Shown one piece after another: positions 1 to 64,000 of a DNA stretch of 64,000 nucleotides; the first letter of the stretch is position 1; each line of letters begins with the position of its first letter. The DNA lies in the NCBI RefSeq assembly GCF_014873485.1, contig NZ_JADBDT010000001.1:2046001-2110000 (forward strand), read 5' to 3'. The translations under genes were made by a program, and so were the position numbers. This stretch comes from Sphingopyxis sp. OAS728 (GTDB lineage Bacteria > Pseudomonadota > Alphaproteobacteria > Sphingomonadales > Sphingomonadaceae). Below the pieces are notes generated by a model. It saw nothing but the letters and a program-made list of their open reading frames with translations, was not told where the DNA came from and did no database searches.

Positions 1-979
1 GCACCGCGACCGGATAGCCGTCAAGCCGCGCAAAGGCCGTGATCACCGCCCGCCCCCAGCGCGCACCCATCTCGAAGAAACTGCCCTGATCGAACACCGC
101 GTTCGCGATGCGCCGCATCGAATAGACCTGCTTCGCCTCGCGCGGCACCACCGACAGCAAAGTCTCGTCGCGGCGACCCACAGGATCGTCGCATTCGGTG
201 CGCAAGGCCCGATCGTGGATCGACGACGGCAGATAGGAGAGGAAGCGCCGCGCCGCCGCAAAGGCCTCCGCCTCGCTCGCCACCTCGTCATCGACGACGC
301 CGTTGCGGGTATGCACATCGACCCCGCCCAGTTCCTCACGATCGAGCGTATCGCCGATCGCCGCCGCGACCGCCGGCCCCGCCGCGAACAGCTGCGACAG
401 CCCGCGCACCATCACGCTGTAATGGCTCGCGACGACCCGCGCCGCGCCGAGCCCCGCCGTCGGCCCGAGCGCCAGCGCCACCACCGGCACCGTGTCGAGG
501 TTTGCGATGATCTCGTCCCAACCAGGAACGTGCGGGATATAGGTGTACCCCATATCCTCCAGCGTCTTGACCGAACCGCCGCCGCCGGTGCCGTCGATCA
601 TGCGGATCAGCGGCAGGCGATATTCATGCGCCATCGCCTCGCACTGGACGAACTTCCGGTGCAGCGCCGCATCGGCCGCGCCGCCCCGCACGGTGAAATC
701 GTCGGCGCTGGCGACCACCGGCCGACCGTCGATATTCGCGCGCCCAAAGATGAAGTTGCTGGCGGCCAGATCTTCCAGCTCGCCGTCAGCGCCATAACGC
801 CCGCGCCCCGCAATCTTGCCGATCTCGCGAAAACTGCCTGCGTCGACGATCCCCGCGAGCCGCGCCCGCGCGTCCATCTTGCCGCGCCCATGCTGGCGCG
901 CGACCTTTTCTTCCCCGCCCATCTTCTCGGCCATCGCCCGGCGCTGACCGAGCTCGCCCACTTCTTTGTTCCAGCTCAT
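1..979 (-). CDS. acyl-CoA carboxylase carboxyltransferase (beta) subunit, 3' end cut by window edge
   Basis: The frame is open from an ATG at 979 to the window edge, giving 326 residues of a protein that is usually about 500 to 540 long. It belongs to the biotin-dependent acyl-CoA carboxylase carboxyltransferase family (PccB/MccB type), which moves CO2 from biotin to an acyl-CoA in the cytoplasm. Family features visible are the N-terminal QHGRGKMDARARL segment near residue 30, the FTVRGGAAD stretch, the glycine run DGTGGGGS that forms an oxyanion loop, and the start of the second crotonase-like half (residue 285 on). The substrate cannot be told from this part. A possible MerR-type operator lies just upstream at 994-1013. 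The gene is divergent from the thioredoxin-like/SDR pair. Confidence 0.85.
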   Translation of the reverse strand, partial: MSWNKEVGELGQRRAMAEKMGGEEKVARQHGRGKMDARARLAGIVDAGSFREIGKIAGRGRYGADGELEDLAASNFIFGRANIDGRPVVASADDFTVRGGAADAALHRKFVQCEAMAHEYRLPLIRMIDGTGGGGSVKTLEDMGYTYIPHVPGWDEIIANLDTVPVVALALGPTAGLGAARVVASHYSVMVRGLSQLFAAGPAVAAAIGDTLDREELGGVDVHTRNGVVDDEVASEAEAFAAARRFLSYLPSSIHDRALRTECDDPVGRRDETLLSVVPREAKQVYSMRRIANAVFDQGSFFEMGARWGRAVITAFARLDGYPVAV

Positions 980-993
980 GGCAGAAGGCTATC

Positions 994-1013
994 TTACGTT
1001 GACGGAAACGTCA
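994..1013. promoter_or_regulatory. palindromic operator candidate between divergent genes
   Basis: The stretch TTACGTTGACGGAAACGTCA contains a perfect TGACG-GAAA-CGTCA inverted repeat. It lies in the 55-bp gap between the acyl-CoA carboxylase gene (minus) and the thioredoxin-like gene (plus). From memory it resembles sites bound by MerR-family regulators of branched-chain acyl-CoA catabolism (LiuR type). That assignment is inference. Confidence 0.35.
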
Positions 1014-1034
1014 TGCAAAACCTATCGTCGGTGC

Positions 1035-1529
1035 ATGAACCGCCTAGTCGCCCTTGCCCTCGCCGCAGCACTGCTCGCCATCGCGCCCGCCACGGCCAGC
1101 GAAACGCGCACGATTCCCGGCGTCGCCGATCCCTACAAAACCGACGCCTTCAATCCCGACGCCGACCCGATCGCGCAGATCGACGCCGCGCTCGCCGCAG
1201 CCCGCACCGCGGGCAAGCGCGTCCTCCTCGTCATGGGCACCAACGGCTGCCATGACAGCGCTTGGCTCGCCAACCTGCTCGGGACCGACCGCTTCGCCCC
1301 GGTGCGCGACCGCTACGAGATTGTCTACGCCGATATCGGCATGCCCCATATCCGCGGCCTCGGCCGCAACCCCGACGTCCCCGAACGCTTCGACTTCCGG
1401 ATCAAGGGCACCCCCACCGTCGCGATCCTCGATGCCGAGGGCCGCGTCCTCAACCGCAAGGCGGCGCCCAAATGGCGCAACGCCGCGAGCCGCCGCGACG
1501 ACGACATCTATAACGAACTGATGGATTAG
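1035..1529 (+). CDS. secreted thioredoxin-fold protein with CxxS-type site
   Basis: A 164-residue protein with a clear Sec signal peptide (MNRLVALALAAALLAIAPATAS, cleaved around residue 22) followed by one thioredoxin-like domain. The usual WCxxC is replaced by GCHDS, so only the first cysteine remains; a cis-proline is seen in KGTPTVAIL. It probably acts in the periplasm, as a reductase-like or isomerase-like protein or a chaperone rather than a classic disulfide oxidant. I chose the ATG at 1035 because it starts exactly at the signal peptide; longer in-frame starts would add a non-signal extension. It ends 12 bp before the SDR gene, so the two are likely co-transcribed. Confidence 0.75.
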   Translation: MNRLVALALAAALLAIAPATASETRTIPGVADPYKTDAFNPDADPIAQIDAALAAARTAGKRVLLVMGTNGCHDSAWLANLLGTDRFAPVRDRYEIVYADIGMPHIRGLGRNPDVPERFDFRIKGTPTVAILDAEGRVLNRKAAPKWRNAASRRDDDIYNELMD

Positions 1530-1541
1530 GGAGAGAGAGAC

Positions 1542-2321
1542 ATGGCCGACATGAACCTTGCGGGGCGCGTCGCGCTCGTCACCGGCGCGTCGCGCGGCAT
1601 CGGCCGCGGCATCGCGATCGGGCTCGCCGAGGCCGGTGCCGACGTCGCGGTGAATTACACGCGCGGCGAAGAAGCGGCCGCCGAAACCGTCGCCGCGATC
1701 GAAGCGCTCGGCCGCAAGGCAAAGGCCTATCAGGCCTCGGTCACCGACGAGGCCGCTTGCGCCGCGATGGTCGCCAGTATCGAAGCCGATTTCGGCCCGA
1801 TGTCGATCCTGATCAACAACGCCGGCATCGCCAGCCGCGGGCTCTCGGTCGCCGACACAACGCCCGAAGAAGTCGACAAGCTCTTCGCCGTCCACGCCGC
1901 CGGGCCGCATCGCCTCAGCCGCCTCGCGCTGCCGCAGCTCCGCACCCACAAGCGCAGCGACATCATCGTCATTTCCAGCATTGCGACCTATGTGAACTCA
2001 CCGAACGGCGCCCCCTACACGATGGCGAAGGCCGCGGGCGAGGCCCTCGCCCTCACCCTCGCCAAGGAAGAATTGCGCCACGGCGTCCGCGTCAACATCG
2101 TCGCCCCCGCACTCACCGTCAGCGACATGGGCGAAAAGCTCTCGCGCGCGATCACGGGCAACGAGGATATCCACCACCTCGACACCAAAATGCCCTTCGG
2201 CCGCGTCGCGGTCCCCGCCGACGTCGCCGCGGCGGTCGTGTGGTTCGTGAGCGACGCAAACAGCTATTGCTCAGGCCAGAAGCTCAATATCGACGGCGCC
2301 GGACAGGCGACGTTTCGCTAA
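1542..2321 (+). CDS. SDR family NAD(P)-dependent oxidoreductase (FabG-like)
   Basis: A 259-residue classical short-chain dehydrogenase. The N-terminal TGASRGIGRG (residues 14-23) is the NAD(P)-binding glycine motif, NNAG is near residue 90, and the catalytic Ser plus YTMAK (Tyr-x3-Lys) lie near residues 143-161. The C-terminal part (DVAAAVVWFVSDANSYCSGQ) is typical of FabG-like 3-oxoacyl reductases. Substrate is unknown; such genes next to acyl-CoA carboxylases often act on 3-hydroxyacyl or alcohol groups. A purine-rich GGGAGAGAGA ribosome site precedes the ATG. It ends 2 bp before the convergent VOC gene. Confidence 0.88.
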   Translation: MADMNLAGRVALVTGASRGIGRGIAIGLAEAGADVAVNYTRGEEAAAETVAAIEALGRKAKAYQASVTDEAACAAMVASIEADFGPMSILINNAGIASRGLSVADTTPEEVDKLFAVHAAGPHRLSRLALPQLRTHKRSDIIVISSIATYVNSPNGAPYTMAKAAGEALALTLAKEELRHGVRVNIVAPALTVSDMGEKLSRAITGNEDIHHLDTKMPFGRVAVPADVAAAVVWFVSDANSYCSGQKLNIDGAGQATFR

Positions 2322-2323
2322 TC

Positions 2324-2887
2324 TCAAACCATTCCGTGCGCGGCGGGAATCCCCGCCGGCGGCCCAACAGGTATGGCCATCAATTCAGCCTCGCTCGCCC
2401 CCGCCTCATAGCGGGCGAGCAGTTCGTCGGGGTCATATTCGACCCCGATCGGATTACTGCCGAACAGCTCGCTCTTCATATAGGCGACCCCGTCGGCGAC
2501 GCTGCCATGGTCGACCTGGAACTCCATCCGGTTACCGTCGGGGTCCTGATAATACATCGACAGCGCGATACCGTGATGGATCGGCCAATAGGGCGTGATG
2601 CCCGCGGCCTTCAGCCTCTTGTACGTCGCAAGCAGGTCGCCCGCGCTCGCAAATGTATAGGCGACATGATTGACCCCGACATCGCCTCGTCCGCCATCGC
2701 CGCCGGGCTTCAGCAGTTCGAGGTTGGCGAAAGCGAAGCGGTGATGCTCGTCGTCATAGGTCAGAAAGGCGAGCGCCGGGTCCTGGTGCACGACCTCGGC
2801 CTCGAACACCCTTTGGTACCATTCGATCATCTCGTCATAGCGCCGCGTCATATAGACGACATGCGCGAACTTGCTCGGTTTCGTCAT
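2324..2887 (-). CDS. VOC family protein (extradiol dioxygenase-like)
   Basis: A 187-residue glyoxalase/bleomycin-resistance/dioxygenase fold protein. The likely metal ligands are the histidine of FAHVVYM near residue 7, the histidine of NHVAY near residue 70 and the glutamate of NRMEFQVD near residue 125, a 2-His-1-Glu arrangement as in biphenyl-2,3-diol dioxygenases. The start at 2887 (MTKPSKF) is preferred over an upstream ATG because a GGAG lies in front of it and the fold begins right there. A C-terminal tail of about 50 residues follows the VOC domain. Substrate is unknown; an aromatic or vicinal-oxygen compound is likely. Confidence 0.75.
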   Translation of the reverse strand: MTKPSKFAHVVYMTRRYDEMIEWYQRVFEAEVVHQDPALAFLTYDDEHHRFAFANLELLKPGGDGGRGDVGVNHVAYTFASAGDLLATYKRLKAAGITPYWPIHHGIALSMYYQDPDGNRMEFQVDHGSVADGVAYMKSELFGSNPIGVEYDPDELLARYEAGASEAELMAIPVGPPAGIPAAHGMV

Positions 2888-2974
2888 GGACCCCACTCCA
2901 TCCAGCAACCCGCCGCGATGCTGCGCGCCTTCGTTCCATTGTGCAAGTCCGAACCCCTCCGCTAGAGGCGGGCC

Positions 2975-3877
2975 ATGCGCCCCGATTCGCCCTCACCCGT
3001 CATCCCCTTCCTGATCGCCTGCGCAGGGATCGCCACCTTTTCGGCGATGGACGTGCTGATGAAGGGGCTGTCGATCGACATCGGCGCTTATAACGCCGTG
3101 CTCTGGCGCACCGGCACGGGCACGCTGGTGAGCGGCCTTCTCTATTTCGCCACCCGCCCCAAATGGCCGGACAAGGCGACGATGCAGATCCACGCTTGGC
3201 GCTCGCTGTTCGTCGCGGGAATGGCGCTCAGTTTCTTCTGGGCGCTCGCGCGGCTGCCGATGGCCGAGGCGATCGCGCTCGCCTTCGTCGCGCCGCTGAT
3301 GGCGCTCTACATGGCTGCAATCTTCCTCGGCGAGAAAATCGGACCGCGTTCGATCGCCGCCTCGCTGCTCGGGCTCGCGGGGGTGATCGTCATCGTCGCG
3401 GGCAAACTCGGCGGCAGCGACTATAGCGACGAGGCGCTGCTCGCGGTCGGCGCGGTTTTCCTCTCGGCAGTCTTCTACGCCTACAACCTCATCCTCGCGC
3501 GGCGGCAGGCGAAGATGGCCGAGCCGATGGAGATCGCCTTTTTCCAGAATTTCTTCGTCGCCGCGATCCTCGCGCTCGGCGCCCCATGGTTCCTCGCGGT
3601 GCCCGATGCGGGGCAGGCGCCGAACATCCTCGGCGCTGCGGTGCTCGCGACGACCTCGCTGCTGCTGCTAAGCTGGGCCTACGCCCGCGCCGAGACGCAG
3701 ATCCTCGCGACGACCGAATATACAGGCTTCCTCTGGGCAATGCTGTTCGGCTGGTATTTCTATGACGAGGCGGTCACCCTGCCGACCTTCGCCGGCGCGC
3801 TACTGATCGTCGCCGCCTGCCTGATCGTCGCGCGCAAGGTCCCGCACGGTGACCCGATCGAGCCGGCCGCCGCCTAA
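2975..3877 (+). CDS. DMT superfamily (EamA) transporter
   Basis: A 300-residue inner-membrane protein with ten predicted transmembrane helices in two EamA repeats. The first repeat opens with FLIACAGIATFSAMDVLMKG and carries the typical WRTGTG and EAIALAFVAPL segments; the second carries ATTEYTGFLWAMLFGWYFYDE. Members export amino acids, nucleosides or other metabolites, and the substrate cannot be read from the sequence. It starts 87 bp upstream-divergent from the VOC gene and is followed by a dispersed inverted repeat at 3897-3978. Confidence 0.85.
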   Translation: MRPDSPSPVIPFLIACAGIATFSAMDVLMKGLSIDIGAYNAVLWRTGTGTLVSGLLYFATRPKWPDKATMQIHAWRSLFVAGMALSFFWALARLPMAEAIALAFVAPLMALYMAAIFLGEKIGPRSIAASLLGLAGVIVIVAGKLGGSDYSDEALLAVGAVFLSAVFYAYNLILARRQAKMAEPMEIAFFQNFFVAAILALGAPWFLAVPDAGQAPNILGAAVLATTSLLLLSWAYARAETQILATTEYTGFLWAMLFGWYFYDEAVTLPTFAGALLIVAACLIVARKVPHGDPIEPAAA

Positions 3878-3896
3878 CCAACAAGTCCTCCTATCT

Positions 3897-3978
3897 CCGC
3901 TCGTGTCGAGCGAAGTCGAGACACCCATCGGCGTGGCGTAAGATCGAGGGGCATCTCGACTTCGCTCGATGCGAACGG
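3897..3978. repeat. dispersed inverted repeat, family R3 copy 1
   Basis: The left half reads GTGTCGAGCGAAGTCGAGAC followed by ACCCATCGG; the right half is its near reverse complement, ending in CTCGACTTCGCTCGATGCGAACGG. The whole element can fold into a long hairpin. A second copy with the same two conserved halves but a different centre lies at 21945-22028. It fills most of the gap between the EamA and Sua5 genes, which converge, so it may double as a terminator. Confidence 0.85.
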
Positions 3979-3995
3979 AAATTGCGTTTGCGTTT

Positions 3996-4949
3996 TTAGA
4001 CCGCCGCCCGCGCCAGTCGGTCGTTGATCGCCGCGCCGAGCCCCTCGAACGGGATCTCCGCCACAGCGATCTTGCCTTTCGCACTCGCCGCGCCCGCATG
4101 CAGCGCATCGAACAAGCGCGCCGCAGCTTCGGTCAGATCGCCCGCCACGCTCAAATCATAGTCGCCCGGGACCACGCCGAACCCGATCCCATACTCATCA
4201 TCTTCAAACGCGGTCGCTCCCAGCCGCACCGGCTTGCCCGGCGCATAATGGCTCGCCAGCATCCCCGGCGCGACGATCTCGGAACCCGAAACCCCGGTCA
4301 CCGGCAAGCCGCTCGCTTCCGCCAGCATATCCGCCGTCACCGGCCCCGGCCGCAGCATTTCGACAGCGCCATCCTTTACCCGAGCGATCGTCGATTCCAC
4401 GCCCGCCGTCGTCGGCCCGTCGTCGATCACCAGCGCGATCCGTCCGTCGAGGCTCGCCAGCACATGTTCGGCCTTCGTCGGGCTGACCCGCCCGCTGGCG
4501 TTTGCGCTCGGCGCCGCGAGCGGTGCGCCTGTCTCCGCCAGCAACGCCTGCATCGCGCGATGCCCCGGCACGCGCAGCGCAATCGTGTCGAGCCCCGCGG
4601 TCGCAATGCTCGCGACCGGGCAATCGGCGGTGCGCGGCACCACGATCGTCAACGGCCCCGGCCAGAAGGCTTTCGCCAGCGCCCGCTCGACCGCATCGAA
4701 CACGCCCAGCGCCTCGGCCGCCGCCAAGTCCGGCACATGCACGATCAACGGGTTAAAATCGGGCCGCCCCTTTGCAGCATAAATCCGCGCGACTGCCTCG
4801 GCGTTGCGAGCGTCGGCGGCGAGGCCATAGACCGTCTCGGTCGGCACCGCGACCAGCTGCCCCTCCCCGATCAGCCCCCCGGCGCGCGCCATTGCCTCCG
4901 GCCCGAAAGGGCGGATATCGGTCGTCATGCGCGTTTGACCATCAGCCAT
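3996..4949 (-). CDS. L-threonylcarbamoyladenylate synthase (Sua5 type)
   Basis: A 317-residue protein that makes threonylcarbamoyl-AMP from threonine, bicarbonate and ATP, the first step of t6A modification at position 37 of ANN-decoding tRNAs. The N-terminal YrdC domain shows VPTETVYGLAADA (around residue 35), KGRPDFNPLIVHV and the SANASGR motif. The C-terminal Sua5 domain shows GMLASHYAPGKPVRL near residue 230. The length fits the two-domain Sua5 class rather than the short TsaC. An alternative ATG at 4928 (MTTDIRPFG) is equally close to the family start. No Shine-Dalgarno is seen; a palindromic TATA element lies 4 to 15 bases upstream of the 4949 start, so the message may be leaderless. 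Confidence 0.93.
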   Translation of the reverse strand: MADGQTRMTTDIRPFGPEAMARAGGLIGEGQLVAVPTETVYGLAADARNAEAVARIYAAKGRPDFNPLIVHVPDLAAAEALGVFDAVERALAKAFWPGPLTIVVPRTADCPVASIATAGLDTIALRVPGHRAMQALLAETGAPLAAPSANASGRVSPTKAEHVLASLDGRIALVIDDGPTTAGVESTIARVKDGAVEMLRPGPVTADMLAEASGLPVTGVSGSEIVAPGMLASHYAPGKPVRLGATAFEDDEYGIGFGVVPGDYDLSVAGDLTEAAARLFDALHAGAASAKGKIAVAEIPFEGLGAAINDRLARAAV

Positions 4950-4952
4950 GCC

Positions 4953-4964
4953 GCGCTATAGCGC
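4953..4964. promoter_or_regulatory. palindromic -10-like element GCGCTATAGCGC
   Basis: A perfect 12-bp palindrome with a TATA core sits in the 51-bp gap between divergent Sua5 and acyl-CoA dehydrogenase genes. Being symmetrical, it could serve as a -10 hexamer in both directions. No convincing -35 is visible on either side. Confidence 0.35.
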
Positions 4965-5000
4965 CCGCGCAACGATATTCACCAGGAAAGTCGGCTCTTC

Positions 5001-6743
5001 ATGTCTTACACGCCGCCCACCACCGAACAGCTTTTCGTCCTCAATCATATCGCGCGCATCGACGCGATGGCGGCACACGACAAATTCGCCGCCGCCACCC
5101 CCGACATGGTCGAGGCGATCGTCACCGGCATCGGCGAGTTCGCCGCCGACGTCTACGCGCCGCTCAACCGCGTCGGCGACACAGTCAATCCCAAGTGGGA
5201 CAATGGCAAGGTCACCATGCCCCCGGGCTTCAAGGACGCCTACAAACAGTTCGTCGAGGCGGGCTGGGGCAGCATCGACGGCCCCGGCGAATATGGCGGA
5301 CAGGACCTGCCCTTCACGCTTGCGACCGTCGTGATCGAGGCGCTCGGCAGCGCGAACATGGGTTTCTCGCTCTGCAGCATCCTGACCCCCGGCGCGATCC
5401 ACGCGCTGATGGCCTATGGCACCGAGGAACAGCGCCAGACCTGGCTGCCGAAGCTGATTACCGGCGAGTGGAACGGCACGATGAACCTGACCGAGCCCGC
5501 CGCGGGCAGCGATGTCGGCGCTCTCCGCTCGACCGCCGAAAAGATCACGGAGGGCGAACATGCCGGCCTCTACAGGATCACGGGCCAAAAGATCTTCATC
5601 ACATTCGGCGAGCATGATCTCACCGACAATATCGTCCACCTCGTCCTCGCGCGCACCCCGGGCGCGCCCGAGGGAACGCGCGGCATCTCGCTCTTCCTCG
5701 TCCCCAAATATCGTCTCGACGAGGCGGGCAATCCGACGATTTCGAACGGCGTCCATTGCGCCTCGATCGAGCACAAGCTCGGCATCCACGGCTCGCCGAC
5801 CGCCGTCATGGTCTATGGCGAGGACGAGGATTGCCTTGGCGAGATCGTCGGCGACGAAATGGGCGGCATGCGCGCGATGTTCGTGATGATGAACAATGCG
5901 CGCCTGATGATCGGCTGCCAGGGCATCCAGATCGGCGAGCGCGCGACGCAGCAGGCGCAGCTCTTCGCCGCCGAGCGCATCCAGTCGGCGCTCGCGGGCT
6001 CGCCCGACCGCAATCCCGTCACCATCGACCAGCACCCCGACGTGCGCCGCATGCTGTGGCGGATGCGCGCGCAGACCGAGGCCGCGCGCGCGCTCACCTA
6101 CTACGCCGCGGCGCAGATCGATTTCGGCAAATTGGGCGACGAGGCCGCCGCAATGCGCGCCGATATCCTCATCCCGCTGGTCAAGGCGCACGCCACCGAC
6201 ATCGGCTGCGAGGTCGCGAGCCTCGGCGTGCAGGTGCACGGTGGCATGGGCTTCATCGAGGAAACCGGCGCCGCGCAGCATTATCGCGACGCGCGCATCG
6301 CGCCGATCTACGAAGGCACCAACGGCATCCAGGCCGCCGACCTCGTCGGGCGCAAGCTTGGCATGGCGGGCGGCGATCTCGTCCGCGGCCTGATCGACGA
6401 TATCGCGCACGGAGCCGCCGATTTCCCCGAACTGCAGCAGCTCATCGACGCGTGCCGCGCGGTCACCGACTGGATGGTCGGGGCGAACACCGGCGACCGG
6501 CTCGCGGGCAGCTATCCCTATCTCACCATGCTCGCGACAGCCACATGTGGATGGCTGATGGCGATCCAGAACAGGGCCGCACGCTCGGCGCTCGACGAGG
6601 GCAATGGCGACCGCGCCTTCCTCGAGGCGAAGATCGTCTCGACGCGTTTCTACCTCGAACAGATCGTCCCCGCCGCGACCGGCCTCGCCGCTTCGGCGCT
6701 CGCGGGCGACGCGGCGCTCGAACCGCTGCCGGCAATCGCCTGA
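5001..6743 (+). CDS. acyl-CoA dehydrogenase with C-terminal extension (DmdC-like class)
   Basis: A 580-residue FAD-dependent acyl-CoA dehydrogenase of the long subclass that has an N-terminal helical cap and an extra C-terminal domain, as in DmdC-type 3-methylmercaptopropionyl-CoA dehydrogenases. Visible motifs are MNLTEPAAGSDVG (FAD/acyl-CoA binding, near 160), GQKIFITFGEHD, VQVHGGMGFIEETGAAQHYRDARI, and YEGTNGIQA near residue 438 with the likely catalytic glutamate. It oxidises an acyl-CoA to the 2-enoyl-CoA, passing electrons to ETF. The substrate is not defined by sequence; most homologues are annotated for medium or long chains. AGGAAAG lies about 10 bases before the ATG. Confidence 0.9.
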   Translation: MSYTPPTTEQLFVLNHIARIDAMAAHDKFAAATPDMVEAIVTGIGEFAADVYAPLNRVGDTVNPKWDNGKVTMPPGFKDAYKQFVEAGWGSIDGPGEYGGQDLPFTLATVVIEALGSANMGFSLCSILTPGAIHALMAYGTEEQRQTWLPKLITGEWNGTMNLTEPAAGSDVGALRSTAEKITEGEHAGLYRITGQKIFITFGEHDLTDNIVHLVLARTPGAPEGTRGISLFLVPKYRLDEAGNPTISNGVHCASIEHKLGIHGSPTAVMVYGEDEDCLGEIVGDEMGGMRAMFVMMNNARLMIGCQGIQIGERATQQAQLFAAERIQSALAGSPDRNPVTIDQHPDVRRMLWRMRAQTEAARALTYYAAAQIDFGKLGDEAAAMRADILIPLVKAHATDIGCEVASLGVQVHGGMGFIEETGAAQHYRDARIAPIYEGTNGIQAADLVGRKLGMAGGDLVRGLIDDIAHGAADFPELQQLIDACRAVTDWMVGANTGDRLAGSYPYLTMLATATCGWLMAIQNRAARSALDEGNGDRAFLEAKIVSTRFYLEQIVPAATGLAASALAGDAALEPLPAIA

Positions 6744-6750
6744 AACATAT

Positions 6751-6792
6751 GGAATCCTGTGCCTGACGCCCTGCCCGGCGGCGCAGGATTCC
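6751..6792 (+). terminator. terminator-like hairpin after acyl-CoA dehydrogenase
   Basis: The arms GGAATCCTGTGCC (6751-6763) and GGCGCAGGATTCC (6780-6792) pair over 13 bp with one G-U, with a 16-base loop. There is no long T tract, so it may act as a 3'-end stabiliser or a weak terminator. Confidence 0.5.
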
Positions 6793-6857
6793 ATTCATAA
6801 TTAACGCGATGATAACCATCTGGGACTAGACGCGACCGGCAATTGCTGGAGACGTGC

Positions 6858-9146
6858 GTGCCCATCCAGGTTAAAAGTCTGATCATCAGCTGGCGCTCTA
6901 TCGGCCTGTCGCTGCTGCTCAGCGTGGTGGTGGGGTTGACCGCTGTCAGCGAGCCAATCGATCGTGTGATCGAGGCCGCGATCGGTCGTGTCGCGTGGCG
7001 GCCTGTGCCGGACGACATTGTCGTGGTTGCCCTTGACGACCGGACGCTCGCCGAGGTCGCGGGCCGCGATTTTTCGATGACCCGCCATGCGCAACTGGTT
7101 GACGCGATCGACCGCGCCGGCGCCAAACGCCTGTTTATCGACTTTACCTATGATCGTCGCGAAAAGGATGCCGATTTTCCGTTTTTGACGAAGGCCGTGC
7201 AGCGGATGGGTAATCGTGCCGTCCTCGCCGTCGCGGCGAAATCGGCACGCAGCGGAAATTCCGAACTTGCCCGCTTTCCCAGCCCCTCCTTCGGCACCGC
7301 CGCGCAAATCGCCTGCATCGGTTGGGAATATGAACTTTGGCAGGTCTGGCGAATACCGATCACGCTTGACGTCAATGGGCGTGCGATTTCCAGCTTCTCG
7401 TCGTTGCTCGCTAACCGGCGATCCGCCGAAGCCAGCGTCTATGCGCTCGACTATTCCTACAAGACGAATTCGATCACCGAATATAGCGCCAGCGACGTTT
7501 TGTCGGGCAAGGTATCGCGCGAACTCGCCGGCCGTGACGTGATCTTCGCTCCCACCGCCGCGGAGTTTCAGGACAGCCATTACCTCCCCGGTCACGATCG
7601 TGTGCCGGGCGCGTACGTGCATGTGATCGGCGCCGAAACGCTGAAACGCGGCATGCCCACCGACATTGGCTGGCTTCCGCAACTCATCGTCGCTGCGGTT
7701 ATTCTTATCGGCGCGACCGGATTTCGCCGCGCCCGCCGCTTCAATCTTGTCGCGGCGGCGCTCGTCGTAGCCGTGATCGTAAGCAAAATCTATCTGACGA
7801 CGATTCTGGTCAGCAGCTCGGTTGGTGCCGCATTGTTCCTCGCCGCGGCCATCAGCGCGAACGTCTCTCGAACAAGCCGTCGTCGCTCGGCCCAGCGCGA
7901 GAACCCGGTATCGGGTCTGCCGAATTTTGAAGCCCTGCGCTCGCAATCCGCCTTTGGAAGTGCGACGGTCGTCGCGGCCAAGGTCGTCAATTTCGAGGAT
8001 CTCGCCGCCTTCATTCCCGGTGACGGCATCGGCAAGCTCGTCGAACAAGTCACGCGCCGCCTCCAGCTCGCTTCGCAGGGCACAACGCTCCACCACGACC
8101 TCGACGGCACCTTCGCCTGGCTGGTGCCTTATTATCAGCACAGCCAGATCGAGGGTCAGCTTGCAGGTCTCGCCGCATTGTTCAACGCGCCGCTGACGAT
8201 CGGCGAACTCCGCGTTGACGTCGCGATTGCCTTCGGGGTCAACGACGAATTCGAGGGCTCGAATGCGCAGCGGCTCGCCGCGGCGCTGGTCGCCGCCGAA
8301 CGCGCGATCCGCACGCGCTCGCTGTGGACCAAATATACCTCGCGCCAGAAAGAAGACGCGGGCTGGCAGCTCTCCTTCCACTCGCAGCTCGAGGACGCGC
8401 TGACCGGCGGCGACATATGGGTCGCCTTTCAGCCGCAATATGAGATCGCGACGAACAAGCTCGTCGGGGTCGAGGCGCTCGCGCGCTGGACGCACCCGAC
8501 GCGCGGACCGATTCCGCCCGACGAATTCATCGTCCAGGCCGAAAAGAGTCAGGACATCTATCGCCTCACCCTGTTCGTGATGGATCAGGCGATCCGTTCG
8601 GCGGCGCAGCTGCGCGAACGCGGCATACATATCAACATGTCGGTTAACCTTTCGGCGAGCCTGCTCGACCACAACGACCTCGTCGGCACGATCCGCGTTA
8701 TGCTCACCGCACACCATCTGCCGCCCGAAACGCTGACAATCGAAATCACCGAAACCGCACAGATCGAAAACAGCCGCCAGGCGCGCCAAACGCTCGCGCA
8801 GCTTCGCCGCACCGGCATCCGCCTGTCGATCGATGATTATGGCACCGGCCAGTCAAACCTCGAATATCTGACCGAAATCGAGGCCGACGAAATCAAGATC
8901 GACAAGCGATTCGTGATGACCATGCGCGATTCGCAGCGGAACCTCGAAGTCGTCAAATCGACGATCGATCTGGCACACCGTCTCGGCGCCGTTGCCGTCG
9001 CCGAAGGCATCGAAGATGCCGAAACCATGGCTCTACTCGCCAGCTTGGGCTGCGACGTAGGCCAAGGCTATCATCTTGGAAAACCACAGTTGTTTTCCGA
9101 GTTGACTGCGGCGCTCGCCGCCACCCCCCAGCACCGCTCCGCATAA
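6858..9146 (+). CDS. CHASE2-EAL cyclic-di-GMP phosphodiesterase with degenerate GGDEF
   Basis: A 762-residue membrane signalling protein. An N-terminal transmembrane helix (about 10-30) leads into a periplasmic CHASE2 sensor (about 40-215). Two or three more helices follow (about 270-330), then a GGDEF-like domain that starts with NPVSGLPNFEAL but has HDLDGTFAWL where GGDEF should be, so cyclase activity is unlikely. The EAL domain looks active: EALAR near 538, NMSVNLS, EITET, IDDYGTG, the lysine of IDKRF and EGIE are all present. It should hydrolyse c-di-GMP to pGpG in response to an extracytoplasmic signal. The GTG at 6858 is chosen because GGAG lies 6 bases before it; a TTG at 6843 has no such site. 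Confidence 0.9.
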   Translation: MPIQVKSLIISWRSIGLSLLLSVVVGLTAVSEPIDRVIEAAIGRVAWRPVPDDIVVVALDDRTLAEVAGRDFSMTRHAQLVDAIDRAGAKRLFIDFTYDRREKDADFPFLTKAVQRMGNRAVLAVAAKSARSGNSELARFPSPSFGTAAQIACIGWEYELWQVWRIPITLDVNGRAISSFSSLLANRRSAEASVYALDYSYKTNSITEYSASDVLSGKVSRELAGRDVIFAPTAAEFQDSHYLPGHDRVPGAYVHVIGAETLKRGMPTDIGWLPQLIVAAVILIGATGFRRARRFNLVAAALVVAVIVSKIYLTTILVSSSVGAALFLAAAISANVSRTSRRRSAQRENPVSGLPNFEALRSQSAFGSATVVAAKVVNFEDLAAFIPGDGIGKLVEQVTRRLQLASQGTTLHHDLDGTFAWLVPYYQHSQIEGQLAGLAALFNAPLTIGELRVDVAIAFGVNDEFEGSNAQRLAAALVAAERAIRTRSLWTKYTSRQKEDAGWQLSFHSQLEDALTGGDIWVAFQPQYEIATNKLVGVEALARWTHPTRGPIPPDEFIVQAEKSQDIYRLTLFVMDQAIRSAAQLRERGIHINMSVNLSASLLDHNDLVGTIRVMLTAHHLPPETLTIEITETAQIENSRQARQTLAQLRRTGIRLSIDDYGTGQSNLEYLTEIEADEIKIDKRFVMTMRDSQRNLEVVKSTIDLAHRLGAVAVAEGIEDAETMALLASLGCDVGQGYHLGKPQLFSELTAALAATPQHRSA

Positions 9147-9173
9147 CTGCCAAACTGGCGGTAATCATTATAG

Positions 9174-9205
9174 TTAAGACTCGATTTACCTTACTAATTA
9201 AGGTA
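9174..9205 (+). promoter_or_regulatory. AT-rich control region: CtrA-like box and 7-bp inverted repeat
   Basis: TTAA-GACTCGA-TTTA at 9174-9188 matches the TTAA-N7-TTAA CtrA consensus with one mismatch, and its spacer contains a GANTC methylation site. Overlapping it, TACCTTA-CTAAT-TAAGGTA (9187-9205) is a perfect 7-bp inverted repeat. The region is strikingly AT-rich for this genome and lies just upstream of the microprotein gene at 9254. The regulator identity is inference. Confidence 0.4.
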
Positions 9206-9253
9206 TACGCTCCGTTAACTGTTCTTCGTGGGCAGTGCGACAGGAGATCTGAA

Positions 9254-9316
9254 ATGGGTTGGTTTTGGAAATTCCTGGGTGGCGGCGGCACCGGTAACGG
9301 TGGCGGTCAGGCCTAA
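9254..9316 (+). CDS. 20-residue microprotein with aromatic head and Gly-rich tail
   Basis: A tiny frame ATG to TAA encodes MGWFWKFLGGGG followed by TGNGGGQA. It has every sign of a gene: an AT-rich promoter-like region with an inverted repeat upstream, ACAGGAGA (9240-9247) as ribosome site 6 bases before the ATG, and a strong Rho-independent terminator 21 bases after the stop. The head (W, F, W, F, L with one lysine) is amphipathic and could insert in a membrane; the tail is flexible. I recognise no family. It could instead be a leader peptide, but the terminator follows directly and the next gene is over 500 bp away, so a stand-alone product is more likely. Confidence 0.6.
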   Translation: MGWFWKFLGGGGTGNGGGQA

Positions 9317-9337
9317 CCTGGAACAGAATGACAGATG

Positions 9338-9369
9338 GGGCTCCGGCATCGCCGGGGCCCTTTCTTTTT
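9338..9369 (+). terminator. Rho-independent terminator of the microprotein gene
   Basis: GGGCTCCGGC (9338-9347) pairs with GCCGGGGCCC (9351-9360) over 10 bp with one G-U and a 3-base loop. It is followed by TTTCTTTTT. Confidence 0.85.
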
Positions 9370-9867
9370 GCCTTGCGTCCGCGCGCGTGGTGCCCGGCAG
9401 CACCGCTCCGCATCGCGACACGACGCACCAAACGCGCGTTACCGGTGTCACCGATCGCGCCAGCCCTTGCACCAGAAAATCTCGTCTTTTTCGACCAGCC
9501 CGGGCTGATCCCGCGCTAAGCCGCAGAAAGGCTGGCGCGACGCCTCCTGCTCGTGCATCAGCGGCGACGAGACGAATCATTTTATCGACGAATTGAGTCC
9601 CCATATTGTCATTTACCGTCTTGCATCGCGGCGCCGACGTGGCACTATAGGTGGTGGGTCAAACACGGGGGCACCCCAAGAAATAGTATCAGGCTGCAAG
9701 TGGCGGATTTCCGTCGTCCATCGCATATGGACACGGAAAAACCCTCCCTGCGCCCAAAAAAAGTGCCCACGCAGACGGGTTAGATGCTAAGACCGGGGCT
9801 TCGCCCTGAGTCGAACAAGACAGGAACAAAGCGCACCGGGTGCGCGTTCAAATCGGGGGCGAATTCG
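9370..9867 (+). promoter_or_regulatory. nrdA upstream region with candidate sigma-70 promoter
   Basis: About 500 bp without a supportable gene. The best promoter candidate is TTGCAT (9621-9626), a 17-base spacer and ACTATA (9644-9649). I looked for paired NrdR boxes, which usually precede nrdAB, and saw no convincing pair. An in-frame ATG at 9784 could extend NrdA by 28 residues, but that stretch looks non-coding. A long 5' leader is therefore possible. Confidence 0.35.
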
Positions 9868-11826
9868 ATGGATTTTCGGGAAACGGAACGAGTGGAGACG
9901 AGCGACGTGGCGACGGTGGAACTGGCAAAGAATGACGCTCCGGCGGCGCCCGAATCGAAGGGCGAATCACTTGCCGATGCCGCGCCCGCGGCAAAGCTGA
10001 ACGACAGCAGCGAGCCGAAGGTCCACGCGCGCCGCTTCGCGATCGAGACCGACAAGAGCCGCGACGCGCTGCTCACCGATTTCGGCAAGGAAACGCTCGA
10101 GGATCGTTACCTGCTGCCCGGCGAATCCTATCAGGACCTCTTCGCGCGCGTCGCCGACGCCTATGCCGACGATCAGGACCATGCGCAGCGCCTCTACGAC
10201 TATATCTCGAAGCTGTGGTTCATGCCCGCCACCCCCGTTCTATCGAACGGCGGCACCGGCCGCGGCCTGCCGATCAGCTGCTACCTGAACTCGGTCGACG
10301 ACAGCCTCGAGGGTATCGTCGGCACGTGGAACGAGAATGTCTGGCTTGCCTCGCGCGGCGGCGGCATCGGCACCTATTGGGGCGCGGTCCGCGGCATCGG
10401 CGAACCCGTCGGCCTCAACGGCAAGACCAGCGGCATCATTCCCTTCGTCCGCGTGATGGACAGCCTGACCCTCGCGATCAGCCAGGGCTCGCTCCGTCGC
10501 GGTTCGGCCGCCTGCTATCTCGACATCTCGCACCCCGAGATCGAGGAGTTCCTCGAGGTCCGCAAACCCTCGGGCGACTTCAACCGCAAGGCGCTGAACC
10601 TCCACCACGGCGTGCTGATCACCGACGAGTTCATGGAGGCCGTCCGCGACGGCGCCGAATTCAACCTGCGCAGCCCCAAGGACCAGAGCGTCCGCGGCAC
10701 CGTCGATGCGCGCGGCCTGTTCCAGAAGCTCGTCGAAACGCGCCTCGCGACCGGCGAACCCTACATCATCTTCATCGACCAGGTGAACCGCATGATGCCG
10801 AAACATCATCGCGACCTCGGCCTCAAGGTGTCGACCTCGAACCTCTGCTCGGAAATCACGCTGCCGACCGGCCGCGACCATCTCGGCAACGATCGCACCG
10901 CGGTCTGCTGCCTCTCGTCCTTGAACCTCGAAACCTGGGACGAGTGGAACGGCGACAAGCAGTTCATCGAGGATGTCATGCGCATGCTCGACAATGTCCT
11001 GCAGGACTATATCGACCGCGCCCCGCCCGAAATGGCGCGCGCCAAATATAGCGCGTCGCGCGAACGCTCGGTCGGCCTCGGCGTCATGGGCTTCCACAGC
11101 TTCCTTCAAGCGCGCGGCCTGCCGTTCGAGGGCGCGATGGCGAAGTCGTCGAACCTTCGCATCTTCAAACATATCCGCGCGCAGGTCGATCAGGCGTCGA
11201 TGCTGCTCGCCAAGGAACGCGGCCCCTGCCCCGACGCCGCCGATCAGGGCGTGATGGAGCGTTTCAGCTGCAAGATGGCGATCGCGCCGACCGCGTCGAT
11301 CTCGATCATCTGCGGCGGCACCAGCGCGTGCATCGAGCCGATCCCGGCGAACATCTACACGCACAAGACGCTCTCGGGCAGCTTCTCGATCCGCAACCCG
11401 CACCTGGAAGCTTTGCTCGTCGACAAGGCGAAGAACAGCGACGCGATCTGGAACTCGATCCTCGAGCGCGGCGGCAGCGTCCAGCACCTCGACTTCCTGA
11501 CGCAGGACGAGAAGGACTGCTACAAGACCAGCTTCGAGATCGACCAGCGCTGGCTGCTCGAACTCGCCGCCGACCGCACGCCCTACATCGATCAGGCGGC
11601 GTCGCTGAACCTGTTCATCCCGGCGGACGTCGAGAAATGGGACCTCTTGATGCTCCACTATCGCGCGTGGGAGCTCGGCATCAAATCGCTCTATTATCTC
11701 CGCTCGAAATCGGTGCAGCGCGCCGGCTTCGCGGGCGGGGTCGAGGCCGACAACACGTCGGAAGCCCCGAAATACGAGCTGTCGGCCGAAAGCACCGACT
11801 ATGACGAATGCCTGGCTTGCCAGTAA
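9868..11826 (+). CDS. nrdA: ribonucleoside-diphosphate reductase alpha subunit, class Ia
   Basis: A 652-residue large subunit that reduces NDPs to dNDPs using a radical supplied by NrdB. Catalytic features are present: the N-terminal active-site cysteine in PISCYLNS, the SNLCSEI loop (Asn, radical Cys, Glu), the partner cysteine in AVCCLSSLNL, the PTASIS segment, the LYY radical-transfer tyrosine pair in GIKSLYYLRSKS, and the C-terminal shuttle CLACQ. The first 60 residues are low-complexity and acidic/alanine-rich; there is no ATP-cone, so dATP overall-activity control through that domain is absent. The start at 9868 has a GGGGG 8 bases upstream; exact start is uncertain. nrdB follows after a repeat pair. 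Confidence 0.95.
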   Translation: MDFRETERVETSDVATVELAKNDAPAAPESKGESLADAAPAAKLNDSSEPKVHARRFAIETDKSRDALLTDFGKETLEDRYLLPGESYQDLFARVADAYADDQDHAQRLYDYISKLWFMPATPVLSNGGTGRGLPISCYLNSVDDSLEGIVGTWNENVWLASRGGGIGTYWGAVRGIGEPVGLNGKTSGIIPFVRVMDSLTLAISQGSLRRGSAACYLDISHPEIEEFLEVRKPSGDFNRKALNLHHGVLITDEFMEAVRDGAEFNLRSPKDQSVRGTVDARGLFQKLVETRLATGEPYIIFIDQVNRMMPKHHRDLGLKVSTSNLCSEITLPTGRDHLGNDRTAVCCLSSLNLETWDEWNGDKQFIEDVMRMLDNVLQDYIDRAPPEMARAKYSASRERSVGLGVMGFHSFLQARGLPFEGAMAKSSNLRIFKHIRAQVDQASMLLAKERGPCPDAADQGVMERFSCKMAIAPTASISIICGGTSACIEPIPANIYTHKTLSGSFSIRNPHLEALLVDKAKNSDAIWNSILERGGSVQHLDFLTQDEKDCYKTSFEIDQRWLLELAADRTPYIDQAASLNLFIPADVEKWDLLMLHYRAWELGIKSLYYLRSKSVQRAGFAGGVEADNTSEAPKYELSAESTDYDECLACQ

Positions 11827-11841
11827 GCTAGCCCGCTCCAC

Positions 11842-11918
11842 GTGAACCCCGGCGAAAGCCGGGGCCCAGAGCGACCTTACGCCAAGCCAACTGGATCCCG
11901 GCTTTCGCCGGGACACAC
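11842..11918. repeat. REPIN-like inverted pair, family R2
   Basis: A palindromic unit CCCCGGCGAAAGCCGGGG (within 11842-11868) is followed 23 bases later by an inverted unit centred on CCCGGCTTTCGCCGGG (11892-11918). The same pair recurs at 60165-60234. It lies between nrdA and nrdB, so it would be transcribed and could fold in the message. Confidence 0.85.
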
Positions 11919-11944
11919 AAGAGACAAGAACCGAGGAAACGCCG

Positions 11945-13009
11945 ATGCCGTTGTTAGAAGCCCGCAAGACCTACAAGCCCTTCGAATATCCCTGGGCCTA
12001 TGACTTCTGGAAACGCCAGCAGCAGATCCACTGGGTGCCCGAGGAGGTGCCGCTGGGCGAGGATTGCCGCGACTGGGCGCAAAAGATCAGCGACCATGAG
12101 CGCAATTTGCTGACGCAGATTTTCCGCTTCTTCACGCAGGCCGATATCGAGGTGCAGGATTGCTACCACGAAAAATACGGCAGCGTGTTCAAGCCGACCG
12201 AGATCAAGATGATGCTGACCGCGTTCAGCAACATGGAAACGGTGCACATCGCGGCCTACAGCCACCTGCTCGACACGATCGGCATGCCCGAGAGCGAATA
12301 TGGCATGTTCCTCGAATATGACGAGATGCGCGCCAAGCACGACTATATGGGCACCTTCGGCGTCGACAATGACGAGGATATCGCGCGCACGCTCGCGATG
12401 TTCGGCGGCTTCACCGAGGGCCTCCAGCTTTTCGCCAGCTTCGCGATGCTGATGAATTTCCCGCGCTTCAACAAGATGAAGGGCATGGGCCAGATCGTCA
12501 GCTGGTCGATCCGCGACGAAAGCCTGCACTGCGAAGGCATCATCAAGCTGTTCCACACCTTCACCAAGGAACGCGGCTGCCTGACCAAGAGCGTCAAGGA
12601 AGACATCATCGACACCTGCCAGAAAACGGTGCGGCTCGAGGATGCGTTCATCGACCTCGCGTTCGAACAGGGCCCCGTCCCCGGCATGACGCCGAAGGAG
12701 ATCAAGCGCTACATCCGCTACATCGCCGACTGGCGCCTGGGCCAGCTCGGCTTCGCGCCGATCTACATGATCGAGGAGCACCCGCTCCCCTGGCTCGCCC
12801 CGCTGCTGAACGGCGTCGAGCACGCCAACTTCTTCGAAACGCGCGCGACCGAATACAGCAAGGGCGCGACGCGCGGCGACTGGAACACCGTGTGGACCAG
12901 CTTCGACAGCCGCAAGAAAGCCAAGACCAGCGACGACGCCGCGCCGGTTAACGATGCCGACAGCGACGGCGAAGACATGTTCGCGAAAGCGGGCATCGCC
13001 GCCGAGTAA
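11945..13009 (+). CDS. nrdB: ribonucleoside-diphosphate reductase beta subunit, class Ia
   Basis: A 354-residue radical-generating subunit. The di-iron and tyrosyl-radical site is seen as NMETVHIAAYSHL (Glu-x2-His, with the radical Tyr in the E. coli Y122 position) and DESLHCEGI (Glu-x2-His); the first acidic ligand lies in FFTQADIEVQD. The presence of the tyrosine argues for class Ia rather than Ic. The C-terminal tail (after residue 315) is charged and ends near GEDMFAKAGI, the part that docks into NrdA. No ATP-cone is fused here either. It follows nrdA by 118 bp, with a REP pair in the gap. Confidence 0.95.
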   Translation: MPLLEARKTYKPFEYPWAYDFWKRQQQIHWVPEEVPLGEDCRDWAQKISDHERNLLTQIFRFFTQADIEVQDCYHEKYGSVFKPTEIKMMLTAFSNMETVHIAAYSHLLDTIGMPESEYGMFLEYDEMRAKHDYMGTFGVDNDEDIARTLAMFGGFTEGLQLFASFAMLMNFPRFNKMKGMGQIVSWSIRDESLHCEGIIKLFHTFTKERGCLTKSVKEDIIDTCQKTVRLEDAFIDLAFEQGPVPGMTPKEIKRYIRYIADWRLGQLGFAPIYMIEEHPLPWLAPLLNGVEHANFFETRATEYSKGATRGDWNTVWTSFDSRKKAKTSDDAAPVNDADSDGEDMFAKAGIAAE

Positions 13010-13021
13010 ACGCCGCGATAA

Positions 13022-13090
13022 ACCCCTCCCGCTTGCGGGAGGGGTAGCGAAACTTGCGGGCGAAGCTCGCTAGTTGCAGCGGGGAGGGCA
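13022..13090. repeat. palindromic repeat after nrdB, family R4
   Basis: ACCCCTCCCGC (13022-13032) and GCGGGAGGGGT (13035-13045) form a perfect 11-bp hairpin with a 2-base loop. It continues into TAGCGAAACTTGCGGGCGAAGC and ends in GCGGGGAGGGC, which can pair back with the first arm. It probably doubles as the nrdB terminator; I recall similar units as dispersed repeats in sphingomonads. Confidence 0.65.
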
Positions 13091-13134
13091 GCAGAACCGC
13101 CCTCCCGCGATACAACAAGAAGTCAGAGGCCAAA

Positions 13135-13365
13135 ATGACCGACAAACAAAAACAGAAACTCCTGATCCTCAGCCAGCCGCAGCGCGCGACCCTCGAAGGC
13201 CTCTCGAACCGCCGCCCCCAACTCCCCACCGACCCCGTGCGCGACGAACTCGTCACGCTGGGCCTCGTCGTCAAGCAGGGCGCCAAATGGGCGCTAACCC
13301 CGACGGGCAAGAAGGTGCTCGCGGCAAGCTCGAACCGGCGCAACTCGGGCGGGTTTTCAGTTTAG
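13135..13365 (+). CDS. small winged-helix-like hypothetical protein
   Basis: A 76-residue protein starting MTDKQKQKLL, with AGAGG 5 bases before the ATG. The order helix-helix-loop and the segments VRDELVTLGLVVKQGAKWALTPTGKKVLA look like the second half of a winged helix-turn-helix domain with its beta wing, as in small MarR- or DUF-type DNA-binding proteins. No specific family is recognised. It follows nrdB and a palindromic repeat, so it probably has its own transcript. Confidence 0.6.
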   Translation: MTDKQKQKLLILSQPQRATLEGLSNRRPQLPTDPVRDELVTLGLVVKQGAKWALTPTGKKVLAASSNRRNSGGFSV

Positions 13366-13404
13366 ACGGCTTAGAGAACACGCATATTATGGAGAGCCAT
13401 ATCG

Positions 13405-14064
13405 ATGAATGATCCGGTGCTGATGGATCAAATCGTGTATGACGTTGATAGATGCCCTCACTGCGGAGTGGCATCCCCATTGCTATCGATTTCGATGAAG
13501 CCTCAGCGCCACTATCGAGATTCGAACGCAGATACTTGGTGGCATTTCGCGATAGAATGCTCTCGCTGCCATCGTCATGCGCTATGTTATGGTTCGACAG
13601 CATATGGAGAGACGCCGGACATCGGAGGAACCCCTACCCTGGTTCGGATAAGAGACATTTATCCATCGGTAGAAACCGCTTCGGAACAGCTTCCTGAAAA
13701 ACCAAAAAAATTCTTTCAACAAGCTTTGGAGTCGAGGCACGCTCCCGACGGAGCTTTGATGCTGGCCGCGTCCGCCATCGATTCAATGCTAAAAGATAAA
13801 GGCTATAAAGACGGATCCCTGTTCTCTAGAATTGAGCTAGCGAGCAACGATGGCCTGCTAACCAAAGAAATGCGGGATTGGGCACATGAAATACGCTTAA
13901 GTGCGAATGAACCTCGCCATGCTGATGACGACTACGATGGTGCAACTGTCCAAGATGTGGATCAGATCATCGAATTTGTAAAAGCGCTGACCGAATATCT
14001 GTATGTGTTGCCTTCCAAGGTTTCAAAATGGAAAGGCGCTGCCCAGCCCTCCAGTCAGAGCTAG
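13405..14064 (+). CDS. DUF4145-like protein with zinc-ribbon, low-GC
   Basis: A 219-residue protein with an N-terminal zinc-ribbon pair (CPHCG near 17 and CSRCH near 52) and a C-terminal helical DUF4145-type domain (DGALMLAASAIDSMLKDKG then the LSANEPRHADDD segment). DUF4145 domains are often attached to restriction or defence nucleases, but the molecular role is unknown. A GGAGAG ribosome site lies before the ATG. Codon use is clearly lower in GC than any neighbour, with many A/T third positions, and the gene sits in a patch with REP pairs and a GIY-YIG gene, so recent transfer is likely. Confidence 0.7.
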   Translation: MNDPVLMDQIVYDVDRCPHCGVASPLLSISMKPQRHYRDSNADTWWHFAIECSRCHRHALCYGSTAYGETPDIGGTPTLVRIRDIYPSVETASEQLPEKPKKFFQQALESRHAPDGALMLAASAIDSMLKDKGYKDGSLFSRIELASNDGLLTKEMRDWAHEIRLSANEPRHADDDYDGATVQDVDQIIEFVKALTEYLYVLPSKVSKWKGAAQPSSQS

Positions 14065-14091
14065 GAACTGTTTAAATATCGCACTCGTTTC

Positions 14092-14184
14092 ATGGATGCC
14101 GGATCAAGTCCGGCATGACGAACCAAAAAAGAAGCCTCCAATCCGACCCCATCTTCGTCACCCCGGACTTGATCCGGGGTCCAT
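14092..14184. repeat. REPIN-like pair upstream of the GIY-YIG gene, family R1
   Basis: One unit, GCCGGATCAAGTCCGGC inside 14092-14120, is followed by an inverted unit CCCCGGACTTGATCCGGGG inside 14157-14184. Each unit is itself a hairpin and the outer flanks (ATGGA..GATGAC) are conserved. Matching pairs are at 14525-14596 and 60256-60344. Confidence 0.88.
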
Positions 14185-14222
14185 CGCCGCCCTAGCCTCC
14201 ACCCCATGCACGCCTCTATATC

Positions 14223-14504
14223 ATGGCCGGCGCGCGGCACGGCACGCTCTACACCGGCGTCACCTCGCACCTGATCCAGCGCATCTGCCAGCATCGCGAT
14301 GGCAGTTTCGGCGGCTTCACCGACCGCTATGGCGTGAAGGCGCTCGTCTGGTTCGAACTCGCTGGGACGATGCACGCCGCGATCACGCGCGAGAAGCAGA
14401 TCAAGAATTGGCAGCGCAAGTGGAAGATCGACCTGATCAAGGCGGCGAACCCGGAATGGCGGGACTTGGCGGAGGAATTCGGACTGCCGCCGCCGGGTGG
14501 GTAA
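14223..14504 (+). CDS. GIY-YIG nuclease family protein, probably 5'-truncated by a frameshift
   Basis: A 93-residue single-domain GIY-YIG nuclease. The second half of the signature is GTLYTG near residue 8; a downstream arginine (QRICQHRDG), the REKQIKNWQRKWKIDLI helix with a conserved glutamate-lysine pair and NPEWRDLAEEF complete the fold. The first GIY strand is missing from the ATG-started frame: the codons just upstream read LYIM in frame, but no start codon lies between them and a TAG at 14193. An out-of-frame ATG at 14206 would join correctly if one base had been lost, giving the usual MHAxYIMAG start. The gene is flanked on both sides by inverted REP pairs. Confidence 0.75.
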   Translation: MAGARHGTLYTGVTSHLIQRICQHRDGSFGGFTDRYGVKALVWFELAGTMHAAITREKQIKNWQRKWKIDLIKAANPEWRDLAEEFGLPPPGG

Positions 14505-14524
14505 CGCCCCCCTCTCCCCTTCAT

Positions 14525-14596
14525 CGTCATGCCGGACTTGATCCGGCATCCATTCTACGGCCGCTGCATGGACCCCGGATCAAGTCCGGGGTGACG
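14525..14596. repeat. REPIN-like pair downstream of the GIY-YIG gene, family R1
   Basis: Two units in inverted orientation, GCCGGACTTGATCCGGC (in 14525-14553) and CCCCGGATCAAGTCCGGGG (in 14568-14596), are separated by 14 bases. The rest of the 279-bp gap before the GGDEF gene holds no gene that I can support; a TTAACCTTAT stretch at 14756-14765 may belong to that gene's promoter. Confidence 0.88.
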
Positions 14597-14783
14597 AAAA
14601 GGGAAAGACCCGGAAGCACTTTGGTCGACCCGATTACCCTGCGCCAATCGTCATGCACGCGCTCGCGGCCCTGCCCGCTCATCGCCCTGTTTCGCGATGT
14701 CCTGCCCATACAGCGCGCCGGCCCGAAAACGATCCGCCGCAGGGCATACCCGACGTTAACCTTATCGGCGCAGGGTCGGGATC

Positions 14784-15995
14784 ATGAATGGATCGGAATC
14801 CCCACCGCCGATCGAGGGTCCATCGCGCTGGCACTTGTTTGGAAGCCCCGCAACGCTTCCGCTGCCGGTCTATCGCGACTTCGTCGATATGCTCTTCTCC
14901 ATGTGGATCCCGGTGTTCGGGCTCGGCGCGGTGTTTGTCGGCATCTGCCTGCTCGTCGGACGCGAACTCGACAGCGCTTTTCTCCTCGCGCTTGCCGCCG
15001 TCGGCGCGGTGGTGACTGCGCTGCGCGTCGCGTCCTTCCGGGCCTATGACCGGGTGAAGCCCGTCGCCTCCTATGACGATCTCAGGCGATGGGAACGCCG
15101 TTATGCGGCGGGCAATTATGCGACCGCCGTCCTGCTCGCCGCGCTCAACGTCACCGCCATATCGGTCCACTATCCGCTGCTGCACCTGATCACGGTCAGC
15201 CTGATCTTCAGCTTCGGCGCCGGCATCGTGTCGCGCACGTCGGTGCGCCCCGCCATCTGCGTGACCAGCCTGCTGATCGCCACCGTGCCGACGGTCGTCG
15301 CGCTCGCCTGGCATGCGACCGAGGCGCACAGCATCGCACTGCACGGCGAACTCTTCCTGATCGAAGCGTTCATCGTCGCGTCGATCACCGGCCTCAGCCT
15401 TCAGACCGTCGCGCACCTGCACCGTTCGGCGGTCGAGCATCATACCGCGCGGCACGACATGGCGCAGCTCGCGCGCACCGATGCGCTGACGGGTCTGTCG
15501 AACCGCCTCGTGCTCCGCGAACTGTTTCAGGACCGCGCCGAACGTGCGATGCGGGCGCGCAACCTCGTCGCGCTCCATTTCCTCGACCTCGACGGGTTCA
15601 AGGCGATCAACGACCGCCACGGCCATCCCGCCGGCGACGCGCTGCTCGAACAGGTCGCGCGCCGGCTCGAAACGATGGTGCGCGCCGACGATGTGGTCGC
15701 GCGGCTCGGCGGCGACGAATTCATCGTCCTGCAGGCCGGCCTTCGCGACGAGAGCGAAGCCGAACTCCTTGCGCGCCGGATCATTCGCGAGATCGGCAAG
15801 CCCTATCTGGTCGACGACATCAGCATGGCGGTATCGGTGAGCGTCGGGATCGCGACCGCGCCGAAGCTCGGCGTCGAGCTGGAACGGCTGATCGCCTGCG
15901 CCGATGCCGCGCTGTACCGCGCCAAGGCGGGCGGCAAATCGCGCGCGCTATTCTGTATCGAGGAAGATGCCCGCGCCGCGGACATGGCGGCCTGA
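14784..15995 (+). CDS. membrane-bound diguanylate cyclase
   Basis: A 403-residue protein with about five or six transmembrane helices (residues 35-210) and a C-terminal GGDEF domain. The domain opens with the classic DALTGLSNRLVL, contains DLDGFKAINDRHGH, and has an intact GGDEF at about 309-313. An RxxD inhibitory site (RADD) sits five residues before GGDEF, so feedback inhibition by c-di-GMP is expected. It makes c-di-GMP from two GTP. The membrane region has no known sensor domain that I recognise. Together with the EAL protein at 6858 it gives opposing c-di-GMP activities within 8 kb, although the genes are not linked in an operon. Confidence 0.92.
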   Translation: MNGSESPPPIEGPSRWHLFGSPATLPLPVYRDFVDMLFSMWIPVFGLGAVFVGICLLVGRELDSAFLLALAAVGAVVTALRVASFRAYDRVKPVASYDDLRRWERRYAAGNYATAVLLAALNVTAISVHYPLLHLITVSLIFSFGAGIVSRTSVRPAICVTSLLIATVPTVVALAWHATEAHSIALHGELFLIEAFIVASITGLSLQTVAHLHRSAVEHHTARHDMAQLARTDALTGLSNRLVLRELFQDRAERAMRARNLVALHFLDLDGFKAINDRHGHPAGDALLEQVARRLETMVRADDVVARLGGDEFIVLQAGLRDESEAELLARRIIREIGKPYLVDDISMAVSVSVGIATAPKLGVELERLIACADAALYRAKAGGKSRALFCIEEDARAADMAA

Positions 15996-16024
15996 CGCCC
16001 CGGAACCGGCGGCTTTGCGAACCC

Positions 16025-16522
16025 TCAATGCACCGTGGCCGGCCGCATCGTCCCGCTCGCGCGCGCCACCGCGAACATCACCCCGTCGCGCACCACCTCG
16101 GGCGAGCCTTCGAGCATATAGAGCTTCACCAGCTCGCGCGTGACCTCGCTGTCGTCGTCGACGACCAGCCGGAGCGACTCCAGCCCGATATTGCCGCGCG
16201 CCACCACCACATCGCGGACCAGCGCGAGCGGCCACTGGGCACTTGCGCCGCGATAGAGCGTCACCCCGTCGTGGCGGAGGTAATCGCCGCGCCGCCGCCA
16301 CATGCCGATGATATACGCCCACACCGCCAGGACCGCCGCGATGCCGAGCAGCAATAGCGGCTGCCCGAAGACCATGTTCCGGAAAGCATCGACCGGATCG
16401 CCGCCCCAGTCGAGCCGCACCAGCAGCACGCCGAGCAGCACCGCGCAGGCGAACTGCCACCCCACCAAGGGCGCCGTCCGCAGCCGCGCCACCACCACCA
16501 TCTTCCGGTCCCCGTTCGTCAT
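16025..16522 (-). CDS. two-helix membrane protein with PH-like cytoplasmic part
   Basis: A 165-residue hypothetical membrane protein. Two hydrophobic helices lie at about 20-38 and 52-72 (QPLLLLGIAAVLAVWAYIIG), followed by a soluble domain starting GDYLRHDGVTLYRGASAQWPLALVRDVV. That pattern, strand followed by a short strand with a bulky aromatic, resembles bacterial PH-like domains. The start at 16522 is the first in-frame ATG in front of the helices. It converges with the GGDEF gene. No function can be assigned. Confidence 0.6.
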   Translation of the reverse strand: MTNGDRKMVVVARLRTAPLVGWQFACAVLLGVLLVRLDWGGDPVDAFRNMVFGQPLLLLGIAAVLAVWAYIIGMWRRRGDYLRHDGVTLYRGASAQWPLALVRDVVVARGNIGLESLRLVVDDDSEVTRELVKLYMLEGSPEVVRDGVMFAVARASGTMRPATVH

Positions 16523-16602
16523 CGCGGCCTAGATAGGCATCGCCGCCGCGCCGCGCCACCCCGCGCCCGTTCGAGCCCAAGGCAAAATAGGACCGCGCGC
16601 CC

Positions 16603-16757
16603 CTTTCCTACATCGCCGCCGCGTGCCAGCCTCGCCCCCCTCGCTCTTTGAACCGTCGAAATCCGCGCCCGCTCCGACGCGCGAAACGTCGCACCGGCGC
16701 GCAACTTTTGCGACCTTTCGTCCGCGCTCTTCGTGGGCGACCTTTGCGATCTTCGAT
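16603..16757 (+). repeat. dispersed intergenic element R5, copy A
   Basis: This stretch aligns with the reverse complement of 30628-30783. Shared blocks in the same order are CTTTCCTACAT, CGTGCCAGCCT, GCTCTTTGA, CGTC-AAATC, GCGCGAAACGTCGC, GCGCG and CTTTGCGA. No reading frame is conserved between the copies. The rest of 16523-16792 shows nothing I can name. Confidence 0.7.
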
Positions 16758-16792
16758 CGCGATCACCCGCGCGACGCAGGTCTCATGCTTAC

Positions 16793-17230
16793 CTAAGCAG
16801 CCGGATTGACGAGTTCGACTGTGATCGCTTCGCCGCCGCCCGTCAGCCAGTCGCGCATCGCCGCGGTGTCGGTATATTCGACCAGCGATATCGCCCGCCC
16901 GTCGGCGTCGAATTCCCACATGCCGCACAGCCGCAAATCAAACGGCACACCGTTCGACTCCGCCTTGATGTTCATGACCACCGCCGCGCGAAGCCCGTCG
17001 ATGATGGGAAGGTCGTAATCGACCTCCTTATATTCGATCAGCCGGATCAGCTTGTCGACTGCGGTCCCGACATCGTCGCTCTTCACCGGAAAACCCGGCA
17101 GATCGCCGTCGCGCGCCGCGACCGAATAGGTCGCACCCTCGGCAACGAGGTCCTTCAGCCATTCGCGATCGCCGGCCTTTCGCGCGGCGATCACCGCCTT
17201 GATCCTGTCGAATAGCTCCGCCTTGGTCAT
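16793..17230 (-). CDS. nuclear transport factor 2 / SnoaL-like protein
   Basis: A 145-residue single-domain protein of the NTF2-like cone fold: an N-terminal helix (ELFDRIKAVIAARKAGDREWLKDLV), then a beta-sheet with DLPIIDGLRAAVVMNIKAES and MWEFDADGRAISLVEYTDT. Members include small-molecule isomerases, hydrolases and accessory dimerisation proteins, so function is open. The start at 17230 is chosen because AGGAGAAGG lies just before it; upstream starts give a basic, non-family extension. Confidence 0.72.
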   Translation of the reverse strand: MTKAELFDRIKAVIAARKAGDREWLKDLVAEGATYSVAARDGDLPGFPVKSDDVGTAVDKLIRLIEYKEVDYDLPIIDGLRAAVVMNIKAESNGVPFDLRLCGMWEFDADGRAISLVEYTDTAAMRDWLTGGGEAITVELVNPAA

Positions 17231-17355
17231 GATCCTTCTCCTGCCTCGATCCCGTCTCCCGATCGTCCGCGCTTCCCGCTCGCGCTGGTCTGCCGCCTTA
17301 TAGCGCAAAATGCCGCACACGGGGAGGCGGGGCAACGGGCACTGCGAAGCCGCAA

Positions 17356-17598
17356 ATGGAACCTAAAAGCGAAGCATCCGTAATTATTGCGGCGCAAAAC
17401 GGCTGCGCCGAAGGAGTCGGTATCATCGAGACCAGAACCCTCATTGCCTATGGCCTGATCCTGTTGCTGGTGGCGGCGGCCATCATCGGCATCGCCTTCC
17501 TGCGCCACAACAGCCACGACCGCAAAATCGCCCGCCAGCGCGCACGCGACCTGCTGCGCCAGAACGAACGGATCGACGCGGCGTCGGGGCCAGACTAA
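17356..17598 (+). CDS. small single-span membrane protein
   Basis: An 80-residue protein with one transmembrane helix (LIAYGLILLLVAAAIIGIAFL, about 29-49) and a basic cytoplasmic tail rich in Arg and Asp. Third codon positions are GC-rich over the helix and tail, supporting coding. The first 25 residues look less convincing and no clear ribosome site precedes the ATG; a GGAG lies inside at 17411-17414 without a standard start codon after it. No family is recognised. Confidence 0.5.
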   Translation: MEPKSEASVIIAAQNGCAEGVGIIETRTLIAYGLILLLVAAAIIGIAFLRHNSHDRKIARQRARDLLRQNERIDAASGPD

Positions 17599-17646
17599 CC
17601 GCCCCGTCCGCACGACGGATCGCCGCCCGCTGCGCCGCATCGCTGC

Positions 17647-17652
17647 TATAAT
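17647..17652 (+). promoter_or_regulatory. TATAAT -10 hexamer before the 55-aa gene
   Basis: A perfect TATAAT lies 22 bases upstream of the ATG at 17675 and 9 bases before the AAAGGAGAAA ribosome site. No good -35 is seen. Confidence 0.5.
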
Positions 17653-17674
17653 CGGGCGCGAAAGGAGAAAGCCG

Positions 17675-17842
17675 ATGCAGGCCGTAACCGAAGGCGACCG
17701 CCGCAAGGAGGTTCGCGTCCTCCTCGAACAGATCCAGGCGCACCCCGAACGCGACTGGACGGAGGCGCGCCGGCGCCTCGCGACGCTCAACAAATTGATC
17801 GCCGTCCCGCCCGGAAAAGCATCGAGCCCGAACCCGCATTAG
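17675..17842 (+). CDS. 55-residue charged helical protein
   Basis: A short frame that starts MQAVTEGDRRKEVRVLLEQ and ends in a proline-rich tail. AAAGGAGAAA gives a near-ideal ribosome site 4 to 5 bases from the ATG, and a perfect TATAAT lies upstream. The sequence is almost entirely one amphipathic, arginine- and glutamate-rich helix (EVRVLLEQIQAHPERDWTEA) followed by a second (ARRRLATLNKLI). Third positions are strongly GC. No family is recognised; it could be a small regulator or a stability factor. Confidence 0.6.
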   Translation: MQAVTEGDRRKEVRVLLEQIQAHPERDWTEARRRLATLNKLIAVPPGKASSPNPH

Positions 17843-17998
17843 CCACTCGTCGCTCGCGCGGCGCGGCCCGTCGCAACCCGTCAGATCCGATGCAACAATC
17901 TGACCTTGCACAAGTTTCCCCGCCGTAGGCATCGGCGCCGCCCCTTCCCCCCCGCGGGCGGGCGCCGATGCCGAACCCAACCCACGACGGAGACAGAC

Positions 17999-18445
17999 AT
18001 GCGCAAAGCATTCGCCCTTCTGACGGTCGCCCCCGCCCTCCTCGTATATCCTGCCTTCGCGCAGCTCGCGCCCGACGGCAGCGCCAACGTCAATCTCGTC
18101 GGCAAGGTTGGGCTGAACGGCGGCGCGGTTCAGGAAACCGTCGAGGGCGTGGCCAAGCCCGTTGGCGGCACGGTGGGCAAGGCCGTCGACGATGCCAACC
18201 TCACCCTCGCGACACGCGAACAGGTCCGCGCCGGCGCCGAGCTTTATGACACCGGCGGCAACAGCGTCGGCACCGTGCAGAGCGTCGAAGGCGACACCGC
18301 GATCGTCGTCCGCGGCGGCAAGCTCTATAATGTGCCGATCGCCCAGATTTATCACGGTGCGGTGGGCGCGACCCACGGCCTCGTCACGAAATTGTCGGCC
18401 GCCGAGATCCAGGCGCGCACGACCGCCGCGATCGAATCGCGCTGA
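17999..18445 (+). CDS. secreted protein with PRC-barrel-like domain
   Basis: A 148-residue protein with a Sec signal peptide (MRKAFALLTVAPALLVYPAFA) cleaved near residue 21. The mature part begins with a glycine/valine-rich stretch (about 25-75, VQETVEGVAKPVGGTVGKAV) and ends in a PRC-barrel-like unit: GAELYDTGGNSVGTVQSVEGDTAIVV then KLYNVPIAQIY. Such proteins are periplasmic or envelope-associated in sphingomonads with no known role. GGAGA lies before the ATG. The stop is followed by two related hairpins, the second a clear terminator. Confidence 0.65.
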   Translation: MRKAFALLTVAPALLVYPAFAQLAPDGSANVNLVGKVGLNGGAVQETVEGVAKPVGGTVGKAVDDANLTLATREQVRAGAELYDTGGNSVGTVQSVEGDTAIVVRGGKLYNVPIAQIYHGAVGATHGLVTKLSAAEIQARTTAAIESR

Positions 18446-18495
18446 ACGAAACTAGCAGCGGCGACCCCTGGCAATAAGGGACGTGGCCGCGCTGG

Positions 18496-18521
18496 GGGGA
18501 GCCGGGTGCACCTGGCTCCCC
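18496..18521 (+). other. hairpin 1 of a tandem pair, possible anti-terminator partner
   Basis: GGGGAGCCGGG (18496-18506) pairs with CCTGGCTCCCC (18511-18521) around a TGCA loop. Its 5' arm can also pair with the 3' arm of the terminator at 18565-18586, so the two structures are alternatives. Confidence 0.55.
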
Positions 18522-18564
18522 ACCTTGAGATAGGGAGAGACCGCATCGCGAACGCGATCGGGGA

Positions 18565-18595
18565 GGGAGCCGGGAAACCGGCTCCCTTTCGTTTT
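18565..18595 (+). terminator. Rho-independent terminator with GAAA tetraloop
   Basis: GGGAGCCGG (18565-18573), loop GAAA, CCGGCTCCC (18578-18586), then TTTCGTTTT. A strong terminator 120 bases after the stop of the secreted-protein gene. The 18446-18564 interval may be a 3' UTR or part of a separate small RNA. Confidence 0.88.
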
Positions 18596-18699
18596 GTCTC
18601 CACCCCAACGAAAATGGCCCGCCCCAGGGGAAAGGGCGGGCCAGTTCAGGCGCCGGCGCGCCCGATTGCGGCGCCGGCCCTCTGTTATTTCGTCAAAGC

Positions 18700-18939
18700 C
18701 TATTCGGCTTCTTCGAACAGGTCGACCGCGTTCGCGGCGTTTGCCGACAGGCGGACCGTGTCGCCCTCGACCGCGGCCACGAGGCCCGCGGGAAGGTAAT
18801 GATGCTTGCCGTCGCCGCTGTCGGCCTTGGTCAGCTTGATGCGTTCGCCGTCGAGATGGTCGACGGTGCCGATGTGGACGCCGTCGGCGCCGACGACATT
18901 CAGGCCTTCCTTGATCGCGCTATGGTCATGCTCTGCCAT
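18700..18939 (-). CDS. DUF2171 family protein
   Basis: A 79-residue protein of the DUF2171 type, a small PRC-barrel-like fold: IKEGLNVVGADGVHIGTVDHLDGERIKLTK, then HHYLPAGLVAAVEGDTVRLS. It is predicted cytoplasmic and its role is unknown; relatives are common in alphaproteobacteria and often stress-linked. The second ATG (18939) is preferred because AGGAG lies 8 bases before it, while the first (18945) is only 2 bases from it. It has a short hydrophilic N-terminus. Confidence 0.8.
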   Translation of the reverse strand: MAEHDHSAIKEGLNVVGADGVHIGTVDHLDGERIKLTKADSGDGKHHYLPAGLVAAVEGDTVRLSANAANAVDLFEEAE

Positions 18940-19079
18940 GGTCATTTCTCCTTGCCGCTCCGGGGAGGGGAGCTTGGTCATCATACGCACAGGAATCGAG
19001 TCGGCTCCATATACCAAGATAGGGTGCACCAAAGCCGCGCCCGCTTCCCATAGCGCGGCCGCGCCGCTACCCTCCGGCC

Positions 19080-19883
19080 ATGCGTCCCCTCCCCCTGCTC
19101 GCTACCGTCGCGCTTCTCGCCGCGCCGCTTCCCGCCCACGCCTGCTCGCCCGCCCCCGGCTACCGCGTCCCGACCAACCTCGAACTCGTCGAGCGCGCCG
19201 AGCTCATCCTGCTCGGCACCGTGACCGATGGCGATTTCGAGCGCGACAGCACGCCGGAGCAGATGATCGCGGTCGAGCCGGTCGAAGCGCTCAAGGGCCC
19301 GATGCCAAACCGCCCGATCACGCTGCCCGCGATGATCGCGACCGACGGCGACATGCTGCTCAGCAATCCCTACGACCTTCAGGACGCGCATCCGCAGAGC
19401 CTCGCCGGCGCGTGCATCCGTTATGTCTTCCCGCGTGGATCGCGCGTCCTCTTCTTCCTCGATCGGCAGGACGACGCCTGGCACGCGGCGGGCGGTCCGT
19501 TCAGCCGCTGGGCCGAGGATGTGCTGACCGACGACGCGCCTTGGCTACAGGCCGTGCGCTTCTATATCGATGTCGCGAGGCTGCCCGAGGAAGAGCGCGC
19601 CGCCGCGCTAGCGGCGCGCCGCAGTGAACTCGGCGCGCTCGGCGACGATCCGGTCGCGCAGCTGCTCACCGCCGATATCAGCCGCCAGCTCGCCGGCCCG
19701 AACCCGCCGCTGAGGGGCGAGCTTCCGCCAGCCCCCGACGAATCCGACGCCGCAACCGCGGCCGACGCGGCCGAGGCCGCGACAAGGGCGGCCGAAGTCG
19801 CCGCCGACGATGCCGATGTGGAGGCTGACGCGGACGCCGATGAAACCGAGACAGAGGCCGAAACCGACGAGCCGCGCGACTAG
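19080..19883 (+). CDS. secreted hypothetical protein with acidic Ala-rich tail
   Basis: A 267-residue protein with a Sec signal peptide (MRPLPLLATVALLAAPLPAHA) followed directly by a cysteine (residue 22). The body (about 25-170) carries ELVERAELILLGTVTDGDF and VEALKGPMPNRPITLP, a beta-strand pattern found in secreted proteins that often carry netrin/TIMP-like OB folds; that is a weak guess. From about residue 215 the protein turns into a disordered tail of Ala, Asp, Glu and Thr. No function is assigned. It converges with the nuclease gene, with 2 bp between them. Confidence 0.6.
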   Translation: MRPLPLLATVALLAAPLPAHACSPAPGYRVPTNLELVERAELILLGTVTDGDFERDSTPEQMIAVEPVEALKGPMPNRPITLPAMIATDGDMLLSNPYDLQDAHPQSLAGACIRYVFPRGSRVLFFLDRQDDAWHAAGGPFSRWAEDVLTDDAPWLQAVRFYIDVARLPEEERAAALAARRSELGALGDDPVAQLLTADISRQLAGPNPPLRGELPPAPDESDAATAADAAEAATRAAEVAADDADVEADADADETETEAETDEPRD

Positions 19884-19885
19884 AC

Positions 19886-20470
19886 TTAGGCCCGGCACCA
19901 GGGACGCCGCCGCCCCTCCCACGGTCGCGCCAGCCCTTCGGCGACCAGCACCGACCCGACGCTCGTCCCGCCACGCGTAACGATGCGCAGCTTGCGACCG
20001 TAACGGTCGGCATCGCGGCCGGCGCTTTCCAGACTGAATGACCCTTCATTCAACCAGCGATGGAGCCGCCCGGTCGCCGCCGCGCCCAGCGCCGCCTCCT
20101 CGGCACAGCGCGCCGGATGCGTTTCGGGAGTGTCGATGTCGGCAACGCGATATTTGTCGCCCGCGAACCAGAAGGTGTCGCCGTCGACGACGCAATTGCT
20201 GCCGCCGCCACTGTGGCAGAGCGCGAAGCGCGCCGACAGCGCATCCTTTGCAGCTGGTGCAGCGCTGTCCATGATGGACATTCCGATCGCGTCGCCGGCA
20301 TCGGCAATCGCTCCACCCGGCATGCGCTGCAAACCGGCAAGCGCCGCGAGGAACGCCACCGCCATCAGCGGCGCCAGCCACAGGCTAGACGCGGTGCGCC
20401 GACGCGAGTGGACGAGCTTGGGGCGGCGAACGGCGCGGCGCCGCGGGTAATGAAAATCGGGTCCGGACAT
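19886..20470 (-). CDS. membrane-anchored thermonuclease (SNase-like)
   Basis: A 194-residue protein with a basic N-terminus, one transmembrane anchor (about 30-47, SLWLAPLMAVAFLAALAGL) and a C-terminal staphylococcal-nuclease domain. Signature parts are CVVDGDTFWFAGDKYRVADIDTPE (calcium/active loop), then EEAALGAAATGRL and RDADRYGRKLRIV. The catalytic Arg-Glu-Arg set appears to be covered by the pre-ETH region, the glutamate in the ALGAAA helix region and DRYGRKL, though I cannot confirm each. It would cut nucleic acid outside the cytoplasmic membrane. Confidence 0.82.
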   Translation of the reverse strand: MSGPDFHYPRRRAVRRPKLVHSRRRTASSLWLAPLMAVAFLAALAGLQRMPGGAIADAGDAIGMSIMDSAAPAAKDALSARFALCHSGGGSNCVVDGDTFWFAGDKYRVADIDTPETHPARCAEEAALGAAATGRLHRWLNEGSFSLESAGRDADRYGRKLRIVTRGGTSVGSVLVAEGLARPWEGRRRPWCRA

Positions 20471-20574
20471 GCCGGCGATCTTACCGGCGGATGTTTAGCG
20501 AAATCCCAATAAGGCAGGTCTGCTATAGGGTGTAACGCATGATAATCGCGGCCGGTGCGGCGCCATATTGATGG

Positions 20575-20889
20575 CTATGGCGCGCCGCGCGGCTCGTCAT
20601 CCTCGATCCCGCCGGGACCGAGTTCGTCATCCTCATCATCGTCGCTGCGTTCGCCGCGATATGCGTCCATGTCGATCACGCCCGACCGTTCCATCTGCTT
20701 CATATGGTCGACCAGATCCTGCACATCGTCGCTGTCGTCGCCGTTGCCGGCCTTGTCGCTGTCTTCCAGCGGCCGGTCATGACGCGCGGCTTCGGCGACG
20801 CTCTGCGCTTGCGCCTCCTCGTCATCCTGCTCGCGGTTGTGCGCCTCGGGGGCGTCGTCTGCTTGCGTTTTGCGGGGATCGTCGGCCAT
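20575..20889 (-). CDS. acidic disordered hypothetical protein
   Basis: A 104-residue, strongly acidic protein (runs such as EQDDEEAQAQS and RSDDDEDDELG) with a central helix VQDLVDHMKQMERSGVIDM that is the only ordered-looking segment. No known domain. Third positions are GC-rich and the ATG is 54 bp from the stop of the DsbA-family gene, so it may be a downstream operon member. Acidic small proteins of this kind can be nucleic-acid mimics or chaperones, but there is nothing here to prove either. Confidence 0.55.
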   Translation of the reverse strand: MADDPRKTQADDAPEAHNREQDDEEAQAQSVAEAARHDRPLEDSDKAGNGDDSDDVQDLVDHMKQMERSGVIDMDAYRGERSDDDEDDELGPGGIEDDEPRGAP

Positions 20890-20943
20890 GACCAGTTCCT
20901 TGAAGAGGATGGTCGGAAAACGCGTGGCCGCCGGGGCGGTTCC

Positions 20944-21636
20944 TCAGGCGGCGGCCGCCAACACTTTCGTCTCGATCACGCGAATGAACACGTCGGGATC
21001 CTGCGCGCCGGGGATCAGCATCCGCCCGCCCAGAATGAACGCCGGCACCCCGGTGACATTCTGGTCGGCCCAATAGGCCTCCTCGGTCCGCACCATCTCA
21101 CCGAACTCGTCCGAAGCGAGGATCGCGGCCGCGCGTTCGCGGTCGAGCCCGACAGACGCGGCGACGTCGGCAAGCACCGCATGATCGCTCACGTCGCGAT
21201 TGTCGGTGAAATGCGCCGCGAACAGCGCGAGCTTCAGCGCGGTCTGCACGCCCGTCGCACCGGCCTGTTCAGGCTCCTCGAGCGCCCCTGCCCAGGTCAG
21301 CAGGCGGTGCGCGTCGAAACTGTTGCGCATCCGGAAATCCGGCCCGCGGTTGAAGGTGAAGCCGAGGTCGGCGGCGACCCCCGCCATCTTGCCGCTGTTC
21401 GCGCGGCTCTGCTCGGCGCTGATGCCATATTTGCGCATGACATGGCTCGCCGCATCCTCGCCCTCGGGCGGCATGTCGGGATTGAGCTCGAACGGATGCC
21501 ACTGGACGCGAAAATCGAGCCGGCCCGCAAAATGCGCCATGACCTTCTGGAATTTCAGCCAGCCGATGATGCACCAGGGGCACATTACGTCGGACACGAT
21601 GTCGACGCTCAGGCGGGGGACGCGCGGTTCAGTCAA
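20944..21636 (-). CDS. DsbA family oxidoreductase (FrnE-like)
   Basis: A 230-residue thioredoxin-fold protein with a helical insertion, of the FrnE/2-hydroxychromene-isomerase group. The active site is CPWC near residue 20 (SDVMCPWCIIGWLKF), and a cis-proline is in GVPAFILGG. There is no signal peptide, so it is cytoplasmic. The TTG at 21634-21636 is chosen: AGGAG sits 7 bases before it, whereas an upstream GTG at 21660 lies ahead of that ribosome site and adds basic residues. Role may be disulfide handling or stress defence, as for FrnE. Confidence 0.82.
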   Translation of the reverse strand: MTEPRVPRLSVDIVSDVMCPWCIIGWLKFQKVMAHFAGRLDFRVQWHPFELNPDMPPEGEDAASHVMRKYGISAEQSRANSGKMAGVAADLGFTFNRGPDFRMRNSFDAHRLLTWAGALEEPEQAGATGVQTALKLALFAAHFTDNRDVSDHAVLADVAASVGLDRERAAAILASDEFGEMVRTEEAYWADQNVTGVPAFILGGRMLIPGAQDPDVFIRVIETKVLAAAA

Positions 21637-21668
21637 ATTCCGTCTCCTGTCGGCGCGCACCGCCGCGC

Positions 21669-21806
21669 TTAGTCGGAGCGGCGATCCTTGCCCGTCCGCC
21701 GATCGCCCTTGCGACGATCCGGTCCTTTAAAATCAGGATCTTCGGTAACGCGCCGGTCGGCCGACCGCCTATCCGAAGCTGTCCGTTTGTCATCACCCGA
21801 TGCCAT
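21669..21806 (-). CDS. 45-residue basic protein with DRR repeats
   Basis: A short frame with GGAGGGGGC just before the ATG. The product is hydrophilic and consists of spaced arginine pairs: SDRRSADRRVTEDP, then PDRRKGDRRTGKDRRSD. Such spaced DRR/ERR repeats occur in small proteins of many proteobacteria but have no established function; nucleic-acid or acidic-partner binding is plausible. It lies 32 bp upstream of the DsbA-family gene and could be co-transcribed. Confidence 0.6.
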   Translation of the reverse strand: MASGDDKRTASDRRSADRRVTEDPDFKGPDRRKGDRRTGKDRRSD

Positions 21807-21944
21807 ATGCCCCCTCCCACCACAAAGGAAAACAGAAGCGACCCGGTGTGCAGTTACTCACAAAATGGTTAAAATAACAAGCAACGGCGGAAATCCGTCG
21901 TTTCGACAGAGTCTGTTTACGGGTGGGGATCAGCCACCCCTAAG

Positions 21945-22028
21945 TCCGTTCGTGTCGAGCGAAGTCGAGACACCCATCGGTGCAAAGTCTAGCCCGAGGG
22001 GCATCTCGACTACGCTCGATGCGAACGG
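21945..22028. repeat. dispersed inverted repeat, family R3 copy 2
   Basis: Same conserved halves as 3897-3978: GTGTCGAGCGAAGTCGAGAC plus ACCCATCGG on the left, and GAGGGGCATCTCGAC plus CGCTCGATGCGAACGG on the right, with a diverged centre. The two copies are in the same orientation. It sits in the 271-bp gap between the DRR protein and the DUF4345-like gene, which otherwise holds nothing I can name. Confidence 0.85.
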
Positions 22029-22077
22029 ATCAGGTGGGCAGAAGGTACCCTATAGGTCGTTACCCGCCGCGCCGATT

Positions 22078-22497
22078 TCAGTGCACGACATCGCCCGCGA
22101 TCGGCTCGCCCGCCTGCGGCCGCGACAAGACCCACCAGCTGCCAATCATCAGCAACACGGTCAGCGCCTCGATAATCATCGCCTGTACGATCCCCGAATT
22201 GACGAGGTCGCCGTTCGCGATCCCGAACAGGCGCCCTGCAAGCGCCGTCCCGTAGAGTGCGGCGGGTACAAGCAACGCACGTAGCCAGCCCGGCACCAGC
22301 GCACCGACCAACGCGGCGCCCGCTGCGACAAGGAAAAAGGCCGACAGGTCGGCGCGGATCGTATTCGTCGCCATGCCCTCGACGACAATACCAAAGGTCT
22401 CGGTATAGCTCGCGGGATCGAACAACCCGCGTGCCCCGACGATGACGAAGAACAGCGCCCACAACAGGACGGCGCCGCGCAAGACCCAATTGACCAT
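22078..22497 (-). CDS. four-helix membrane protein (DUF4345-like)
   Basis: A 139-residue inner-membrane protein with four hydrophobic segments (about 5-25, 45-65, 70-92, 108-130). The motif GARGLFDPASYTETFGI after helix 1 and the overall pattern match DUF4345-type proteins, whose function is unknown. The start at 22497 is preferred because GGGGAGAAGAGAG precedes it and helix 1 begins at once (MVNWVLRG). It follows mnmA's downstream end by 54 bp on the same strand. Confidence 0.68.
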   Translation of the reverse strand: MVNWVLRGAVLLWALFFVIVGARGLFDPASYTETFGIVVEGMATNTIRADLSAFFLVAAGAALVGALVPGWLRALLVPAALYGTALAGRLFGIANGDLVNSGIVQAMIIEALTVLLMIGSWWVLSRPQAGEPIAGDVVH

Positions 22498-22551
22498 CTC
22501 TCTTCTCCCCGATTTGCCGGCAGGCTGCGGCATCGGGGCGAAAAGTGCAAT

Positions 22552-23712
22552 CTATTCCGGGTTAAAGTCCGCCGCGAACGTCTCTTCGATCCAGCCGCCG
22601 CCGAGCACGCGCGAATTGTCGGCCGCGTCATAGAGCACCGCCGCCTGTCCCGGCGCGACGCCATATTCGGCTTCGGCAAAGACCAGCCGCTCGCCCTCGA
22701 CGCGCGCGGGCACCGGCTTCGCCATGCTGCGCACCTTCGCCATCACATCGCGCCCGTCGACCGCCCCCAGCCAGTTCGCCTCGCCCAGCCGCGCACCCGC
22801 CACGGCCAGCGCGCGGCGCGGGCCGACGATCACCTGCTTGGCGTCGGCATCGAGGCGGACGACATACAGCGGCTCGGCCTGTCCGCCGATCTCGATCCCG
22901 CGGCGCTGGCCGACGGTATAATGAATCAGCCCCTTGTGTGCGCCGAGCACCGTGCCGTCGACATGGACGATCTCGCCCTGATCGTCGGCCTCGGGGCGCA
23001 GCTTCCGGACCAGCGTCGCATAATCGCCGTCGGGCACGAAACAGATGTCCTGGCTGTCGGGCTTGCCCGCGACACCGAGGCCGAGGTCGCGCGCAATCTC
23101 TCGCACGACGCTCTTCTCGAGCCCGCCGAGCGGGAAACGCAGAAAGTCGAGCTGGTCCTGCGTCGTCGCGAACAGGAAATAGCTCTGGTCGCGCGCCGGA
23201 TCGACCGCGCGGTGCAGTTCGGCGCCCGCGGGCCCCATCACGCGCCGCACATAATGGCCGGTCGCAAGGCAGTCGGCGCCCAGTTCCTTCGCCAGCCGGA
23301 ACAGGTCGGTGAACTTCACCCCCATATTACAGCGCACGCAGGGGATTGGCGTCCGCCCGTTCAGATATTCGTCGGCGAACTGGTCGATCACCGTATCGCG
23401 GAAACGGCTCTCATGATCATAGACATGATGCGCGAAGCCCAGCCGGTCGGCGACCGCGCGCGCGTCGCGGATATCCTGCCCGGCGCAGCAGGCCCCAACG
23501 CGCTTCGCCTTGGCGCCATGATCATAGAGCTGGAGCGTCACGCCGATCACCTCGGCGCCCGATCGCGCGGCGAGCGCGGCGACGACACTCGAGTCGACTC
23601 CACCCGACATCGCGACGACGATTCGCCGGTCCTTCAGCGGCGAAGCGAGCTGAAAGTCGGCCTGGGCGAGCCCGGCAGGAGAAGAAATCGTGTCGATCAT
23701 GGTCGGCGCCAT
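22552..23712 (-). CDS. mnmA: tRNA 2-thiouridine(34) synthase MnmA
   Basis: A 386-residue enzyme that adds sulfur to U34 of Lys, Glu and Gln tRNAs, using ATP and a persulfide from the TusE/IscS relay. The PP-loop SGGVDSS is near residue 35. The catalytic cysteine is in [11 protein letters not shown] near 120, and the second cysteine is in [11 protein letters not shown] near 215. The central tRNA-binding part and C-terminal barrel ([21 protein letters not shown]) are complete. The first 25 residues before the PP-loop core are slightly longer than in E. coli. An alternative ATG lies at 23700. Confidence 0.96.
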
Positions 23713-23844
23713 CTAGGGATGCATATCCAAAAATACCAGCTTTTCCGCCGCGCCTGTCAAGATATTGACGCGGATTAAGCTTCGCTAACGGGTTCTGAAA
23801 CGGGCATTTACGGGACCTTAGCTCCTCTCGCGTAGACGAGTCGC

Positions 23845-24225
23845 ATGAACATCGCCCCGTCAGAACTGCCACGCATTGCCGGTGCGGCCCGACTGTCGAA
23901 GCCCGACTTCGACATCATCCTGGCTGTCTCCAGCGCGCGTCAGGCCATGCTGCCGACCGTCCGGCAACTGCGGACGCAGGCGCACCGCGAATCGCACGCC
24001 GCGACGCTCAACGCCCTTCGTCATATTCTTTGCGGGACGACCCGCATGGCGGAACAAAAGGCGCCGCGGGTCGTTCGCTTCTTCGACTTGCCGGACGATC
24101 TGAACGCCTCGCCGGAAACTATGAACAGCCTGTTTACCAGAGGATTTCAGCCGATGTTGAGTCCCTCCGATTTAAAGAAAAACGCGTCGGAAAAATCCCC
24201 CCCCGACGGTGAAAATATGGAATGA
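23845..24225 (+). CDS. hypothetical protein upstream of and overlapping sciP
   Basis: A 126-residue protein with no family I recognise. Third codon positions are GC-rich over the first 80 residues, which look helical (SKPDFDIILAVSSARQAMLPTVRQLR and HAATLNALRHILCG), then RFFDLPDDLN and a disordered lysine/serine tail. No strong ribosome site precedes the ATG. Its stop codon overlaps the start area of sciP (TGA at 24223-24225, SciP ATG at 24228), so the two are probably translated from one message. The conserved head could be a partner of the cell-cycle regulator, but that is only context. Confidence 0.55.
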   Translation: MNIAPSELPRIAGAARLSKPDFDIILAVSSARQAMLPTVRQLRTQAHRESHAATLNALRHILCGTTRMAEQKAPRVVRFFDLPDDLNASPETMNSLFTRGFQPMLSPSDLKKNASEKSPPDGENME

Positions 24226-24227
24226 CT

Positions 24228-24527
24228 ATGATCGAGAATCAGAAAATCCGGCCCGCACAGGTCATCGGCCCCCTCGGTGAACCTTTAACCCTCGACACGC
24301 TGCCGCCGCCGTCGACGACCCGTTGGGTCGTTCGCCGCAAGGCAGAGGTTGTCGCAGCCGTTAACGGTGGACTCTTGTCTGTCGATGAAGTGTGCGAACG
24401 TTATGGGCTGACCCTCGAGGAATTTGCCGGCTGGCAGCGGTCGATCGACCGCAGCGGCATGCCGGGGCTGCGCGTGACACGCATCCAGCACTACCGCGAC
24501 CTCTACGAGCGCCAACAGCGCTTCTGA
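24228..24527 (+). CDS. sciP: CtrA inhibitor SciP (DUF1153)
   Basis: A 99-residue helix-turn-helix protein that matches Caulobacter SciP: MIENQK start, VIGPLGEPLTLDTLPPP, then RWVVRRKAEVVAAV (the basic helix), SVDEVCERYGLTLEEFAGW and GLRVTRIQHYRDLYERQ. In Caulobacter it binds CtrA on DNA and blocks RNA polymerase recruitment in G1, and its own gene is a CtrA target. In sphingomonads CtrA mainly controls motility, so the role may differ. The start at 24228 fits the family; ATG at 24222 is possible. A strong terminator follows. Confidence 0.93.
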   Translation: MIENQKIRPAQVIGPLGEPLTLDTLPPPSTTRWVVRRKAEVVAAVNGGLLSVDEVCERYGLTLEEFAGWQRSIDRSGMPGLRVTRIQHYRDLYERQQRF

Positions 24528-24553
24528 GGCCCGCGGGACCGGACCAGATAGAG

Positions 24554-24582
24554 AGAGGGCGCTTCCGGCGCCCTCTTTTTTT
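24554..24582 (+). terminator. Rho-independent terminator of sciP
   Basis: AGAGGGCGC (24554-24562), loop TTCCG, GCGCCCTCT (24568-24576), then a run of T to 24582. Confidence 0.92.
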
Positions 24583-24640
24583 GCGTGGCGGCCAAGGTCG
24601 GACCTAGACAGGAGCCGCCCCCGCTCGCTACCGGCGCGCC

Positions 24641-24847
24641 ATGGGTATCAACGCAACGATCATGAACACCGCCACCGGCCAGCCGATCCAGAAGATGAGC
24701 TTCGGCCGCATGCCCAAACCATGGGCCAGCTTCAACCTCGCGACCGGCGAGCTCGTCACCGCCGAACGGATCGACGTCACCCCGCCCGCGCCCGGGAAAT
24801 TCGCCGCGACGGTGCAAGTCTGGGTTAAGGTCAAGCCGCGGGACTGA
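24641..24847 (+). CDS. 68-residue hypothetical protein
   Basis: A short hydrophilic protein (MGINATIMNTATGQPIQKM then FGRMPKPWASFNLATGEL and FAATVQVWVKVKPRD). Nearly all third codon positions are G or C, which supports coding on the plus strand over the antisense frame. The C-terminal half looks like two beta strands. No family or ribosome site is recognised. Confidence 0.5.
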   Translation: MGINATIMNTATGQPIQKMSFGRMPKPWASFNLATGELVTAERIDVTPPAPGKFAATVQVWVKVKPRD

Positions 24848-24967
24848 ACGGCTGCCGCCGTTATCCGAAAGAAAAAGCGGCACAATTCCAGTGCTATGAC
24901 GATTTTATTGCAACTCTCTCGTTCACCCGGCGTTAAGCCCCCGAGTCAACTTTGGGAGTCACTCGAT

Positions 24968-25252
24968 ATGCGCAAGATGTTCATTACCCTCGCCGCCACT
25001 TCGGCCCTTGCTCTCGGCGCCTGCCAGAGCCCGGCCGCCGACAAGGTCGAGGATCAGGCCGAAGCCAAGGCCGATGTGATCGACGAGCAGGCCGACGCCA
25101 TGCCCGAAGGTCCGGCCAAGGAAGCCACCGAAGCCAAGGCCGACGCCGTCGAAGCCGCGGGCGAGGAAAAGGCCAACGCAATGGACGACAATGGCGAAAT
25201 CGCTCCATCGGAAACCGGCGCCACGCCGCCGGCCGACCCCGCCAAGAAATAA
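24968..25252 (+). CDS. small lipoprotein, Ala/Glu/Lys-rich
   Basis: A 94-residue protein with a lipoprotein signal (MRKMFITLAATSALALGAC, lipobox ALGAC, lipidated Cys at residue 19). The mature part is a low-complexity helix of A, E, K and D (KVEDQAEAKADVIDEQ repeated in similar form), like small coiled-coil envelope lipoproteins. It ends in a proline-rich tail. GGGAG lies before the ATG, and a terminator follows the stop. It likely sits in the outer or inner membrane facing the periplasm; the role is unknown. Confidence 0.75.
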   Translation: MRKMFITLAATSALALGACQSPAADKVEDQAEAKADVIDEQADAMPEGPAKEATEAKADAVEAAGEEKANAMDDNGEIAPSETGATPPADPAKK

Positions 25253-25281
25253 GGGCTGCCTCCCCTAAAGGGCAGGGTGAA

Positions 25282-25309
25282 GGGCGCCGGTCGATTCCGG
25301 CGCCCTTTG
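25282..25309 (+). terminator. Rho-independent terminator of the lipoprotein gene
   Basis: GGGCGCCGG (25282-25290), loop TCGATT, CCGGCGCCC (25297-25305), then TTTGT. Confidence 0.85.
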
Positions 25310-25466
25310 TCGTGCCCCTCACCTTTTTCCTCGCCTGTGATCTCGATCACCGCAGCACCCCGTGATCCGCGATATTGACCCTAAATGGGACGGGAACTCG
25401 CTTTCAGCGAACCATTTCACGGACCACCCTCCCGCTGCCACCAGCGACCCAGGGCGGCGGGAGGGA

Positions 25467-26111
25467 CTAGTCCGCGGCCCCGTTCGCCCCCTCCAGCGTC
25501 CGCAGCACATCCTGCACCCCCGGCGCGTCGGCATCGGCGCGCAGCGCCTCGATCGCCGCAGCGACGTCGAGCCGATATTCAGCGACCCCCGCTGACTCGC
25601 CGGCCCACGCCGCACCCATCGATTTCACCAGCCGCTTCGCCGCCGCATTTTCGGACAGCATATGCACGTCGAGCACGTCCAGCCCCTCGGCATGGCAGTG
25701 GACGAGCAGCGCCGCGGTCATCATCCGCGCCAGCCCCTGCCCCTGAAATTCGTCTAGCACCGCGACCGAAAATTCGCCCACCGGTCCGTCGTGCCGATGC
25801 CGCACCGCATGCACCGCGCCGATCGGCGGCCGCCCCGGGCAGTCGCTGCAGATCGCGCCCCACGCGATATGGTCGTGTCCGTCGACGTCGGCGAGCCGCT
25901 CGACAACCGCATCGGGCAACACCGGCGCGGGCGAGAAGAAGCGCAAATAGCGCGACTCGGCGGACAGTTTGGCGATCCCCTCGCGGATCAGCGGCGCGTC
26001 GTCGGGGGTAATGGTGCGCAGGCATACCGCGGTCCCGTCGTTCAGTGCGCAATGCACCGCGACATCCTCGATCCGGGGCGCCAACCGCACCTGCCTGTCC
26101 GTTCCGGTCAT
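25467..26111 (-). CDS. GNAT family N-acetyltransferase
   Basis: A 214-residue acetyltransferase of the GNAT fold. Visible parts are ITPDDAPLIREGIAKLSAESRYLRFF (strand 1-helix 1), the acetyl-CoA pyrophosphate loop in LDEFQGQGLARMM (QGQGLA, near 130), and ENAAAKRLVKSMGA in the helix that ends the fold. The N-terminal ITPDDA...SRYLRFF pattern is that of the domain fused to acyl-CoA synthetases in PatZ-type protein acetyltransferases, here as a stand-alone protein, so lysine acetylation of proteins is a possibility. GGGAGG lies 5 bases before the ATG at 26111. A GC-rich inverted repeat (25427-25435/25457-25465) sits just past the stop. Confidence 0.83.
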   Translation of the reverse strand: MTGTDRQVRLAPRIEDVAVHCALNDGTAVCLRTITPDDAPLIREGIAKLSAESRYLRFFSPAPVLPDAVVERLADVDGHDHIAWGAICSDCPGRPPIGAVHAVRHRHDGPVGEFSVAVLDEFQGQGLARMMTAALLVHCHAEGLDVLDVHMLSENAAAKRLVKSMGAAWAGESAGVAEYRLDVAAAIEALRADADAPGVQDVLRTLEGANGAAD

Positions 26112-26262
26112 CACGACCTCCCAGTCCGGGCACGATAGGAGCGCCGGGCGCCCACCGCAATCCGCCCGCCGATCCATAGGACTACACATATCGTACTACG
26201 CATTTTCGCCGCACCAGATCGGTGAAATGTTGAAAGCCGAACCCGGCTTAACTTTGGTAATG

Positions 26263-26290
26263 TTGCACCTTGAAGTCCGAAAGGTTGCAA
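26263..26290. promoter_or_regulatory. inverted repeat before XRE regulator, likely operator
   Basis: TTGCA-CCTT (26263-26271) and AAGGTTGCAA (26281-26290) are near-perfect reverse complements, ending 4 bases before the GTG start of the XRE gene. The position suggests autoregulation. Confidence 0.4.
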
Positions 26291-26294
26291 GTCT

Positions 26295-26633
26295 GTGATC
26301 CACGACCACCCAGACGGCCCCACCTTTGAAGTACTCGGCGAACGGCTCGCACGACTGCGCCGGGCGAAAGGCCTCAGCAAGACCGACCTCGCCGACCAGC
26401 TCGGCGTTACCGTCACCTCGATCTGCTATTGGGAACAGGGCCGTTCGCGCCCGCGGCTCGCGCGGCTACACGAACTCGCCGCGCTGCTCGGCACTTCGCC
26501 GACCGAACTGCTAAGCCGCGACAGCGCGCCGGGCGGCGATCACCTCTCCGACCTCGTCACCCGCATGCGCGCCGAACTCGCCCACGCCGCGGGCACCACT
26601 CCGTCGAAGATCCGCATCACCATCGAGATGTAG
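26295..26633 (+). CDS. XRE family transcriptional regulator
   Basis: A 112-residue protein with an N-terminal lambda-repressor-like HTH (about 12-68): LGERLARLRRAKGLSKTDLADQLGVTVTSICYWEQGRSRPR is a textbook XRE pattern. The tail (HLSDLVTRMRAELAHAAGTT) looks like a short dimerisation helix. Starts with GTG. An inverted repeat directly upstream may be its operator. The gene is divergent from the GNAT gene, which could be a target. Confidence 0.88.
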   Translation: MIHDHPDGPTFEVLGERLARLRRAKGLSKTDLADQLGVTVTSICYWEQGRSRPRLARLHELAALLGTSPTELLSRDSAPGGDHLSDLVTRMRAELAHAAGTTPSKIRITIEM

Positions 26634-26711
26634 GCGCCGACGCACCTCCCGTTTCTCTCCCCTTCGTCGCCCCGCCCCTGACACGGGGCGGCGTCGGGTA
26701 TGGGCATCACG

Positions 26712-27626
26712 CTATTCTCCGCCGGGAAGCGCAAGTTTCGGTGCGTTTTTCGACTTGCCCAGATACTCCAGCAATATGTCGATGAGGATGCGAACCTTGC
26801 GCGGAGCTTGAATGCCAGCTGGCCGCACGACGTGAATGCCGGTTTCCGCCGGGGGGTAATTCGGCATGATCACGCGAAGATCTCCCGAAGCCACCTCCTC
26901 CACGACCACAGAATCGGGCAAATAGGCGATACCGATGCCCGCTTTCGCGGCCTCGGCGAGCGCGAAGGCGTTGGCCGTTTTGAAACGGCCCTGCGGATGA
27001 ACCGACACCAGTCCAGTCTTTGTCATAAAGCGCCAACTTTCGGTGCCCTGCATCAGCGCCTCATGATCGCCAATCTCGGCCGGCGTTCGCGGCGCCCCAT
27101 GCGCATCGATATAGGCGGGACTCGCCACAAGCAGCGGCCGCACCGCCCCCACGCGCCGCGCGACGAGGGACGAATCCGCCAAATGGCCGATACGGATCGC
27201 GGCATCGAAGCCCTCGCTCACCAGATCGACGAAATCCTCACTATAGGATGTTTGAACCTGGAGCGCGGGGTGTCGGCGCGCCAATTCGGCAAGGATCGGC
27301 GCAAGATGGGTCGTTCCATAGGCAAGCGGCACCGCGAGACGGAGTCGACCACGCAGATCGCCCACCGGCACCATCACCTCACGCGCCATATCCATTTCTG
27401 CGCCGATCCGCGCCGCATGGTCGCGAAAAGTGCTCCCCGCCTCGGTCAGCGCGGCACCGCGCGTCGTGCGGGCCAAAAGCTGGACGCCAAGTTCGCGCTC
27501 GAGCCGGGAGAGCCGGCGGCTCACGATCGATTTGGAAACGCCAAGCCGACGCGCGGCCGGAGACACACCGCCAGCGTCGGCAATTTCCACAAAAATGGCC
27601 AGATCGTCGAGATCAAGCACGCCCAT
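26712..27626 (-). CDS. LysR family transcriptional regulator
   Basis: A 304-residue LysR-type regulator. The winged HTH is at 1-60 (DLDDLAIFVEIADAGGVSPAARRLGVSKSIVSRRLSRLE), then the linker helix and a periplasmic-binding-protein-like effector domain (about 90-290, LRLAVPLAYGTTHLAPIL; ESWRFMTKTG; ALAEAAKAGIGIAYLP). The start at 27626 is chosen because it begins right at the HTH; upstream starts add non-family residues. No divergent target gene is next to it; the closest neighbour is the outer-membrane protein, transcribed toward it from the same strand. Confidence 0.9.
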   Translation of the reverse strand: MGVLDLDDLAIFVEIADAGGVSPAARRLGVSKSIVSRRLSRLERELGVQLLARTTRGAALTEAGSTFRDHAARIGAEMDMAREVMVPVGDLRGRLRLAVPLAYGTTHLAPILAELARRHPALQVQTSYSEDFVDLVSEGFDAAIRIGHLADSSLVARRVGAVRPLLVASPAYIDAHGAPRTPAEIGDHEALMQGTESWRFMTKTGLVSVHPQGRFKTANAFALAEAAKAGIGIAYLPDSVVVEEVASGDLRVIMPNYPPAETGIHVVRPAGIQAPRKVRILIDILLEYLGKSKNAPKLALPGGE

Positions 27627-27721
27627 CGCCTTTCCGGTCGGACTCACAACAAGGACGGCAGGTAGGGATGCGGCCGTCCCGGGACAACGACCCGTTAGGA
27701 TAGCCCAAGGCATACAAGCGA

Positions 27722-27747
27722 ACGGGCGCACCCACCGGTGCGCCCGT
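27722..27747 (-). terminator. hairpin downstream of the outer-membrane protein gene
   Basis: ACGGGCGCAC (27722-27731) and GTGCGCCCGT (27738-27747) pair over 10 bp with a 6-base loop. No strong T tract follows on the minus strand. Confidence 0.6.
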
Positions 27748-27774
27748 GCCTTGTCTTCGAAAGGTTTGGCTTTC

Positions 27775-28383
27775 TCAGAAGTTGTAGGCGACGCCCAACA
27801 GCGCCTGGTGGCGGTCGAACTTGCCGTCGCTGCCGCCGAGGTCGCTGTAGCGATATTCGACGCGCGCCGAGATGCCGCCGGTGATCACGCGCTCGTACCC
27901 ACCGCCGATCGACCAGCCGTCGAAGGTATCGCGATCGCGAACCGGAACCTTGCCGTCGAGGGCATGGACGGTCGCGTTGAGATTTTCATAGCCGCCGCGC
28001 GCATAGATCAGCGAGTTGTCGTCGATCAGATATCCGGCGCGCAGACCGAGATCGAACGAATAGCGCGGATTGACCGCCCCGATCGTCGTCGCACCCTTCA
28101 GCGACATCGCATCGCTGGTGCCAATGTTGAAGCCAGCTTCGGGCGACACAACGATCCGCGCGATCGGCTGGATATTGTAACCTGCGAAGATGCCGGCGGT
28201 GAAGGCATCCTTCGAATCGTTGACGGTGACCGAACCCACGTCGGCATCGATCGTCCCGACCTTGTTATGCACCATGCCAGCCTGGGCGCCGACATAGGGG
28301 CCCTTGAACGGCTCGGCGGCGGCCGGCGCTGCGATGGCAAGGGCGGTGACGACCGCCAGCGAGGGGAGAGCGGAAAGCTTCAT
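27775..28383 (-). CDS. outer-membrane beta-barrel protein
   Basis: A 202-residue porin-like protein with a Sec signal (MKLSALPSLAVVTALAIAAPAAA) and a small eight-strand barrel like OmpA/OmpW or the Omp25 group of alphaproteobacteria: the first strand is GPYVGAQAGMV, with alternating aromatic strands, RAGYLIDDNSLIYARGGYENL, SIGGGYERVITGGISARVEYRYSD, and a C-terminal aromatic residue (LLGVAYNF) as required by the BAM insertase. Function is structural or adhesive. A hairpin follows the stop. Confidence 0.88.
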   Translation of the reverse strand: MKLSALPSLAVVTALAIAAPAAAEPFKGPYVGAQAGMVHNKVGTIDADVGSVTVNDSKDAFTAGIFAGYNIQPIARIVVSPEAGFNIGTSDAMSLKGATTIGAVNPRYSFDLGLRAGYLIDDNSLIYARGGYENLNATVHALDGKVPVRDRDTFDGWSIGGGYERVITGGISARVEYRYSDLGGSDGKFDRHQALLGVAYNF

Positions 28384-28645
28384 TAATCTGTCCTTTTTTT
28401 GTCATTATTGACCGCGCCCATATGGCAGCATGTCGCGCGACGATTAGTCTGGCCGAACGCGACGCTGTGTCGCAGCTCGGGGAACGGCGCGCGGCCGTCG
28501 GGGACCGGACGGCAAGGCGGCCGACATCATCGCCGCACTAGTCGGATTTCAAAATCGCGCACGCGGACGAGCAGGCCGACGCTGCCCCCGCAGCGCCGCC
28601 TGATTGGAATCAGTTCTATTCTTTACGCGTCAGCCCGGAGGTTGA

Positions 28646-30469
28646 TCAGGCGTCGTCACCCATTCGGAGCGCCGCAATGAAGGCTTCCTGCGGGATGTTC
28701 ACATTGCCATATTCGCGCATCCGCTTCTTGCCCTCTTTCTGCTTTTCGAGGAGCTTCTTCTTGCGGGTCGCGTCGCCGCCGTAGCATTTGGCGGTCACGT
28801 CCTTGCGCAGCGCGGCGATGGTTTCGCGGGCGATCACCTTGCCGCCGATCGCGGCCTGGATCGGGATCTTGAACATGTGGCGCGGGATCAGGTCCTTTAG
28901 CCGCTCGCACATGCCGCGGCCGCGGCTTTCAGCCGAACCGCGATGGACGATCATGCTCAGCGCATCGACCGGCTCGTTGTTGACGAGGATGCTCATCTTG
29001 ACGAGGTCGCCGGCGCGGTGGCCGATCTGGTGATAGTCGAACGACGCATACCCACGGGAAATGCTCTTCAGCCGGTCGTAGAAGTCGAACACCACCTCGT
29101 TGAGCGGCAGCTCATAGGTGATCTGCGCGCGGCCGCCGACATAGGTCAGATTCTTCTGCACCCCGCGGCGGTCCTGACACAGCTTCAGGATCGGCCCCAG
29201 ATAATCGTCGGGCACGTAAATGACCGCCTCGATCCACGGCTCCTCGATCTCGTCGATGCGGTTCGGGTCGGGCATGTCGGCGGGGTTGTGGAGCTCGATC
29301 TCCTTCGCCGCCTCATTCTTCGTGTGGCTGAGCTTCAGCTTGTACACCACCGACGGCGCGGTGGTGATCAGGTCGAGGTCGTACTCGCGCGTCAGCCGCT
29401 CCTGGATGATCTCGAGGTGGAGCAGGCCGAGGAAGCCGCAGCGGAAGCCGAAACCAAGCGCGGCCGAGCTTTCCATCTCGAACGAGAAGCTCGCGTCGTT
29501 GAGGCGGAGCTTCTGGATGCTTTCGCGGAGCTTCTCGAAGTCGTTCGCGTCGGTCGGGAACAGGCCGCAGAAGACGACCGGCTGGACTTCCTTGAACCCC
29601 GGCAGCGGGTTTGCGGCGGGTTTCTTCGCGTCGGTCACCGTGTCGCCGACGCGCGCCTGCGCGACGTCCTTGATCTGCGCGGTGATGAAGCCGATCTCGC
29701 CGGGGCCGATCTCGGTCAGCTCCTCGCGCTTCGGCGTGAAACAGCCGACGCGGTCGATCAGGTGGGTGGTACCCGCCTGCATGAACTTGATCTGCTGGCC
29801 TTTTTTCAGGATCCCGTCGACCACGCGGACGAGGATGACGACGCCGAGGTACGGGTCGTACCAGCTGTCGACGAGCATCGCGAGCAGCGGCGCCGCGGCG
29901 TCGCCCTTCGGCGGCGGGATCTTGGTGACGATCGCCTCGAGGCATTCCTCGATGCCGATGCCCGACTTGGCGCTGGCGAGCACCGCGTCGTCGGCGGGCA
30001 GCCCGATGATGTCCTCGATCTCGGCCTTCACCTTGTCGACGTCGGCCGCGGGCAGGTCGATCTTGTTGATCACCGGCACGATCTCATGGTCGTGCTCGAT
30101 CGACTGATAGACGTTCGCCAGCGTCTGCGCCTCGACCCCCTGCGCGGCATCGACGACGAGCAACGCGCCCTCGCACGCGGCGAGCGACCGCGACACTTCA
30201 TAGGCGAAGTCGACGTGGCCGGGCGTGTCCATCAGGTTCAGCTCATAGGTCTCGCCGTCGTGCGCCTTATATTTCAGGCGCACCGTCTGCGCCTTGATCG
30301 TGATCCCGCGCTCCTTCTCAATGTCCATATTATCAAGGACTTGCGCCGACATCTCGCGCGCAGTGAGGCCCCCGGTGAACTGGATCAGCCGGTCGGCGAG
30401 CGTCGATTTCCCGTGATCGATGTGCGCGATGATCGAAAAATTGCGGATATGGGACAAAGGCGTGGTCAT
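28646..30469 (-). CDS. lepA: elongation factor 4 (LepA)
   Basis: A 607-residue translational GTPase that back-translocates or remodels stalled ribosomes. G-box motifs are complete: AHIDHGKST (P loop, near 17), [14 protein letters not shown] and SAKSG. Domain II, the EF-G-like domain III, and the LepA-specific C-terminal domain ([30 protein letters not shown] region and the lysine-rich [16 protein letters not shown] near the end) all match. The ATG at 30469 gives the family start [16 protein letters not shown]; longer frames upstream are not conserved. A large hairpin lies 43 bp upstream. Confidence 0.96.
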
Positions 30470-30511
30470 GCGCCGCGCCCTAGCAGCCGAAAGCGCCGCT
30501 GTCAGCAGGGT

Positions 30512-30570
30512 CTTAAAGCCACAAAAGCCCCGCATGCGCGGGGGCGTTTTGTGGCTTTTGTGGCGTTAAG
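30512..30570. other. long cruciform-like hairpin in the lepA upstream region
   Basis: CTTAAAGCCACAAAAGCC (30512-30529) is the reverse complement of 30553-30570 except at one position, giving 18-bp arms. An inner CCCCGC-ATGC-GCGGGG (30528-30543) extends the fold. It lies 43 bases before the lepA ATG and would be in its message leader if transcription starts upstream. Confidence 0.8.
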
Positions 30571-30627
30571 GAGACAAAGGATACGGATGCGCGGCGTGAA
30601 ACTGTCTCCTTTGTCGCTTTAAGCGCG

Positions 30628-30783
30628 GGTCAAAGGTCGCGAAAGTCATCCACAGCGGGCGTGGGCGAAACATCGCAAAGGTCGCGCGCAGGCGCGACGT
30701 TTCGCGCCGCGGCGGGGCAGCAGATTTGGACGAGTCAAAGAGCCGGAGCCGGAAGGCTGGCACGGCGGGATAATGTAGGAAAG
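30628..30783 (-). repeat. dispersed intergenic element R5, copy B
   Basis: Reverse complement aligns with 16603-16757 through the ordered blocks CTTTCCTACAT, CGTGCCAGCCT, GCTCTTTGA, CGTC-AAATC and GCGCGAAACGTCGC. The orientation relative to neighbouring genes differs between the copies. Confidence 0.7.
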
Positions 30784-30852
30784 CCCAAATCTGATTCTAT
30801 CCCATGTTGCACACGCTGGTAGACACCGGCATGACGACGGGGGGAGAAATCA

Positions 30853-32997
30853 TTGAGCCGCCAATTGATTAATGAGTATCGGGCCGAACTCGACAGGCTG
30901 CGCGCCGTTTCGGGCACGCAGCGCGAAAGCGTGCTGCGCGAGGCGTTCAAGGACCTGCTGAAGCGCTGGGGCCGCGCGACCGACCTGCAGTTCATTGCCG
31001 AACACGACATTCTGACCAAACAGATGACGCGCATCTATGTCGACGGTGCGCTGCTCCACGGGCTGCGCGTCCCCTTCGGCTATTGGGAGGCCAAGGACGC
31101 GAACGACGATCTTGCAGCCGAGATCGAGGCAAAGTTTCGCAAGGGCTATCCGCGCGACAATATCGTTTTCACCGACGATGTGACCGCGGTGCTGTGGCAG
31201 GACGGGGCCGAGGTGATGCGCGCCGACATGCAGGGCGACGACGACAGCCTGCTCAACCTGCTCACGCGCTTTTTCGCGCACGAACGCCCAGAGATTGCCG
31301 ATTTCAACAAGGCGGTGAAACAGTTCGCGACCGACTTGCCCGAAATATTGAAGGCGCTGCGCGACCGGATCGCCGAAAAGCACGCCGCCTCGCGCGAGTT
31401 CGCCACGGCGGTCGCGGCCTTCCTGCAGCATGCGCGCGACGCGATCAATCCGGCGGTCAGCGACGACGATGTGCGCGAGATGCTGATCCAGCACATCCTG
31501 ACCGAGGACATCTTTGCCAAGGTGTTCAACGACCCCGATTTCCATCGCAAGAATAATGTCGCCGCCGAGCTGTACAAGCTGGAGGACAAATTGTTCGATC
31601 GCGGCGAGAAGGCGACGCTACTCCGCGCGCTCGATCCCTATTACGCCGGGATCGCGTCGACCGCGGCGCTGATCCAGAGCCATTCGGAAAAGCAGGGTTT
31701 TCTGAAGGCGCTCTACGAGGATTTCTACAAGGCGTATAACCGCAAGGCGGCCGACCGGCTGGGCGTCGTCTATACACCGGGTGAGATTGTCCGCTTCATG
31801 ATCCGCTCGGCCGACTGGCTGTGCGAAAAGCATTTCGGGAAGAACCTGATCGACAAGGGGGTCGAGATACTGGACCCCGCGACGGGGACCGGGACCTTCA
31901 TCGTCGAGTTGCTCGAACATTTCCGAGGCAATCACGAGAAGCTGCGCCACAAATATCGGCAGGAGCTGCACGCCAACGAAGTGGCGATCCTGCCCTATTA
32001 TGTCGCCAATCTGAATATAGAGGCGACCTATCAGGCGATCACCGGCGAGTTCGCCGAATATGAGAATCTCTGCCTGGTCGACACGCTCGACAATGTCGCC
32101 GCGCTCGGCATCTATTCGGGCCATCAGTTCGAGATGTTCGGCGCGATCACCGACGACAATATCAAGCGCATCAAGCGACAGAATGCGCGCAAGATCAGCG
32201 TGATCATCGGCAACCCGCCCTATAATGCGTGGCAGGAAAATTATAACCAGAACAACGCCAACCGCCCCTATCAGCGCGTCGACGAACGGATCAAGCAGAC
32301 GTACATCAAGGAAGGCACGGCGCAGAACAAGAATAGCGTGTACGACATGTACACGCGCTTCGTGCGCTGGGCGTCGGACCGGTTGGGTGACGAAGGGATT
32401 GTCGCCTTCGTCATCGGGCGCAAGCCGATCGCCAAGGCCGCCTACGACGGGTTCCGCAAGGTCGCCGAACGCGAGTTTAGCGATATCTGGCTGATGGATC
32501 TAGGAGGCGACGTCCGCGATAATCCCAAGCTTTCGGGAACGACACATAATGTGTTCGGTATCCAGACCGGTGTGATGATTGCGCTGCTGTCCGATGCGGC
32601 GAGGTCGATGCAGAGGAACCAGGTTGCGGCGTTCGGCAGGACGGTGAAGCCGGCGGCAGCGAGCGCATCGCGAAGGTGCACACGCGATGCGGCCCAGCGA
32701 TTGCGCTGCGGCTCGAACCAGCTGTCGGTCCGGCCCAGCCCTTCGGCCACAGCCCATTGCAGTGCGGGCGGGGTTGTGAAGGTGAGGAACTGGTGCGCGC
32801 GGCCGAGTGCGGTCGCCATTTCGGGTGCAGCGCATAGCCAGCCGGTCTTCCACCCCGTCAGCCCGAAGATCTTGCCCGCCGAGCCGATCTTTACCGCGCG
32901 TTCGGCCATGCCCGGGAAGGAAAGCAGCGACCGATGCGGGGTTCCGTCGAAGCGGACATCCTCCCAGACTTCGTCGCAGATCGCGATGAGGTCATGA
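30853..32997 (+). pseudogene. type ISP-like restriction/methylase, 3'-truncated and fused to foreign antisense tail
   Basis: The open frame is 714 codons, but only about the first 579 belong to the gene. That part has a PD-(D/E)XK-like nuclease core (FGYWEAKD with Glu-x-Lys near residue 79), a helical linker, an N6-adenine methylase motif I (DPATGTGTF, near 341) and the catalytic NPPY (IGNPPYNAWQ, near 454), like type ISP/IIG single-chain restriction-modification enzymes. The usual C-terminal target-recognition region (several hundred residues) is absent. From about 32590 the frame runs antisense through an aminotransferase gene and reads as arginine/serine-rich noise. It starts with TTG, with GGGGAG 6 bases before. 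Without specificity domain it is probably inactive. Confidence 0.8.
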
Positions 32998-33563
32998 CGC
33001 ACGCAGATGTCGGCGAGCATCGCGAGTTCGGCTTCGCTCGCGACCGTGCCCGCCGGATTGAGCGGGTCGTTGAGCATCAGCACGCGGGTGCGCGGGGTGA
33101 TTGCAGCGACGAGCTGGTCAGCATCGTAGCGCCAGTCGGGCGGGCTCAGCGCGACCGAAACCGGTATGCCCCCGGCGCGGCGCACCATCGGCGCATAGCT
33201 GTCGTAGGCGGGCTGGAACAGGATCACCTCGTCCCCCGGCGCGACGAAGGCGAGGATGGCGGCGGCGAGCGCTTCGGTCGCGCCCGACGTCACGATCACC
33301 TGCTCGCGCGACAGGGTGAGGCCCTGCCGCCGCGCATAGAAGGCGCAGATCGCGTCGCGCAATTCGGGGAGGCCGAACGCTGGCGGATACTGGTTCGACT
33401 TTTCGGAGAGCGCGCGCGCCGCGGCGGCGATCATGTCGGGGGGCGGCGGCTCGTCGGGGAAGCCTTGGCCGAGGTTGATCGCATCATGCGCCCGCGCAAG
33501 CCCCGACATATGTTCGAAGATCGTCGGCGCCATCGCGGCGTAGAGCGGGTGGGCCCTCGTCAT
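32442..33563 (-). pseudogene. PLP-dependent aminotransferase, C-terminus lost at the junction
   Basis: Frame of 373 codons whose first about 325 are a normal class I/II fold-type I aminotransferase: NLGQGFPDEPPPP, TSGATEALAAAI, the NDPLNPAG motif, and SAGKIFGLTGWKTGW with the PLP lysine near residue 231. After ATWFLCIDLAASD the homology stops and the frame continues antisense through the truncated methylase for about 48 codons. Family members are about 385 residues, so roughly the last 60, which carry the second substrate-binding arginine, are missing. It is last in the lysA-siroheme synthase run, overlapping the previous stop by ATGA. Activity is doubtful. Confidence 0.8.
32588..32602. other. 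recombination/deletion junction between two truncated convergent genes
   Basis: To the left the plus-strand methylase homology ends after FGIQTGVMIALL; to the right the minus-strand aminotransferase homology ends after CIDLAAS. The two breakpoints fall within about a dozen bases, so one event removed both 3' ends. Confidence 0.75.
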
Positions 33564-34327
33564 CGCGAAAGCCAGAGCGACAGGCCGGGCGGCGGATCGC
33601 CCGGGGGCGCATCGGCGATGTGGCGCACCGCGTCGGCGCGGGCGCGGTCGAGGATGGCGGCGGGGACGCTCGCCGCGTGGAAGACATGATCGGCCTCGCC
33701 GAGCAAGCGCGCGGCGCGGAGGGTGAGATCGTCGGGGTCGGCGCTCGTCAGCGCAATGGTTTCGAGGCGCGAGGGGTGAACCGGCGCTTCGCTCGCCAGC
33801 CAGGTTGCGACCTTGTCGGCCGCGTCGGCGCTAAGGGGGTCGAGTGCTCCACCGCTTGCCAGTGCGGAATCAATCGCGCGGCGGCGATCGGCGGCCGCAG
33901 GCCAACGCGCCTTCATGGCGTCGCGCGCAGCGTGGAGCGCCGCGGCGAGCGCGCCTAGGCGGGCGGGGAGCAGGGCTTCGATGCGCTGGCGGACGGCCTT
34001 TGCGAGACCGGCCGACGCGCCGCCCGTCCCGATCGCGATCGTCACCGGCGCGCGGTCGACGATCGCGGGGGTGGTGAAATCGCAGAGGTCGGGGCGGTCG
34101 ACGACGTTGACGAACAGACCGCGCGCGCGGAGCGCCTGCGCCGCGGCGCGCGCCTGTTCGTCATCGTCGAGCGCGACGAAGGCGATTGCAGTCCCCTCCT
34201 CCCACTCGGGCACGATCCGCCCGCCCGCGCGGACGATCAGCCGCGCTTTGGCGTCGGCGGCTTCCCCCTCCCCGACCAGCACGACCGTGCGGCCGCTGAG
34301 GTTCAGGAAGATGGGAAGCTGCTCCAC
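33560..34327 (-). CDS. siroheme synthase-like: precorrin-2 dehydrogenase/ferrochelatase with vestigial SUMT start
   Basis: A 255-residue protein whose first about 175 residues match the N-terminal part of CysG/Met8: LPIFLNLSGRTVVLVGEGEAAD (NAD-binding), VNVVDRPDLCDFTTPAIVDR and IAIGTGGASAGLAKAVRQRIE. This part converts precorrin-2 to sirohydrochlorin and inserts iron. The rest (LETIALTSADPDDLTLRAARLLGEADHVF) looks like the very start of the CysG methyltransferase domain, but the glycine loop is degraded and the domain ends at once. The start at 34327 (GTG, one base after the lysA stop) fits the family; earlier starts lie inside lysA. It supports sulfite or nitrite reduction. Confidence 0.78.
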   Translation of the reverse strand: MEQLPIFLNLSGRTVVLVGEGEAADAKARLIVRAGGRIVPEWEEGTAIAFVALDDDEQARAAAQALRARGLFVNVVDRPDLCDFTTPAIVDRAPVTIAIGTGGASAGLAKAVRQRIEALLPARLGALAAALHAARDAMKARWPAAADRRRAIDSALASGGALDPLSADAADKVATWLASEAPVHPSRLETIALTSADPDDLTLRAARLLGEADHVFHAASVPAAILDRARADAVRHIADAPPGDPPPGLSLWLSR

Positions 34328-34328
34328 G

Positions 34329-35588
34329 TCAGTCGATCCAGTCGGGGACGCGCTCGGCGGCCATGATCGTGCCCGCCGCGATGCGGTCGGCGACGACGAC
34401 ATAGCGGTCGCCGTCGACGAGCACCTCGGGAACGAGGCTGCGGCTGTTGTAGGTCGAGGCCATCGTCGCGCCATAAGCACCCGCGGTGCGGAAGACCGCG
34501 AGATCACCCTCCGCCACCTTGTCGGTGACGCGGTCGCGCGCGAAGGTGTCGCCGGTTTCGCAGACCGGGCCGACGATCGAGGCGGTCATCGTTTCGCCGG
34601 TCGGGGTCACCGACACGAAATCGTGATAGGCGTCGTAGAGCGCGGGGCGCGCGAGGTCGTTCATCGCCGCGTCGACGATCACGAACGGGTTGGTCACGCC
34701 GGGCTTGACCCACAGCACCTCGGTCAGCAGCACGCCGGTGTTGCCGGCGATCACGCGGCCGGGTTCGAACATCAGCGTGACATCCCAATCCTTGGTCACG
34801 CGCGCGACCATCGCGCCATATTCGGCCGGGCTCGGCGGATTGTCGTCGGCCTTGTACGGCACGCCGAGGCCGCCGCCGAGGTCGACATGGGTGATGCTGT
34901 GCCCCGCGGCGCGCAGTTCGGCGACGAGCTGTCCGACGCGGGTGAACGCCGCCTCGAGCGGCGCGAGGCTGGTGAGCTGGCTGCCGATATGCACCGCGAT
35001 GCCGCGCATGTTGAGCCCCGGCAGCGCCGCGAGCCGGCCGAAGATTTCGGGCGCGACATCGATGCCGACGCCGAACTTGTTCTCAGCCTTGCCAGTCGAA
35101 ATCTTGGCGTGCGTGCCCGCGTCGACGTCGGGATTGACGCGCAGCACCGCTGGCGCGGTCATTTCCTTCGCGAGCGCGATTGCGGCGAGTGCGACACCCT
35201 CGGGCTCATGCTCGATATTGAACTGGCCGATGCCGCGGTCGAGCCCCTGCGCCAGCTCGGCGCGCGTCTTGCCGACGCCCGAAAAGACGATGTCCTCGGG
35301 TGCCATGCCCGCGGCGAGCGCGCGTTCGAGCTCGCCGCCCGACACGACGTCGGCGCCATAGCCCTGCCGCGCGAGGACGCGCAGGACGCCGAGGTTGGGG
35401 TTGCACTTGATCGCGAAGGCGAGGTGCTTCTTGGGAACATCCTTGAGGCCGTCGCGAAACGCCTGCGCGTGGCGTTCGAGCGTGGCGCGCGAATAGACAT
35501 AAACGGGGGTGCCGATTTCTTCGGCAATGCGCGGCAGCGGAATATCCTCGGCGTGCATCACGCCGTCCCGAATTTCAAAATGATTCAT
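34329..35588 (-). CDS. lysA: diaminopimelate decarboxylase
   Basis: A 419-residue PLP enzyme that makes L-lysine from meso-diaminopimelate, the last step of the pathway. The PLP lysine is in AFAIKCNPN near residue 61; RVNPDVDAGTHAKISTG, HIGSQ, the glycine-rich DLGGGLGVPY, EPGR and CETGD are all in place. Complete length. It is followed one base later by the siroheme-synthase-like gene and preceded by the small lipoprotein, an order (lipoprotein-lysA) also known in pseudomonads. Confidence 0.97.
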   Translation of the reverse strand: MNHFEIRDGVMHAEDIPLPRIAEEIGTPVYVYSRATLERHAQAFRDGLKDVPKKHLAFAIKCNPNLGVLRVLARQGYGADVVSGGELERALAAGMAPEDIVFSGVGKTRAELAQGLDRGIGQFNIEHEPEGVALAAIALAKEMTAPAVLRVNPDVDAGTHAKISTGKAENKFGVGIDVAPEIFGRLAALPGLNMRGIAVHIGSQLTSLAPLEAAFTRVGQLVAELRAAGHSITHVDLGGGLGVPYKADDNPPSPAEYGAMVARVTKDWDVTLMFEPGRVIAGNTGVLLTEVLWVKPGVTNPFVIVDAAMNDLARPALYDAYHDFVSVTPTGETMTASIVGPVCETGDTFARDRVTDKVAEGDLAVFRTAGAYGATMASTYNSRSLVPEVLVDGDRYVVVADRIAAGTIMAAERVPDWID

Positions 35589-35606
35589 TGGTAAAAGTCC
35601 TGAGGC

Positions 35607-35858
35607 TCAGCCCGGAGGCGGCAAGTCAAAATCGTCGGTTTCGCGTTGTTCGGACCGTTTGAGAAGTTCGTCGCTGCGCGCGGGCCGGGCCTGCGCGTCA
35701 GGCGTCGTAAGCTCCTCCGTAGTCGGGGCGCGGGTCGCGCCGACGGGAATGACCGGGGCAGGCTGGCCTGCCGCGGGCTTCAGATCTTCCTTGCCGCCGC
35801 ACGCGCCGAGCAGCGCGGTTGCGGCTATGCCAATCAGGATGAGGCGCTTTGTCGCCAT
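35607..35858 (-). CDS. small lipoprotein, LptM/LppL-like
   Basis: An 83-residue lipoprotein with [20 protein letters not shown] (lipobox LLGAC, Cys at 20) followed by GGKEDLKPAAGQPAPVIP. The CGxKxxLxxP pattern and the position directly before lysA match the LppL/LptM group; LptM in E. coli helps assemble the LPS translocon. The C-terminal tail (SDELLKRSEQRETDDFDLPPPG) is longer than in E. coli. The ATG overlaps the argH stop (ATGA), so translation is coupled. Confidence 0.65.
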   Translation of the reverse strand: MATKRLILIGIAATALLGACGGKEDLKPAAGQPAPVIPVGATRAPTTEELTTPDAQARPARSDELLKRSEQRETDDFDLPPPG

Positions 35859-37261
35859 CACATCGTTCCTTCGAGCGTCGCGCGGGCGGCGGCGACGGCC
35901 TGCCTTACCCGGTCCGGCGCCGTGCCGCCATAGCTGGTGCGGCTGGCGACCGACGCCTCGACGGTCAGCGCCGCGAGCACGTCGGGGGTGACCGCGGCGT
36001 GGATCGCCGCGGCGTCGCCCGCCGGTAGCGCCGACAGCTCGACGCCCAATTCCTCGGCCCGCTTCACACACGAACCGACGACATGGTGTGCCTCGCGGAA
36101 CGGCAGCCCCGCCTCGCGCACCAGCCAGTCGGCGAGGTCGGTCGCGGTCGAATAGCCCGAGGCGGCGAGCGCGCGCATCCGGTCGGTGCGGAAGGTCAGC
36201 GTTTCGACCATACCGGTCATCGCGGCGAGCGACAGCGCGAGCGCGTCGAACGCACCGAAGACGGTTTCCTTGTCGTCCTGCAGATCCTTCGAGTAAGTGA
36301 GCGGCAGGCCCTTCACGATCACGGCGAGCCGCTGGAAGGCGCCAAGCAGCAGGCCGGCGCGGCCGCGCACAAGTTCGGCGGCGTCGGGGTTGCGCTTTTG
36401 CGGCATGATCGAGCTGCCCGTCGACCAGGCGTCGGGCAGGCTGATGAAACCGAAGGGCTGGCTGGCCCAGATCACAATCTCTTCGGCGAGGCGCGAGAGG
36501 TGGATCGCGGCGATCGACGCCGAGGCGCAGAATTCGAGCGCGAAGTCGCGGTCCGAAACGGCGTCGATGCTGTTCGCCATCGGGCGGTCGAAACCGAGCG
36601 CGGCGGCGGTGGCATGGCGGTCGACCGGGAAGCCAGTCCCCGCGAGCGCCGCGGCGCCGAGCGGCGATTCGTTGAGGCGGCGGCGCGCATCGGCGAAGCG
36701 GCTGCGGTCGCGGCCGAACATCTCGACATAGGCGAGCAGGTGATGGCCGAGCGTCACCGGCTGCGCGACCTGGAGATGCGTGAAGCCGGGCATGATGCTG
36801 CCCGCATGTTCGTCGGCGCGCGTGAGCAGCGCAGCCTGTATCGCCTGCAACCCCGTATCGATCCGTTCGCACGCGGTGCGCGTCCACAGGCGGAAATCGG
36901 TTGCGACCTGGTCGTTGCGCGAGCGTGCGGTGTGGAGCCGTCCGGCCGCCTCGCCAACCAGCTCCTTCAGCCGCGATTCGACGGTCATGTGGATGTCTTC
37001 GAGACTGAGATCGACGGGCACGCCGTTCGCGCCGAATTCTTCGGCGATCTGCGCAAGGCCGCGGTCGATCACTACCGCATCGTCGGCACCGATGATGCCC
37101 GCGGCGCCGAGCATGGCGGCATGCGCCCGGCTGGCGGTGATATCTTCTTCCCACAGGCGCTTGTCGACCGGGATCGATGCGTTAATCTCTTGCATGATCG
37201 CCGCGGGTCCGCCACCGAAGCGGCCACCCCACATGCTGTTGCTGTCCGGAGTATTCGCCAT
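35858..37261 (-). CDS. argH: argininosuccinate lyase
   Basis: A 467-residue tetrameric lyase that releases arginine and fumarate from argininosuccinate. Signature regions are [33 protein letters not shown], and the catalytic loop [11 protein letters not shown] near residue 281 with the Ser. Full length. The start [17 protein letters not shown] fits the family (WGGRF). Its first codons overlap the divergent TlpA gene's start by 29 bp. It is the first gene of argH-lipoprotein-lysA-siroheme synthase-aminotransferase on the minus strand. Confidence 0.97.
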
Positions 37262-37856
37262 CCGCCGCGTTCCAAATCCGTCCCTTGCGATCCTCGCCGT
37301 GTTTCTGGCCGGATCAGTCGCCGGCTGCGATAGGGAAAAGCAGCCGGACGGGCAAGCGGGGCAAAGCCAAGCAAATGTTTCGGCGGGCCAAGCGAAGGGC
37401 GTCGGCCAGTTCGAATATATAGTCGATCGCAGCCACAAGGGCGAAGCCGCGCCGACCGCGGCCTTTCGCGGGCCCGACGACGCGGCGGTGACGCTGGCGA
37501 ATTTCCGCGGCAAGCCTTTGCTCGTCAATCTGTGGGCGACCTGGTGCGCGCCGTGCGTCGCCGAGATGCCGACGCTCGATGCGCTCGCGGCGAAAAGCGC
37601 CGAACGCATGACGGTGATCGCGGTCGCGCAAGACTTGCAGGGAGCCGAAATCGTCGACCCTTGGTTCAAGAAGGCGGGGCTGAAGGTCCTGCAACCCTAT
37701 ATCGATCCGGAGAACGGCCTGCTCGACGCCGCCAACAGCGCGTTGCCGACGAGCATCTATTATGACGCCGAGGGGCGCGAGGTCTGGCGCGTTGTCGGCG
37801 CGATCGATTGGCAGGGCGCAGAGGCCAAGGCGCTGCTGGCCGAGGCCAAATCCTGA
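37233..37856 (+). CDS. TlpA-like thioredoxin lipoprotein
   Basis: A 207-residue protein with a lipoprotein signal: a long n-region ([17 protein letters not shown]), a hydrophobic core ([15 protein letters not shown]) and a lipidated cysteine near residue 32. The thioredoxin domain has [15 protein letters not shown] (CxxC, near 105) and the cis-proline in [10 protein letters not shown]. Members reduce apocytochrome c or other periplasmic disulfides. The ATG at 37233 is the only standard start in frame ahead of the signal; it lies inside the divergent argH start region. A bidirectional terminator follows the stop. Confidence 0.85.
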
Positions 37857-37862
37857 AAAAGA

Positions 37863-37892
37863 AAGGGCGGGTGCCCCATGACACCCGCCCTT
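37863..37892. terminator. bidirectional terminator between convergent genes
   Basis: AAGGGCGGGTG (37863-37873) and CACCCGCCCTT (37882-37892) form a perfect 11-bp stem with an 8-base loop. It is flanked by AAA on one side and TT on the other and lies between the stops of the TlpA gene and the following minus-strand gene. Confidence 0.85.
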
Positions 37893-37932
37893 CCCTGCGA
37901 CCCGGAGCAAGGCTCCAGGGAACTCGCGCGGC

Positions 37933-38271
37933 TTAGCCGCCGACCGTCACGCGGCCGGTGCGATAACCTTTCTTGCGCATTTCCTTCACATAATCCTTGT
38001 CGGCGTCGACCACCTCGGTCTCCCATTCGTCCCACGCGTCCCAGCGGTCTTCGCGGTCGGTCGAATGGCGAAGGTCGCTGTGCAGTTCCTTCTCCGCTTC
38101 GAGAATATCGGCTTTGTAATTATACCATTGCTGGTTCACGACGCCCGCGATCGGCGACGTACGGATGTGCGGCGCGTCGAATCCCGGCGGCATCGAGCCA
38201 TAGGGAACGGCGGCCACGGCGGCGGTGGCGGGGAGAGCCATCAGAATAGCGAGGGTGGTCCATTTTTTCAT
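37933..38271 (-). CDS. secreted hypothetical protein
   Basis: A 112-residue protein with a Sec signal (MKKWTTLAILMALPATAAVA) and a mature charged helix: VVNQQWYNYKADILEAEKELHSD then RWDAWDEWETEVVDADKDYV. GGAG lies 9 bases before the ATG. The tryptophan-rich, acidic pattern suggests a periplasmic helical protein. No family is recognised. Confidence 0.62.
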   Translation of the reverse strand: MKKWTTLAILMALPATAAVAAVPYGSMPPGFDAPHIRTSPIAGVVNQQWYNYKADILEAEKELHSDLRHSTDREDRWDAWDEWETEVVDADKDYVKEMRKKGYRTGRVTVGG

Positions 38272-38385
38272 TGTCCATCTCCTGATTGCCCGCCCGTTGC
38301 AGGGCGGTCAGGGGAGTCAACGAAGCAGATGGTGGTTTTCTTCCCCGCTAATCGCCGAAAAGGCACGGGTCGCGGCGGAATCGCC

Positions 38386-39387
38386 TCACCCGGGGTGCGA
38401 TTCGGCGCCGACACTCGATTTCAGCAGGCCGCGGAACACGTCCTGCGCGCTGCGTTTTCCCTGCGTCACATCATAGACGTCGCGCGCGATCGGCATGTCG
38501 AGGCCGTAGCGTTCGGCGAGCGCGATCACCGTCGGCGCGCTCTTCACTCCCTCGGCGACCATGTTCATGCCCGCGATGATCTCGTCGATCGGGCGCCCCT
38601 GGCCGAGTTCGACCCCGACATGGCGGTTGCGCGACAAAGGGCTGGTACAGGTCGCGATGAGGTCGCCCATGCCGGTGAGCCCCGCAAAAGTCTCCGCGCG
38701 GCCGCCCATCGCCACACCGAGCCGGGTGATTTCCGAAAGCCCGCGCGTCATCAGCGCCGAGCGCGTGTTGTCGCCCGCCCCCAGCCCGTCGCCCATGCCG
38801 ACCGCGATCGCGATGATATTCTTGAGCACGCCGCCAAGTTCGCAGCCGAGGAGGTCGGTGTTGGTGTAGACGCGGAACAGCCCCGAATGGAACACGGGCT
38901 GGAGCGCGCGGACGACGATCTCATCCTCCATCGAGAGCACGCTCGCCGCCGCCTGCCCCGTCATGATCTCGCGCGCGAGATTGGGTCCGGTGAGCACGCC
39001 GACGGGGTGGCCGGGGAGCACTTCCTCGATCAATTCGGTCATGCGCTTGCCCGAGGACAGTTCGAGCCCCTTGGTGAGGCTGATCACCGGCACCCAGGGA
39101 CGAAGGTGATTACGCGCCTCTTCGAGCACGGCGCGGAAACTGTGCGAGGGCACGCCCATGACGAGCACGTCGGCGCCCGCAACGACTTCGGCGAGGTCAT
39201 TTGTCGCGCGGAGTGCGGCGGGCAACTTGATCCCCGGCAGATATTTGCGGTTCTCATTATCGGCATTGATGCCGTCGACGGTTTCGGCATCGCGCGCCCA
39301 GAGCGTGATCGGCGCATTGCGCGACACCACCGATGCGACCGTCGTCCCCCAGCTGCCCCCGCCGAGCAGCCCCACCTTCAACCGCAT
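38386..39387 (-). CDS. gpsA: NAD(P)H-dependent glycerol-3-phosphate dehydrogenase
   Basis: A 333-residue enzyme that reduces dihydroxyacetone phosphate to sn-glycerol-3-phosphate for phospholipid and neutral-lipid synthesis. The N-terminal GLLGGGSWGTTVAS is the dinucleotide motif, the catalytic lysine lies in ISLTKGLE, NTDLLGCELGGVLKN includes the second active-site lysine, and the C-terminal part LTGMGDLIATCTSPLSRN fits the family. GGGAG is 6 bases before the ATG. It closes the run of lipid genes that starts at 48201, so its product would feed PlsB upstream. Confidence 0.97.
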   Translation of the reverse strand: MRLKVGLLGGGSWGTTVASVVSRNAPITLWARDAETVDGINADNENRKYLPGIKLPAALRATNDLAEVVAGADVLVMGVPSHSFRAVLEEARNHLRPWVPVISLTKGLELSSGKRMTELIEEVLPGHPVGVLTGPNLAREIMTGQAAASVLSMEDEIVVRALQPVFHSGLFRVYTNTDLLGCELGGVLKNIIAIAVGMGDGLGAGDNTRSALMTRGLSEITRLGVAMGGRAETFAGLTGMGDLIATCTSPLSRNRHVGVELGQGRPIDEIIAGMNMVAEGVKSAPTVIALAERYGLDMPIARDVYDVTQGKRSAQDVFRGLLKSSVGAESHPG

Positions 39388-39425
39388 GAAACTCTCCCTG
39401 TTTTGGGGAGAGACTGACGCGCATT

Positions 39426-40358
39426 TCAATGCTTGGCAAGAAAGCCCTTCATCACGGCCGCCGTGGCCTTCGGATCCTCGATCATCGGGACATGGCCGAC
39501 ATGCTCGAAGATATGGCTCTCGCTTCCGGCGATCCCCGCTTCGAGGACCGGCACGCAGCTCACATCGAGCAATTGATCGTGGCGCCCCCAGATAATCAGC
39601 GTCGGCACCTTCACCTCGCCGAGGCGGCCGTTCAGCGGATGGTCGCGCCCTTCGGTTGCGATGACCCAGAAGATCCTGTCGAGCTGGTCGCGATATTTGA
39701 GGCCGTCGGCGTAGAGCACCGGCTTCAGCCGCGACGGAATATAGGGCGGCTTGTGCACGACCATCGCCACCAGCCGGTCGGCATCCTCCAGATTGGCGAG
39801 GATGAGTGGATTATAATCCTCGTTCGCCGCCTGTTTCTGAAGCTCGCTTTCATGTTCGCCGTTGACGCCCGCATTGTTGAGCAGGATCAGGCTGGCGAGC
39901 GCGTCCGGATAGTCGATCGCATAGCGCAGCGCGATCCAGCCGCCCATGCTGTTGCCGCCGACATGCGGGCGCTGGAGGCCGAGCGCGTCGGCAAAGGCCT
40001 TCAGCCGCGCGGTCTGCGCCTGCAGGTCATAGGCGAGATCGGGATTGCGTTCATTTTCGCCAAAGCCTGGAAGGTCGGGCGCGATGACATGATAATCGCG
40101 CGTCAGGTACGGCGCGATCATCGACCAATTATCCTTGTCGCCCGCAAAACCGTGGACGAGAAGCAGCAAGGGCTTCGACGGATCGCCGCCCTCCAGATAA
40201 GGCCAGGTGCGACCGTCGACGACGACGCTTTTCTGCACCGTCCCGCCGCGACGGCGCAGCAACGCACGCCCGATCGCCACGAGGCGGCCGGGGAAGACGA
40301 AATACATCAGCGCAAGCGCGATCAGCGGCGCGAAGATCAGGACGAGCAGGATTCTCAT
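39426..40358 (-). CDS. membrane-anchored alpha/beta hydrolase
   Basis: A 310-residue hydrolase with an N-terminal transmembrane anchor (about 2-22, ILLVLIFAPLIALALMYFVF) and an alpha/beta hydrolase core. LLVHGFAGDKDNW is the oxyanion strand, GNSMGG (near 136) carries the nucleophile serine, GRHDQLLD the acid and GHVPMIED the histidine. The substrate is probably an ester or acylglycerol at the membrane, given the adjacent genes; that is inference. The ATG overlaps the preceding stop (ATGA), showing tight coupling with the next gene upstream. Confidence 0.87.
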   Translation of the reverse strand: MRILLVLIFAPLIALALMYFVFPGRLVAIGRALLRRRGGTVQKSVVVDGRTWPYLEGGDPSKPLLLLVHGFAGDKDNWSMIAPYLTRDYHVIAPDLPGFGENERNPDLAYDLQAQTARLKAFADALGLQRPHVGGNSMGGWIALRYAIDYPDALASLILLNNAGVNGEHESELQKQAANEDYNPLILANLEDADRLVAMVVHKPPYIPSRLKPVLYADGLKYRDQLDRIFWVIATEGRDHPLNGRLGEVKVPTLIIWGRHDQLLDVSCVPVLEAGIAGSESHIFEHVGHVPMIEDPKATAAVMKGFLAKH

Positions 40359-41215
40359 GCGGCGGGCGGGCCTTTCACATGTGCGTCGAACCAGCCGATG
40401 AGATCGTCGAGAACGGCGTCGCGTTCGGGCTCGTTATAGATTTCGTGGAACAGGCCCGGATAGATTTCGAGGCGCTTGTCCTTCGAGGCGACATTGGCGA
40501 ACAGATAGCGCGAGCCCGCGGGCGCCGTGAGGCGATCGGCCTCGCCATGCTGGATCAGGATCGGCAGGTGGATCTTCGGCGCGTCGGCTTGCGCGACCGC
40601 CATCGCGTCCATGAATTCCTTGCCGAGCCGCGCGCCGATCTTGCCGTCATAGACGAGCGGGTCGGCCTGATAGGCAGCGACGACTTGCGGGTCGCGGCTA
40701 ACGCCATTTGAATCGAGCGACAGCACGCCGAGACGCGGAAAGAAGCGCGACAGGAAGCGGCTGATCCAGACAGTGAAGCGCGACGGCGGTTCGGCGGGCA
40801 GGATTGCCGGGCCCGAGAGCGCGGCGGCGACGAACGCCTGCTGCCGCTCGACGAGAAACAAGGTCGCGATCAGCCCGCCCATGCTGTGCCCGAGCAGCAG
40901 GCGCGGAGTATCGGCATGATTGACCTCGACGAGCGTCAGCAATTCGCTCATCCCATCGAGAAAGGCCGAAAAGCGCGGGACGAAACCGCCCTCGCCATCC
41001 GAATTGCCATGACCCCAATGATCGACCGCATAGACGGCATAGCCCGCATCGGTCAGCCGCTTCGCGACATATTCATAACGTCCGGCGTGTTCGGCATAGC
41101 CGTGCGCGAGCAAGATGATCGCGCGCGGGCGGCCTTCGGGAAGCCAGTGGGTGACGTGGAGCTTTGCCCCGGCGCCGGCGGATCCGGCCGGCAAGATCAC
41201 CGCCCCCGCCGCCAT
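40355..41215 (-). CDS. monoacylglycerol lipase-like alpha/beta hydrolase
   Basis: A 286-residue hydrolase of the serine aminopeptidase S33/lysophospholipase group: WLPEGRPRAIILLAHGYAEHAGRY, DHWGHGNSDGEGG, LLGHSMGGLIATLF (nucleophile near 108), IQHGEADRLTAP, and LFHEIYNE with the histidine. This pattern is that of monoacylglycerol lipases. In this cluster it would finish the breakdown of acylglycerols begun by the patatin enzyme. The ATG at 41215 is 2 bp after the patatin stop. Confidence 0.85.
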   Translation of the reverse strand: MAAGAVILPAGSAGAGAKLHVTHWLPEGRPRAIILLAHGYAEHAGRYEYVAKRLTDAGYAVYAVDHWGHGNSDGEGGFVPRFSAFLDGMSELLTLVEVNHADTPRLLLGHSMGGLIATLFLVERQQAFVAAALSGPAILPAEPPSRFTVWISRFLSRFFPRLGVLSLDSNGVSRDPQVVAAYQADPLVYDGKIGARLGKEFMDAMAVAQADAPKIHLPILIQHGEADRLTAPAGSRYLFANVASKDKRLEIYPGLFHEIYNEPERDAVLDDLIGWFDAHVKGPPAA

Positions 41216-41217
41216 GC

Positions 41218-42687
41218 TCAGCGCACCGCCTTCTTCAGCGCCGCGCTGCGATGGCCGGGGCCGTCGTCGCCCGCCTTGTCGATCTTCGCGAGGATCGCTT
41301 CGAGCGCGCGGCTGATCGCGGTCTGGGTACGAACCATCTCGACCTTCGGCCATGCGGTGCGTTCGCCGGTGTCGATCAGCTCGTCGATGTCATCCTGCGC
41401 GAGGTCGGACAATATCTTCGTCGGCGACCAGAATTTGGGTGGGCGGATGATGTTGATGTCGCCGGTATATTCCTGATTGATCACCGAGCGCGCCATGTTC
41501 GCGAGGCTGTTGATCGGCGGGATCAGCTCGAGCGGCTTCTGGAAGATCACCATATTCGCGTTGAGCCACGCCTTGAAGGTCGTCATCGACGCGTGCTGGA
41601 TCGCCTCGATCGGCGCCATCTGCTTGCGCGTGTCGGTTGCGAAGGGCAGCGCGATCGGGTTCGCCTGGCTGACGATATGATGGTTGACGCCATAGAGGCG
41701 TTCGAGCCGCTTGGTCGGGATATCGTGCGTCACCGACCCGTCGACCCAGCGCCGGTCGGGCTGGTACGGGATGCGCTCGCCCTTGTCGTCGCGCGCCATC
41801 AGCATCACCGGCGGGAAAACGCCGGGCACCGCGCACGACGCGAGCACGGCTTCGCGGATCAGCACATTGGGTGCGGTGATCGCATTGAGCAGCCGGCCGT
41901 TCTGATGCTTTTCGGCGGGTGCGACCGAGACATTGAGGTGGCGGCCGCTGACCTCATAGGCTTCCTGAAAGGTCAGGTCGGGGATCAGGTCGGCGAGGCG
42001 TTCGCGCACCTCGTCGGGCGCAAGGCGTTTTTGATCGGGATTGCGGCTGGGGTTGGCGAGGCGCCCGCTTTCGAGGAAGGCACCGATGTCGGCATTCTTG
42101 CGCGTGCAGACGACCGCCGCGACGATCGACCCGCCGCTTGCGCCCGACATGATCGCGGGCAAAACGCCTTCTTCCCAAAGCGCCTTCACGACGCCGATAT
42201 GGAAGAAGAGGAAGCTGCCCGAACCCGAAAGCAGCAGCGCCGAGCGGCCGTAGCAATGCTGCGCACGGCGGAAGAAATCGCGCTTTTCCTCGCGGCTGAT
42301 GCTGCGCGCGGTTGCGATCTTGTCGAGCGAGGCGACGACCTCGGCGACATAATCCTCGATCAGCTTTTTCGTGCCGAAGCGCGCCTTCTGGTACAGCCGC
42401 TCGTGCCCCATGCCGTCGATATTGCCGTGGATGCCTTCGTTGAGCACGAAGAGCAGCCCCTTGACGTCACCCGCCGCCGACAGCTTGCGCAATTTTTCCA
42501 GCCGCGCGCGGATCGCCTTATAGTCGAAATGCTTGCTCTCATCGGCATCGCGCCATGCCTGCAGCCCCGATTTTTTGTCATGTTCGCGGGCCGCTTTGGA
42601 CCATGCGGCGTAATCGGGTGCGGTCACGAGATCGCGGTCGGCGCTGAGCGTCGGGGTGAAGAGCATTCGGTAATCCTGCGAGAGCAT
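41218..42687 (-). CDS. patatin-like lipase with DUF3336 (triacylglycerol lipase type)
   Basis: A 489-residue protein resembling yeast Tgl3/Tgl5 lipases: an N-terminal DUF3336 helical region (about 20-140), then a patatin domain with the GASGGS nucleophile elbow near 182, an oxyanion stretch SGSGSFLFFHIGVVKAL, and the catalytic aspartate in VDGS near 315. Patatin enzymes use a Ser-Asp dyad to cleave acyl esters; members with DUF3336 act on triacylglycerols. The C-terminus has a helix and a basic end. A second ATG lies at codon 8. It starts 3 bp after the acyltransferase stop. Confidence 0.87.
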   Translation of the reverse strand: MLSQDYRMLFTPTLSADRDLVTAPDYAAWSKAAREHDKKSGLQAWRDADESKHFDYKAIRARLEKLRKLSAAGDVKGLLFVLNEGIHGNIDGMGHERLYQKARFGTKKLIEDYVAEVVASLDKIATARSISREEKRDFFRRAQHCYGRSALLLSGSGSFLFFHIGVVKALWEEGVLPAIMSGASGGSIVAAVVCTRKNADIGAFLESGRLANPSRNPDQKRLAPDEVRERLADLIPDLTFQEAYEVSGRHLNVSVAPAEKHQNGRLLNAITAPNVLIREAVLASCAVPGVFPPVMLMARDDKGERIPYQPDRRWVDGSVTHDIPTKRLERLYGVNHHIVSQANPIALPFATDTRKQMAPIEAIQHASMTTFKAWLNANMVIFQKPLELIPPINSLANMARSVINQEYTGDINIIRPPKFWSPTKILSDLAQDDIDELIDTGERTAWPKVEMVRTQTAISRALEAILAKIDKAGDDGPGHRSAALKKAVR

Positions 42688-42690
42688 GGT

Positions 42691-44259
42691 TTATTTTTTG
42701 CGAGTCTTGCCGGTTGCGTTCGCTTTAGCAACCGGTTTCACCCTGCTCTTTGTCGCAGTTTGGGCCGCAGACTTGGGTTGAGCCTTGGGTTTGGCCTTGG
42801 GCTTGGCCGCAGGTTTCGGCTCTGCCGTAGCGGCTTTGGGCTTTTCGGGTTTGGGCATCGCTGCCATCAGGTCGGCGAAACTTTCGTCGATACATTCGCG
42901 GAAAAAGGCGATGTCGGGCATCACCGCGCGTTCGGAGATGAGCGAAAAGGCGATCCGGCCGTTGTAGCTGGGGGTCGCGACGAACAGGCCCATATTGTTC
43001 GCGAGCGGCGCCATCCCGTGCTGCTGCACCAGCTGCGCCCCCGCGAGGTAGAGCGGCACCTGTGCGCCGGGCACGTTCGAGATGAAGAGGTTGGTGCCGC
43101 GCACCGCGAAACGTTCGCTGGTGACGAGCCGCGCGACCGCCGCCATCGTCGCGCCCGGAATATGCTGCGACAAATCGGTCATGATCCGCGCGCTGACGCC
43201 CGCTTTGGCCTCCTTCGCCTCGACCGTATAATCGCGCACCGCGGCGAGCCGTTCGAGCGGATCGGCGATGTCGGTGCGGATCGGCACGCTCATCGCCGAC
43301 ACCTGATTGCCCGGCTTCGACGCCTTGCCGCCCTTGCCGCGCAAATTGATCGGCGCGACCGCGACAAGGCTGTCCTTGGGCAATTCCTTGTGCTTCGCGA
43401 GATATTTGCGCAGCGCGCCGCCGACGGTGGTGAGCACGACATCGTTGACCGTCGCACCCGGCACCTTCTTGCGGATTTCGGCGACATCGGCGAGCGCGAC
43501 CGTCGTCGCGTCGAACATCTTGTGCGGACCCACCGGCACGTTGAAGCGCGTTTCGGGCACGCCAGCCGTCATGCCGCCCTCGGCGATCGATTTCCGCGCC
43601 GACGAAATGATCGCGGGCGACATTTTCATCAGCGCGTTCATGAATTTGACCGGCGACTGCATCGACGCCGACCAGGCGCGCGAGAGGGTTTCGGTGCTCG
43701 ACGGCGCTTTGCCGAGTTCTTCGACCGGCGGCGGCTCGGCGATCGCGGGCGTCCCCTTTGCATCGATATCGCTCATCGCGATAAAGGCGTGCGCGCCCGA
43801 AGCGCCGTCGACCGCGGCGTGGTGGACGCGGTGGAGCATCGCGAAGCTGCCCTTGGGGATGCCCGGAATCCGGTCGAGCCCCTCGATGACATAGATGTCC
43901 CAGAGGGGGCGGTTCATATCCATCGGCTTCGAAAACCAGCGCGCGACCGCGATGCAGAACTGCCGCCAGTCGCCGGGCTCGGGCAGCCGCGCATGGCTCA
44001 TATGCGCCTCGATGTCGAAATGCTCGTCCTCGACCCAATAGGGATGGTCCATGTCGAACGGCAGCCGGTGGAGCCGGCGCTTGAACAAGGGCGATGTGTC
44101 GACGCGGCTTTCGACGTGACGGATGATGTCCTTGAAACGCACGAAACCGCCGGGCGCGGTCGAGGGGTCGTAGATATAAACGCCCATGATGTGCGTCAGA
44201 TTGTTCGCGGTCTGCGTGTAGAGGAACTGGGCGTCCTGCGCGCTGAGCTGTTTGAGCAT
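42691..44259 (-). CDS. wax ester synthase/diacylglycerol O-acyltransferase
   Basis: A 522-residue bifunctional acyltransferase that makes wax esters or triacylglycerol from acyl-CoA and an alcohol or diacylglycerol. The catalytic HHAAVDG is near residue 145, PLW is in MNRPLWDIYVIEG, NDVVL near 268, and ISNVPGAQVPLY near 388. After about residue 470 the protein ends in a strongly basic tail of Lys, Ala and Pro (KPKAKPKAQPK and similar). AGGAGG lies 5 bases before the ATG, overlapping the end of the plsB gene, so coupling is tight. The tail is unusual for this family. Confidence 0.93.
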   Translation of the reverse strand: MLKQLSAQDAQFLYTQTANNLTHIMGVYIYDPSTAPGGFVRFKDIIRHVESRVDTSPLFKRRLHRLPFDMDHPYWVEDEHFDIEAHMSHARLPEPGDWRQFCIAVARWFSKPMDMNRPLWDIYVIEGLDRIPGIPKGSFAMLHRVHHAAVDGASGAHAFIAMSDIDAKGTPAIAEPPPVEELGKAPSSTETLSRAWSASMQSPVKFMNALMKMSPAIISSARKSIAEGGMTAGVPETRFNVPVGPHKMFDATTVALADVAEIRKKVPGATVNDVVLTTVGGALRKYLAKHKELPKDSLVAVAPINLRGKGGKASKPGNQVSAMSVPIRTDIADPLERLAAVRDYTVEAKEAKAGVSARIMTDLSQHIPGATMAAVARLVTSERFAVRGTNLFISNVPGAQVPLYLAGAQLVQQHGMAPLANNMGLFVATPSYNGRIAFSLISERAVMPDIAFFRECIDESFADLMAAMPKPEKPKAATAEPKPAAKPKAKPKAQPKSAAQTATKSRVKPVAKANATGKTRKK

Positions 44260-46599
44260 TTATCCTCCTGAACCGGGTAGTCGGTCCGCAAGCGCCACGG
44301 TTGAAAGGCGCATCGTTTCCATGACGTTGGCGAGGCCGCGCAGTTCCATCAGCAGCGCGCGGCGCGCGGCGAGGTTGACCGGCGTTGCCTCCTCGGCGAG
44401 CCCCATATGGCGCATCAGCGACAGGCCGTTAGCGAAGAGCAATTTCCCGATCGCCGCCTCGCTGCTGATGCGGCGCAGGAGGTAAGCTTGCCGGCCCTCG
44501 ACGAGCGCCGCGTCGAGCAGCGCCTTTTCGTCGACGGCGTCGCCGGGCTTCGCGCGCGCAAGCTGCTCGGCGACGACCGAATAGGCTTCTGCAAAGGGCA
44601 GCAAGATCGCGTGGCCGACGACCGGCTGGCAGCGGCGGATAAGCTGCGCGATGCCGCGATCGCCGCTCGCAAGGCGGCGGTCCCACACGGGATCGATGCG
44701 CGCCAGCTCGGCTTCGATCGCAGCGCGATGCTCATCGCGCGGCGGGTAGAAAAATTCGAATTTGAACAGGTCGCGCAGCCGATCGATCTTCGCCCAGAAG
44801 GCGGCGGTCGCATCGCCGCTGTCGCCATCGCGCAGTTCGAACAGCGCAAGTTCGATCATCGCACGGTCGAGGAAATGATGCGCGATGATGTTTCGGTAAT
44901 AGCTCGCCATCGGGTGCTTGGCGGGGTCGATCGAATAGACATTCTCGCTCCCCGCCTCGTAGCGCGCGAGCAGCCCGCTCGCGACGAGCGTATCGACGGT
45001 CGCCGACAGGGCGCTGTCGTCGCCGCTTTCGAGTTCCTTGCTTAGCCTTATGCCGCGCGCCCGCGCCCAGTCGGTCACCGCGCCGATCGCGCCGAGCAGC
45101 TCGGCCGCTGTTGCGCCGCGCGGCGCCATGCCGAGAAGGATCAGGCACATCACCGAGGTGACGGTGAGCGGCGTGACGCGGTTCGCCTCGACCGCGACCG
45201 CGAAAGCGATCTTTTCGAGCGCGCGCTTGTCGTCGGGGCCGGGCGCCTGATCGATGACGACGGGCTCGCCGATGTCGAGCCGGATGCGGCCCGACGGTTC
45301 CTTCAGGCTCTTCATATAGCCGATGAACCACGACAGGCTTTCGGGCTTCTTGTTCCGCCCCGTCTGCTCCGCGGCATATTCCTCGACGTCGCGAATGAGG
45401 TCGAAGCTGGTGACGAAGGGCACGAAATGGACGCCCCGCGTCCCCGTCGCATGCGCCGCGTCGAGGACATATTTCATCAGGCCATATTTGGGCGGCATCA
45501 GCTTGCCGAGGCGCGAGCGCGTTCCCTCGAACGCCCAGCTCAAGGGGAAGCGCTTGGCGAGCAGCCACGCGATATAGTGGCGCAGCACGAGCTTGTAGAC
45601 CGGCTGGTCCTGAAAGCTGCGCCGGATGAAGATCATCCCCGAGCGGCGGAAGAATTCGCCCATCACCGCGAAGTCGAGATTGGCGCCGCCGAAGCTGTGC
45701 AGCATCGGCATGTCCTTCTCATAGGTCAGCCGGCTGGGGGTCGCACCATCGATATAGGTTTTGTGGGTGAAGAGGATCGCGGTCGGATGCTCGCGTAGGA
45801 TCGAACGCAGCTTCGCAAGCTCGGCGGCGTCGATCTCCATCTCGGGCGCATAGCCACCGAACATCATGCGATCGAGCCGCGCGCGCAGGTCGAGGAAGAG
45901 CGCCGATGGCCGCGCGATGACCTCCTTCATCAGCGGGCGCGCCTCGCGATAGAGGTCGCCGACGGGCCGGCCCGTCTTCTCCGCCAGATCGGCGAGCGCG
46001 GCGCGGAATTTGGGGCTGGTGCGTAGGCCGTCGGCGACGAAACGCGGCACCTTGTAGCGCGTTCCGCGGATCCCGCGCTCGGCGACATCGAGCGCGAGCG
46101 CGGCCTGCCGCGCGACGAAGCCTGCAAATTCGGGGCTGTCGGCACCCTCACCGTCGCCGCCGCCGGTCTGTGCGCAGAAACGGTCGCGCAGCGCGTCGAG
46201 CGTCGCCGCCTCGCCGACGAGAATCTGCGCGCGCCGCCGGTCGCGCAGCAGGATCAGCCGCGAGCGGAGCGGCCCGGGATGGCGCGGATCGCCAAAAATC
46301 AGATGCCGGAATTTGAGCGCGCGGTCCTTGTCGAAGCCCGGGATGCGCCACGCGACACGCAGCGGCACGACCAGCCGCGACGGCGCGCCGCCGAGCCGCG
46401 CCTGCAGCACGTCGACGGGCAGCGCGTGATCGCCATCCTCGATGTCGAGGCTGGCCCAGGCCGGTTCGTCATCGCCGCTCGTCGAATGCATCCAGTCGAG
46501 CAGGATGCGCCGCTCGACCCCGTTGCGCGCGTCGATGATATAGAGCCGGTCGGCCGCCTGCTCCGTCACGATTCCGGTGCGGGGCGTTCCGTCGGCCAC
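44260..46599 (-). CDS. plsB: glycerol-3-phosphate O-acyltransferase (PlsB type)
   Basis: A 779-residue membrane-peripheral enzyme that puts the first acyl chain on glycerol-3-phosphate. The acyltransferase blocks are visible: HKTYID near residue 276 (HX4D type), GGANLDF, FFRRSGMIFIRRSF, AFEGTRSRLGK near 356 and VHFVPFV near 393. The flanking N- and C-terminal helical regions match PlsB in length. It starts with GTG, 3 bases after the preceding stop, and its end carries the ribosome site of the next gene. Supplied with glycerol-3-phosphate by GpsA from the same run. Confidence 0.9.
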   Translation of the reverse strand: MADGTPRTGIVTEQAADRLYIIDARNGVERRILLDWMHSTSGDDEPAWASLDIEDGDHALPVDVLQARLGGAPSRLVVPLRVAWRIPGFDKDRALKFRHLIFGDPRHPGPLRSRLILLRDRRRAQILVGEAATLDALRDRFCAQTGGGDGEGADSPEFAGFVARQAALALDVAERGIRGTRYKVPRFVADGLRTSPKFRAALADLAEKTGRPVGDLYREARPLMKEVIARPSALFLDLRARLDRMMFGGYAPEMEIDAAELAKLRSILREHPTAILFTHKTYIDGATPSRLTYEKDMPMLHSFGGANLDFAVMGEFFRRSGMIFIRRSFQDQPVYKLVLRHYIAWLLAKRFPLSWAFEGTRSRLGKLMPPKYGLMKYVLDAAHATGTRGVHFVPFVTSFDLIRDVEEYAAEQTGRNKKPESLSWFIGYMKSLKEPSGRIRLDIGEPVVIDQAPGPDDKRALEKIAFAVAVEANRVTPLTVTSVMCLILLGMAPRGATAAELLGAIGAVTDWARARGIRLSKELESGDDSALSATVDTLVASGLLARYEAGSENVYSIDPAKHPMASYYRNIIAHHFLDRAMIELALFELRDGDSGDATAAFWAKIDRLRDLFKFEFFYPPRDEHRAAIEAELARIDPVWDRRLASGDRGIAQLIRRCQPVVGHAILLPFAEAYSVVAEQLARAKPGDAVDEKALLDAALVEGRQAYLLRRISSEAAIGKLLFANGLSLMRHMGLAEEATPVNLAARRALLMELRGLANVMETMRLSTVALADRLPGSGG
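44264..44269 (-). promoter_or_regulatory. strong Shine-Dalgarno inside plsB end
   Basis: AGGAGG (minus strand) overlaps the last codons of plsB and sits 5 bases before the ATG of the wax ester synthase/DGAT gene. It is the strongest ribosome site in the lipid block and suggests that this acyltransferase is made in excess. Confidence 0.75.
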
Positions 46600-46602
46600 C
46601 GC

Positions 46603-48201
46603 TTAGCCGGTCTTTCCCTTGGCGGCCGCGGGCTTTTTAGCGGGGGCCTTTTTCTTCGCGGCGGGCTTTTTCGCGGCCGCCTTTTTGGGCTTGGCCTTTT
46701 CGGTCTTGGCCTCCGGCGGAGCGTCCTCGGGTGCAGGCTCTTTCGCCACCGATTCCGCAACGCTTTCCTCGGGCTGGCCAAGTGTCCGCAGGAACATGTT
46801 CCGCACATCGCGGACATGGTTATTTATCGTCTTCGGGCTCCATCCCGACGTGTCGACCGGCGGCAGCACGGTAACGCGGACCGTGGCGGGACGCATCACA
46901 AACTCGTTCTTCGGCGCGACGTCGGTGGCATTATGGATCACGATCGGGACGATCGGCACGCCCGCCTGCATCGCGAGGTGGAAGGCCCCCTTCTTAAACG
47001 GTTCGAGTTTCGGCGTCAGGCTGCGCGTGCCTTCGGGCGAGATGCAGATCGACTTGCCCTCGACCCGGATCGCGTCGACCAGCGGCTCCATCGCCTTGAT
47101 CGCGCTCTTGCCGTCGGCGCGGTCGACGAAAACGGTGCCGCCCCATTCCATCAGCTTGCCGAGAATGGGGATGTCCTTGATTTCCTTCTTCCCCACCCCG
47201 CCCATGTCGCGGCGGATGAGCTTGGCGAGGATCATCACGTCCGCCTTGCTCTGATGGTTGAAGATGAAGACGCAGGGGCGCGAGGACCAGAGATTCTTCT
47301 CATCCTCGACCTCCAGCTCGACCCCCGTAATCGCGGTGGCGAAGTCGCCGAACAGCCCGATCGAGAAATTCGCCGCCTCGCGCTGCGAGCGCGTCAGCGC
47401 CCAGATCGGCAAGCCCGCAGCGAAGGCGCCGACGAGCGAGCCGGTGGCGTAGATGGTGCGCGTATAATCTACCCATGACGGCGTGCCGCGGCTGCCGAAC
47501 CGCTGCACCGGCCAGCCATTTTCTTCGGCGATTGCCTTGAGTTTGAGGTTCGGGTTGAGCGGGCGCGGCTTGCCGACGCGTTCGAGCAGTTCGATATCAT
47601 CGTCGCTGTCCGAATAGAAAAAGCTCTGGTCGAGATCGAGGCCGTACTCCTCGGCCAGTTCCTCGGCCGCGAGCACCTTACCCTCGCCGAAGCAGAGCGG
47701 GCGGATGATTTCGCCGGTAAAGACGCCATCCTCGATCTCATAGGCCGAGCATTTGATGTCGGTGATGCCAAGGTCGCGCGCGGTTGGTTCGATCTGGTAG
47801 ATCGTCGCCGACGAGATGATCGCGACGCGGTGGCCCTTCGCCTGATGCGCCTCGATGATCGCGCGCGTTTCGGGATAGATTTTGCGGGCGATATGCTTCT
47901 TGTAGAGTTCTTCGCCGAACTCGATGAAGCTTTCCTCGTCGACGCCCTTCATGAATTTGGCGGCGCCCGACATCAGCCCCGAGAAACCGATGGTACCGAG
48001 GCTGTGCTGCGCGATGACCTGCGCGGTCTCGGCAATCTCTTCCATCGACATTTCGCGGCGCTGGAACTTCTCGCGCAGCATCGCGGTCGCGGAGTAGCCC
48101 GAGATGATCGTTCCATCGAAATCGAACAGCGCGGCGATATGCGATCCCGGCTCCGACGCGAGCACTTCTTCCAAATGTGGCTGCGGCCTTGGCACGCGCA
48201 T
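46603..48201 (-). CDS. HAD phosphatase-PlsC acyltransferase fusion
   Basis: A 532-residue fusion. The N-terminal HAD-IB domain (about 20-235) has FDFDGTI (nucleophile Asp), ISSAT, the GEGK lysine and DSDDD. The C-terminal LPLAT/PlsC domain (about 270-450) has NHQSKAD (HX4D, near 315), FVDRADG, and PEGTRS near 387. It should acylate lysophosphatidic acid; the HAD part could remove the phosphate from the product. The last 50 residues are a Lys/Ala/Pro tail (KPKKAAAKKPAAKKK). GGGGAG abuts the ATG at 48201, so a GTG at 48193-48195, 6 bases downstream of that site, is the likelier start. Confidence 0.9.
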   Translation of the reverse strand: MRVPRPQPHLEEVLASEPGSHIAALFDFDGTIISGYSATAMLREKFQRREMSMEEIAETAQVIAQHSLGTIGFSGLMSGAAKFMKGVDEESFIEFGEELYKKHIARKIYPETRAIIEAHQAKGHRVAIISSATIYQIEPTARDLGITDIKCSAYEIEDGVFTGEIIRPLCFGEGKVLAAEELAEEYGLDLDQSFFYSDSDDDIELLERVGKPRPLNPNLKLKAIAEENGWPVQRFGSRGTPSWVDYTRTIYATGSLVGAFAAGLPIWALTRSQREAANFSIGLFGDFATAITGVELEVEDEKNLWSSRPCVFIFNHQSKADVMILAKLIRRDMGGVGKKEIKDIPILGKLMEWGGTVFVDRADGKSAIKAMEPLVDAIRVEGKSICISPEGTRSLTPKLEPFKKGAFHLAMQAGVPIVPIVIHNATDVAPKNEFVMRPATVRVTVLPPVDTSGWSPKTINNHVRDVRNMFLRTLGQPEESVAESVAKEPAPEDAPPEAKTEKAKPKKAAAKKPAAKKKAPAKKPAAAKGKTG

Positions 48202-48263
48202 CTCCCCACCAACGGCTATATTGCCGTTTTACCTAGGCACAGTGGCAGTAAAGATGGCGTTTA

Positions 48264-48884
48264 TCAATGGCGCGAAAGGGCAGCGGCTTCGCGAGCTAGC
48301 GTCTCGATTTTCGCGGCGTCGAGCGGTCCAGACGGGACGACCCAACTGCCGCCGACGCACAGCACCGCTTCGAGCGCGAGCCATTCGGGTGCGGTCGCGA
48401 GGCTGATGCCCCCGGTCGGACAGAAGCGCGCCTGACCGAAGGGGCCCGCGAGCGCCTTCAGCGCCGGGATGCCGCCGCTGGTCGCTGCGGGGAAGAATTT
48501 GAAGCGGTCGAGGCCGAGGTCCATCCCGCGCATGATGTCGCCGGCGTTGGCGGTACCGGGCAGGAAGGGAATCCCGCTGGCGACCGCCGCCTTGCCGAGA
48601 TTATCGGTGAGGCCCGGCGAGACGATGAATTCGGAGCCCGCGGAAATCGCGGCGTCGAGCATCGCAGGATCGAGCACGGTACCCGCGCCGACGACCGCGC
48701 CCTTGACACTTTTCATCGCCTTGATCGCGTCGAGCGCGGCGGGGGTGCGCAGCGTCACTTCGAGCACCGTGAGGCCGCCCGCAACGAGCGCCTCGGCCAT
48801 CGGCACCGCATCCTCGACCCGGTCGATGACGATCACCGGGATGACGGGCGCGAGGCGCATGATCTGGTCGATGGACTGGCTCAA
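48264..48884 (-). CDS. eda: 2-keto-3-deoxy-6-phosphogluconate aldolase
   Basis: A 206-residue class I aldolase that splits KDPG to pyruvate and glyceraldehyde-3-phosphate, the last Entner-Doudoroff step. LEVTLRT has the catalytic glutamate, RFKFFPA the Schiff-base lysine, and [14 protein letters not shown] the phosphate site. The TTG at 48884 is preferred over the ATG at 48860: GGAG lies 8 bases before it and the resulting N-terminus reaches the family length. It overlaps the last base pairs of edd, so translation is coupled. Confidence 0.94.
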
Positions 48885-50722
48885 ATGACGGACTCCATGG
48901 CAGCAAGAACGGCCGACCCGCCCTTTTCGGCTTCGTCGGCATGATGGCGGAACAGGGCGAACAACTCGCGGCCGACGCCCAGCGCGGGCGGCGGGGCGAC
49001 GGCGGGGGTGCGTGCGGCCCATTCGGCTTCGTCGACGAGCGCGATCGCCTCGCCGTTCACCGCGCAGACGCGAACGATGTCGCCGTCCTGCAAATAGGCG
49101 AGCGGGCCGCTGACGCCGTCGGGGCCAGGCAAGGCTTCGGGCGACAGATGGATCACCGCGGGCACCTTGCCGCTCGCGCCCGACATGCGGCCGTCGGTGA
49201 GGAGCGCAACGCGGAAGCCCTTGTCCTGCAGCACGCCGAGCGCGGGGGTCAGCTTGTGCAGTTCGGGCATGCCGTTGGCGCGCGGGCCCTGGAAGCGGAC
49301 GACGACGACGACGTCGCGCTCGAGCTCGCCCGCCTTGAACGCGGCCAATACCTGGTTCTGGTCGTCGAAGATCCGGCACGGCGCCTCGATCGTCCAGCGA
49401 TCCTCGGCAACCGCGCTCGTCTTGATAATCGCGCGGCCCAAATTGCCTGCGAGCAGGCGCATGCCGCCGTCTGGCGAGAAAGGCGCCGAAACGGGACGCA
49501 GCATCGTATCGTCGCGGCTCTCGGCGGGGGCAGCCTGCCAGTGGAGTTCGTCATTTACGAGCACCGGCTCGGCGGCATAGTCGGCCATCGTCCCGCCGAC
49601 GGTCAGCACATCGCCGTGCAGCAAGCCGGCGCCGAGCAGTTCGCGCACGACATAGCCGATCCCGCCTGCGGCATGGAAATTGTTCACGTCGCCCGCCCCG
49701 TTCGGATAGACGCGCGCGAGCAAGGGCACCGCGTGGCTGAGTTCGTCGAAATCCTGCCAGTCGATGACGATCCCCGCCGCGCGCGCGATCGCGGGCAGGT
49801 GGATCGCATGGTTGGTGGAGCCGCCCGTCGCGAGCAGGCCGATCGCGGCGTTGACGATCGCCTTTTCATCGATGCAGCGCGCGAGCGGACGATAATCGTC
49901 GCCGTCCCAGCCGATCTGCGCAATACGGTGCGTCGCAGCGCGCGTCAGTTCCTGCCGCAGCTTGGTGCCGGGGTTGGTGAAGGCGCTGCCGGGGATGTGA
50001 AGCCCCATCAGCTCCATCATCATCTGGTTGCTGTTCGCGGTGCCATAGAAAGTACAGGTGCCCGCACCGTGATAGCTTGCCGCCTCGGCCTCTAGCAGCT
50101 CGTCACGCGTCGCCTTGCCTTCGGCATAAAGCTGGCGGACGCGCTGCTTTTCCTTGTTCGCGAGGCCAGAAGGCATCGGCCCGGCGGGGATCAATATCTG
50201 CGGCAGGTGGCCGAAACGCAGCGCGCCGATCAACAGGCCAGGAACGATCTTGTCGCAGATACCGAGCAGCAAAGCGCTCTCGAACATCGCGTGGCTCAAT
50301 GCGATCACCGTGCCCTGCGCGATATTGTCGCGGCTGAACAGCGACAGGTCCATGCCCGCCTGTCCCTGCGTCACCCCGTCGCACATCGCGGGAACGCCGC
50401 CCGCGACCTGCGCGGTCGCGCCGACTTCGCGCGCGAAGAGTTTGATCTGTTCGGGATAGCGGCCGTACGGCTGATGCGCCGAGAGCATGTCGTTATAGCT
50501 GGTGACGATGCCGATATTCATCTCGGCGCCCGACCGGATCGCGGGCTTGTCCTCGCCGGAGGCGGCAAAGCCATGCGCGAGATTGCCGCACGAGAGGTTG
50601 CCGCGATTGGTGCCCGCCTCGCGCTGGCGGTCCATAAGTTCGAGATAGGCGGCGCGGCGCGGAGCACTGCGCGCGATAATGCGGTCGGTAACCTTGGCGA
50701 TTACGGGGTTCAGATCAGTCAT
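48881..50722 (-). CDS. edd: 6-phosphogluconate dehydratase
   Basis: A 613-residue [4Fe-4S] dehydratase that makes KDPG from 6-phosphogluconate. IlvD/Edd family features include [44 protein letters not shown], a TGGSTNH stretch and [12 protein letters not shown]. The cluster cysteines appear in these segments. Full length. Its start overlaps the zwf stop by 8 bp and its stop overlaps the eda start, so zwf, edd and eda form one operon. Confidence 0.96.
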
Positions 50723-52178
50723 GCCAACTCGCTCCGTCGCGCTCGATCAGCGCGATTGCACTCGACGGCCCCCAGCTTCCCGCCGTGTAATTCTGCGGCG
50801 CCATATCGACCGCGGCCCAGGCGTCGCGGATCGAATCGATCCACTGCCACTGCGCCTCGACCTCGTCGCGGCGCACGAACAGGGTCTGGTCGCCCTCGAT
50901 GAAATCGAGCAGCAGGCGCTCATAGGCGATGCGCCGCCGCTCGCCCGCAAAGCTGTGCGAGAGCGAGACGTCCATCGTCACCTCTTTGAGCTTCACCCCG
51001 TCGCGATCGAGGCCGGGCTGCTTCGCCATCACCTTGACCCGGATATTCTCCTCGGGCTGCAAGTTGATGATCATGCTGTTCGCATCGAGCTTGCCCGCGC
51101 CGACGCGCGCGAAGATATTGTGCGGCACCGGCTTGAACTGGATCAGCACCTCGGACTTGCGCTGCGGCATGCGCTTGCCGGTGCGCAGGTAGAAGGGCAC
51201 GCCCTTCCAGCGCCAATTGTCGATATAGGCTTTCAGAGCGACGAAGGTTTCGGTGTTCGACGGATTGCCGAGCTCGTCGGCATAGCCCGCGACCGCACCG
51301 CCATTGACCGCACCGCTGGTATATTGGCCCTTGACGCTGTGCGCCTTCACATCCTCGGCCGTCATCTTGCGAAGCGAGCGGAGCAGCTTGACCTTTTCGT
51401 CGCGCACCGCGGTCGACGAAACGCTCGAAGGCGGCTCCATCGCGATGATCGCGAGCAGTTGGAGCATATGGTTCTGCACCATGTCCTTGAGCGCGCCGAC
51501 ACCGTCATAATAGGAGACGCGGCCCTCGAGCCCGACGGTTTCGGCGACGGTGATCTGAACATGATCGATTGCCTGCGCATTCCAGAGCGGCTCGAACAGC
51601 ATGTTGGCAAAGCGGAGCGCGAGCAGGTTCTGCACCGTTTCCTTGCCGAGATAATGGTCGATGCGGAAGACGCGGTCTTCGGCAAAGGCGTCGCCGACCT
51701 CGGCATTCACGTTGCGCGACGAGGCAAGGTCGTGGCCGATCGGCTTTTCCATCGCGATGCGGCATTCGGCGCAGGCGATGCTCGCAGCCTTCAGCCCCTG
51801 GGCGATCGGACCGAACATCGACGGCGGGGTCGAAAGATAGGCGCCGATCGGACGACCGAGCCGGTCGCCGAGCTGCGCCGCAAGTTCGTCATAACCCGTG
51901 CCGGCCCCCGCATCGACCGAACAATAATTGACGCGTTCGAGGAAGGTCGCGATCTGCCGGTCATCGAGCCGGTCGGCGGGCAGATGTTCGGTCAGCGCTT
52001 TTCGCACCATGTCGTGGCACGCCGCGCGGTCCATCTTCGATCGTCCCGACGCGACAATCGTCAGCACATCGGCAAGCAGCCCGTCGACATGGAGATTGTA
52101 GAGCGAGGGGAAAAGCATCCGCTGCGCAAGGTCGCCCGTTGCGCCGAACAGGATCAGGGTTTCGACTTTTACGCTCAC
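50715..52178 (-). CDS. zwf: glucose-6-phosphate 1-dehydrogenase
   Basis: A 487-residue NAD(P)-dependent dehydrogenase making 6-phosphogluconolactone and NAD(P)[20 protein letters not shown] is the nucleotide motif, [16 protein letters not shown] the active site with the catalytic His, and [15 protein letters not shown] the substrate and allosteric region. It starts with GTG (52176-52178), with AAGGGGA 6 bases before. Note that the 6-phosphogluconolactonase gene (pgl), common in this operon, is not in this window. First gene of the ten-gene minus-strand run. Confidence 0.96.
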
Positions 52179-52301
52179 TACAGTCCCCTTGGATAGTTTT
52201 TCAGAATTGGAGGATGCACCCCGCGAATGCAACGCGCATACGTAGGCCGCATACGATGTCGCCCCTTGGCAAATCGGACAACGCTGCCATAGGAATTCGC
52301 C
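52179..52301. promoter_or_regulatory. shared promoter region of zwf and glpD
   Basis: A 123-bp gap between divergent carbon-metabolism genes. It is relatively AT-rich at 52190-52215. CGCGCATACGTAGGCCGCATACG contains two GCATACG half-sites in direct repeat (52236-52242 and 52249-52255), which could be a regulator site. No known consensus is matched. Confidence 0.35.
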
Positions 52302-53852
52302 ATGCTCGACAGCCCTGCCCCTTATGATGTCATCGTCGTCGGCGGCGGTGTCAATGGCGCGGGCGTCGCGCGCGATGCCGCGGGACGCGGGGCGCGCGTG
52401 CTGCTGCTCGAGGCGAACGACCTTGCCGAAGGCACATCGTCGAAGTCGACGAAGCTGATCCACGGCGGGCTGCGCTACCTCGAACATTATGAATTCGGCC
52501 TCGTGCGCGAGGCGCTCAAGGAGCGCGAAATACTGTGGGGCATCGCGCCGCATATCATCCGCCCGCTGCGTTTCGTGCTGCCGCATCGACCCGGTCTGCG
52601 CCCGCGCTGGCTGCTGCGGCTCGGCCTTTTCCTCTATGACCATATCGGCGGCCGCAAAAAGCTGCCCGCGACGCGATCGGTCGATTTGCGCCGCCATGCC
52701 GCGGGCGGGCCGCTGCAGCCGCAATATGTCAAAGGCTTCGAATATTCGGACGGCTGGGTCGACGATGCACGGCTCGTCGCGCTCAACGCACGCGACGCGG
52801 CCGATCATGGTGCGCGCGTCCGCACGCGCACGCGCGCCGAAATGCTGCGCTGCGAGGATGGGCTGTGGATCGTCGACGCTCGCGACGACCAAGGGCACCA
52901 ATATCGCTTTACCGGGCGCAGCGTCGTCAATGCGGCGGGGCCGGCGGTGCTCGACCTGCTGAAGCGCGCCGACGCCGAACCCGATCAGCAGATGCGGCTG
53001 GTTCGCGGATCGCATATCGTCGTGCGCAAGGTCTTCGAGCACGACTATGCCTATTTCTTCCAGCTCCCCGACGGACGCATCTTCTTCGCCATCCCCTATG
53101 AACGCGACTTCACGCTGATCGGGACAACCGACCAGGACCATGACGGGCCGGCAAGCGAAGCGAACGCGAGCGACGAGGAAATCGCCTATCTGTGCGAAGG
53201 CGCGAGCCTCTATTTTCGCGAGCCGGTCACCCCCGCCGATGTCGTGTGGACCTATTCGGGCGTCCGGCCGCTGATCGAGGACGGATCGGGGCGCCCCGAG
53301 GCGGCGACGCGCGGATACCGGATCGACCTCGACATGGCCGAGGGCGCGCCGCTGCTCACCATCTATGGCGGCAAGATCACCAGCTATCGCCATGTTGCCG
53401 AAGATGCGGTCGACGAACTCGCCGGGCATATCGATGCGCTGTCGCGTAAGCATTGGACCGGCAAGACGTCGCTTCCCGGCGGCGATTTCGCGACCGACGG
53501 TATCGCGGCATTGAAGGCCGAATATAAGCTCGCCTATCCCTTCCTGACCGCCGCAACGGTCGACCGTATCGCCCGCGCCTATGGCACCGACGCGCGGCGC
53601 TGGCTGGGCGATGGCGCTAGCTGGGACGAACTCGGCGGCGAAATCGCCCACGGGCTCAGCGTCGCCGAAGTCCGCTGGATGGTGACGCGCGAATGGGCGC
53701 GCACGACCGACGATGTGCTCTGGCGGCGAAGCAAGCTGGGGCTGCATTTCACGCCCGATCAGGTGACCACGCTCGCCGAACATATCGCCCGCCTCGTCGC
53801 CGAGGCGCGGCTTGCCGATCCGGAATATTTTGAGGGTCGCGTGAATAACTGA
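52302..53852 (+). CDS. glpD: glycerol-3-phosphate dehydrogenase (FAD, respiratory)
   Basis: A 516-residue FAD flavoprotein that oxidises glycerol-3-phosphate to dihydroxyacetone phosphate and feeds electrons to quinone. VVGGGVNGAGVARDAAGRG is the FAD motif; KSTKLIHGGLRYLEHYEFGLVREAL, RGSHIVV, IGTTDQDHDG and the C-terminal GKITSYRHVAEDAVDEL part with its DAO_C domain are complete. It is the catabolic counterpart of GpsA at the other end of the lipid block. It is divergent from zwf with a 123-bp shared region. Confidence 0.96.
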   Translation: MLDSPAPYDVIVVGGGVNGAGVARDAAGRGARVLLLEANDLAEGTSSKSTKLIHGGLRYLEHYEFGLVREALKEREILWGIAPHIIRPLRFVLPHRPGLRPRWLLRLGLFLYDHIGGRKKLPATRSVDLRRHAAGGPLQPQYVKGFEYSDGWVDDARLVALNARDAADHGARVRTRTRAEMLRCEDGLWIVDARDDQGHQYRFTGRSVVNAAGPAVLDLLKRADAEPDQQMRLVRGSHIVVRKVFEHDYAYFFQLPDGRIFFAIPYERDFTLIGTTDQDHDGPASEANASDEEIAYLCEGASLYFREPVTPADVVWTYSGVRPLIEDGSGRPEAATRGYRIDLDMAEGAPLLTIYGGKITSYRHVAEDAVDELAGHIDALSRKHWTGKTSLPGGDFATDGIAALKAEYKLAYPFLTAATVDRIARAYGTDARRWLGDGASWDELGGEIAHGLSVAEVRWMVTREWARTTDDVLWRRSKLGLHFTPDQVTTLAEHIARLVAEARLADPEYFEGRVNN

Positions 53853-53907
53853 CAAAGTTTGTCAGGTAGCTCGGCGTACCCCGTCTCCACATGAAGGGAG
53901 ACTATCG

Positions 53908-54474
53908 ATGATCGACATGAACTTGACGCGCCGCGGCGCACTCGAAATCGCCGTAGCGGGCGGACTTGTCGCGATGGCCGGGTCGGCGGGCAACGCCGCG
54001 CCGCCATCGGCGGCGGCGAACGACTGGGCTTTTCTGGTCGGGCGCTGGAAGGTCCGCCATCGCAAATTGCGTGAACGGCTCACCGGCAGCAGCGACTGGA
54101 TCGAGTTCGACGGCAGCAGCGAGAATTGGCCGTTGCTTGGCGGCGGCGCGAATGTCGAAGACAATATCTTTTATACGCCGGAAGAGACCTATCGCGGCGT
54201 CGCGCTGCGCGCCTTCGATCCCGCGACGAACTTATGGTCGATCTGGTGGCTCGATTCGCGCGCGACCGACCGGCTCGACGTGCCGGTGCGCGGGACGTTC
54301 GAGGATGGCGTCGGAACCTTTCTTGCCGAGGACAACTGGAAGGGCACGCCGGTGACGGTGCGTTTCCGCTGGTCGGACATCACGCCGCAGTCGGCCAAGT
54401 GGGAGCAAGCCTTCTCGACCGACGGCGGCGCGACGTGGGAGGTCAACTGGGTGATGAAGTTCACCCGCGCCTGA
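53908..54474 (+). CDS. Tat-type secreted hypothetical protein (DUF1579-like)
   Basis: A 188-residue protein with a twin-arginine leader (NLTRRGALEIAVAGGLVAMAG, RR at 8-9). The mature part starts with NDWAFLVGRWKVRHRKLRERL, the DFLVGxWxx pattern of DUF1579-like proteins: a beta-sheet fold with ENWPLLGGGANVEDNIF, ALRAFDPATNLWSIWWLDS, WEVNWVMKFTR. GGGAG lies 9 bases before the ATG. Its exact role is unknown; Tat export suggests that it folds or binds a cofactor before crossing the membrane. It ends 5 bp from the convergent SDR. Confidence 0.72.
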   Translation: MIDMNLTRRGALEIAVAGGLVAMAGSAGNAAPPSAAANDWAFLVGRWKVRHRKLRERLTGSSDWIEFDGSSENWPLLGGGANVEDNIFYTPEETYRGVALRAFDPATNLWSIWWLDSRATDRLDVPVRGTFEDGVGTFLAEDNWKGTPVTVRFRWSDITPQSAKWEQAFSTDGGATWEVNWVMKFTRA

Positions 54475-54479
54475 CCCCG

Positions 54480-55217
54480 TCAGGCGACGAGTGCGAGCGC
54501 GTCGGCACCCGCCGGGAAATGGGGCCGGCCGCTCTGGTCGTGAACCGCCTGCCACACCGCCTTCGCGACATCGGCCTCGGTCGTGAACAGCGACGGTTCG
54601 GCCATGCCGGCGAGGATCGGTTCGGCGTAGGACCAATAGGGCTGCGGCAACACATCCTCGAGCTTGATTTCGGTATTCCGCGCAAAGGCGGTCGTCGGGC
54701 CATAGCCGGGTTCGACGAGCTTTACCGCGATGCCGAGCGGCAGCAGTTCGTGCGCGAGGCTACGCGTAAAACCCTGGATCGCGGTCTTGCTGCCGGTATA
54801 GGCGGCGGCGAGCGGAAAGGGCGCGAGCGTCGTCGTCGAGGTGATGTTCACGATGACCCCCGAACCGCGTGTCCGCATCTGCGGGATCACCGCCTGCGTC
54901 ATCGCGATCGTGCCGAGCGTGTTGGTTTCGAAAATGTCGCGGATCTTTTGGAATGGCGAATGTTCGAGCGCGCCGAACAGGCCGATGCCGGCATTGTTGA
55001 CGAGGACGTCGATCGGGCCCGCAAGTTCGAGCGCGAGGGCGATGCTGTCGGTATCGGTGACGTCGAGGGGGAGGATGCGGAGGCGGTCGGAAGGTGTCAA
55101 AGGTGCCGCGGAGGGGTTGCGCATCGTCGCGACCACATTCCAGCCGAGCGCGTGGAAATGACGGGCGGTTTCAAGACCATAGCCCGACGAGCAGCCGGTG
55201 ATGAGGATGGTTTTCAT
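54480..55217 (-). CDS. SDR family oxidoreductase
   Basis: A 245-residue short-chain dehydrogenase with TGCSSGYGLETARHF (NAD(P) motif), NNAGIG, the catalytic Ser in NITSTTT, and YTGSK (Tyr-x3-Lys). The C-terminal substrate region (VKLVEPGYGPTTAFA) fits the classical group. The start at 55217 (MKTILITG) is favoured by GGAACATCT; earlier starts add a histidine-rich non-family extension. The AraC-type regulator is divergent 94 bp away and is the probable controller. Confidence 0.88.
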   Translation of the reverse strand: MKTILITGCSSGYGLETARHFHALGWNVVATMRNPSAAPLTPSDRLRILPLDVTDTDSIALALELAGPIDVLVNNAGIGLFGALEHSPFQKIRDIFETNTLGTIAMTQAVIPQMRTRGSGVIVNITSTTTLAPFPLAAAYTGSKTAIQGFTRSLAHELLPLGIAVKLVEPGYGPTTAFARNTEIKLEDVLPQPYWSYAEPILAGMAEPSLFTTEADVAKAVWQAVHDQSGRPHFPAGADALALVA

Positions 55218-55311
55218 AGATGTTCCTTTCTCGTGGTGATGAAAGGACGCTAGACGGCACAAGACGGACTATCTATAATCTGAAATCCACATTTTATTCG
55301 AGATAGTCCAT

Positions 55312-56208
55312 ATGACCGACCCTTTGTCCGACCTGATCGCGCTGCTGCGCCCGCGCACGGTGTTTGCGAAAGCTATCAGCGGCGCCGGAAACTGGGCGGT
55401 GCGCTATGGCGATTTCGGGCATCCGGGGTTCTGCACGGTGATCGAAGGCGCCTGCCGGCTGTCGGTGGACGGCGCCGATCCGGTGAACATCGAGGCGGGC
55501 GACTTCGTCTTCCTGCCCGCGACGCCAGGCTTCACCATGGGAGGGTTCGAGCCCGCCGCGCCGGTCGACATCGATCCGCACGCCGCGGCGGACCTGACCG
55601 GCGAAGTGCGCCACGGCCGGCAGGAGGGCGCGCCCGATGTGACGATGCTCGGCGGCTATTTCGTCTTTGAATCGCCCGACGCCGCGCTGCTCGTGTCGCA
55701 GCTTCCCGCGCTCATCCACCTCCGCGGTGCTGAGCGGCTGGCGACGCTGGTGCGGCTGGTGCGCGAGGAGGCGGGCGAAGAGCGGCCGGGATGCGACCTG
55801 ATCCTGTCGCGGCTGGTCGAGGTGCTGATCGTCGAGGCGCTGCGATCGGTCGAGGGCGACGATGCACCGCCGGGGCTGCTGCGCGGCCTCGGCGATCCGC
55901 GGCTGGCGGCGGCGATCCGGCAGATCCACGGGGCGCCCGCGCGGCCGTGGACGGTCGCGGCGCTCGCGAAGGAAGCGGCATTGTCGCGCTCGGCTTTCTT
56001 CGAGCGCTTTGCACGCACCGTCGGCGTGCCGCCGATGGAATATCTGCAGGGCTGGCGGATGAGCATCGCCAAGGATCTGCTGCGCCGCCGCGCGGGCAAA
56101 CTCGACGAGATTGCAGCGCGCGTCGGCTATGGATCGGCGAGCGCGTTCAGCACCGCCTTCACCCGCCATGTCGGATTGCCGCCGAAGCGCTTTGCGATGA
56201 CCGCCTAA
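55312..56208 (+). CDS. AraC family regulator (cupin-6 type)
   Basis: A 298-residue regulator with an N-terminal cupin-like sensing domain (about 30-180, GHPGFCTVIEGACRLSVDGADPVNIEAGDFVFLPATP) and a C-terminal pair of HTH motifs (about 200-295, AALAKEAALSRSAFFERFARTVGVPPMEYLQGWRM and IAARVGYGSASAFSTAFTRHVGLPP). The pairing with a divergent SDR gene is typical for this class. It overlaps the MOSC gene stop by 4 bp, convergently. Confidence 0.9.
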   Translation: MTDPLSDLIALLRPRTVFAKAISGAGNWAVRYGDFGHPGFCTVIEGACRLSVDGADPVNIEAGDFVFLPATPGFTMGGFEPAAPVDIDPHAAADLTGEVRHGRQEGAPDVTMLGGYFVFESPDAALLVSQLPALIHLRGAERLATLVRLVREEAGEERPGCDLILSRLVEVLIVEALRSVEGDDAPPGLLRGLGDPRLAAAIRQIHGAPARPWTVAALAKEAALSRSAFFERFARTVGVPPMEYLQGWRMSIAKDLLRRRAGKLDEIAARVGYGSASAFSTAFTRHVGLPPKRFAMTA

Positions 56209-56864
56209 TCGGCGCCGAACTGTTCGGCGAGCTTGGCGCGGCGGACCTTCCATGTTTCGGCGAGCACGGGCACGTCGCGGAGCGCGCGGAGGTCGGCGAC
56301 GCGATCCTTCGCCTCGCCGCCGATGAGCAGGCCGAAGAGCGAGGCGAGCGGCCATTCGGGATACGGCCGGTCGATCAGCTCCAGATCGTCGCCCGCGCGC
56401 ACGGTGCCGGGTTCGAGCACGCGGTAGTACCAGCCCGAACGCCGCGTCTTTACCACCCCCGCCATCACGCCCTTGGTTTCGAAACGATGGTCGAGCTTCC
56501 AGCAGGGCTGGCGCGCCTGCGTCACTTCGACGAGCGCACTGCCGAGGCGGAAGCGGTCGCCGAGGAAGACGCTGTTTTCGTCGAGGCCGATGGTCGAGAT
56601 ATTCTCCCCGAACGCACCCGCCGCATCGAGCAGCGGCGCTGCGCCGAGCTGACCGCGCCACCAGTCATAATGGTCGGCGGGATAATGGTGGATCGCCTTG
56701 TCGATGCCGCCATGGACGCTGCGGTCGGCCTGTTCGTCGCCGACGAGCCCCATTGCATCGACCGCAACCGCATCGGCGACCGGCAGCTTGCCGATCGCGC
56801 TCGGCTCATCGCCGCGAAAGGGGATCGCCTTGCCCGTCAGGACAGCAAGAATCGGGGTCTTCAT
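56205..56864 (-). CDS. MOSC domain-containing protein
   Basis: A 219-residue YiiM-like MOSC protein. GLVGDEQADRSVHGGIDKAIHHYPADHY, GAFGENISTIGL and VTQARQPCWKLDHRF (with the conserved cysteine near 140) are visible, followed by the typical RSGWYYRVLEPGTVRAGD. MOSC enzymes use a molybdenum cofactor, often to reduce N-hydroxylated compounds such as hydroxylaminopurines. It lies about 4 kb from the FdhD/MobA/FdhF genes, which would provide the same cofactor chemistry. Confidence 0.87.
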   Translation of the reverse strand: MKTPILAVLTGKAIPFRGDEPSAIGKLPVADAVAVDAMGLVGDEQADRSVHGGIDKAIHHYPADHYDWWRGQLGAAPLLDAAGAFGENISTIGLDENSVFLGDRFRLGSALVEVTQARQPCWKLDHRFETKGVMAGVVKTRRSGWYYRVLEPGTVRAGDDLELIDRPYPEWPLASLFGLLIGGEAKDRVADLRALRDVPVLAETWKVRRAKLAEQFGAD

Positions 56865-56917
56865 GCCGCCGATTGCATAGGCCAAGCGGCGCAAATGGCA
56901 ATCGGCGGACGTTGGCG

Positions 56918-58081
56918 TCAGGCTTCGACAAGTGCGGGCGCTTTCTGCGCCCGCGTCGCCACTACGATCGCGAGGCCCGCAAGCGCCATCGCCGCCCCCG
57001 CGAACGAGACCGCCGGATAGCCGAGCCCGAGGCCGATCACCCCGCCCCCGACCGCGGCGCCGACGGCGTTGCCGAGGTTGAAGGCGCCGATATTGACCGC
57101 CGAGGCCAGATTGGGCGCATCGGACGCCGCCTCCATCACGCGCATCTGGAGCGGCGGGACGATGGCGAAGGTCGCGACGCCCCACACGAAGATGGTGACC
57201 GCCGCAGCGAGCGGCTGGAACATCGCGCCCGCGAAGATGACGAGCGTCGCGGCGAGCCCGGCGAGCGAGACGATCAGCGTGCGGTCGATCGACTTGTCGG
57301 CGAAGACGCCGCCGAGCCAGTTGCCGGCGGTGAGGCCGAGCCCGTAGATCACCAGCATCGCGGTCACGAATAATGTCCCGGCATGCGTCGCTTCGGTCAG
57401 GATCGGCGCGATGTAAGTGAAGACCGTGAACATCGCCGACGAGCCGATCGCGGTGAGCGCGAGCGCGATCAGAACCTCACGCCGCTTCAGCACGCCGAGT
57501 TCGGCGAGCATGTTGCCGCCCGTATCGCGGCCGATATCGGGAAGCGCGAAACGCAGCGCCGCCATGGTAATCAGGCCCCAGACGGCGATCGCGCCAAAGG
57601 CGGTGCGCCAGCCGAAGGTTTCCCCGACCCACGGCGCGAGCGGCACGCCGATGACATTGGCGAGCGTCAGCCCCATGAACATCGCCGCGACCGCGCTCGC
57701 GCGCTTTTCGGGCGGAACGAGGCTCGCCGCGACGACCGAACCGACGCCGAAAAAGGCGCCGTGGTTCAATGAGGTGATGACGCGCGCGACCATCAGCGTC
57801 ATGTAATCGCCCGCGATGGCGGACAGGAAATTGCCGAGCGTGAAGATCGCCATCAGGCCGATCAGCAGCGTGCGGCGGTTCATCCGCGCGGTGGTGAGCG
57901 TCATCAGCGGCGCTCCGAGCATCACGCCGAGCGCATAGGCCGAGACGAGCAGCCCGGCGGCGGGGATCGACACCCCCAGCCCCTCGGCCATGTCGGGGAG
58001 CAGCCCCATCGGGGCGAATTCGGTGATGCCGATACCGAAGGCGCCGGTGGCGAGCGCAAGGAGGGGAAAGTTGATTTTCAT
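56918..58081 (-). CDS. MFS transporter (DHA1/AraJ-like)
   Basis: A 387-residue drug:H+ antiporter-1 family permease with twelve transmembrane helices. The N-terminal LLALATGAFGIGITEFAPMGLLPDM, the motif A-like MLGAPLMTLTTARMNRRTLL after helix 2, and motif C-like NHGAFFGVGSVVAASLV mark the family. Related proteins export arabinose-like sugars, lipids or drugs; the substrate is unknown. It follows the aldo/keto reductase by 14 bp on the same strand, so they are probably co-transcribed. Confidence 0.9.
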   Translation of the reverse strand: MKINFPLLALATGAFGIGITEFAPMGLLPDMAEGLGVSIPAAGLLVSAYALGVMLGAPLMTLTTARMNRRTLLIGLMAIFTLGNFLSAIAGDYMTLMVARVITSLNHGAFFGVGSVVAASLVPPEKRASAVAAMFMGLTLANVIGVPLAPWVGETFGWRTAFGAIAVWGLITMAALRFALPDIGRDTGGNMLAELGVLKRREVLIALALTAIGSSAMFTVFTYIAPILTEATHAGTLFVTAMLVIYGLGLTAGNWLGGVFADKSIDRTLIVSLAGLAATLVIFAGAMFQPLAAAVTIFVWGVATFAIVPPLQMRVMEAASDAPNLASAVNIGAFNLGNAVGAAVGGGVIGLGLGYPAVSFAGAAMALAGLAIVVATRAQKAPALVEA

Positions 58082-58095
58082 GTCGGTTCTTCCGA

Positions 58096-59130
58096 TCAGA
58101 CGAGCGGCGGGTTGAGGCGCGCGAAGCCTGCCTGTTGCCGGTAGGGTGTGTGCGGATAGGGCGGCAGGACATCGCTTGCGGCGTCGAGCGCCGCGACTTG
58201 CTCCGCCGTCAGTTCCCAGCCGACCGCGCCGAGATTCTGCCGAAGCTGTTCCTCGTTGCGTGCGCCGATGATCACCGACGACACGGTGGGGCGCCGCAGC
58301 AGCCAGTTGATCGCGACCTGCGGCACCGTCTTGCCGTTTTCGGCGGCGACGGCTTCGAGCGCATCGATCACGCGATAGAGCAGGTCCTCGACGACCGGCG
58401 GCGCGAACTGTTCGGTTTCGTGAAGGCGGCTACCCGCAGGGACCGGCCGCCCGCGCCCGATCTTGCCGGTGAGACGCCCCCAGCCGAGCGGGCTCCAGAC
58501 GAGCGCGCCGATGCCCTGATCGGCGGCGAGCGGCATCAGATCGGCCTCATAGGCGCGGCCGATCAGCGAATAATAGACCTGGTGCGCGACGAAGCGCGGC
58601 GCGCCGAGACGGTCGGCGGCCGCCTGTGCCTTCATGAGCTGCCAGCCGGGATAGTTGGAGACGCCGGCGTAGCGGAGCTTGCCCGCCGCAATCAGCGTGG
58701 CCAGCGTATCCATCAATTCGTCGACCGGGGTCGAGGCGTCGAAGGCGTGGAGCTGGAGCAGGTCGATATGATCGGTGCCGAGGCGGCGGAGCGCAGAGTC
58801 GACCGCGCCGATCAACCGGCTGCGCGAGACGCCCCAGTCCTGCGGCCCGTCGCCCGTCGGCAGCCCGGTCTTGGTCGAGATCAGCACCGCATCGCGGCGA
58901 CCCTTGATCGCTTCGCCCAAAATCTCCTCGGACGCGCCGTTCGAATAGACGTCGGCGGTGTCGAACAGCGTCACGCCGGCGTCGAGACTGATGTCGATGA
59001 GGCGCCGCGCCTCAGCTGCGTCGCTGGTTCCCCACGCGCTGAACAGCGGCCCCTGCCCGCCGAAGGTCCCGGTTCCGAAGCTCAGCGCGGGGACGCGCAG
59101 CCCCGACGATCCCAATTGGCGATATTCCAT
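58096..59130 (-). CDS. aldo/keto reductase
   Basis: A 344-residue NADPH-dependent oxidoreductase with a TIM-barrel fold: LGSSGLRVPALSFGTGTFGG, FDTADVYSNGASEEILGEAI (Asp and Tyr of the tetrad), the lysine in STKTG, the histidine in LLQLHAFD, and SVIIGARNEEQLRQN for NADP. It is of the AKR11/YajO-like group. Upstream is a divergent LysR-type regulator 88 bp away, the likely controller, and downstream is an MFS permease. Confidence 0.92.
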   Translation of the reverse strand: MEYRQLGSSGLRVPALSFGTGTFGGQGPLFSAWGTSDAAEARRLIDISLDAGVTLFDTADVYSNGASEEILGEAIKGRRDAVLISTKTGLPTGDGPQDWGVSRSRLIGAVDSALRRLGTDHIDLLQLHAFDASTPVDELMDTLATLIAAGKLRYAGVSNYPGWQLMKAQAAADRLGAPRFVAHQVYYSLIGRAYEADLMPLAADQGIGALVWSPLGWGRLTGKIGRGRPVPAGSRLHETEQFAPPVVEDLLYRVIDALEAVAAENGKTVPQVAINWLLRRPTVSSVIIGARNEEQLRQNLGAVGWELTAEQVAALDAASDVLPPYPHTPYRQQAGFARLNPPLV

Positions 59131-59218
59131 GATCCACCCTTTCGATTGCGTGTCGAGCGCATAGATGGACGCGGGCACTCCGCCGGTGTAGCGTCGCGTG
59201 AAGCGAAAGATTTTTGAA

Positions 59219-60133
59219 ATGAACGCAAAGATGGATGGAAGCGGCGACCGTGCGCGATCGATGGAGGTGTTCGCCGCGACGATTGCCGAGGGCAGTTTTT
59301 CAGCTGCGGGCCGCTGCCTGGGGCTGACACCGTCGGCAATCAGCCGCACGATCGACCGGATCGAGGCGCGGCTGGGCGTCCGGCTGCTCTTGCGTTCGAC
59401 GCGCGCGCTGACGCTGACCCCCGAGGGCGAGGCCTATCTGCGCGCGGCGCGGCGCATCCTGGCCGATCTGGGCGATGCCGAACAGGCGATCGCCGATCAG
59501 GGCGCGCCGCGGGGGCGGCTGCGCGTCAGCGCGGCGCAGGCACACGGGCGGCTGACGATCGTGCCGCTGATCGGCGAGTTCGTGGCGCTCTATCCGCACA
59601 TCCTCGTCGACATCAGCCTTGCCGATCGGCTGGTCGATATCGCAGCGGGACAGGCCGACGTCGCGATCCGTTTCGGCCCGCTCGCCGACAGCCCGCTGAC
59701 CGCGCGCAAGCTTGGCGAAAGCCGCCGCGTCATCGTCGCCGCCCCCGCCTATCTGGCGGCGCGGGGGACGCCGCGCACGCCCGAGGATCTGCACGATCAT
59801 AATTGCCTCAATTTCAATTTCCGCCGCGCCGAGCCGGTGTGGCCGTTCCGCGACGGCGAGCGGGAGTATGCGCTGTCGGTGCAGGGCAATATCGAGGCGA
59901 ATAATGGCGAGACGCTGGGGCAATTGGCGGCGGCGGGGGTCGGCATCGCGCGCGTCGGCGCGTTCAGCATCGCCGACCAGATAGATTCCGGAGCGTTGAT
60001 ACCGATATTGGAGGATTATAATCCGGGCGACATCGAGGCGATCCACGCGGTGTTCGCGGGCGGCGCGAACACGCCCGCGCGGGTGCGGGTGTTCGTCGAT
60101 TTCCTTGCAGAGCGGTTGGGGCGTGGGGGTTGA
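59219..60133 (+). CDS. LysR family transcriptional regulator
   Basis: A 304-residue LysR-type regulator: winged HTH MEVFAATIAEGSFSAAGRCLGLTPSAISRTIDRIEARLG, effector domain from about 95. The start is uncertain: GTG at 59198, ATG at 59219 and ATG at 59231 are all in frame; the HTH begins after all of them. I give 59219. It is divergent from the aldo/keto reductase-MFS pair and probably regulates it. The stop is followed by two REP pairs. Confidence 0.88.
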   Translation: MNAKMDGSGDRARSMEVFAATIAEGSFSAAGRCLGLTPSAISRTIDRIEARLGVRLLLRSTRALTLTPEGEAYLRAARRILADLGDAEQAIADQGAPRGRLRVSAAQAHGRLTIVPLIGEFVALYPHILVDISLADRLVDIAAGQADVAIRFGPLADSPLTARKLGESRRVIVAAPAYLAARGTPRTPEDLHDHNCLNFNFRRAEPVWPFRDGEREYALSVQGNIEANNGETLGQLAAAGVGIARVGAFSIADQIDSGALIPILEDYNPGDIEAIHAVFAGGANTPARVRVFVDFLAERLGRGG

Positions 60134-60164
60134 GCGGGGCAAAATGTGACCGATGGCCGCCATT

Positions 60165-60234
60165 GTGAACCCCGGCGAAAGCCGGGGCCCAGTTGCACGG
60201 CCGGAGATGGGCCCCGGCTTTCGCCGGGGTTCAC
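60165..60234. repeat. REPIN-like pair, family R2
   Basis: GTGAACCCCGGCGAAAGCC in 60165-60191 and its inverted copy in 60208-60234, 16 bases apart, each a hairpin in itself. Same family as 11842-11918. Confidence 0.88.
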
Positions 60235-60255
60235 AACAAAGAGCTTCCAATCTTC

Positions 60256-60344
60256 GTCACCCCGGACTTGATCCGGGGTCCCGCTTGAGATCGAGCGCAG
60301 CGAGTGCGTTAAAAAGCGGGATCCCGGATCAAGTCCGGGATGAC
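60256..60344. repeat. REPIN-like pair, family R1
   Basis: CCCCGGACTTGATCCGGGG in 60256-60285 and CCCGGATCAAGTCCGGG in 60315-60344, in inverted orientation, with extra pairing TCCCGCT/AGCGGGA next to the loop. Same family as the pairs around the GIY-YIG gene. Confidence 0.88.
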
Positions 60345-60464
60345 GAGGTAGCTACGGCCGCTCTCCAGCTCAAAGCAGCCGCGCCGACATGCCCCTTCAC
60401 GGACAAGCGTACCACCCGCAGCACCGGTTGAGACAAGCCCGCACCGATGGGCTATCGTGCCCCC

Positions 60465-61268
60465 ATGACCAGCGACAAGATCGACCTCCCCGTCCGCCGC
60501 CTCGGCCTTGGTGACCCCGGCGACGCCGAGCTGACGCGCAGTATCGCGATCGAGGCGCCGGTTTCGGTCGAGGTTGGTGGCATCGCTTATGCGGTGATGA
60601 TGGCGACCCCCGCCGACCTAGAGGATTATGCGGTCGGCTTTGCGCTGGGCGAAGGGCTGATCGAGACGGCGGGGCAGATCGGGCGCGTCGATGTGCATGC
60701 GATCGAGGGCGGCTGGGCGCTGCGCATCTGGTTGCCGCCCGAGCGCAATGCGATCGCGCTCGACCGCGCGCGCAAGCGGGTGAGCGAGAGCAGCTGCGGG
60801 CTTTGCGGGATCGAGAATATCGAGGAGGTGCTGCGCCCCCTGCCCGCCGTCACGGCGCGGATCGCCACAGACCGTGGCGCCATCGCGGCGGCGCTGGCGG
60901 CGCTCGGCGATCATCAGCCGCTCGCCCGCGCGACGGGCGCGGTGCATGCCGCGGCCTTCTGTTCGCCCGATGGCGCGATCGGGCTCGTGCGCGAGGATGT
61001 CGGGCGGCACAATGCGCTCGACAAATTGATCGGCGCGATGGCGCGCGCGGGCGTCGATCCGGGGACGGGTTTCATCCTGCTGTCGGCGCGGTGCAGTTAC
61101 GAGCTCGTCGAAAAGACGGTGCGCGCGGGGTGCCCGATGCTCGTCACCATCTCGGCGCCGACGAGCCTTGCGGCGGAGCGCGCGGCGGCGGCGGGGCTGA
61201 CGCTCGTCGCGCTGGCGCGGACGGATTCGGCGCTGATCGTCAGCGACCCGCACGGGATGATTGCGTGA
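60465..61268 (+). CDS. fdhD: formate dehydrogenase accessory sulfurtransferase
   Basis: A 267-residue FdhD-family protein that passes sulfur from IscS to the molybdenum cofactor of formate dehydrogenase. The essential cysteine pair is in SSCGLCGIEN near residue 112; GFALGEGLIE, TGAVHAAAF, VREDVGRHNALDKLIG and SARCSYELVEKT match the family. The start at 60465 fits the length; an in-frame ATG at 60447 is less likely. The end overlaps mobA (GTGA). It would mature the FdhF-like enzyme encoded downstream on the opposite strand. Confidence 0.94.
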   Translation: MTSDKIDLPVRRLGLGDPGDAELTRSIAIEAPVSVEVGGIAYAVMMATPADLEDYAVGFALGEGLIETAGQIGRVDVHAIEGGWALRIWLPPERNAIALDRARKRVSESSCGLCGIENIEEVLRPLPAVTARIATDRGAIAAALAALGDHQPLARATGAVHAAAFCSPDGAIGLVREDVGRHNALDKLIGAMARAGVDPGTGFILLSARCSYELVEKTVRAGCPMLVTISAPTSLAAERAAAAGLTLVALARTDSALIVSDPHGMIA

Positions 61269-61774
61269 GGACGCTGGGCGCGGTGCTGGCGGGGGGTCGG
61301 TCGAGCCGCTTCGGGTCGGACAAGGCGCTCGCGATACTGGACGGGCGGACGCTGCTCGATCATGCGGCGGCGGCGCTCGGCGCGCATTGCGATGCGGTCG
61401 TCGTGGTCGGGCGCGGCGCGATCGCCGACTGGCCGAGCGCCGACATGGGGCCACTCGGCGGGATTGCCGGGGCGCTGATCCATGCGGCGGAGCGGGGATA
61501 TGATCAATTGCTGACCGCGCCGGTCGATTGCGTGCGCCTGCCGGGTGATTTGCGGGCGCTGCTCGAGCCCGCGCCGGCGTTTCTGGAAACGCAGCCGGTG
61601 ATCGGACTGTGGCCGGTCGCGGCGCTGGACGCGCTTCGGGCTATGCTGGAGGATGCGGGCGACCTTGCGGTCAAGGCCTTCGCCCGGCGGATCGGCGCGC
61701 GCGCGGTGGCGAGCGATTTCGTGCCGCCGAACGTCAACAGCGCCGCCGATCTCGCCCGGCTGGCGGAGCTATGA
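61265..61774 (+). CDS. mobA: molybdenum cofactor guanylyltransferase
   Basis: A 169-residue nucleotidyltransferase that attaches GMP to Mo-molybdopterin, making the bis-MGD form used by formate dehydrogenase-type enzymes. LAGGRSSRFGSDKAL is the GTP motif and DMGPLGGI a conserved loop; the C-terminal ARAVASDFVPPNVNSAADL has the conserved NxNTxxDL-like end. It is somewhat short compared with E. coli MobA (about 194). The GTG start overlaps the fdhD stop by four bases. Its end overlaps the DUF1345 gene convergently by 6 bp. Confidence 0.9.
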   Translation: MRTLGAVLAGGRSSRFGSDKALAILDGRTLLDHAAAALGAHCDAVVVVGRGAIADWPSADMGPLGGIAGALIHAAERGYDQLLTAPVDCVRLPGDLRALLEPAPAFLETQPVIGLWPVAALDALRAMLEDAGDLAVKAFARRIGARAVASDFVPPNVNSAADLARLAEL

Positions 61775-62419
61775 TCCGCCGATCGCGTTCACGGTGAACG
61801 CCAAAATGCCCATGTTGAAGATGAACGCCGCCATGCAATGGCCGAGCACGACGCGCCGCATATGCGCGCCCGATATGGTGACGTCGGAGGTCTGGAAGGT
61901 CATGCCGAGCGTGAAGGCGAAATAGAGGAAGTCCCAATAGCCGGGCTCGTGCACCCCCGGCACCTCGATCCCGCGCTGATCGCGGCCGTCCTTTTGCAGA
62001 TAATAGAGATGCGCGTAATGGAGCGTGAACACCATGTTCGCGAACAGCCAGGCGAGCGCGAGCGTCGCGACGATGAGGACGACGTCGGCGCGATCGAGCT
62101 TGCCCGGACTTGCGATCAGCGTGCCGACCGCGAAGAGGATGACGAGCGACAACAGGACGGTGATCGCGAGCAGGCCGACGCGGTTGGCGTCGTTATATTC
62201 GGCGCGGCGACGCATCTGCTCGGCATCGGACTTCAGCAGCGGGGCAATCGAGCAGAGAAAGATCAGCGCGGCGACGTCGAAGCCGATGAGCAGTGCCGTC
62301 CGCGGATCAGAGCCGAACGCTGCGGCCCCGCCCCATGCGGCCACCAATATCGCCGCGAAGACCAGAAAGCGCACCGGCGCGATGTGCCGCCCGACGGCGC
62401 GCTTCGCGCTTTCGCTCAC
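61769..62419 (-). CDS. DUF1345 membrane protein
   Basis: A 216-residue inner-membrane protein with about five helices: RFLVFAAILVAAWGGAAAF, LIGFDVAALIFLCSIAPLL, VGLLAITVLLSLVILFAV, VVLIVATLALAWLFANMVFTLHYAHLYY and a last one near 195. GYWDFLYFAFTLGMTFQTSDV is the DUF1345 hallmark. Function unknown. The GTG start overlaps the stop of the FdhF-like gene (GTGA), so it is translationally coupled to it, as found for accessory membrane genes. Confidence 0.88.
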   Translation of the reverse strand: MSESAKRAVGRHIAPVRFLVFAAILVAAWGGAAAFGSDPRTALLIGFDVAALIFLCSIAPLLKSDAEQMRRRAEYNDANRVGLLAITVLLSLVILFAVGTLIASPGKLDRADVVLIVATLALAWLFANMVFTLHYAHLYYLQKDGRDQRGIEVPGVHEPGYWDFLYFAFTLGMTFQTSDVTISGAHMRRVVLGHCMAAFIFNMGILAFTVNAIGGS

Positions 62420-64000
62420 GCGACGACGCGCACCGGGATCGACTTCGCCGCCGGGCAGCCGCTGGTCTTGTCGTAGAAGGCGAGCGGCAGCAGCGGGTTG
62501 AGCTCGGGATAATAGCCCGCGACCGAACCGCGCGACATCGGATAGTCGATGATCGTGAGCCCGTCGACGCGGCGCGCGATGCCGTCGATGCCGACCGTTT
62601 CGAGCGCGACCTTCGCCCCCGCCTCCAGCCCGCGATCCGCGATGTCGTCGGCGTTCATGAACAGGATCATGCGGTCGTTATACACGCCGCGATAGCGGTC
62701 GTTATAGCTGTAGATCGTCGTGTTGAACTGGTCGTGCGAGCGGACGGTGGCGAGGCGCAGCATGTCGGGATCGTCGACCGGCGCGTTGACCGCGAGCCCC
62801 GGGAGGACGAGGAAATTGGCCTTCCCGTCGGGCGTCGCCCAGACGCGGCGGCGCGGCGGGATGTCGAGGTGGAAACCGAGCGGCGCCTTGATACGCTCGG
62901 CGAAACCTTCGTAGAGTGCGGGATAGACGTCGGCGATCTTGTCGCGGATCAGGTCGTAATCGTCGATATAGCTCGCCCAATCGACCTTGCTGTCGGGCAG
63001 CGTCGCCATCGCGATGCGGCAGACGATTTCGGTTTCGGTCAGCAGATGTTCGCTCGCCGGGTCGAGCACGCCGCGCGAGGCGGTGACGTTCGACATCGAA
63101 TCCTCGATCGTCACGAACTGCTCGCCCTTTGCGGTCGCGATGCGTTCGGAGCGCGCGACGACGGGCAGGATCAGCGCATCCTTGCCGTGCACCAGATGCC
63201 CGCGGTTGAGCTTGGTCGCGATGCCGACGGTGAGGTCGAGCCTCCGCATCGCCGCGTAGGAACGGTCGGTGTCGGGGACCGCGCGGACAAAATTGCCGCC
63301 GAGGCCGATGAAGACCTTTGCGGTGCCCGCGAGCATTGCCTCGACCGATTCCACCGTATGATGGCCATGCTCGCGCGGCGGTTCGAAACCGAAGACGTCG
63401 CGGACCTTGTCGAGATAGGCCTGGCCCGGTTTCTCGTCGATGCCGACGGTGCGGTCGCCCTGCACGTTCGAATGGCCGCGTATCGGCGAGATGCCCGCGC
63501 CGGGCTTGCCGAAATTGCCTTTGAGAAGCAGCAGGTTGGCGATCTGCTGGACGAGCTCCGATCCCCGCTGATGCTGGGTCACACCCATGCCGTAGCAGAT
63601 CATCGTCGCGTTCGAGCGGATATAGATTTCGGCGCAGCGCCGGATCTGTGCCTCGTCGATCCCCGACGCGGCGACGAGGTCGGGCCAGTGCTGCGCCTCG
63701 ATATCGGCCTTCAGCGCGTCAAAACCCGATGTGTGCTCGGCGATGAAATCATGGTCGAGCACGGTCTCGCCCGCCGCCTCGCGCTCGAACAAAACCTTCA
63801 TCATGCCCTTGAGCAGCGCGAGGTCGCCGCCGACCTTGATATGCACGAATTCGCTGGTGATGTCGGTCGAGCCGAAGGTCGCCATCTGCACGATGTCCTG
63901 CGGCTCGGTGAATTTGATCAGTGCGCGCTCGGGCATCGGGTTGACCGCGACGATCGGCACGCCGCGTTTGCGCGCCTCGACCAAAGGCGTCATCATCCGC
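62416..64000 (-). CDS. FdhF/YdeP family molybdopterin oxidoreductase, N-terminus beyond window
   Basis: At least 527 residues of a formate dehydrogenase-like molybdoenzyme, open to the right edge and lacking the N-terminal domain. The region MICYGMGVTQHQRGSELVQQIANLLLLKGNFGKPGAG and RGHSNVQGDRTVGIDEKPG matches the FdhF/YdeP (HydroxyACP-dehydrase-like) group, and the C-terminal molybdopterin-binding domain starts near TVRSHDQFNTTIYSYNDRYRG. The group includes proteins whose substrate has not been settled, although formate is the usual guess. Linked FdhD and MobA genes support a bis-MGD cofactor. DUF1345 is translated from an overlapping start. Confidence 0.9.
   Translation of the reverse strand, partial: RMMTPLVEARKRGVPIVAVNPMPERALIKFTEPQDIVQMATFGSTDITSEFVHIKVGGDLALLKGMMKVLFEREAAGETVLDHDFIAEHTSGFDALKADIEAQHWPDLVAASGIDEAQIRRCAEIYIRSNATMICYGMGVTQHQRGSELVQQIANLLLLKGNFGKPGAGISPIRGHSNVQGDRTVGIDEKPGQAYLDKVRDVFGFEPPREHGHHTVESVEAMLAGTAKVFIGLGGNFVRAVPDTDRSYAAMRRLDLTVGIATKLNRGHLVHGKDALILPVVARSERIATAKGEQFVTIEDSMSNVTASRGVLDPASEHLLTETEIVCRIAMATLPDSKVDWASYIDDYDLIRDKIADVYPALYEGFAERIKAPLGFHLDIPPRRRVWATPDGKANFLVLPGLAVNAPVDDPDMLRLATVRSHDQFNTTIYSYNDRYRGVYNDRMILFMNADDIADRGLEAGAKVALETVGIDGIARRVDGLTIIDYPMSRGSVAGYYPELNPLLPLAFYDKTSGCPAAKSIPVRVVA

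Follow-up and report, generated by a model that had tools for sequence, protein, structure and literature searches.

A conserved seven-gene module, predicted to make and mobilize neutral lipid, behind Entner-Doudoroff genes in Sphingopyxis

Known Kennedy clusters and the Sphingopyxis locus

The atf9-plsB-plsC genes of R. jostii RHA1 are co-transcribed as one operon (PMC4850399), and there, as in the mycobacterial region Rv2482c-Rv2485c and in the locus described here, a PlsB2-type acyltransferase, a PlsC-HAD fusion and a WS/DGAT are clustered (PMC4850399, PMC10699116). In M. tuberculosis, the hydrolase gene LipQ lies beside the cluster, and Rv2483c and Rv2484c are listed among lipid-inclusion-associated proteins (PMC10699116). 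Kennedy clusters have also been published for Alpha- and Gammaproteobacteria. Within Sphingomonadaceae, Parasphingorhabdus halotolerans JK6 and related metagenome scaffolds have a complete Kennedy set beside WS/DGAT, with AGPAT-HAD fusions in such clusters and with adjoining beta-oxidation genes; of the gammaproteobacterial scaffolds, one has a neighbouring glycerol-3-phosphate dehydrogenase and others lie near pentose-phosphate genes (PMC10351704). The core of the present locus is thus already known from atf9-plsB-plsC and the Parasphingorhabdus clusters, and the statement of the sequence-only reading that WS/DGAT genes are seldom described in so complete a setting goes too far. In the part of the PMC10351704 text that was available, neither patatin nor Sphingopyxis is named, and six Sphingopyxis alaskensis locus tags (Sala_0194 and neighbours guessed by number) had no match in the literature text.

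The window is a stretch of 64,000 nucleotides from Sphingopyxis sp. OAS728. The sequence-only reading described in it a ten-gene minus-strand run from zwf to gpsA (38386-52178), which is confirmed, all frames being intact and all genes having family matches:

50715..52178, minus strand: zwf, glucose-6-phosphate dehydrogenase (TIGR00871, 561 bits; PF00479/PF02781)
48881..50722, minus strand: edd, phosphogluconate dehydratase (TIGR01196, 904 bits, cut-off 708)
48264..48860, minus strand: eda, KDPG aldolase (PF01081; TIGR01182, 232 bits)
46603..48195, minus strand: HAD-PlsC fusion, HAD-IB phosphatase plus 1-acylglycerol-3-phosphate acyltransferase with a disordered cationic tail (PF12710, PF01553, TIGR01490, TIGR00530; structure model, fold matches)
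44260..46599, minus strand: plsB2, PlsB2-type glycerol-3-phosphate acyltransferase (NF002886, 950.8 bits, cut-off 721)
42691..44259, minus strand: WS/DGAT acyltransferase with a cationic C-terminal tail (TIGR02946, 397 bits, cut-off 310; PF03007, PF06974)
41218..42687, minus strand: DUF3336-patatin lipase, predicted triacylglycerol lipase (PF11815, 117 bits; PF01734, 79 bits)
40355..41215, minus strand: abh1, S33/monoacylglycerol-lipase-like hydrolase (PF12146, 264 bits)
39426..40358, minus strand: abh2, alpha/beta hydrolase (PF00561, 112 bits)
38386..39387, minus strand: gpsA2, second glycerol-3-phosphate dehydrogenase (NF009098, 539 bits, cut-off 436)
52302-53852, divergent from the run: glpD (read from the sequence and used as a tblastn query)

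The sequence features of an actinobacterial-type Kennedy cluster are present: an acyltransferase of the PlsB2 subfamily, HAD fused to PlsC, and WS/DGAT adjacent on the same strand. Unlike the RHA1 and mycobacterial clusters, this one also has the DUF3336-patatin, two hydrolases and a gpsA paralogue, lies behind zwf-edd-eda and has another gene order. Gammaproteobacterial clusters (Arenicella, Woeseia, Zhongshania) likewise combine Kennedy genes with WS/DGAT, and that of Zhongshania (L167) holds HAD-PlsC, WS/DGAT, patatin, abh1 and plsB2; they differ in order and in sequence (proteins of 34-49% identity), and L167 is without Entner-Doudoroff (ED) genes. None of the 80 named loci with a related lipase has zwf, edd or eda in the stretch compared around it. 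What appears to be new is that the module is near-universal in Sphingopyxis and has a second gpsA tracking it, a DUF3336-patatin lipase, cationic tails and a predicted behaviour of the gpsA2 leader.

HAD-PlsC occurs in 34/36 Sphingopyxis genomes, and full-length in 0/24 genomes of other genera from the same draw. A family-wide draw found it in 7/199 genomes (3/96 genera), and a wide phylum draw at the strict threshold of E <= 1e-80 in two genomes of 398, both Sphingopyxis. All ten genes keep order and strand in 27 of the 33 other Sphingopyxis loci, which is more than chance; of the six that break the order, three (L035, L043, L057) are contig ends, one (L052) has a real abh1/abh2 split, and two (L064, L065) have no ED genes upstream. 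The ten-gene order is therefore not confined to one genome; it is genus-wide, yet limited to Sphingopyxis.

The gene spacing reported earlier is right for the 38 bp before gpsA, and the short gaps do hold in OAS728, but the gap before HAD-PlsC is 68 bp rather than 62 bp and packing is looser in other loci. Insertions of ~100-200 bp occur at each of the nine junctions in some of the 33 other loci, and tight packing is partly specific to OAS728. Some patatin-abh1 gaps of 1447-1598 are artefacts of alignments that ran past the stop upstream of patatin; tblastn coordinates give short gaps.

Gene products and the predicted lipid route

The sequence motifs, which we take to be catalytic, are intact. 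They are DFDGT and SDSDD in the HAD half and NHX4D and EGTR in the PlsC half of HAD-PlsC, THX4D and EGTR in PlsB2, HHAAVDG at residue 146 of WS/DGAT (which has both family domains), GASGG and DGS in the patatin (whose catalytic Ser and Asp do not vary among 8 homologues), GHSMG in abh1, GNSMG in abh2 and GGGSWG in GpsA2. Against the canonical family TIGR03703, plsB2 scores 143.8 bits, under the cut-off of 618.5; abh2 lies under every NCBIfam equivalog cut-off listed. PDB matches of the DUF3336-patatin protein cover the patatin core only. Yeast Tgl3/4/5 and plant SDP1 are triacylglycerol lipases with the same arrangement, DUF3336 followed by a patatin domain with GxSxG and Asp; the lipase described here differs in being bacterial and in lying within a synthesis module, and its triacylglycerol activity is a prediction.

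The start of HAD-PlsC is most likely GTG 48195, kept in 34/34 sequences, and not ATG 48201 (21/34); hence the gap of 68 bp after eda, whose own start is ATG 48860, 20 bp after edd. The HAD-PlsC structure model has two domains, the HAD fold matching mainly phosphoserine phosphatases; plant HAD-GPAT structures are not among the fold matches listed. Both HAD-PlsC and WS/DGAT, the enzymes predicted to yield diacylglycerol and triacylglycerol (TAG), have cationic tails. All module genes are under purifying selection, with the lowest median dN/dS among 11 genes for HAD-PlsC (0.067); the row for WS/DGAT (n=34) takes in an unrelated second WS/DGAT of L066, the source of its extreme values.

The gpsA of the run is a second copy: OAS728 has two, as do 33/34 genomes with the module, the remaining one (G032) having a contig end inside it. 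A single gpsA is found in both Sphingopyxis without the module and in 21/24 genomes of other genera, so the second copy tracks the module.

Judged by family membership, the products would serve TAG synthesis and turnover. GpsA2 would convert DHAP to glycerol-3-phosphate and PlsB2 would acylate position 1 from acyl-CoA, as M. smegmatis PlsB2 does at sn-1 (PMC10593935); the PlsC half of HAD-PlsC would acylate position 2, the HAD half would remove the phosphate to give diacylglycerol, and WS/DGAT would complete the molecule by adding a third chain. Breakdown of the fat would fall to the DUF3336-patatin lipase and the MGL-like hydrolase. By gene content, the lipid genes do represent the coherent synthesis-plus-mobilization pathway originally proposed.

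The HAD half might instead act on lysophosphatidic acid or glycerol-3-phosphate, yielding monoacylglycerol or glycerol, or be a regulatory remnant. We consider this rather unlikely, given its place between acylation and WS/DGAT and the conservation of its catalytic residues across 22 sequences with identities as low as 38%, although the substrate is not settled thereby.

A second possibility concerns the destination of the acyl chains: HAD-PlsC, PlsB2 and GpsA2 might mainly supply phosphatidic acid to membranes from exogenous or beta-oxidation acyl-CoA, with WS/DGAT and the lipases only disposing of excess acyl-CoA. In RHA1, the orthologous operon peaks when nitrogen is in excess and was described as house-keeping (PMC4850399), PlsB2 of mycobacteria serves phospholipid synthesis (PMC10593935), and low dN/dS fits a constitutive role. 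However, OAS728 has one PlsY, and an HAD half with intact motifs together with linked WS/DGAT and lipase genes points beyond phosphatidic acid. The membrane route is thus an unlikely main function. In the preferred reading, the lipid module would work beside the PlsY route to membrane lipids without replacing it.

Leader signals and the extent of the unit

The earlier claim was of one genetic unit leading from sugar oxidation to lipid. The genes are present and eda lies directly upstream of HAD-PlsC in 32/34 Sphingopyxis genomes with HAD-PlsC, but the single unit is not supported: zwf-edd-eda is an ordinary ED block, and the evolutionary unit is the seven-gene lipid module from HAD-PlsC to gpsA2. 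We estimate at about 70% the probability that the run consists of this block and a self-contained seven-gene neutral-lipid module transcribed mainly from its own promoter. The leader features are as follows:

52228..52244, minus strand: conserved core of the zwf leader, kept in most of 30 zwf leaders compared
48239..48267, minus strand: P2, promoter-like footprint before HAD-PlsC (TTGATA, 17 nt, CACTGT), motif in 34/34 leaders
48211..48228, minus strand: short hairpin with a stem of five base pairs, in the leader of HAD-PlsC; across 30 sequences, 99.3% of cells pair
39411..39439, minus strand: P3, promoter-like footprint before gpsA2 (TTGCCA, 17 nt, CAGTCT), motif in 26/27 other loci, its -35-like box in the end of abh2
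39392..39412, minus strand: inverted repeat with the gpsA2 ribosome-binding site as its 3' arm (leader alignment, predicted folding)

P2 lies 70-72 nt from the HAD-PlsC start codon in 33 leaders and 60 nt in one, its -35-like box is overlapped by the eda stop codon, and its motif occurs once per genome in 6/6 Sphingopyxis searched. The motif TTGN3-N17-CAN3T, defined post hoc on the same leaders from related species that are not independent, was found in 113/12946 background tiles, in 2/30 zwf leaders and in none before edd, eda, plsB2, wsdgat, patatin, abh1 or abh2. The test window was 85 nt; one of 70 nt gave 5/34, since the motif begins 70-72 nt upstream. Of the non-coding sequence compared along the run, that in the two short gaps is the best conserved. 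A scan with the generic sigma-70 consensus gave no site in either gap and 3 sites in the region against 2.4 expected, counts equal to those of shuffles, and an Rfam scan gave two miRNA matches, both at chance level and under their gathering scores.

A sugar-to-fat operon, in which the zwf promoter would drive most expression of all ten genes and the ED route would thereby yield NADPH and triose phosphate while the lipid enzymes are being made, accords with the common strand, the short gaps in OAS728, the ten-gene order and the position of eda; furthermore, ED and pentose-phosphate genes are upregulated in RHA1 while it accumulates fat (PMC4850399). Its expression from zwf is nevertheless doubtful. 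The seven lipid genes occur in the same order without ED genes in the two genomes sampled from another genus (L079, L080), the module is without them in Parvibaculaceae loci, and L064 and L065, whose ED genes are not upstream, keep P2; ED linkage is thus not kept wherever the lipid module occurs. Since glpD likewise flanks the run in 27/33 other loci, genus-level synteny says little by itself. At 48202-48263, for which a terminator and an independent promoter had been considered, the promoter-like footprint is found, while the consensus scan gave no terminator between eda and HAD-PlsC in the window (counts equal shuffles), which favours the single operon; strong GC-rich palindromes in this gap of several relatives speak against it. 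The ED linkage in 32/34 genomes leaves room for selected co-transcription. In the preferred two-block reading, the putative module promoter in the eda/HAD-PlsC gap would be the main start and gpsA2 would have an additional promoter of its own; transcription running on from eda probably contributes to some extent but is not required.

For gpsA2, predicted Shine-Dalgarno (SD) openness is 0.12 in read-through RNA versus 0.59 in own-start RNA (n=27). The leader is predicted to hide the ribosome-binding site only in read-through RNA; the alignment comprises 27/28 leaders, the motif-less L058 being outside both it and the 27 of the openness test. A similar read-through block at HAD-PlsC (0.21 for read-through RNA, 0.37 for own-start RNA, below shuffled in 24/34) is not claimed, because the control edd behaves alike (0.25 and 0.35; 22/31 below shuffled). 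Strong covariation of the HAD-PlsC leader hairpin was also rejected: one of the five pairs changed on both sides, and a +2 partner slide scores higher (0.257 vs 0.188), though 49.6% of its cells pair. This analysis used 30 of 32 distinct leaders, without L064 and L065, two more rows being identical to others.

A more elaborate scheme, held with low confidence, is a constitutive TAG cycle from an insulated module. HAD-PlsC would have its own promoter; an anti-Shine-Dalgarno arm upstream of the predicted gpsA2 start would allow only transcripts from the gpsA2 promoter to be translated well; and bifunctional HAD-PlsC would hand diacylglycerol to WS/DGAT, both being held together on a fat droplet or the nucleoid by histone-H1-like cationic tails.

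Predicted storage product and meaning for Sphingopyxis

WS/DGAT enzymes often make both wax ester and TAG, but wax ester as the product is very improbable, as the linked genes all belong to the glycerolipid route and no strong fatty acyl-CoA reductase was found (best PF07993 match 31.9 bits, an uninformative test since this family matches all 14 control genomes). Fat would be at most one of two reserves, since OAS728 has a PHA synthase and S. granuli TFA stores PHB (PMC7250832).

The two conserved gaps are a warning that short gaps are poor proof of one operon. The role of the PlsC-HAD fusion is left open in the available text of PMC4850399 and PMC10351704, and the module makes an old gap testable, namely the identity of the enzyme that takes off the phosphate when bacteria make fat. 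If the preferred reading is right, the module is compact and can be deleted or moved whole, and a genus of oligotrophs and pollutant degraders would gain a near-core neutral-fat pathway besides PHB.

Composition, conservation and distribution of the run

Ten intact genes form a minus-strand run, the first and last of which are:

50715-52178, minus strand, zwf
38386-39387, minus strand, gpsA (gpsA2, the second glycerol-3-phosphate dehydrogenase gene)

The ten-gene observation is confirmed, Pfam and NCBIfam matches agreeing with the gene names of the sequence-only reading. The accompanying proposal of a single genetic unit leading from sugar oxidation to neutral lipid stands in part: the link between the Entner-Doudoroff (ED) block (zwf, edd, eda) and the downstream lipid module (HAD-PlsC, plsB2, WS/DGAT, patatin, abh1, abh2, gpsA2) amounts to a neighbourhood kept at the level of the genus, of unproven functional significance. 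The plsB gene belongs to the PlsB2 subfamily (NF002886, 950.8 bits; cut-off 721); its score with the canonical PlsB model, 143.8 bits, is far under the 618.5 required there. The patatin bears DUF3336 (PF11815) at its N-terminus, an architecture shared with triacylglycerol lipases such as Tgl3/4/5 of yeast and SDP1 of plants.

Order and strand of the ten genes are identical in 27 of 33 fetched Sphingopyxis loci, and three of the others are cut by contig ends. At L052 the abh2-gpsA2 pair is relocated elsewhere in the genome (L094), and two loci (L064, L065) have no ED genes upstream of HAD-PlsC: in genome G034 these lie on a separate contig (L093), and in the fragmented genome G009 the 3.1 kb upstream of HAD-PlsC are without them. 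Four loci hold a same-strand gene for a 422-427 aa protein between abh1 and abh2 (L037:14842-16125, L044:1737-3005, L045:14497-15765 and L047:1563-2831), with no Pfam match in the two scanned of the four; a different insert at this place in L059 likewise lacks a Pfam match.

A draw from the order shows full-length HAD-PlsC in 34 of its 36 Sphingopyxis genomes and in none of the 24 from other genera; all 60 contain weaker single-domain matches. Since HAD-PlsC reaches only 7 of 199 genomes and 3 of 96 genera across the family (E <= 1e-60), and DUF3336 only 10 of 385 genomes in the class (E <= 0.001; nine over the cut-off), the module is patchily distributed in the family and almost fixed in Sphingopyxis. 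WS/DGAT alone is common in the family (63/199 genomes). Of the two Sphingopyxis that lack the module, G015 has a genome of 2.3 Mb and G017 one of 3.0 Mb, both small, and their ED genes are divergent (zwf 62%). Each carries at least two PHA synthase genes; this gene is single in the OAS728 genome and in most module genomes searched, and G020 and G021 combine the module with two or more PHA synthase matches.

Presence of a second gpsA follows that of the module: 33 of 34 module genomes, OAS728 included, have two copies (in the exception, G032, a contig end cuts inside the module), and both Sphingopyxis without the module have one; among the 24 genomes of other genera, 21 have one copy, two have none, and in one further genome the second match is a 35-position fragment. 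Module GpsA is 40% identical to the other OAS728 copy (C1:2917529, L096). PlsY occurs once in OAS728 and once in 24 of 25 Sphingopyxis searched, and thus the usual membrane-lipid route is there alongside the module. OAS728 also has a second WS/DGAT (C1:2240185-2241003, L066), 28% identical to that of the module, with no other module genes nearby and no cationic tail.

Outside Sphingopyxis, genus g110 appears to be Parasphingorhabdus-like, judging by how proteins of similar identity are named; both its genomes (L079, L080) have the seven lipid genes in unchanged order, with no ED genes in the ~6.8 kb upstream. Parvibaculaceae-type loci (L083, L084, L087 and L097-L102, partly duplicate organisms) read abh1, patatin, gpsA2 (other strand), WS/DGAT, plsB2, HAD-PlsC. 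In genus g86, HAD-PlsC, abh1 and plsB2 lie in different orientations, gpsA2 is present in one of two loci and WS/DGAT is on other contigs; a single Zhongshania locus (L167) has HAD-PlsC, WS/DGAT, patatin, abh1 and plsB2. Among the best 80 of 349 named lipase relatives, ranked against a Parvibaculaceae query, HAD-PlsC lies in seven of the fetched stretches and zwf, edd or eda in none, some contigs being of a few kilobases.

Conserved leaders and putative start points

Three leaders are conserved, two of them with the following features:

52228-52244, zwf leader core TACGTATGCGCGTTGCA, partly palindromic and conserved
39392-39412, inverted repeat spanning the ribosome-binding site of gpsA2

The third, the eda/HAD-PlsC gap, measures 60-215 bp to the ATG among relatives; the ~70 bp adjoining HAD-PlsC are conserved, and insertions lie on the eda side. 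On that side of the footprint, L035, L039, L059 and others carry GC-rich palindromes of ~80-110 bp, some predicted at -40 to -59 kcal/mol, which resemble dispersed repeats.

The motif TTGN3-N17-CAN3T precedes HAD-PlsC in 34 of 34 sequences, both without upstream ED genes included, and gpsA2 in 26 of 27 loci at a near-constant distance. Two of 30 zwf leaders contain it, as do 113 of 12946 background tiles; the leaders of edd, eda, plsB2, WS/DGAT, patatin, abh1 and abh2 (29-34 for each gene) all lack it. The HAD-PlsC element is found once per genome in six of six Sphingopyxis and in none of three other genomes (<=3 mismatches). The motif is considered a footprint, short of a proven promoter, because it was derived from the same leaders in which it was counted, these come from related species, and the elements escaped a generic sigma-70 scan. 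The conserved zwf leader differs from both footprints, and its core could be where a regulator of the ED block binds. From these leader sequences, the run may be read as having three start points, at zwf, HAD-PlsC and gpsA2.

In the gpsA2 repeat, the ribosome-binding site pairs with a 5′ arm overlapping the -10-like box, so that this arm would be absent from RNA begun at a gpsA2 promoter. In read-through RNA (begun further upstream), the site has a predicted openness of 0.12, against 0.59 for own-start RNA and 0.36 once the upstream sequence is shuffled; read-through values are below shuffled ones in 26 of 27 loci and below own-start ones in all 27. The leader may thus block read-through translation, an effect that folding predicts only in read-through RNA. 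A similar block at HAD-PlsC was dropped, the openness effect being no stronger than at the control gene edd.

Cationic tails of two module enzymes

The C-terminal ~50 residues of HAD-PlsC and WS/DGAT, enzymes predicted to act in sequence, are Lys/Ala/Pro-rich with median net charges of +9 and +15 across 33 loci; no such tail is present on the remaining five proteins of the module (-2 to +3, n = 22-33). Both g110 WS/DGATs have it (+13 and +11), those of Parvibaculaceae and Zhongshania do not, and on HAD-PlsC of Zhongshania the tail is weaker (+6). PF07382, a histone-H1-like family, matches the tail in 6 of 120 HAD-PlsC proteins among the matches listed.

Relation to known clusters

This kind of locus is already known, given the RHA1, Parasphingorhabdus and gammaproteobacterial clusters described in PMC4850399 and PMC10351704. 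According to the former, atf9-plsB-plsC of RHA1 is an operon that rhodococci and mycobacteria conserve, its PlsC is fused to a HAD domain, and ED and pentose-phosphate genes are raised during fat accumulation. PMC10351704 places WS/DGAT beside complete Kennedy sets in Parasphingorhabdus and Gammaproteobacteria, one with a G3P dehydrogenase and others near pentose-phosphate genes, and cites fat inclusions in Sphingomonas sp. EGY1; PMC7250832 reports that PHB makes up ~7% of the dry weight of S. granuli TFA. The interest of the Sphingopyxis locus lies in a compact, near-universal module with its own predicted glycerol-3-phosphate supply and predicted lipase, and further in what the HAD half does and in the conserved leaders of HAD-PlsC and gpsA2.
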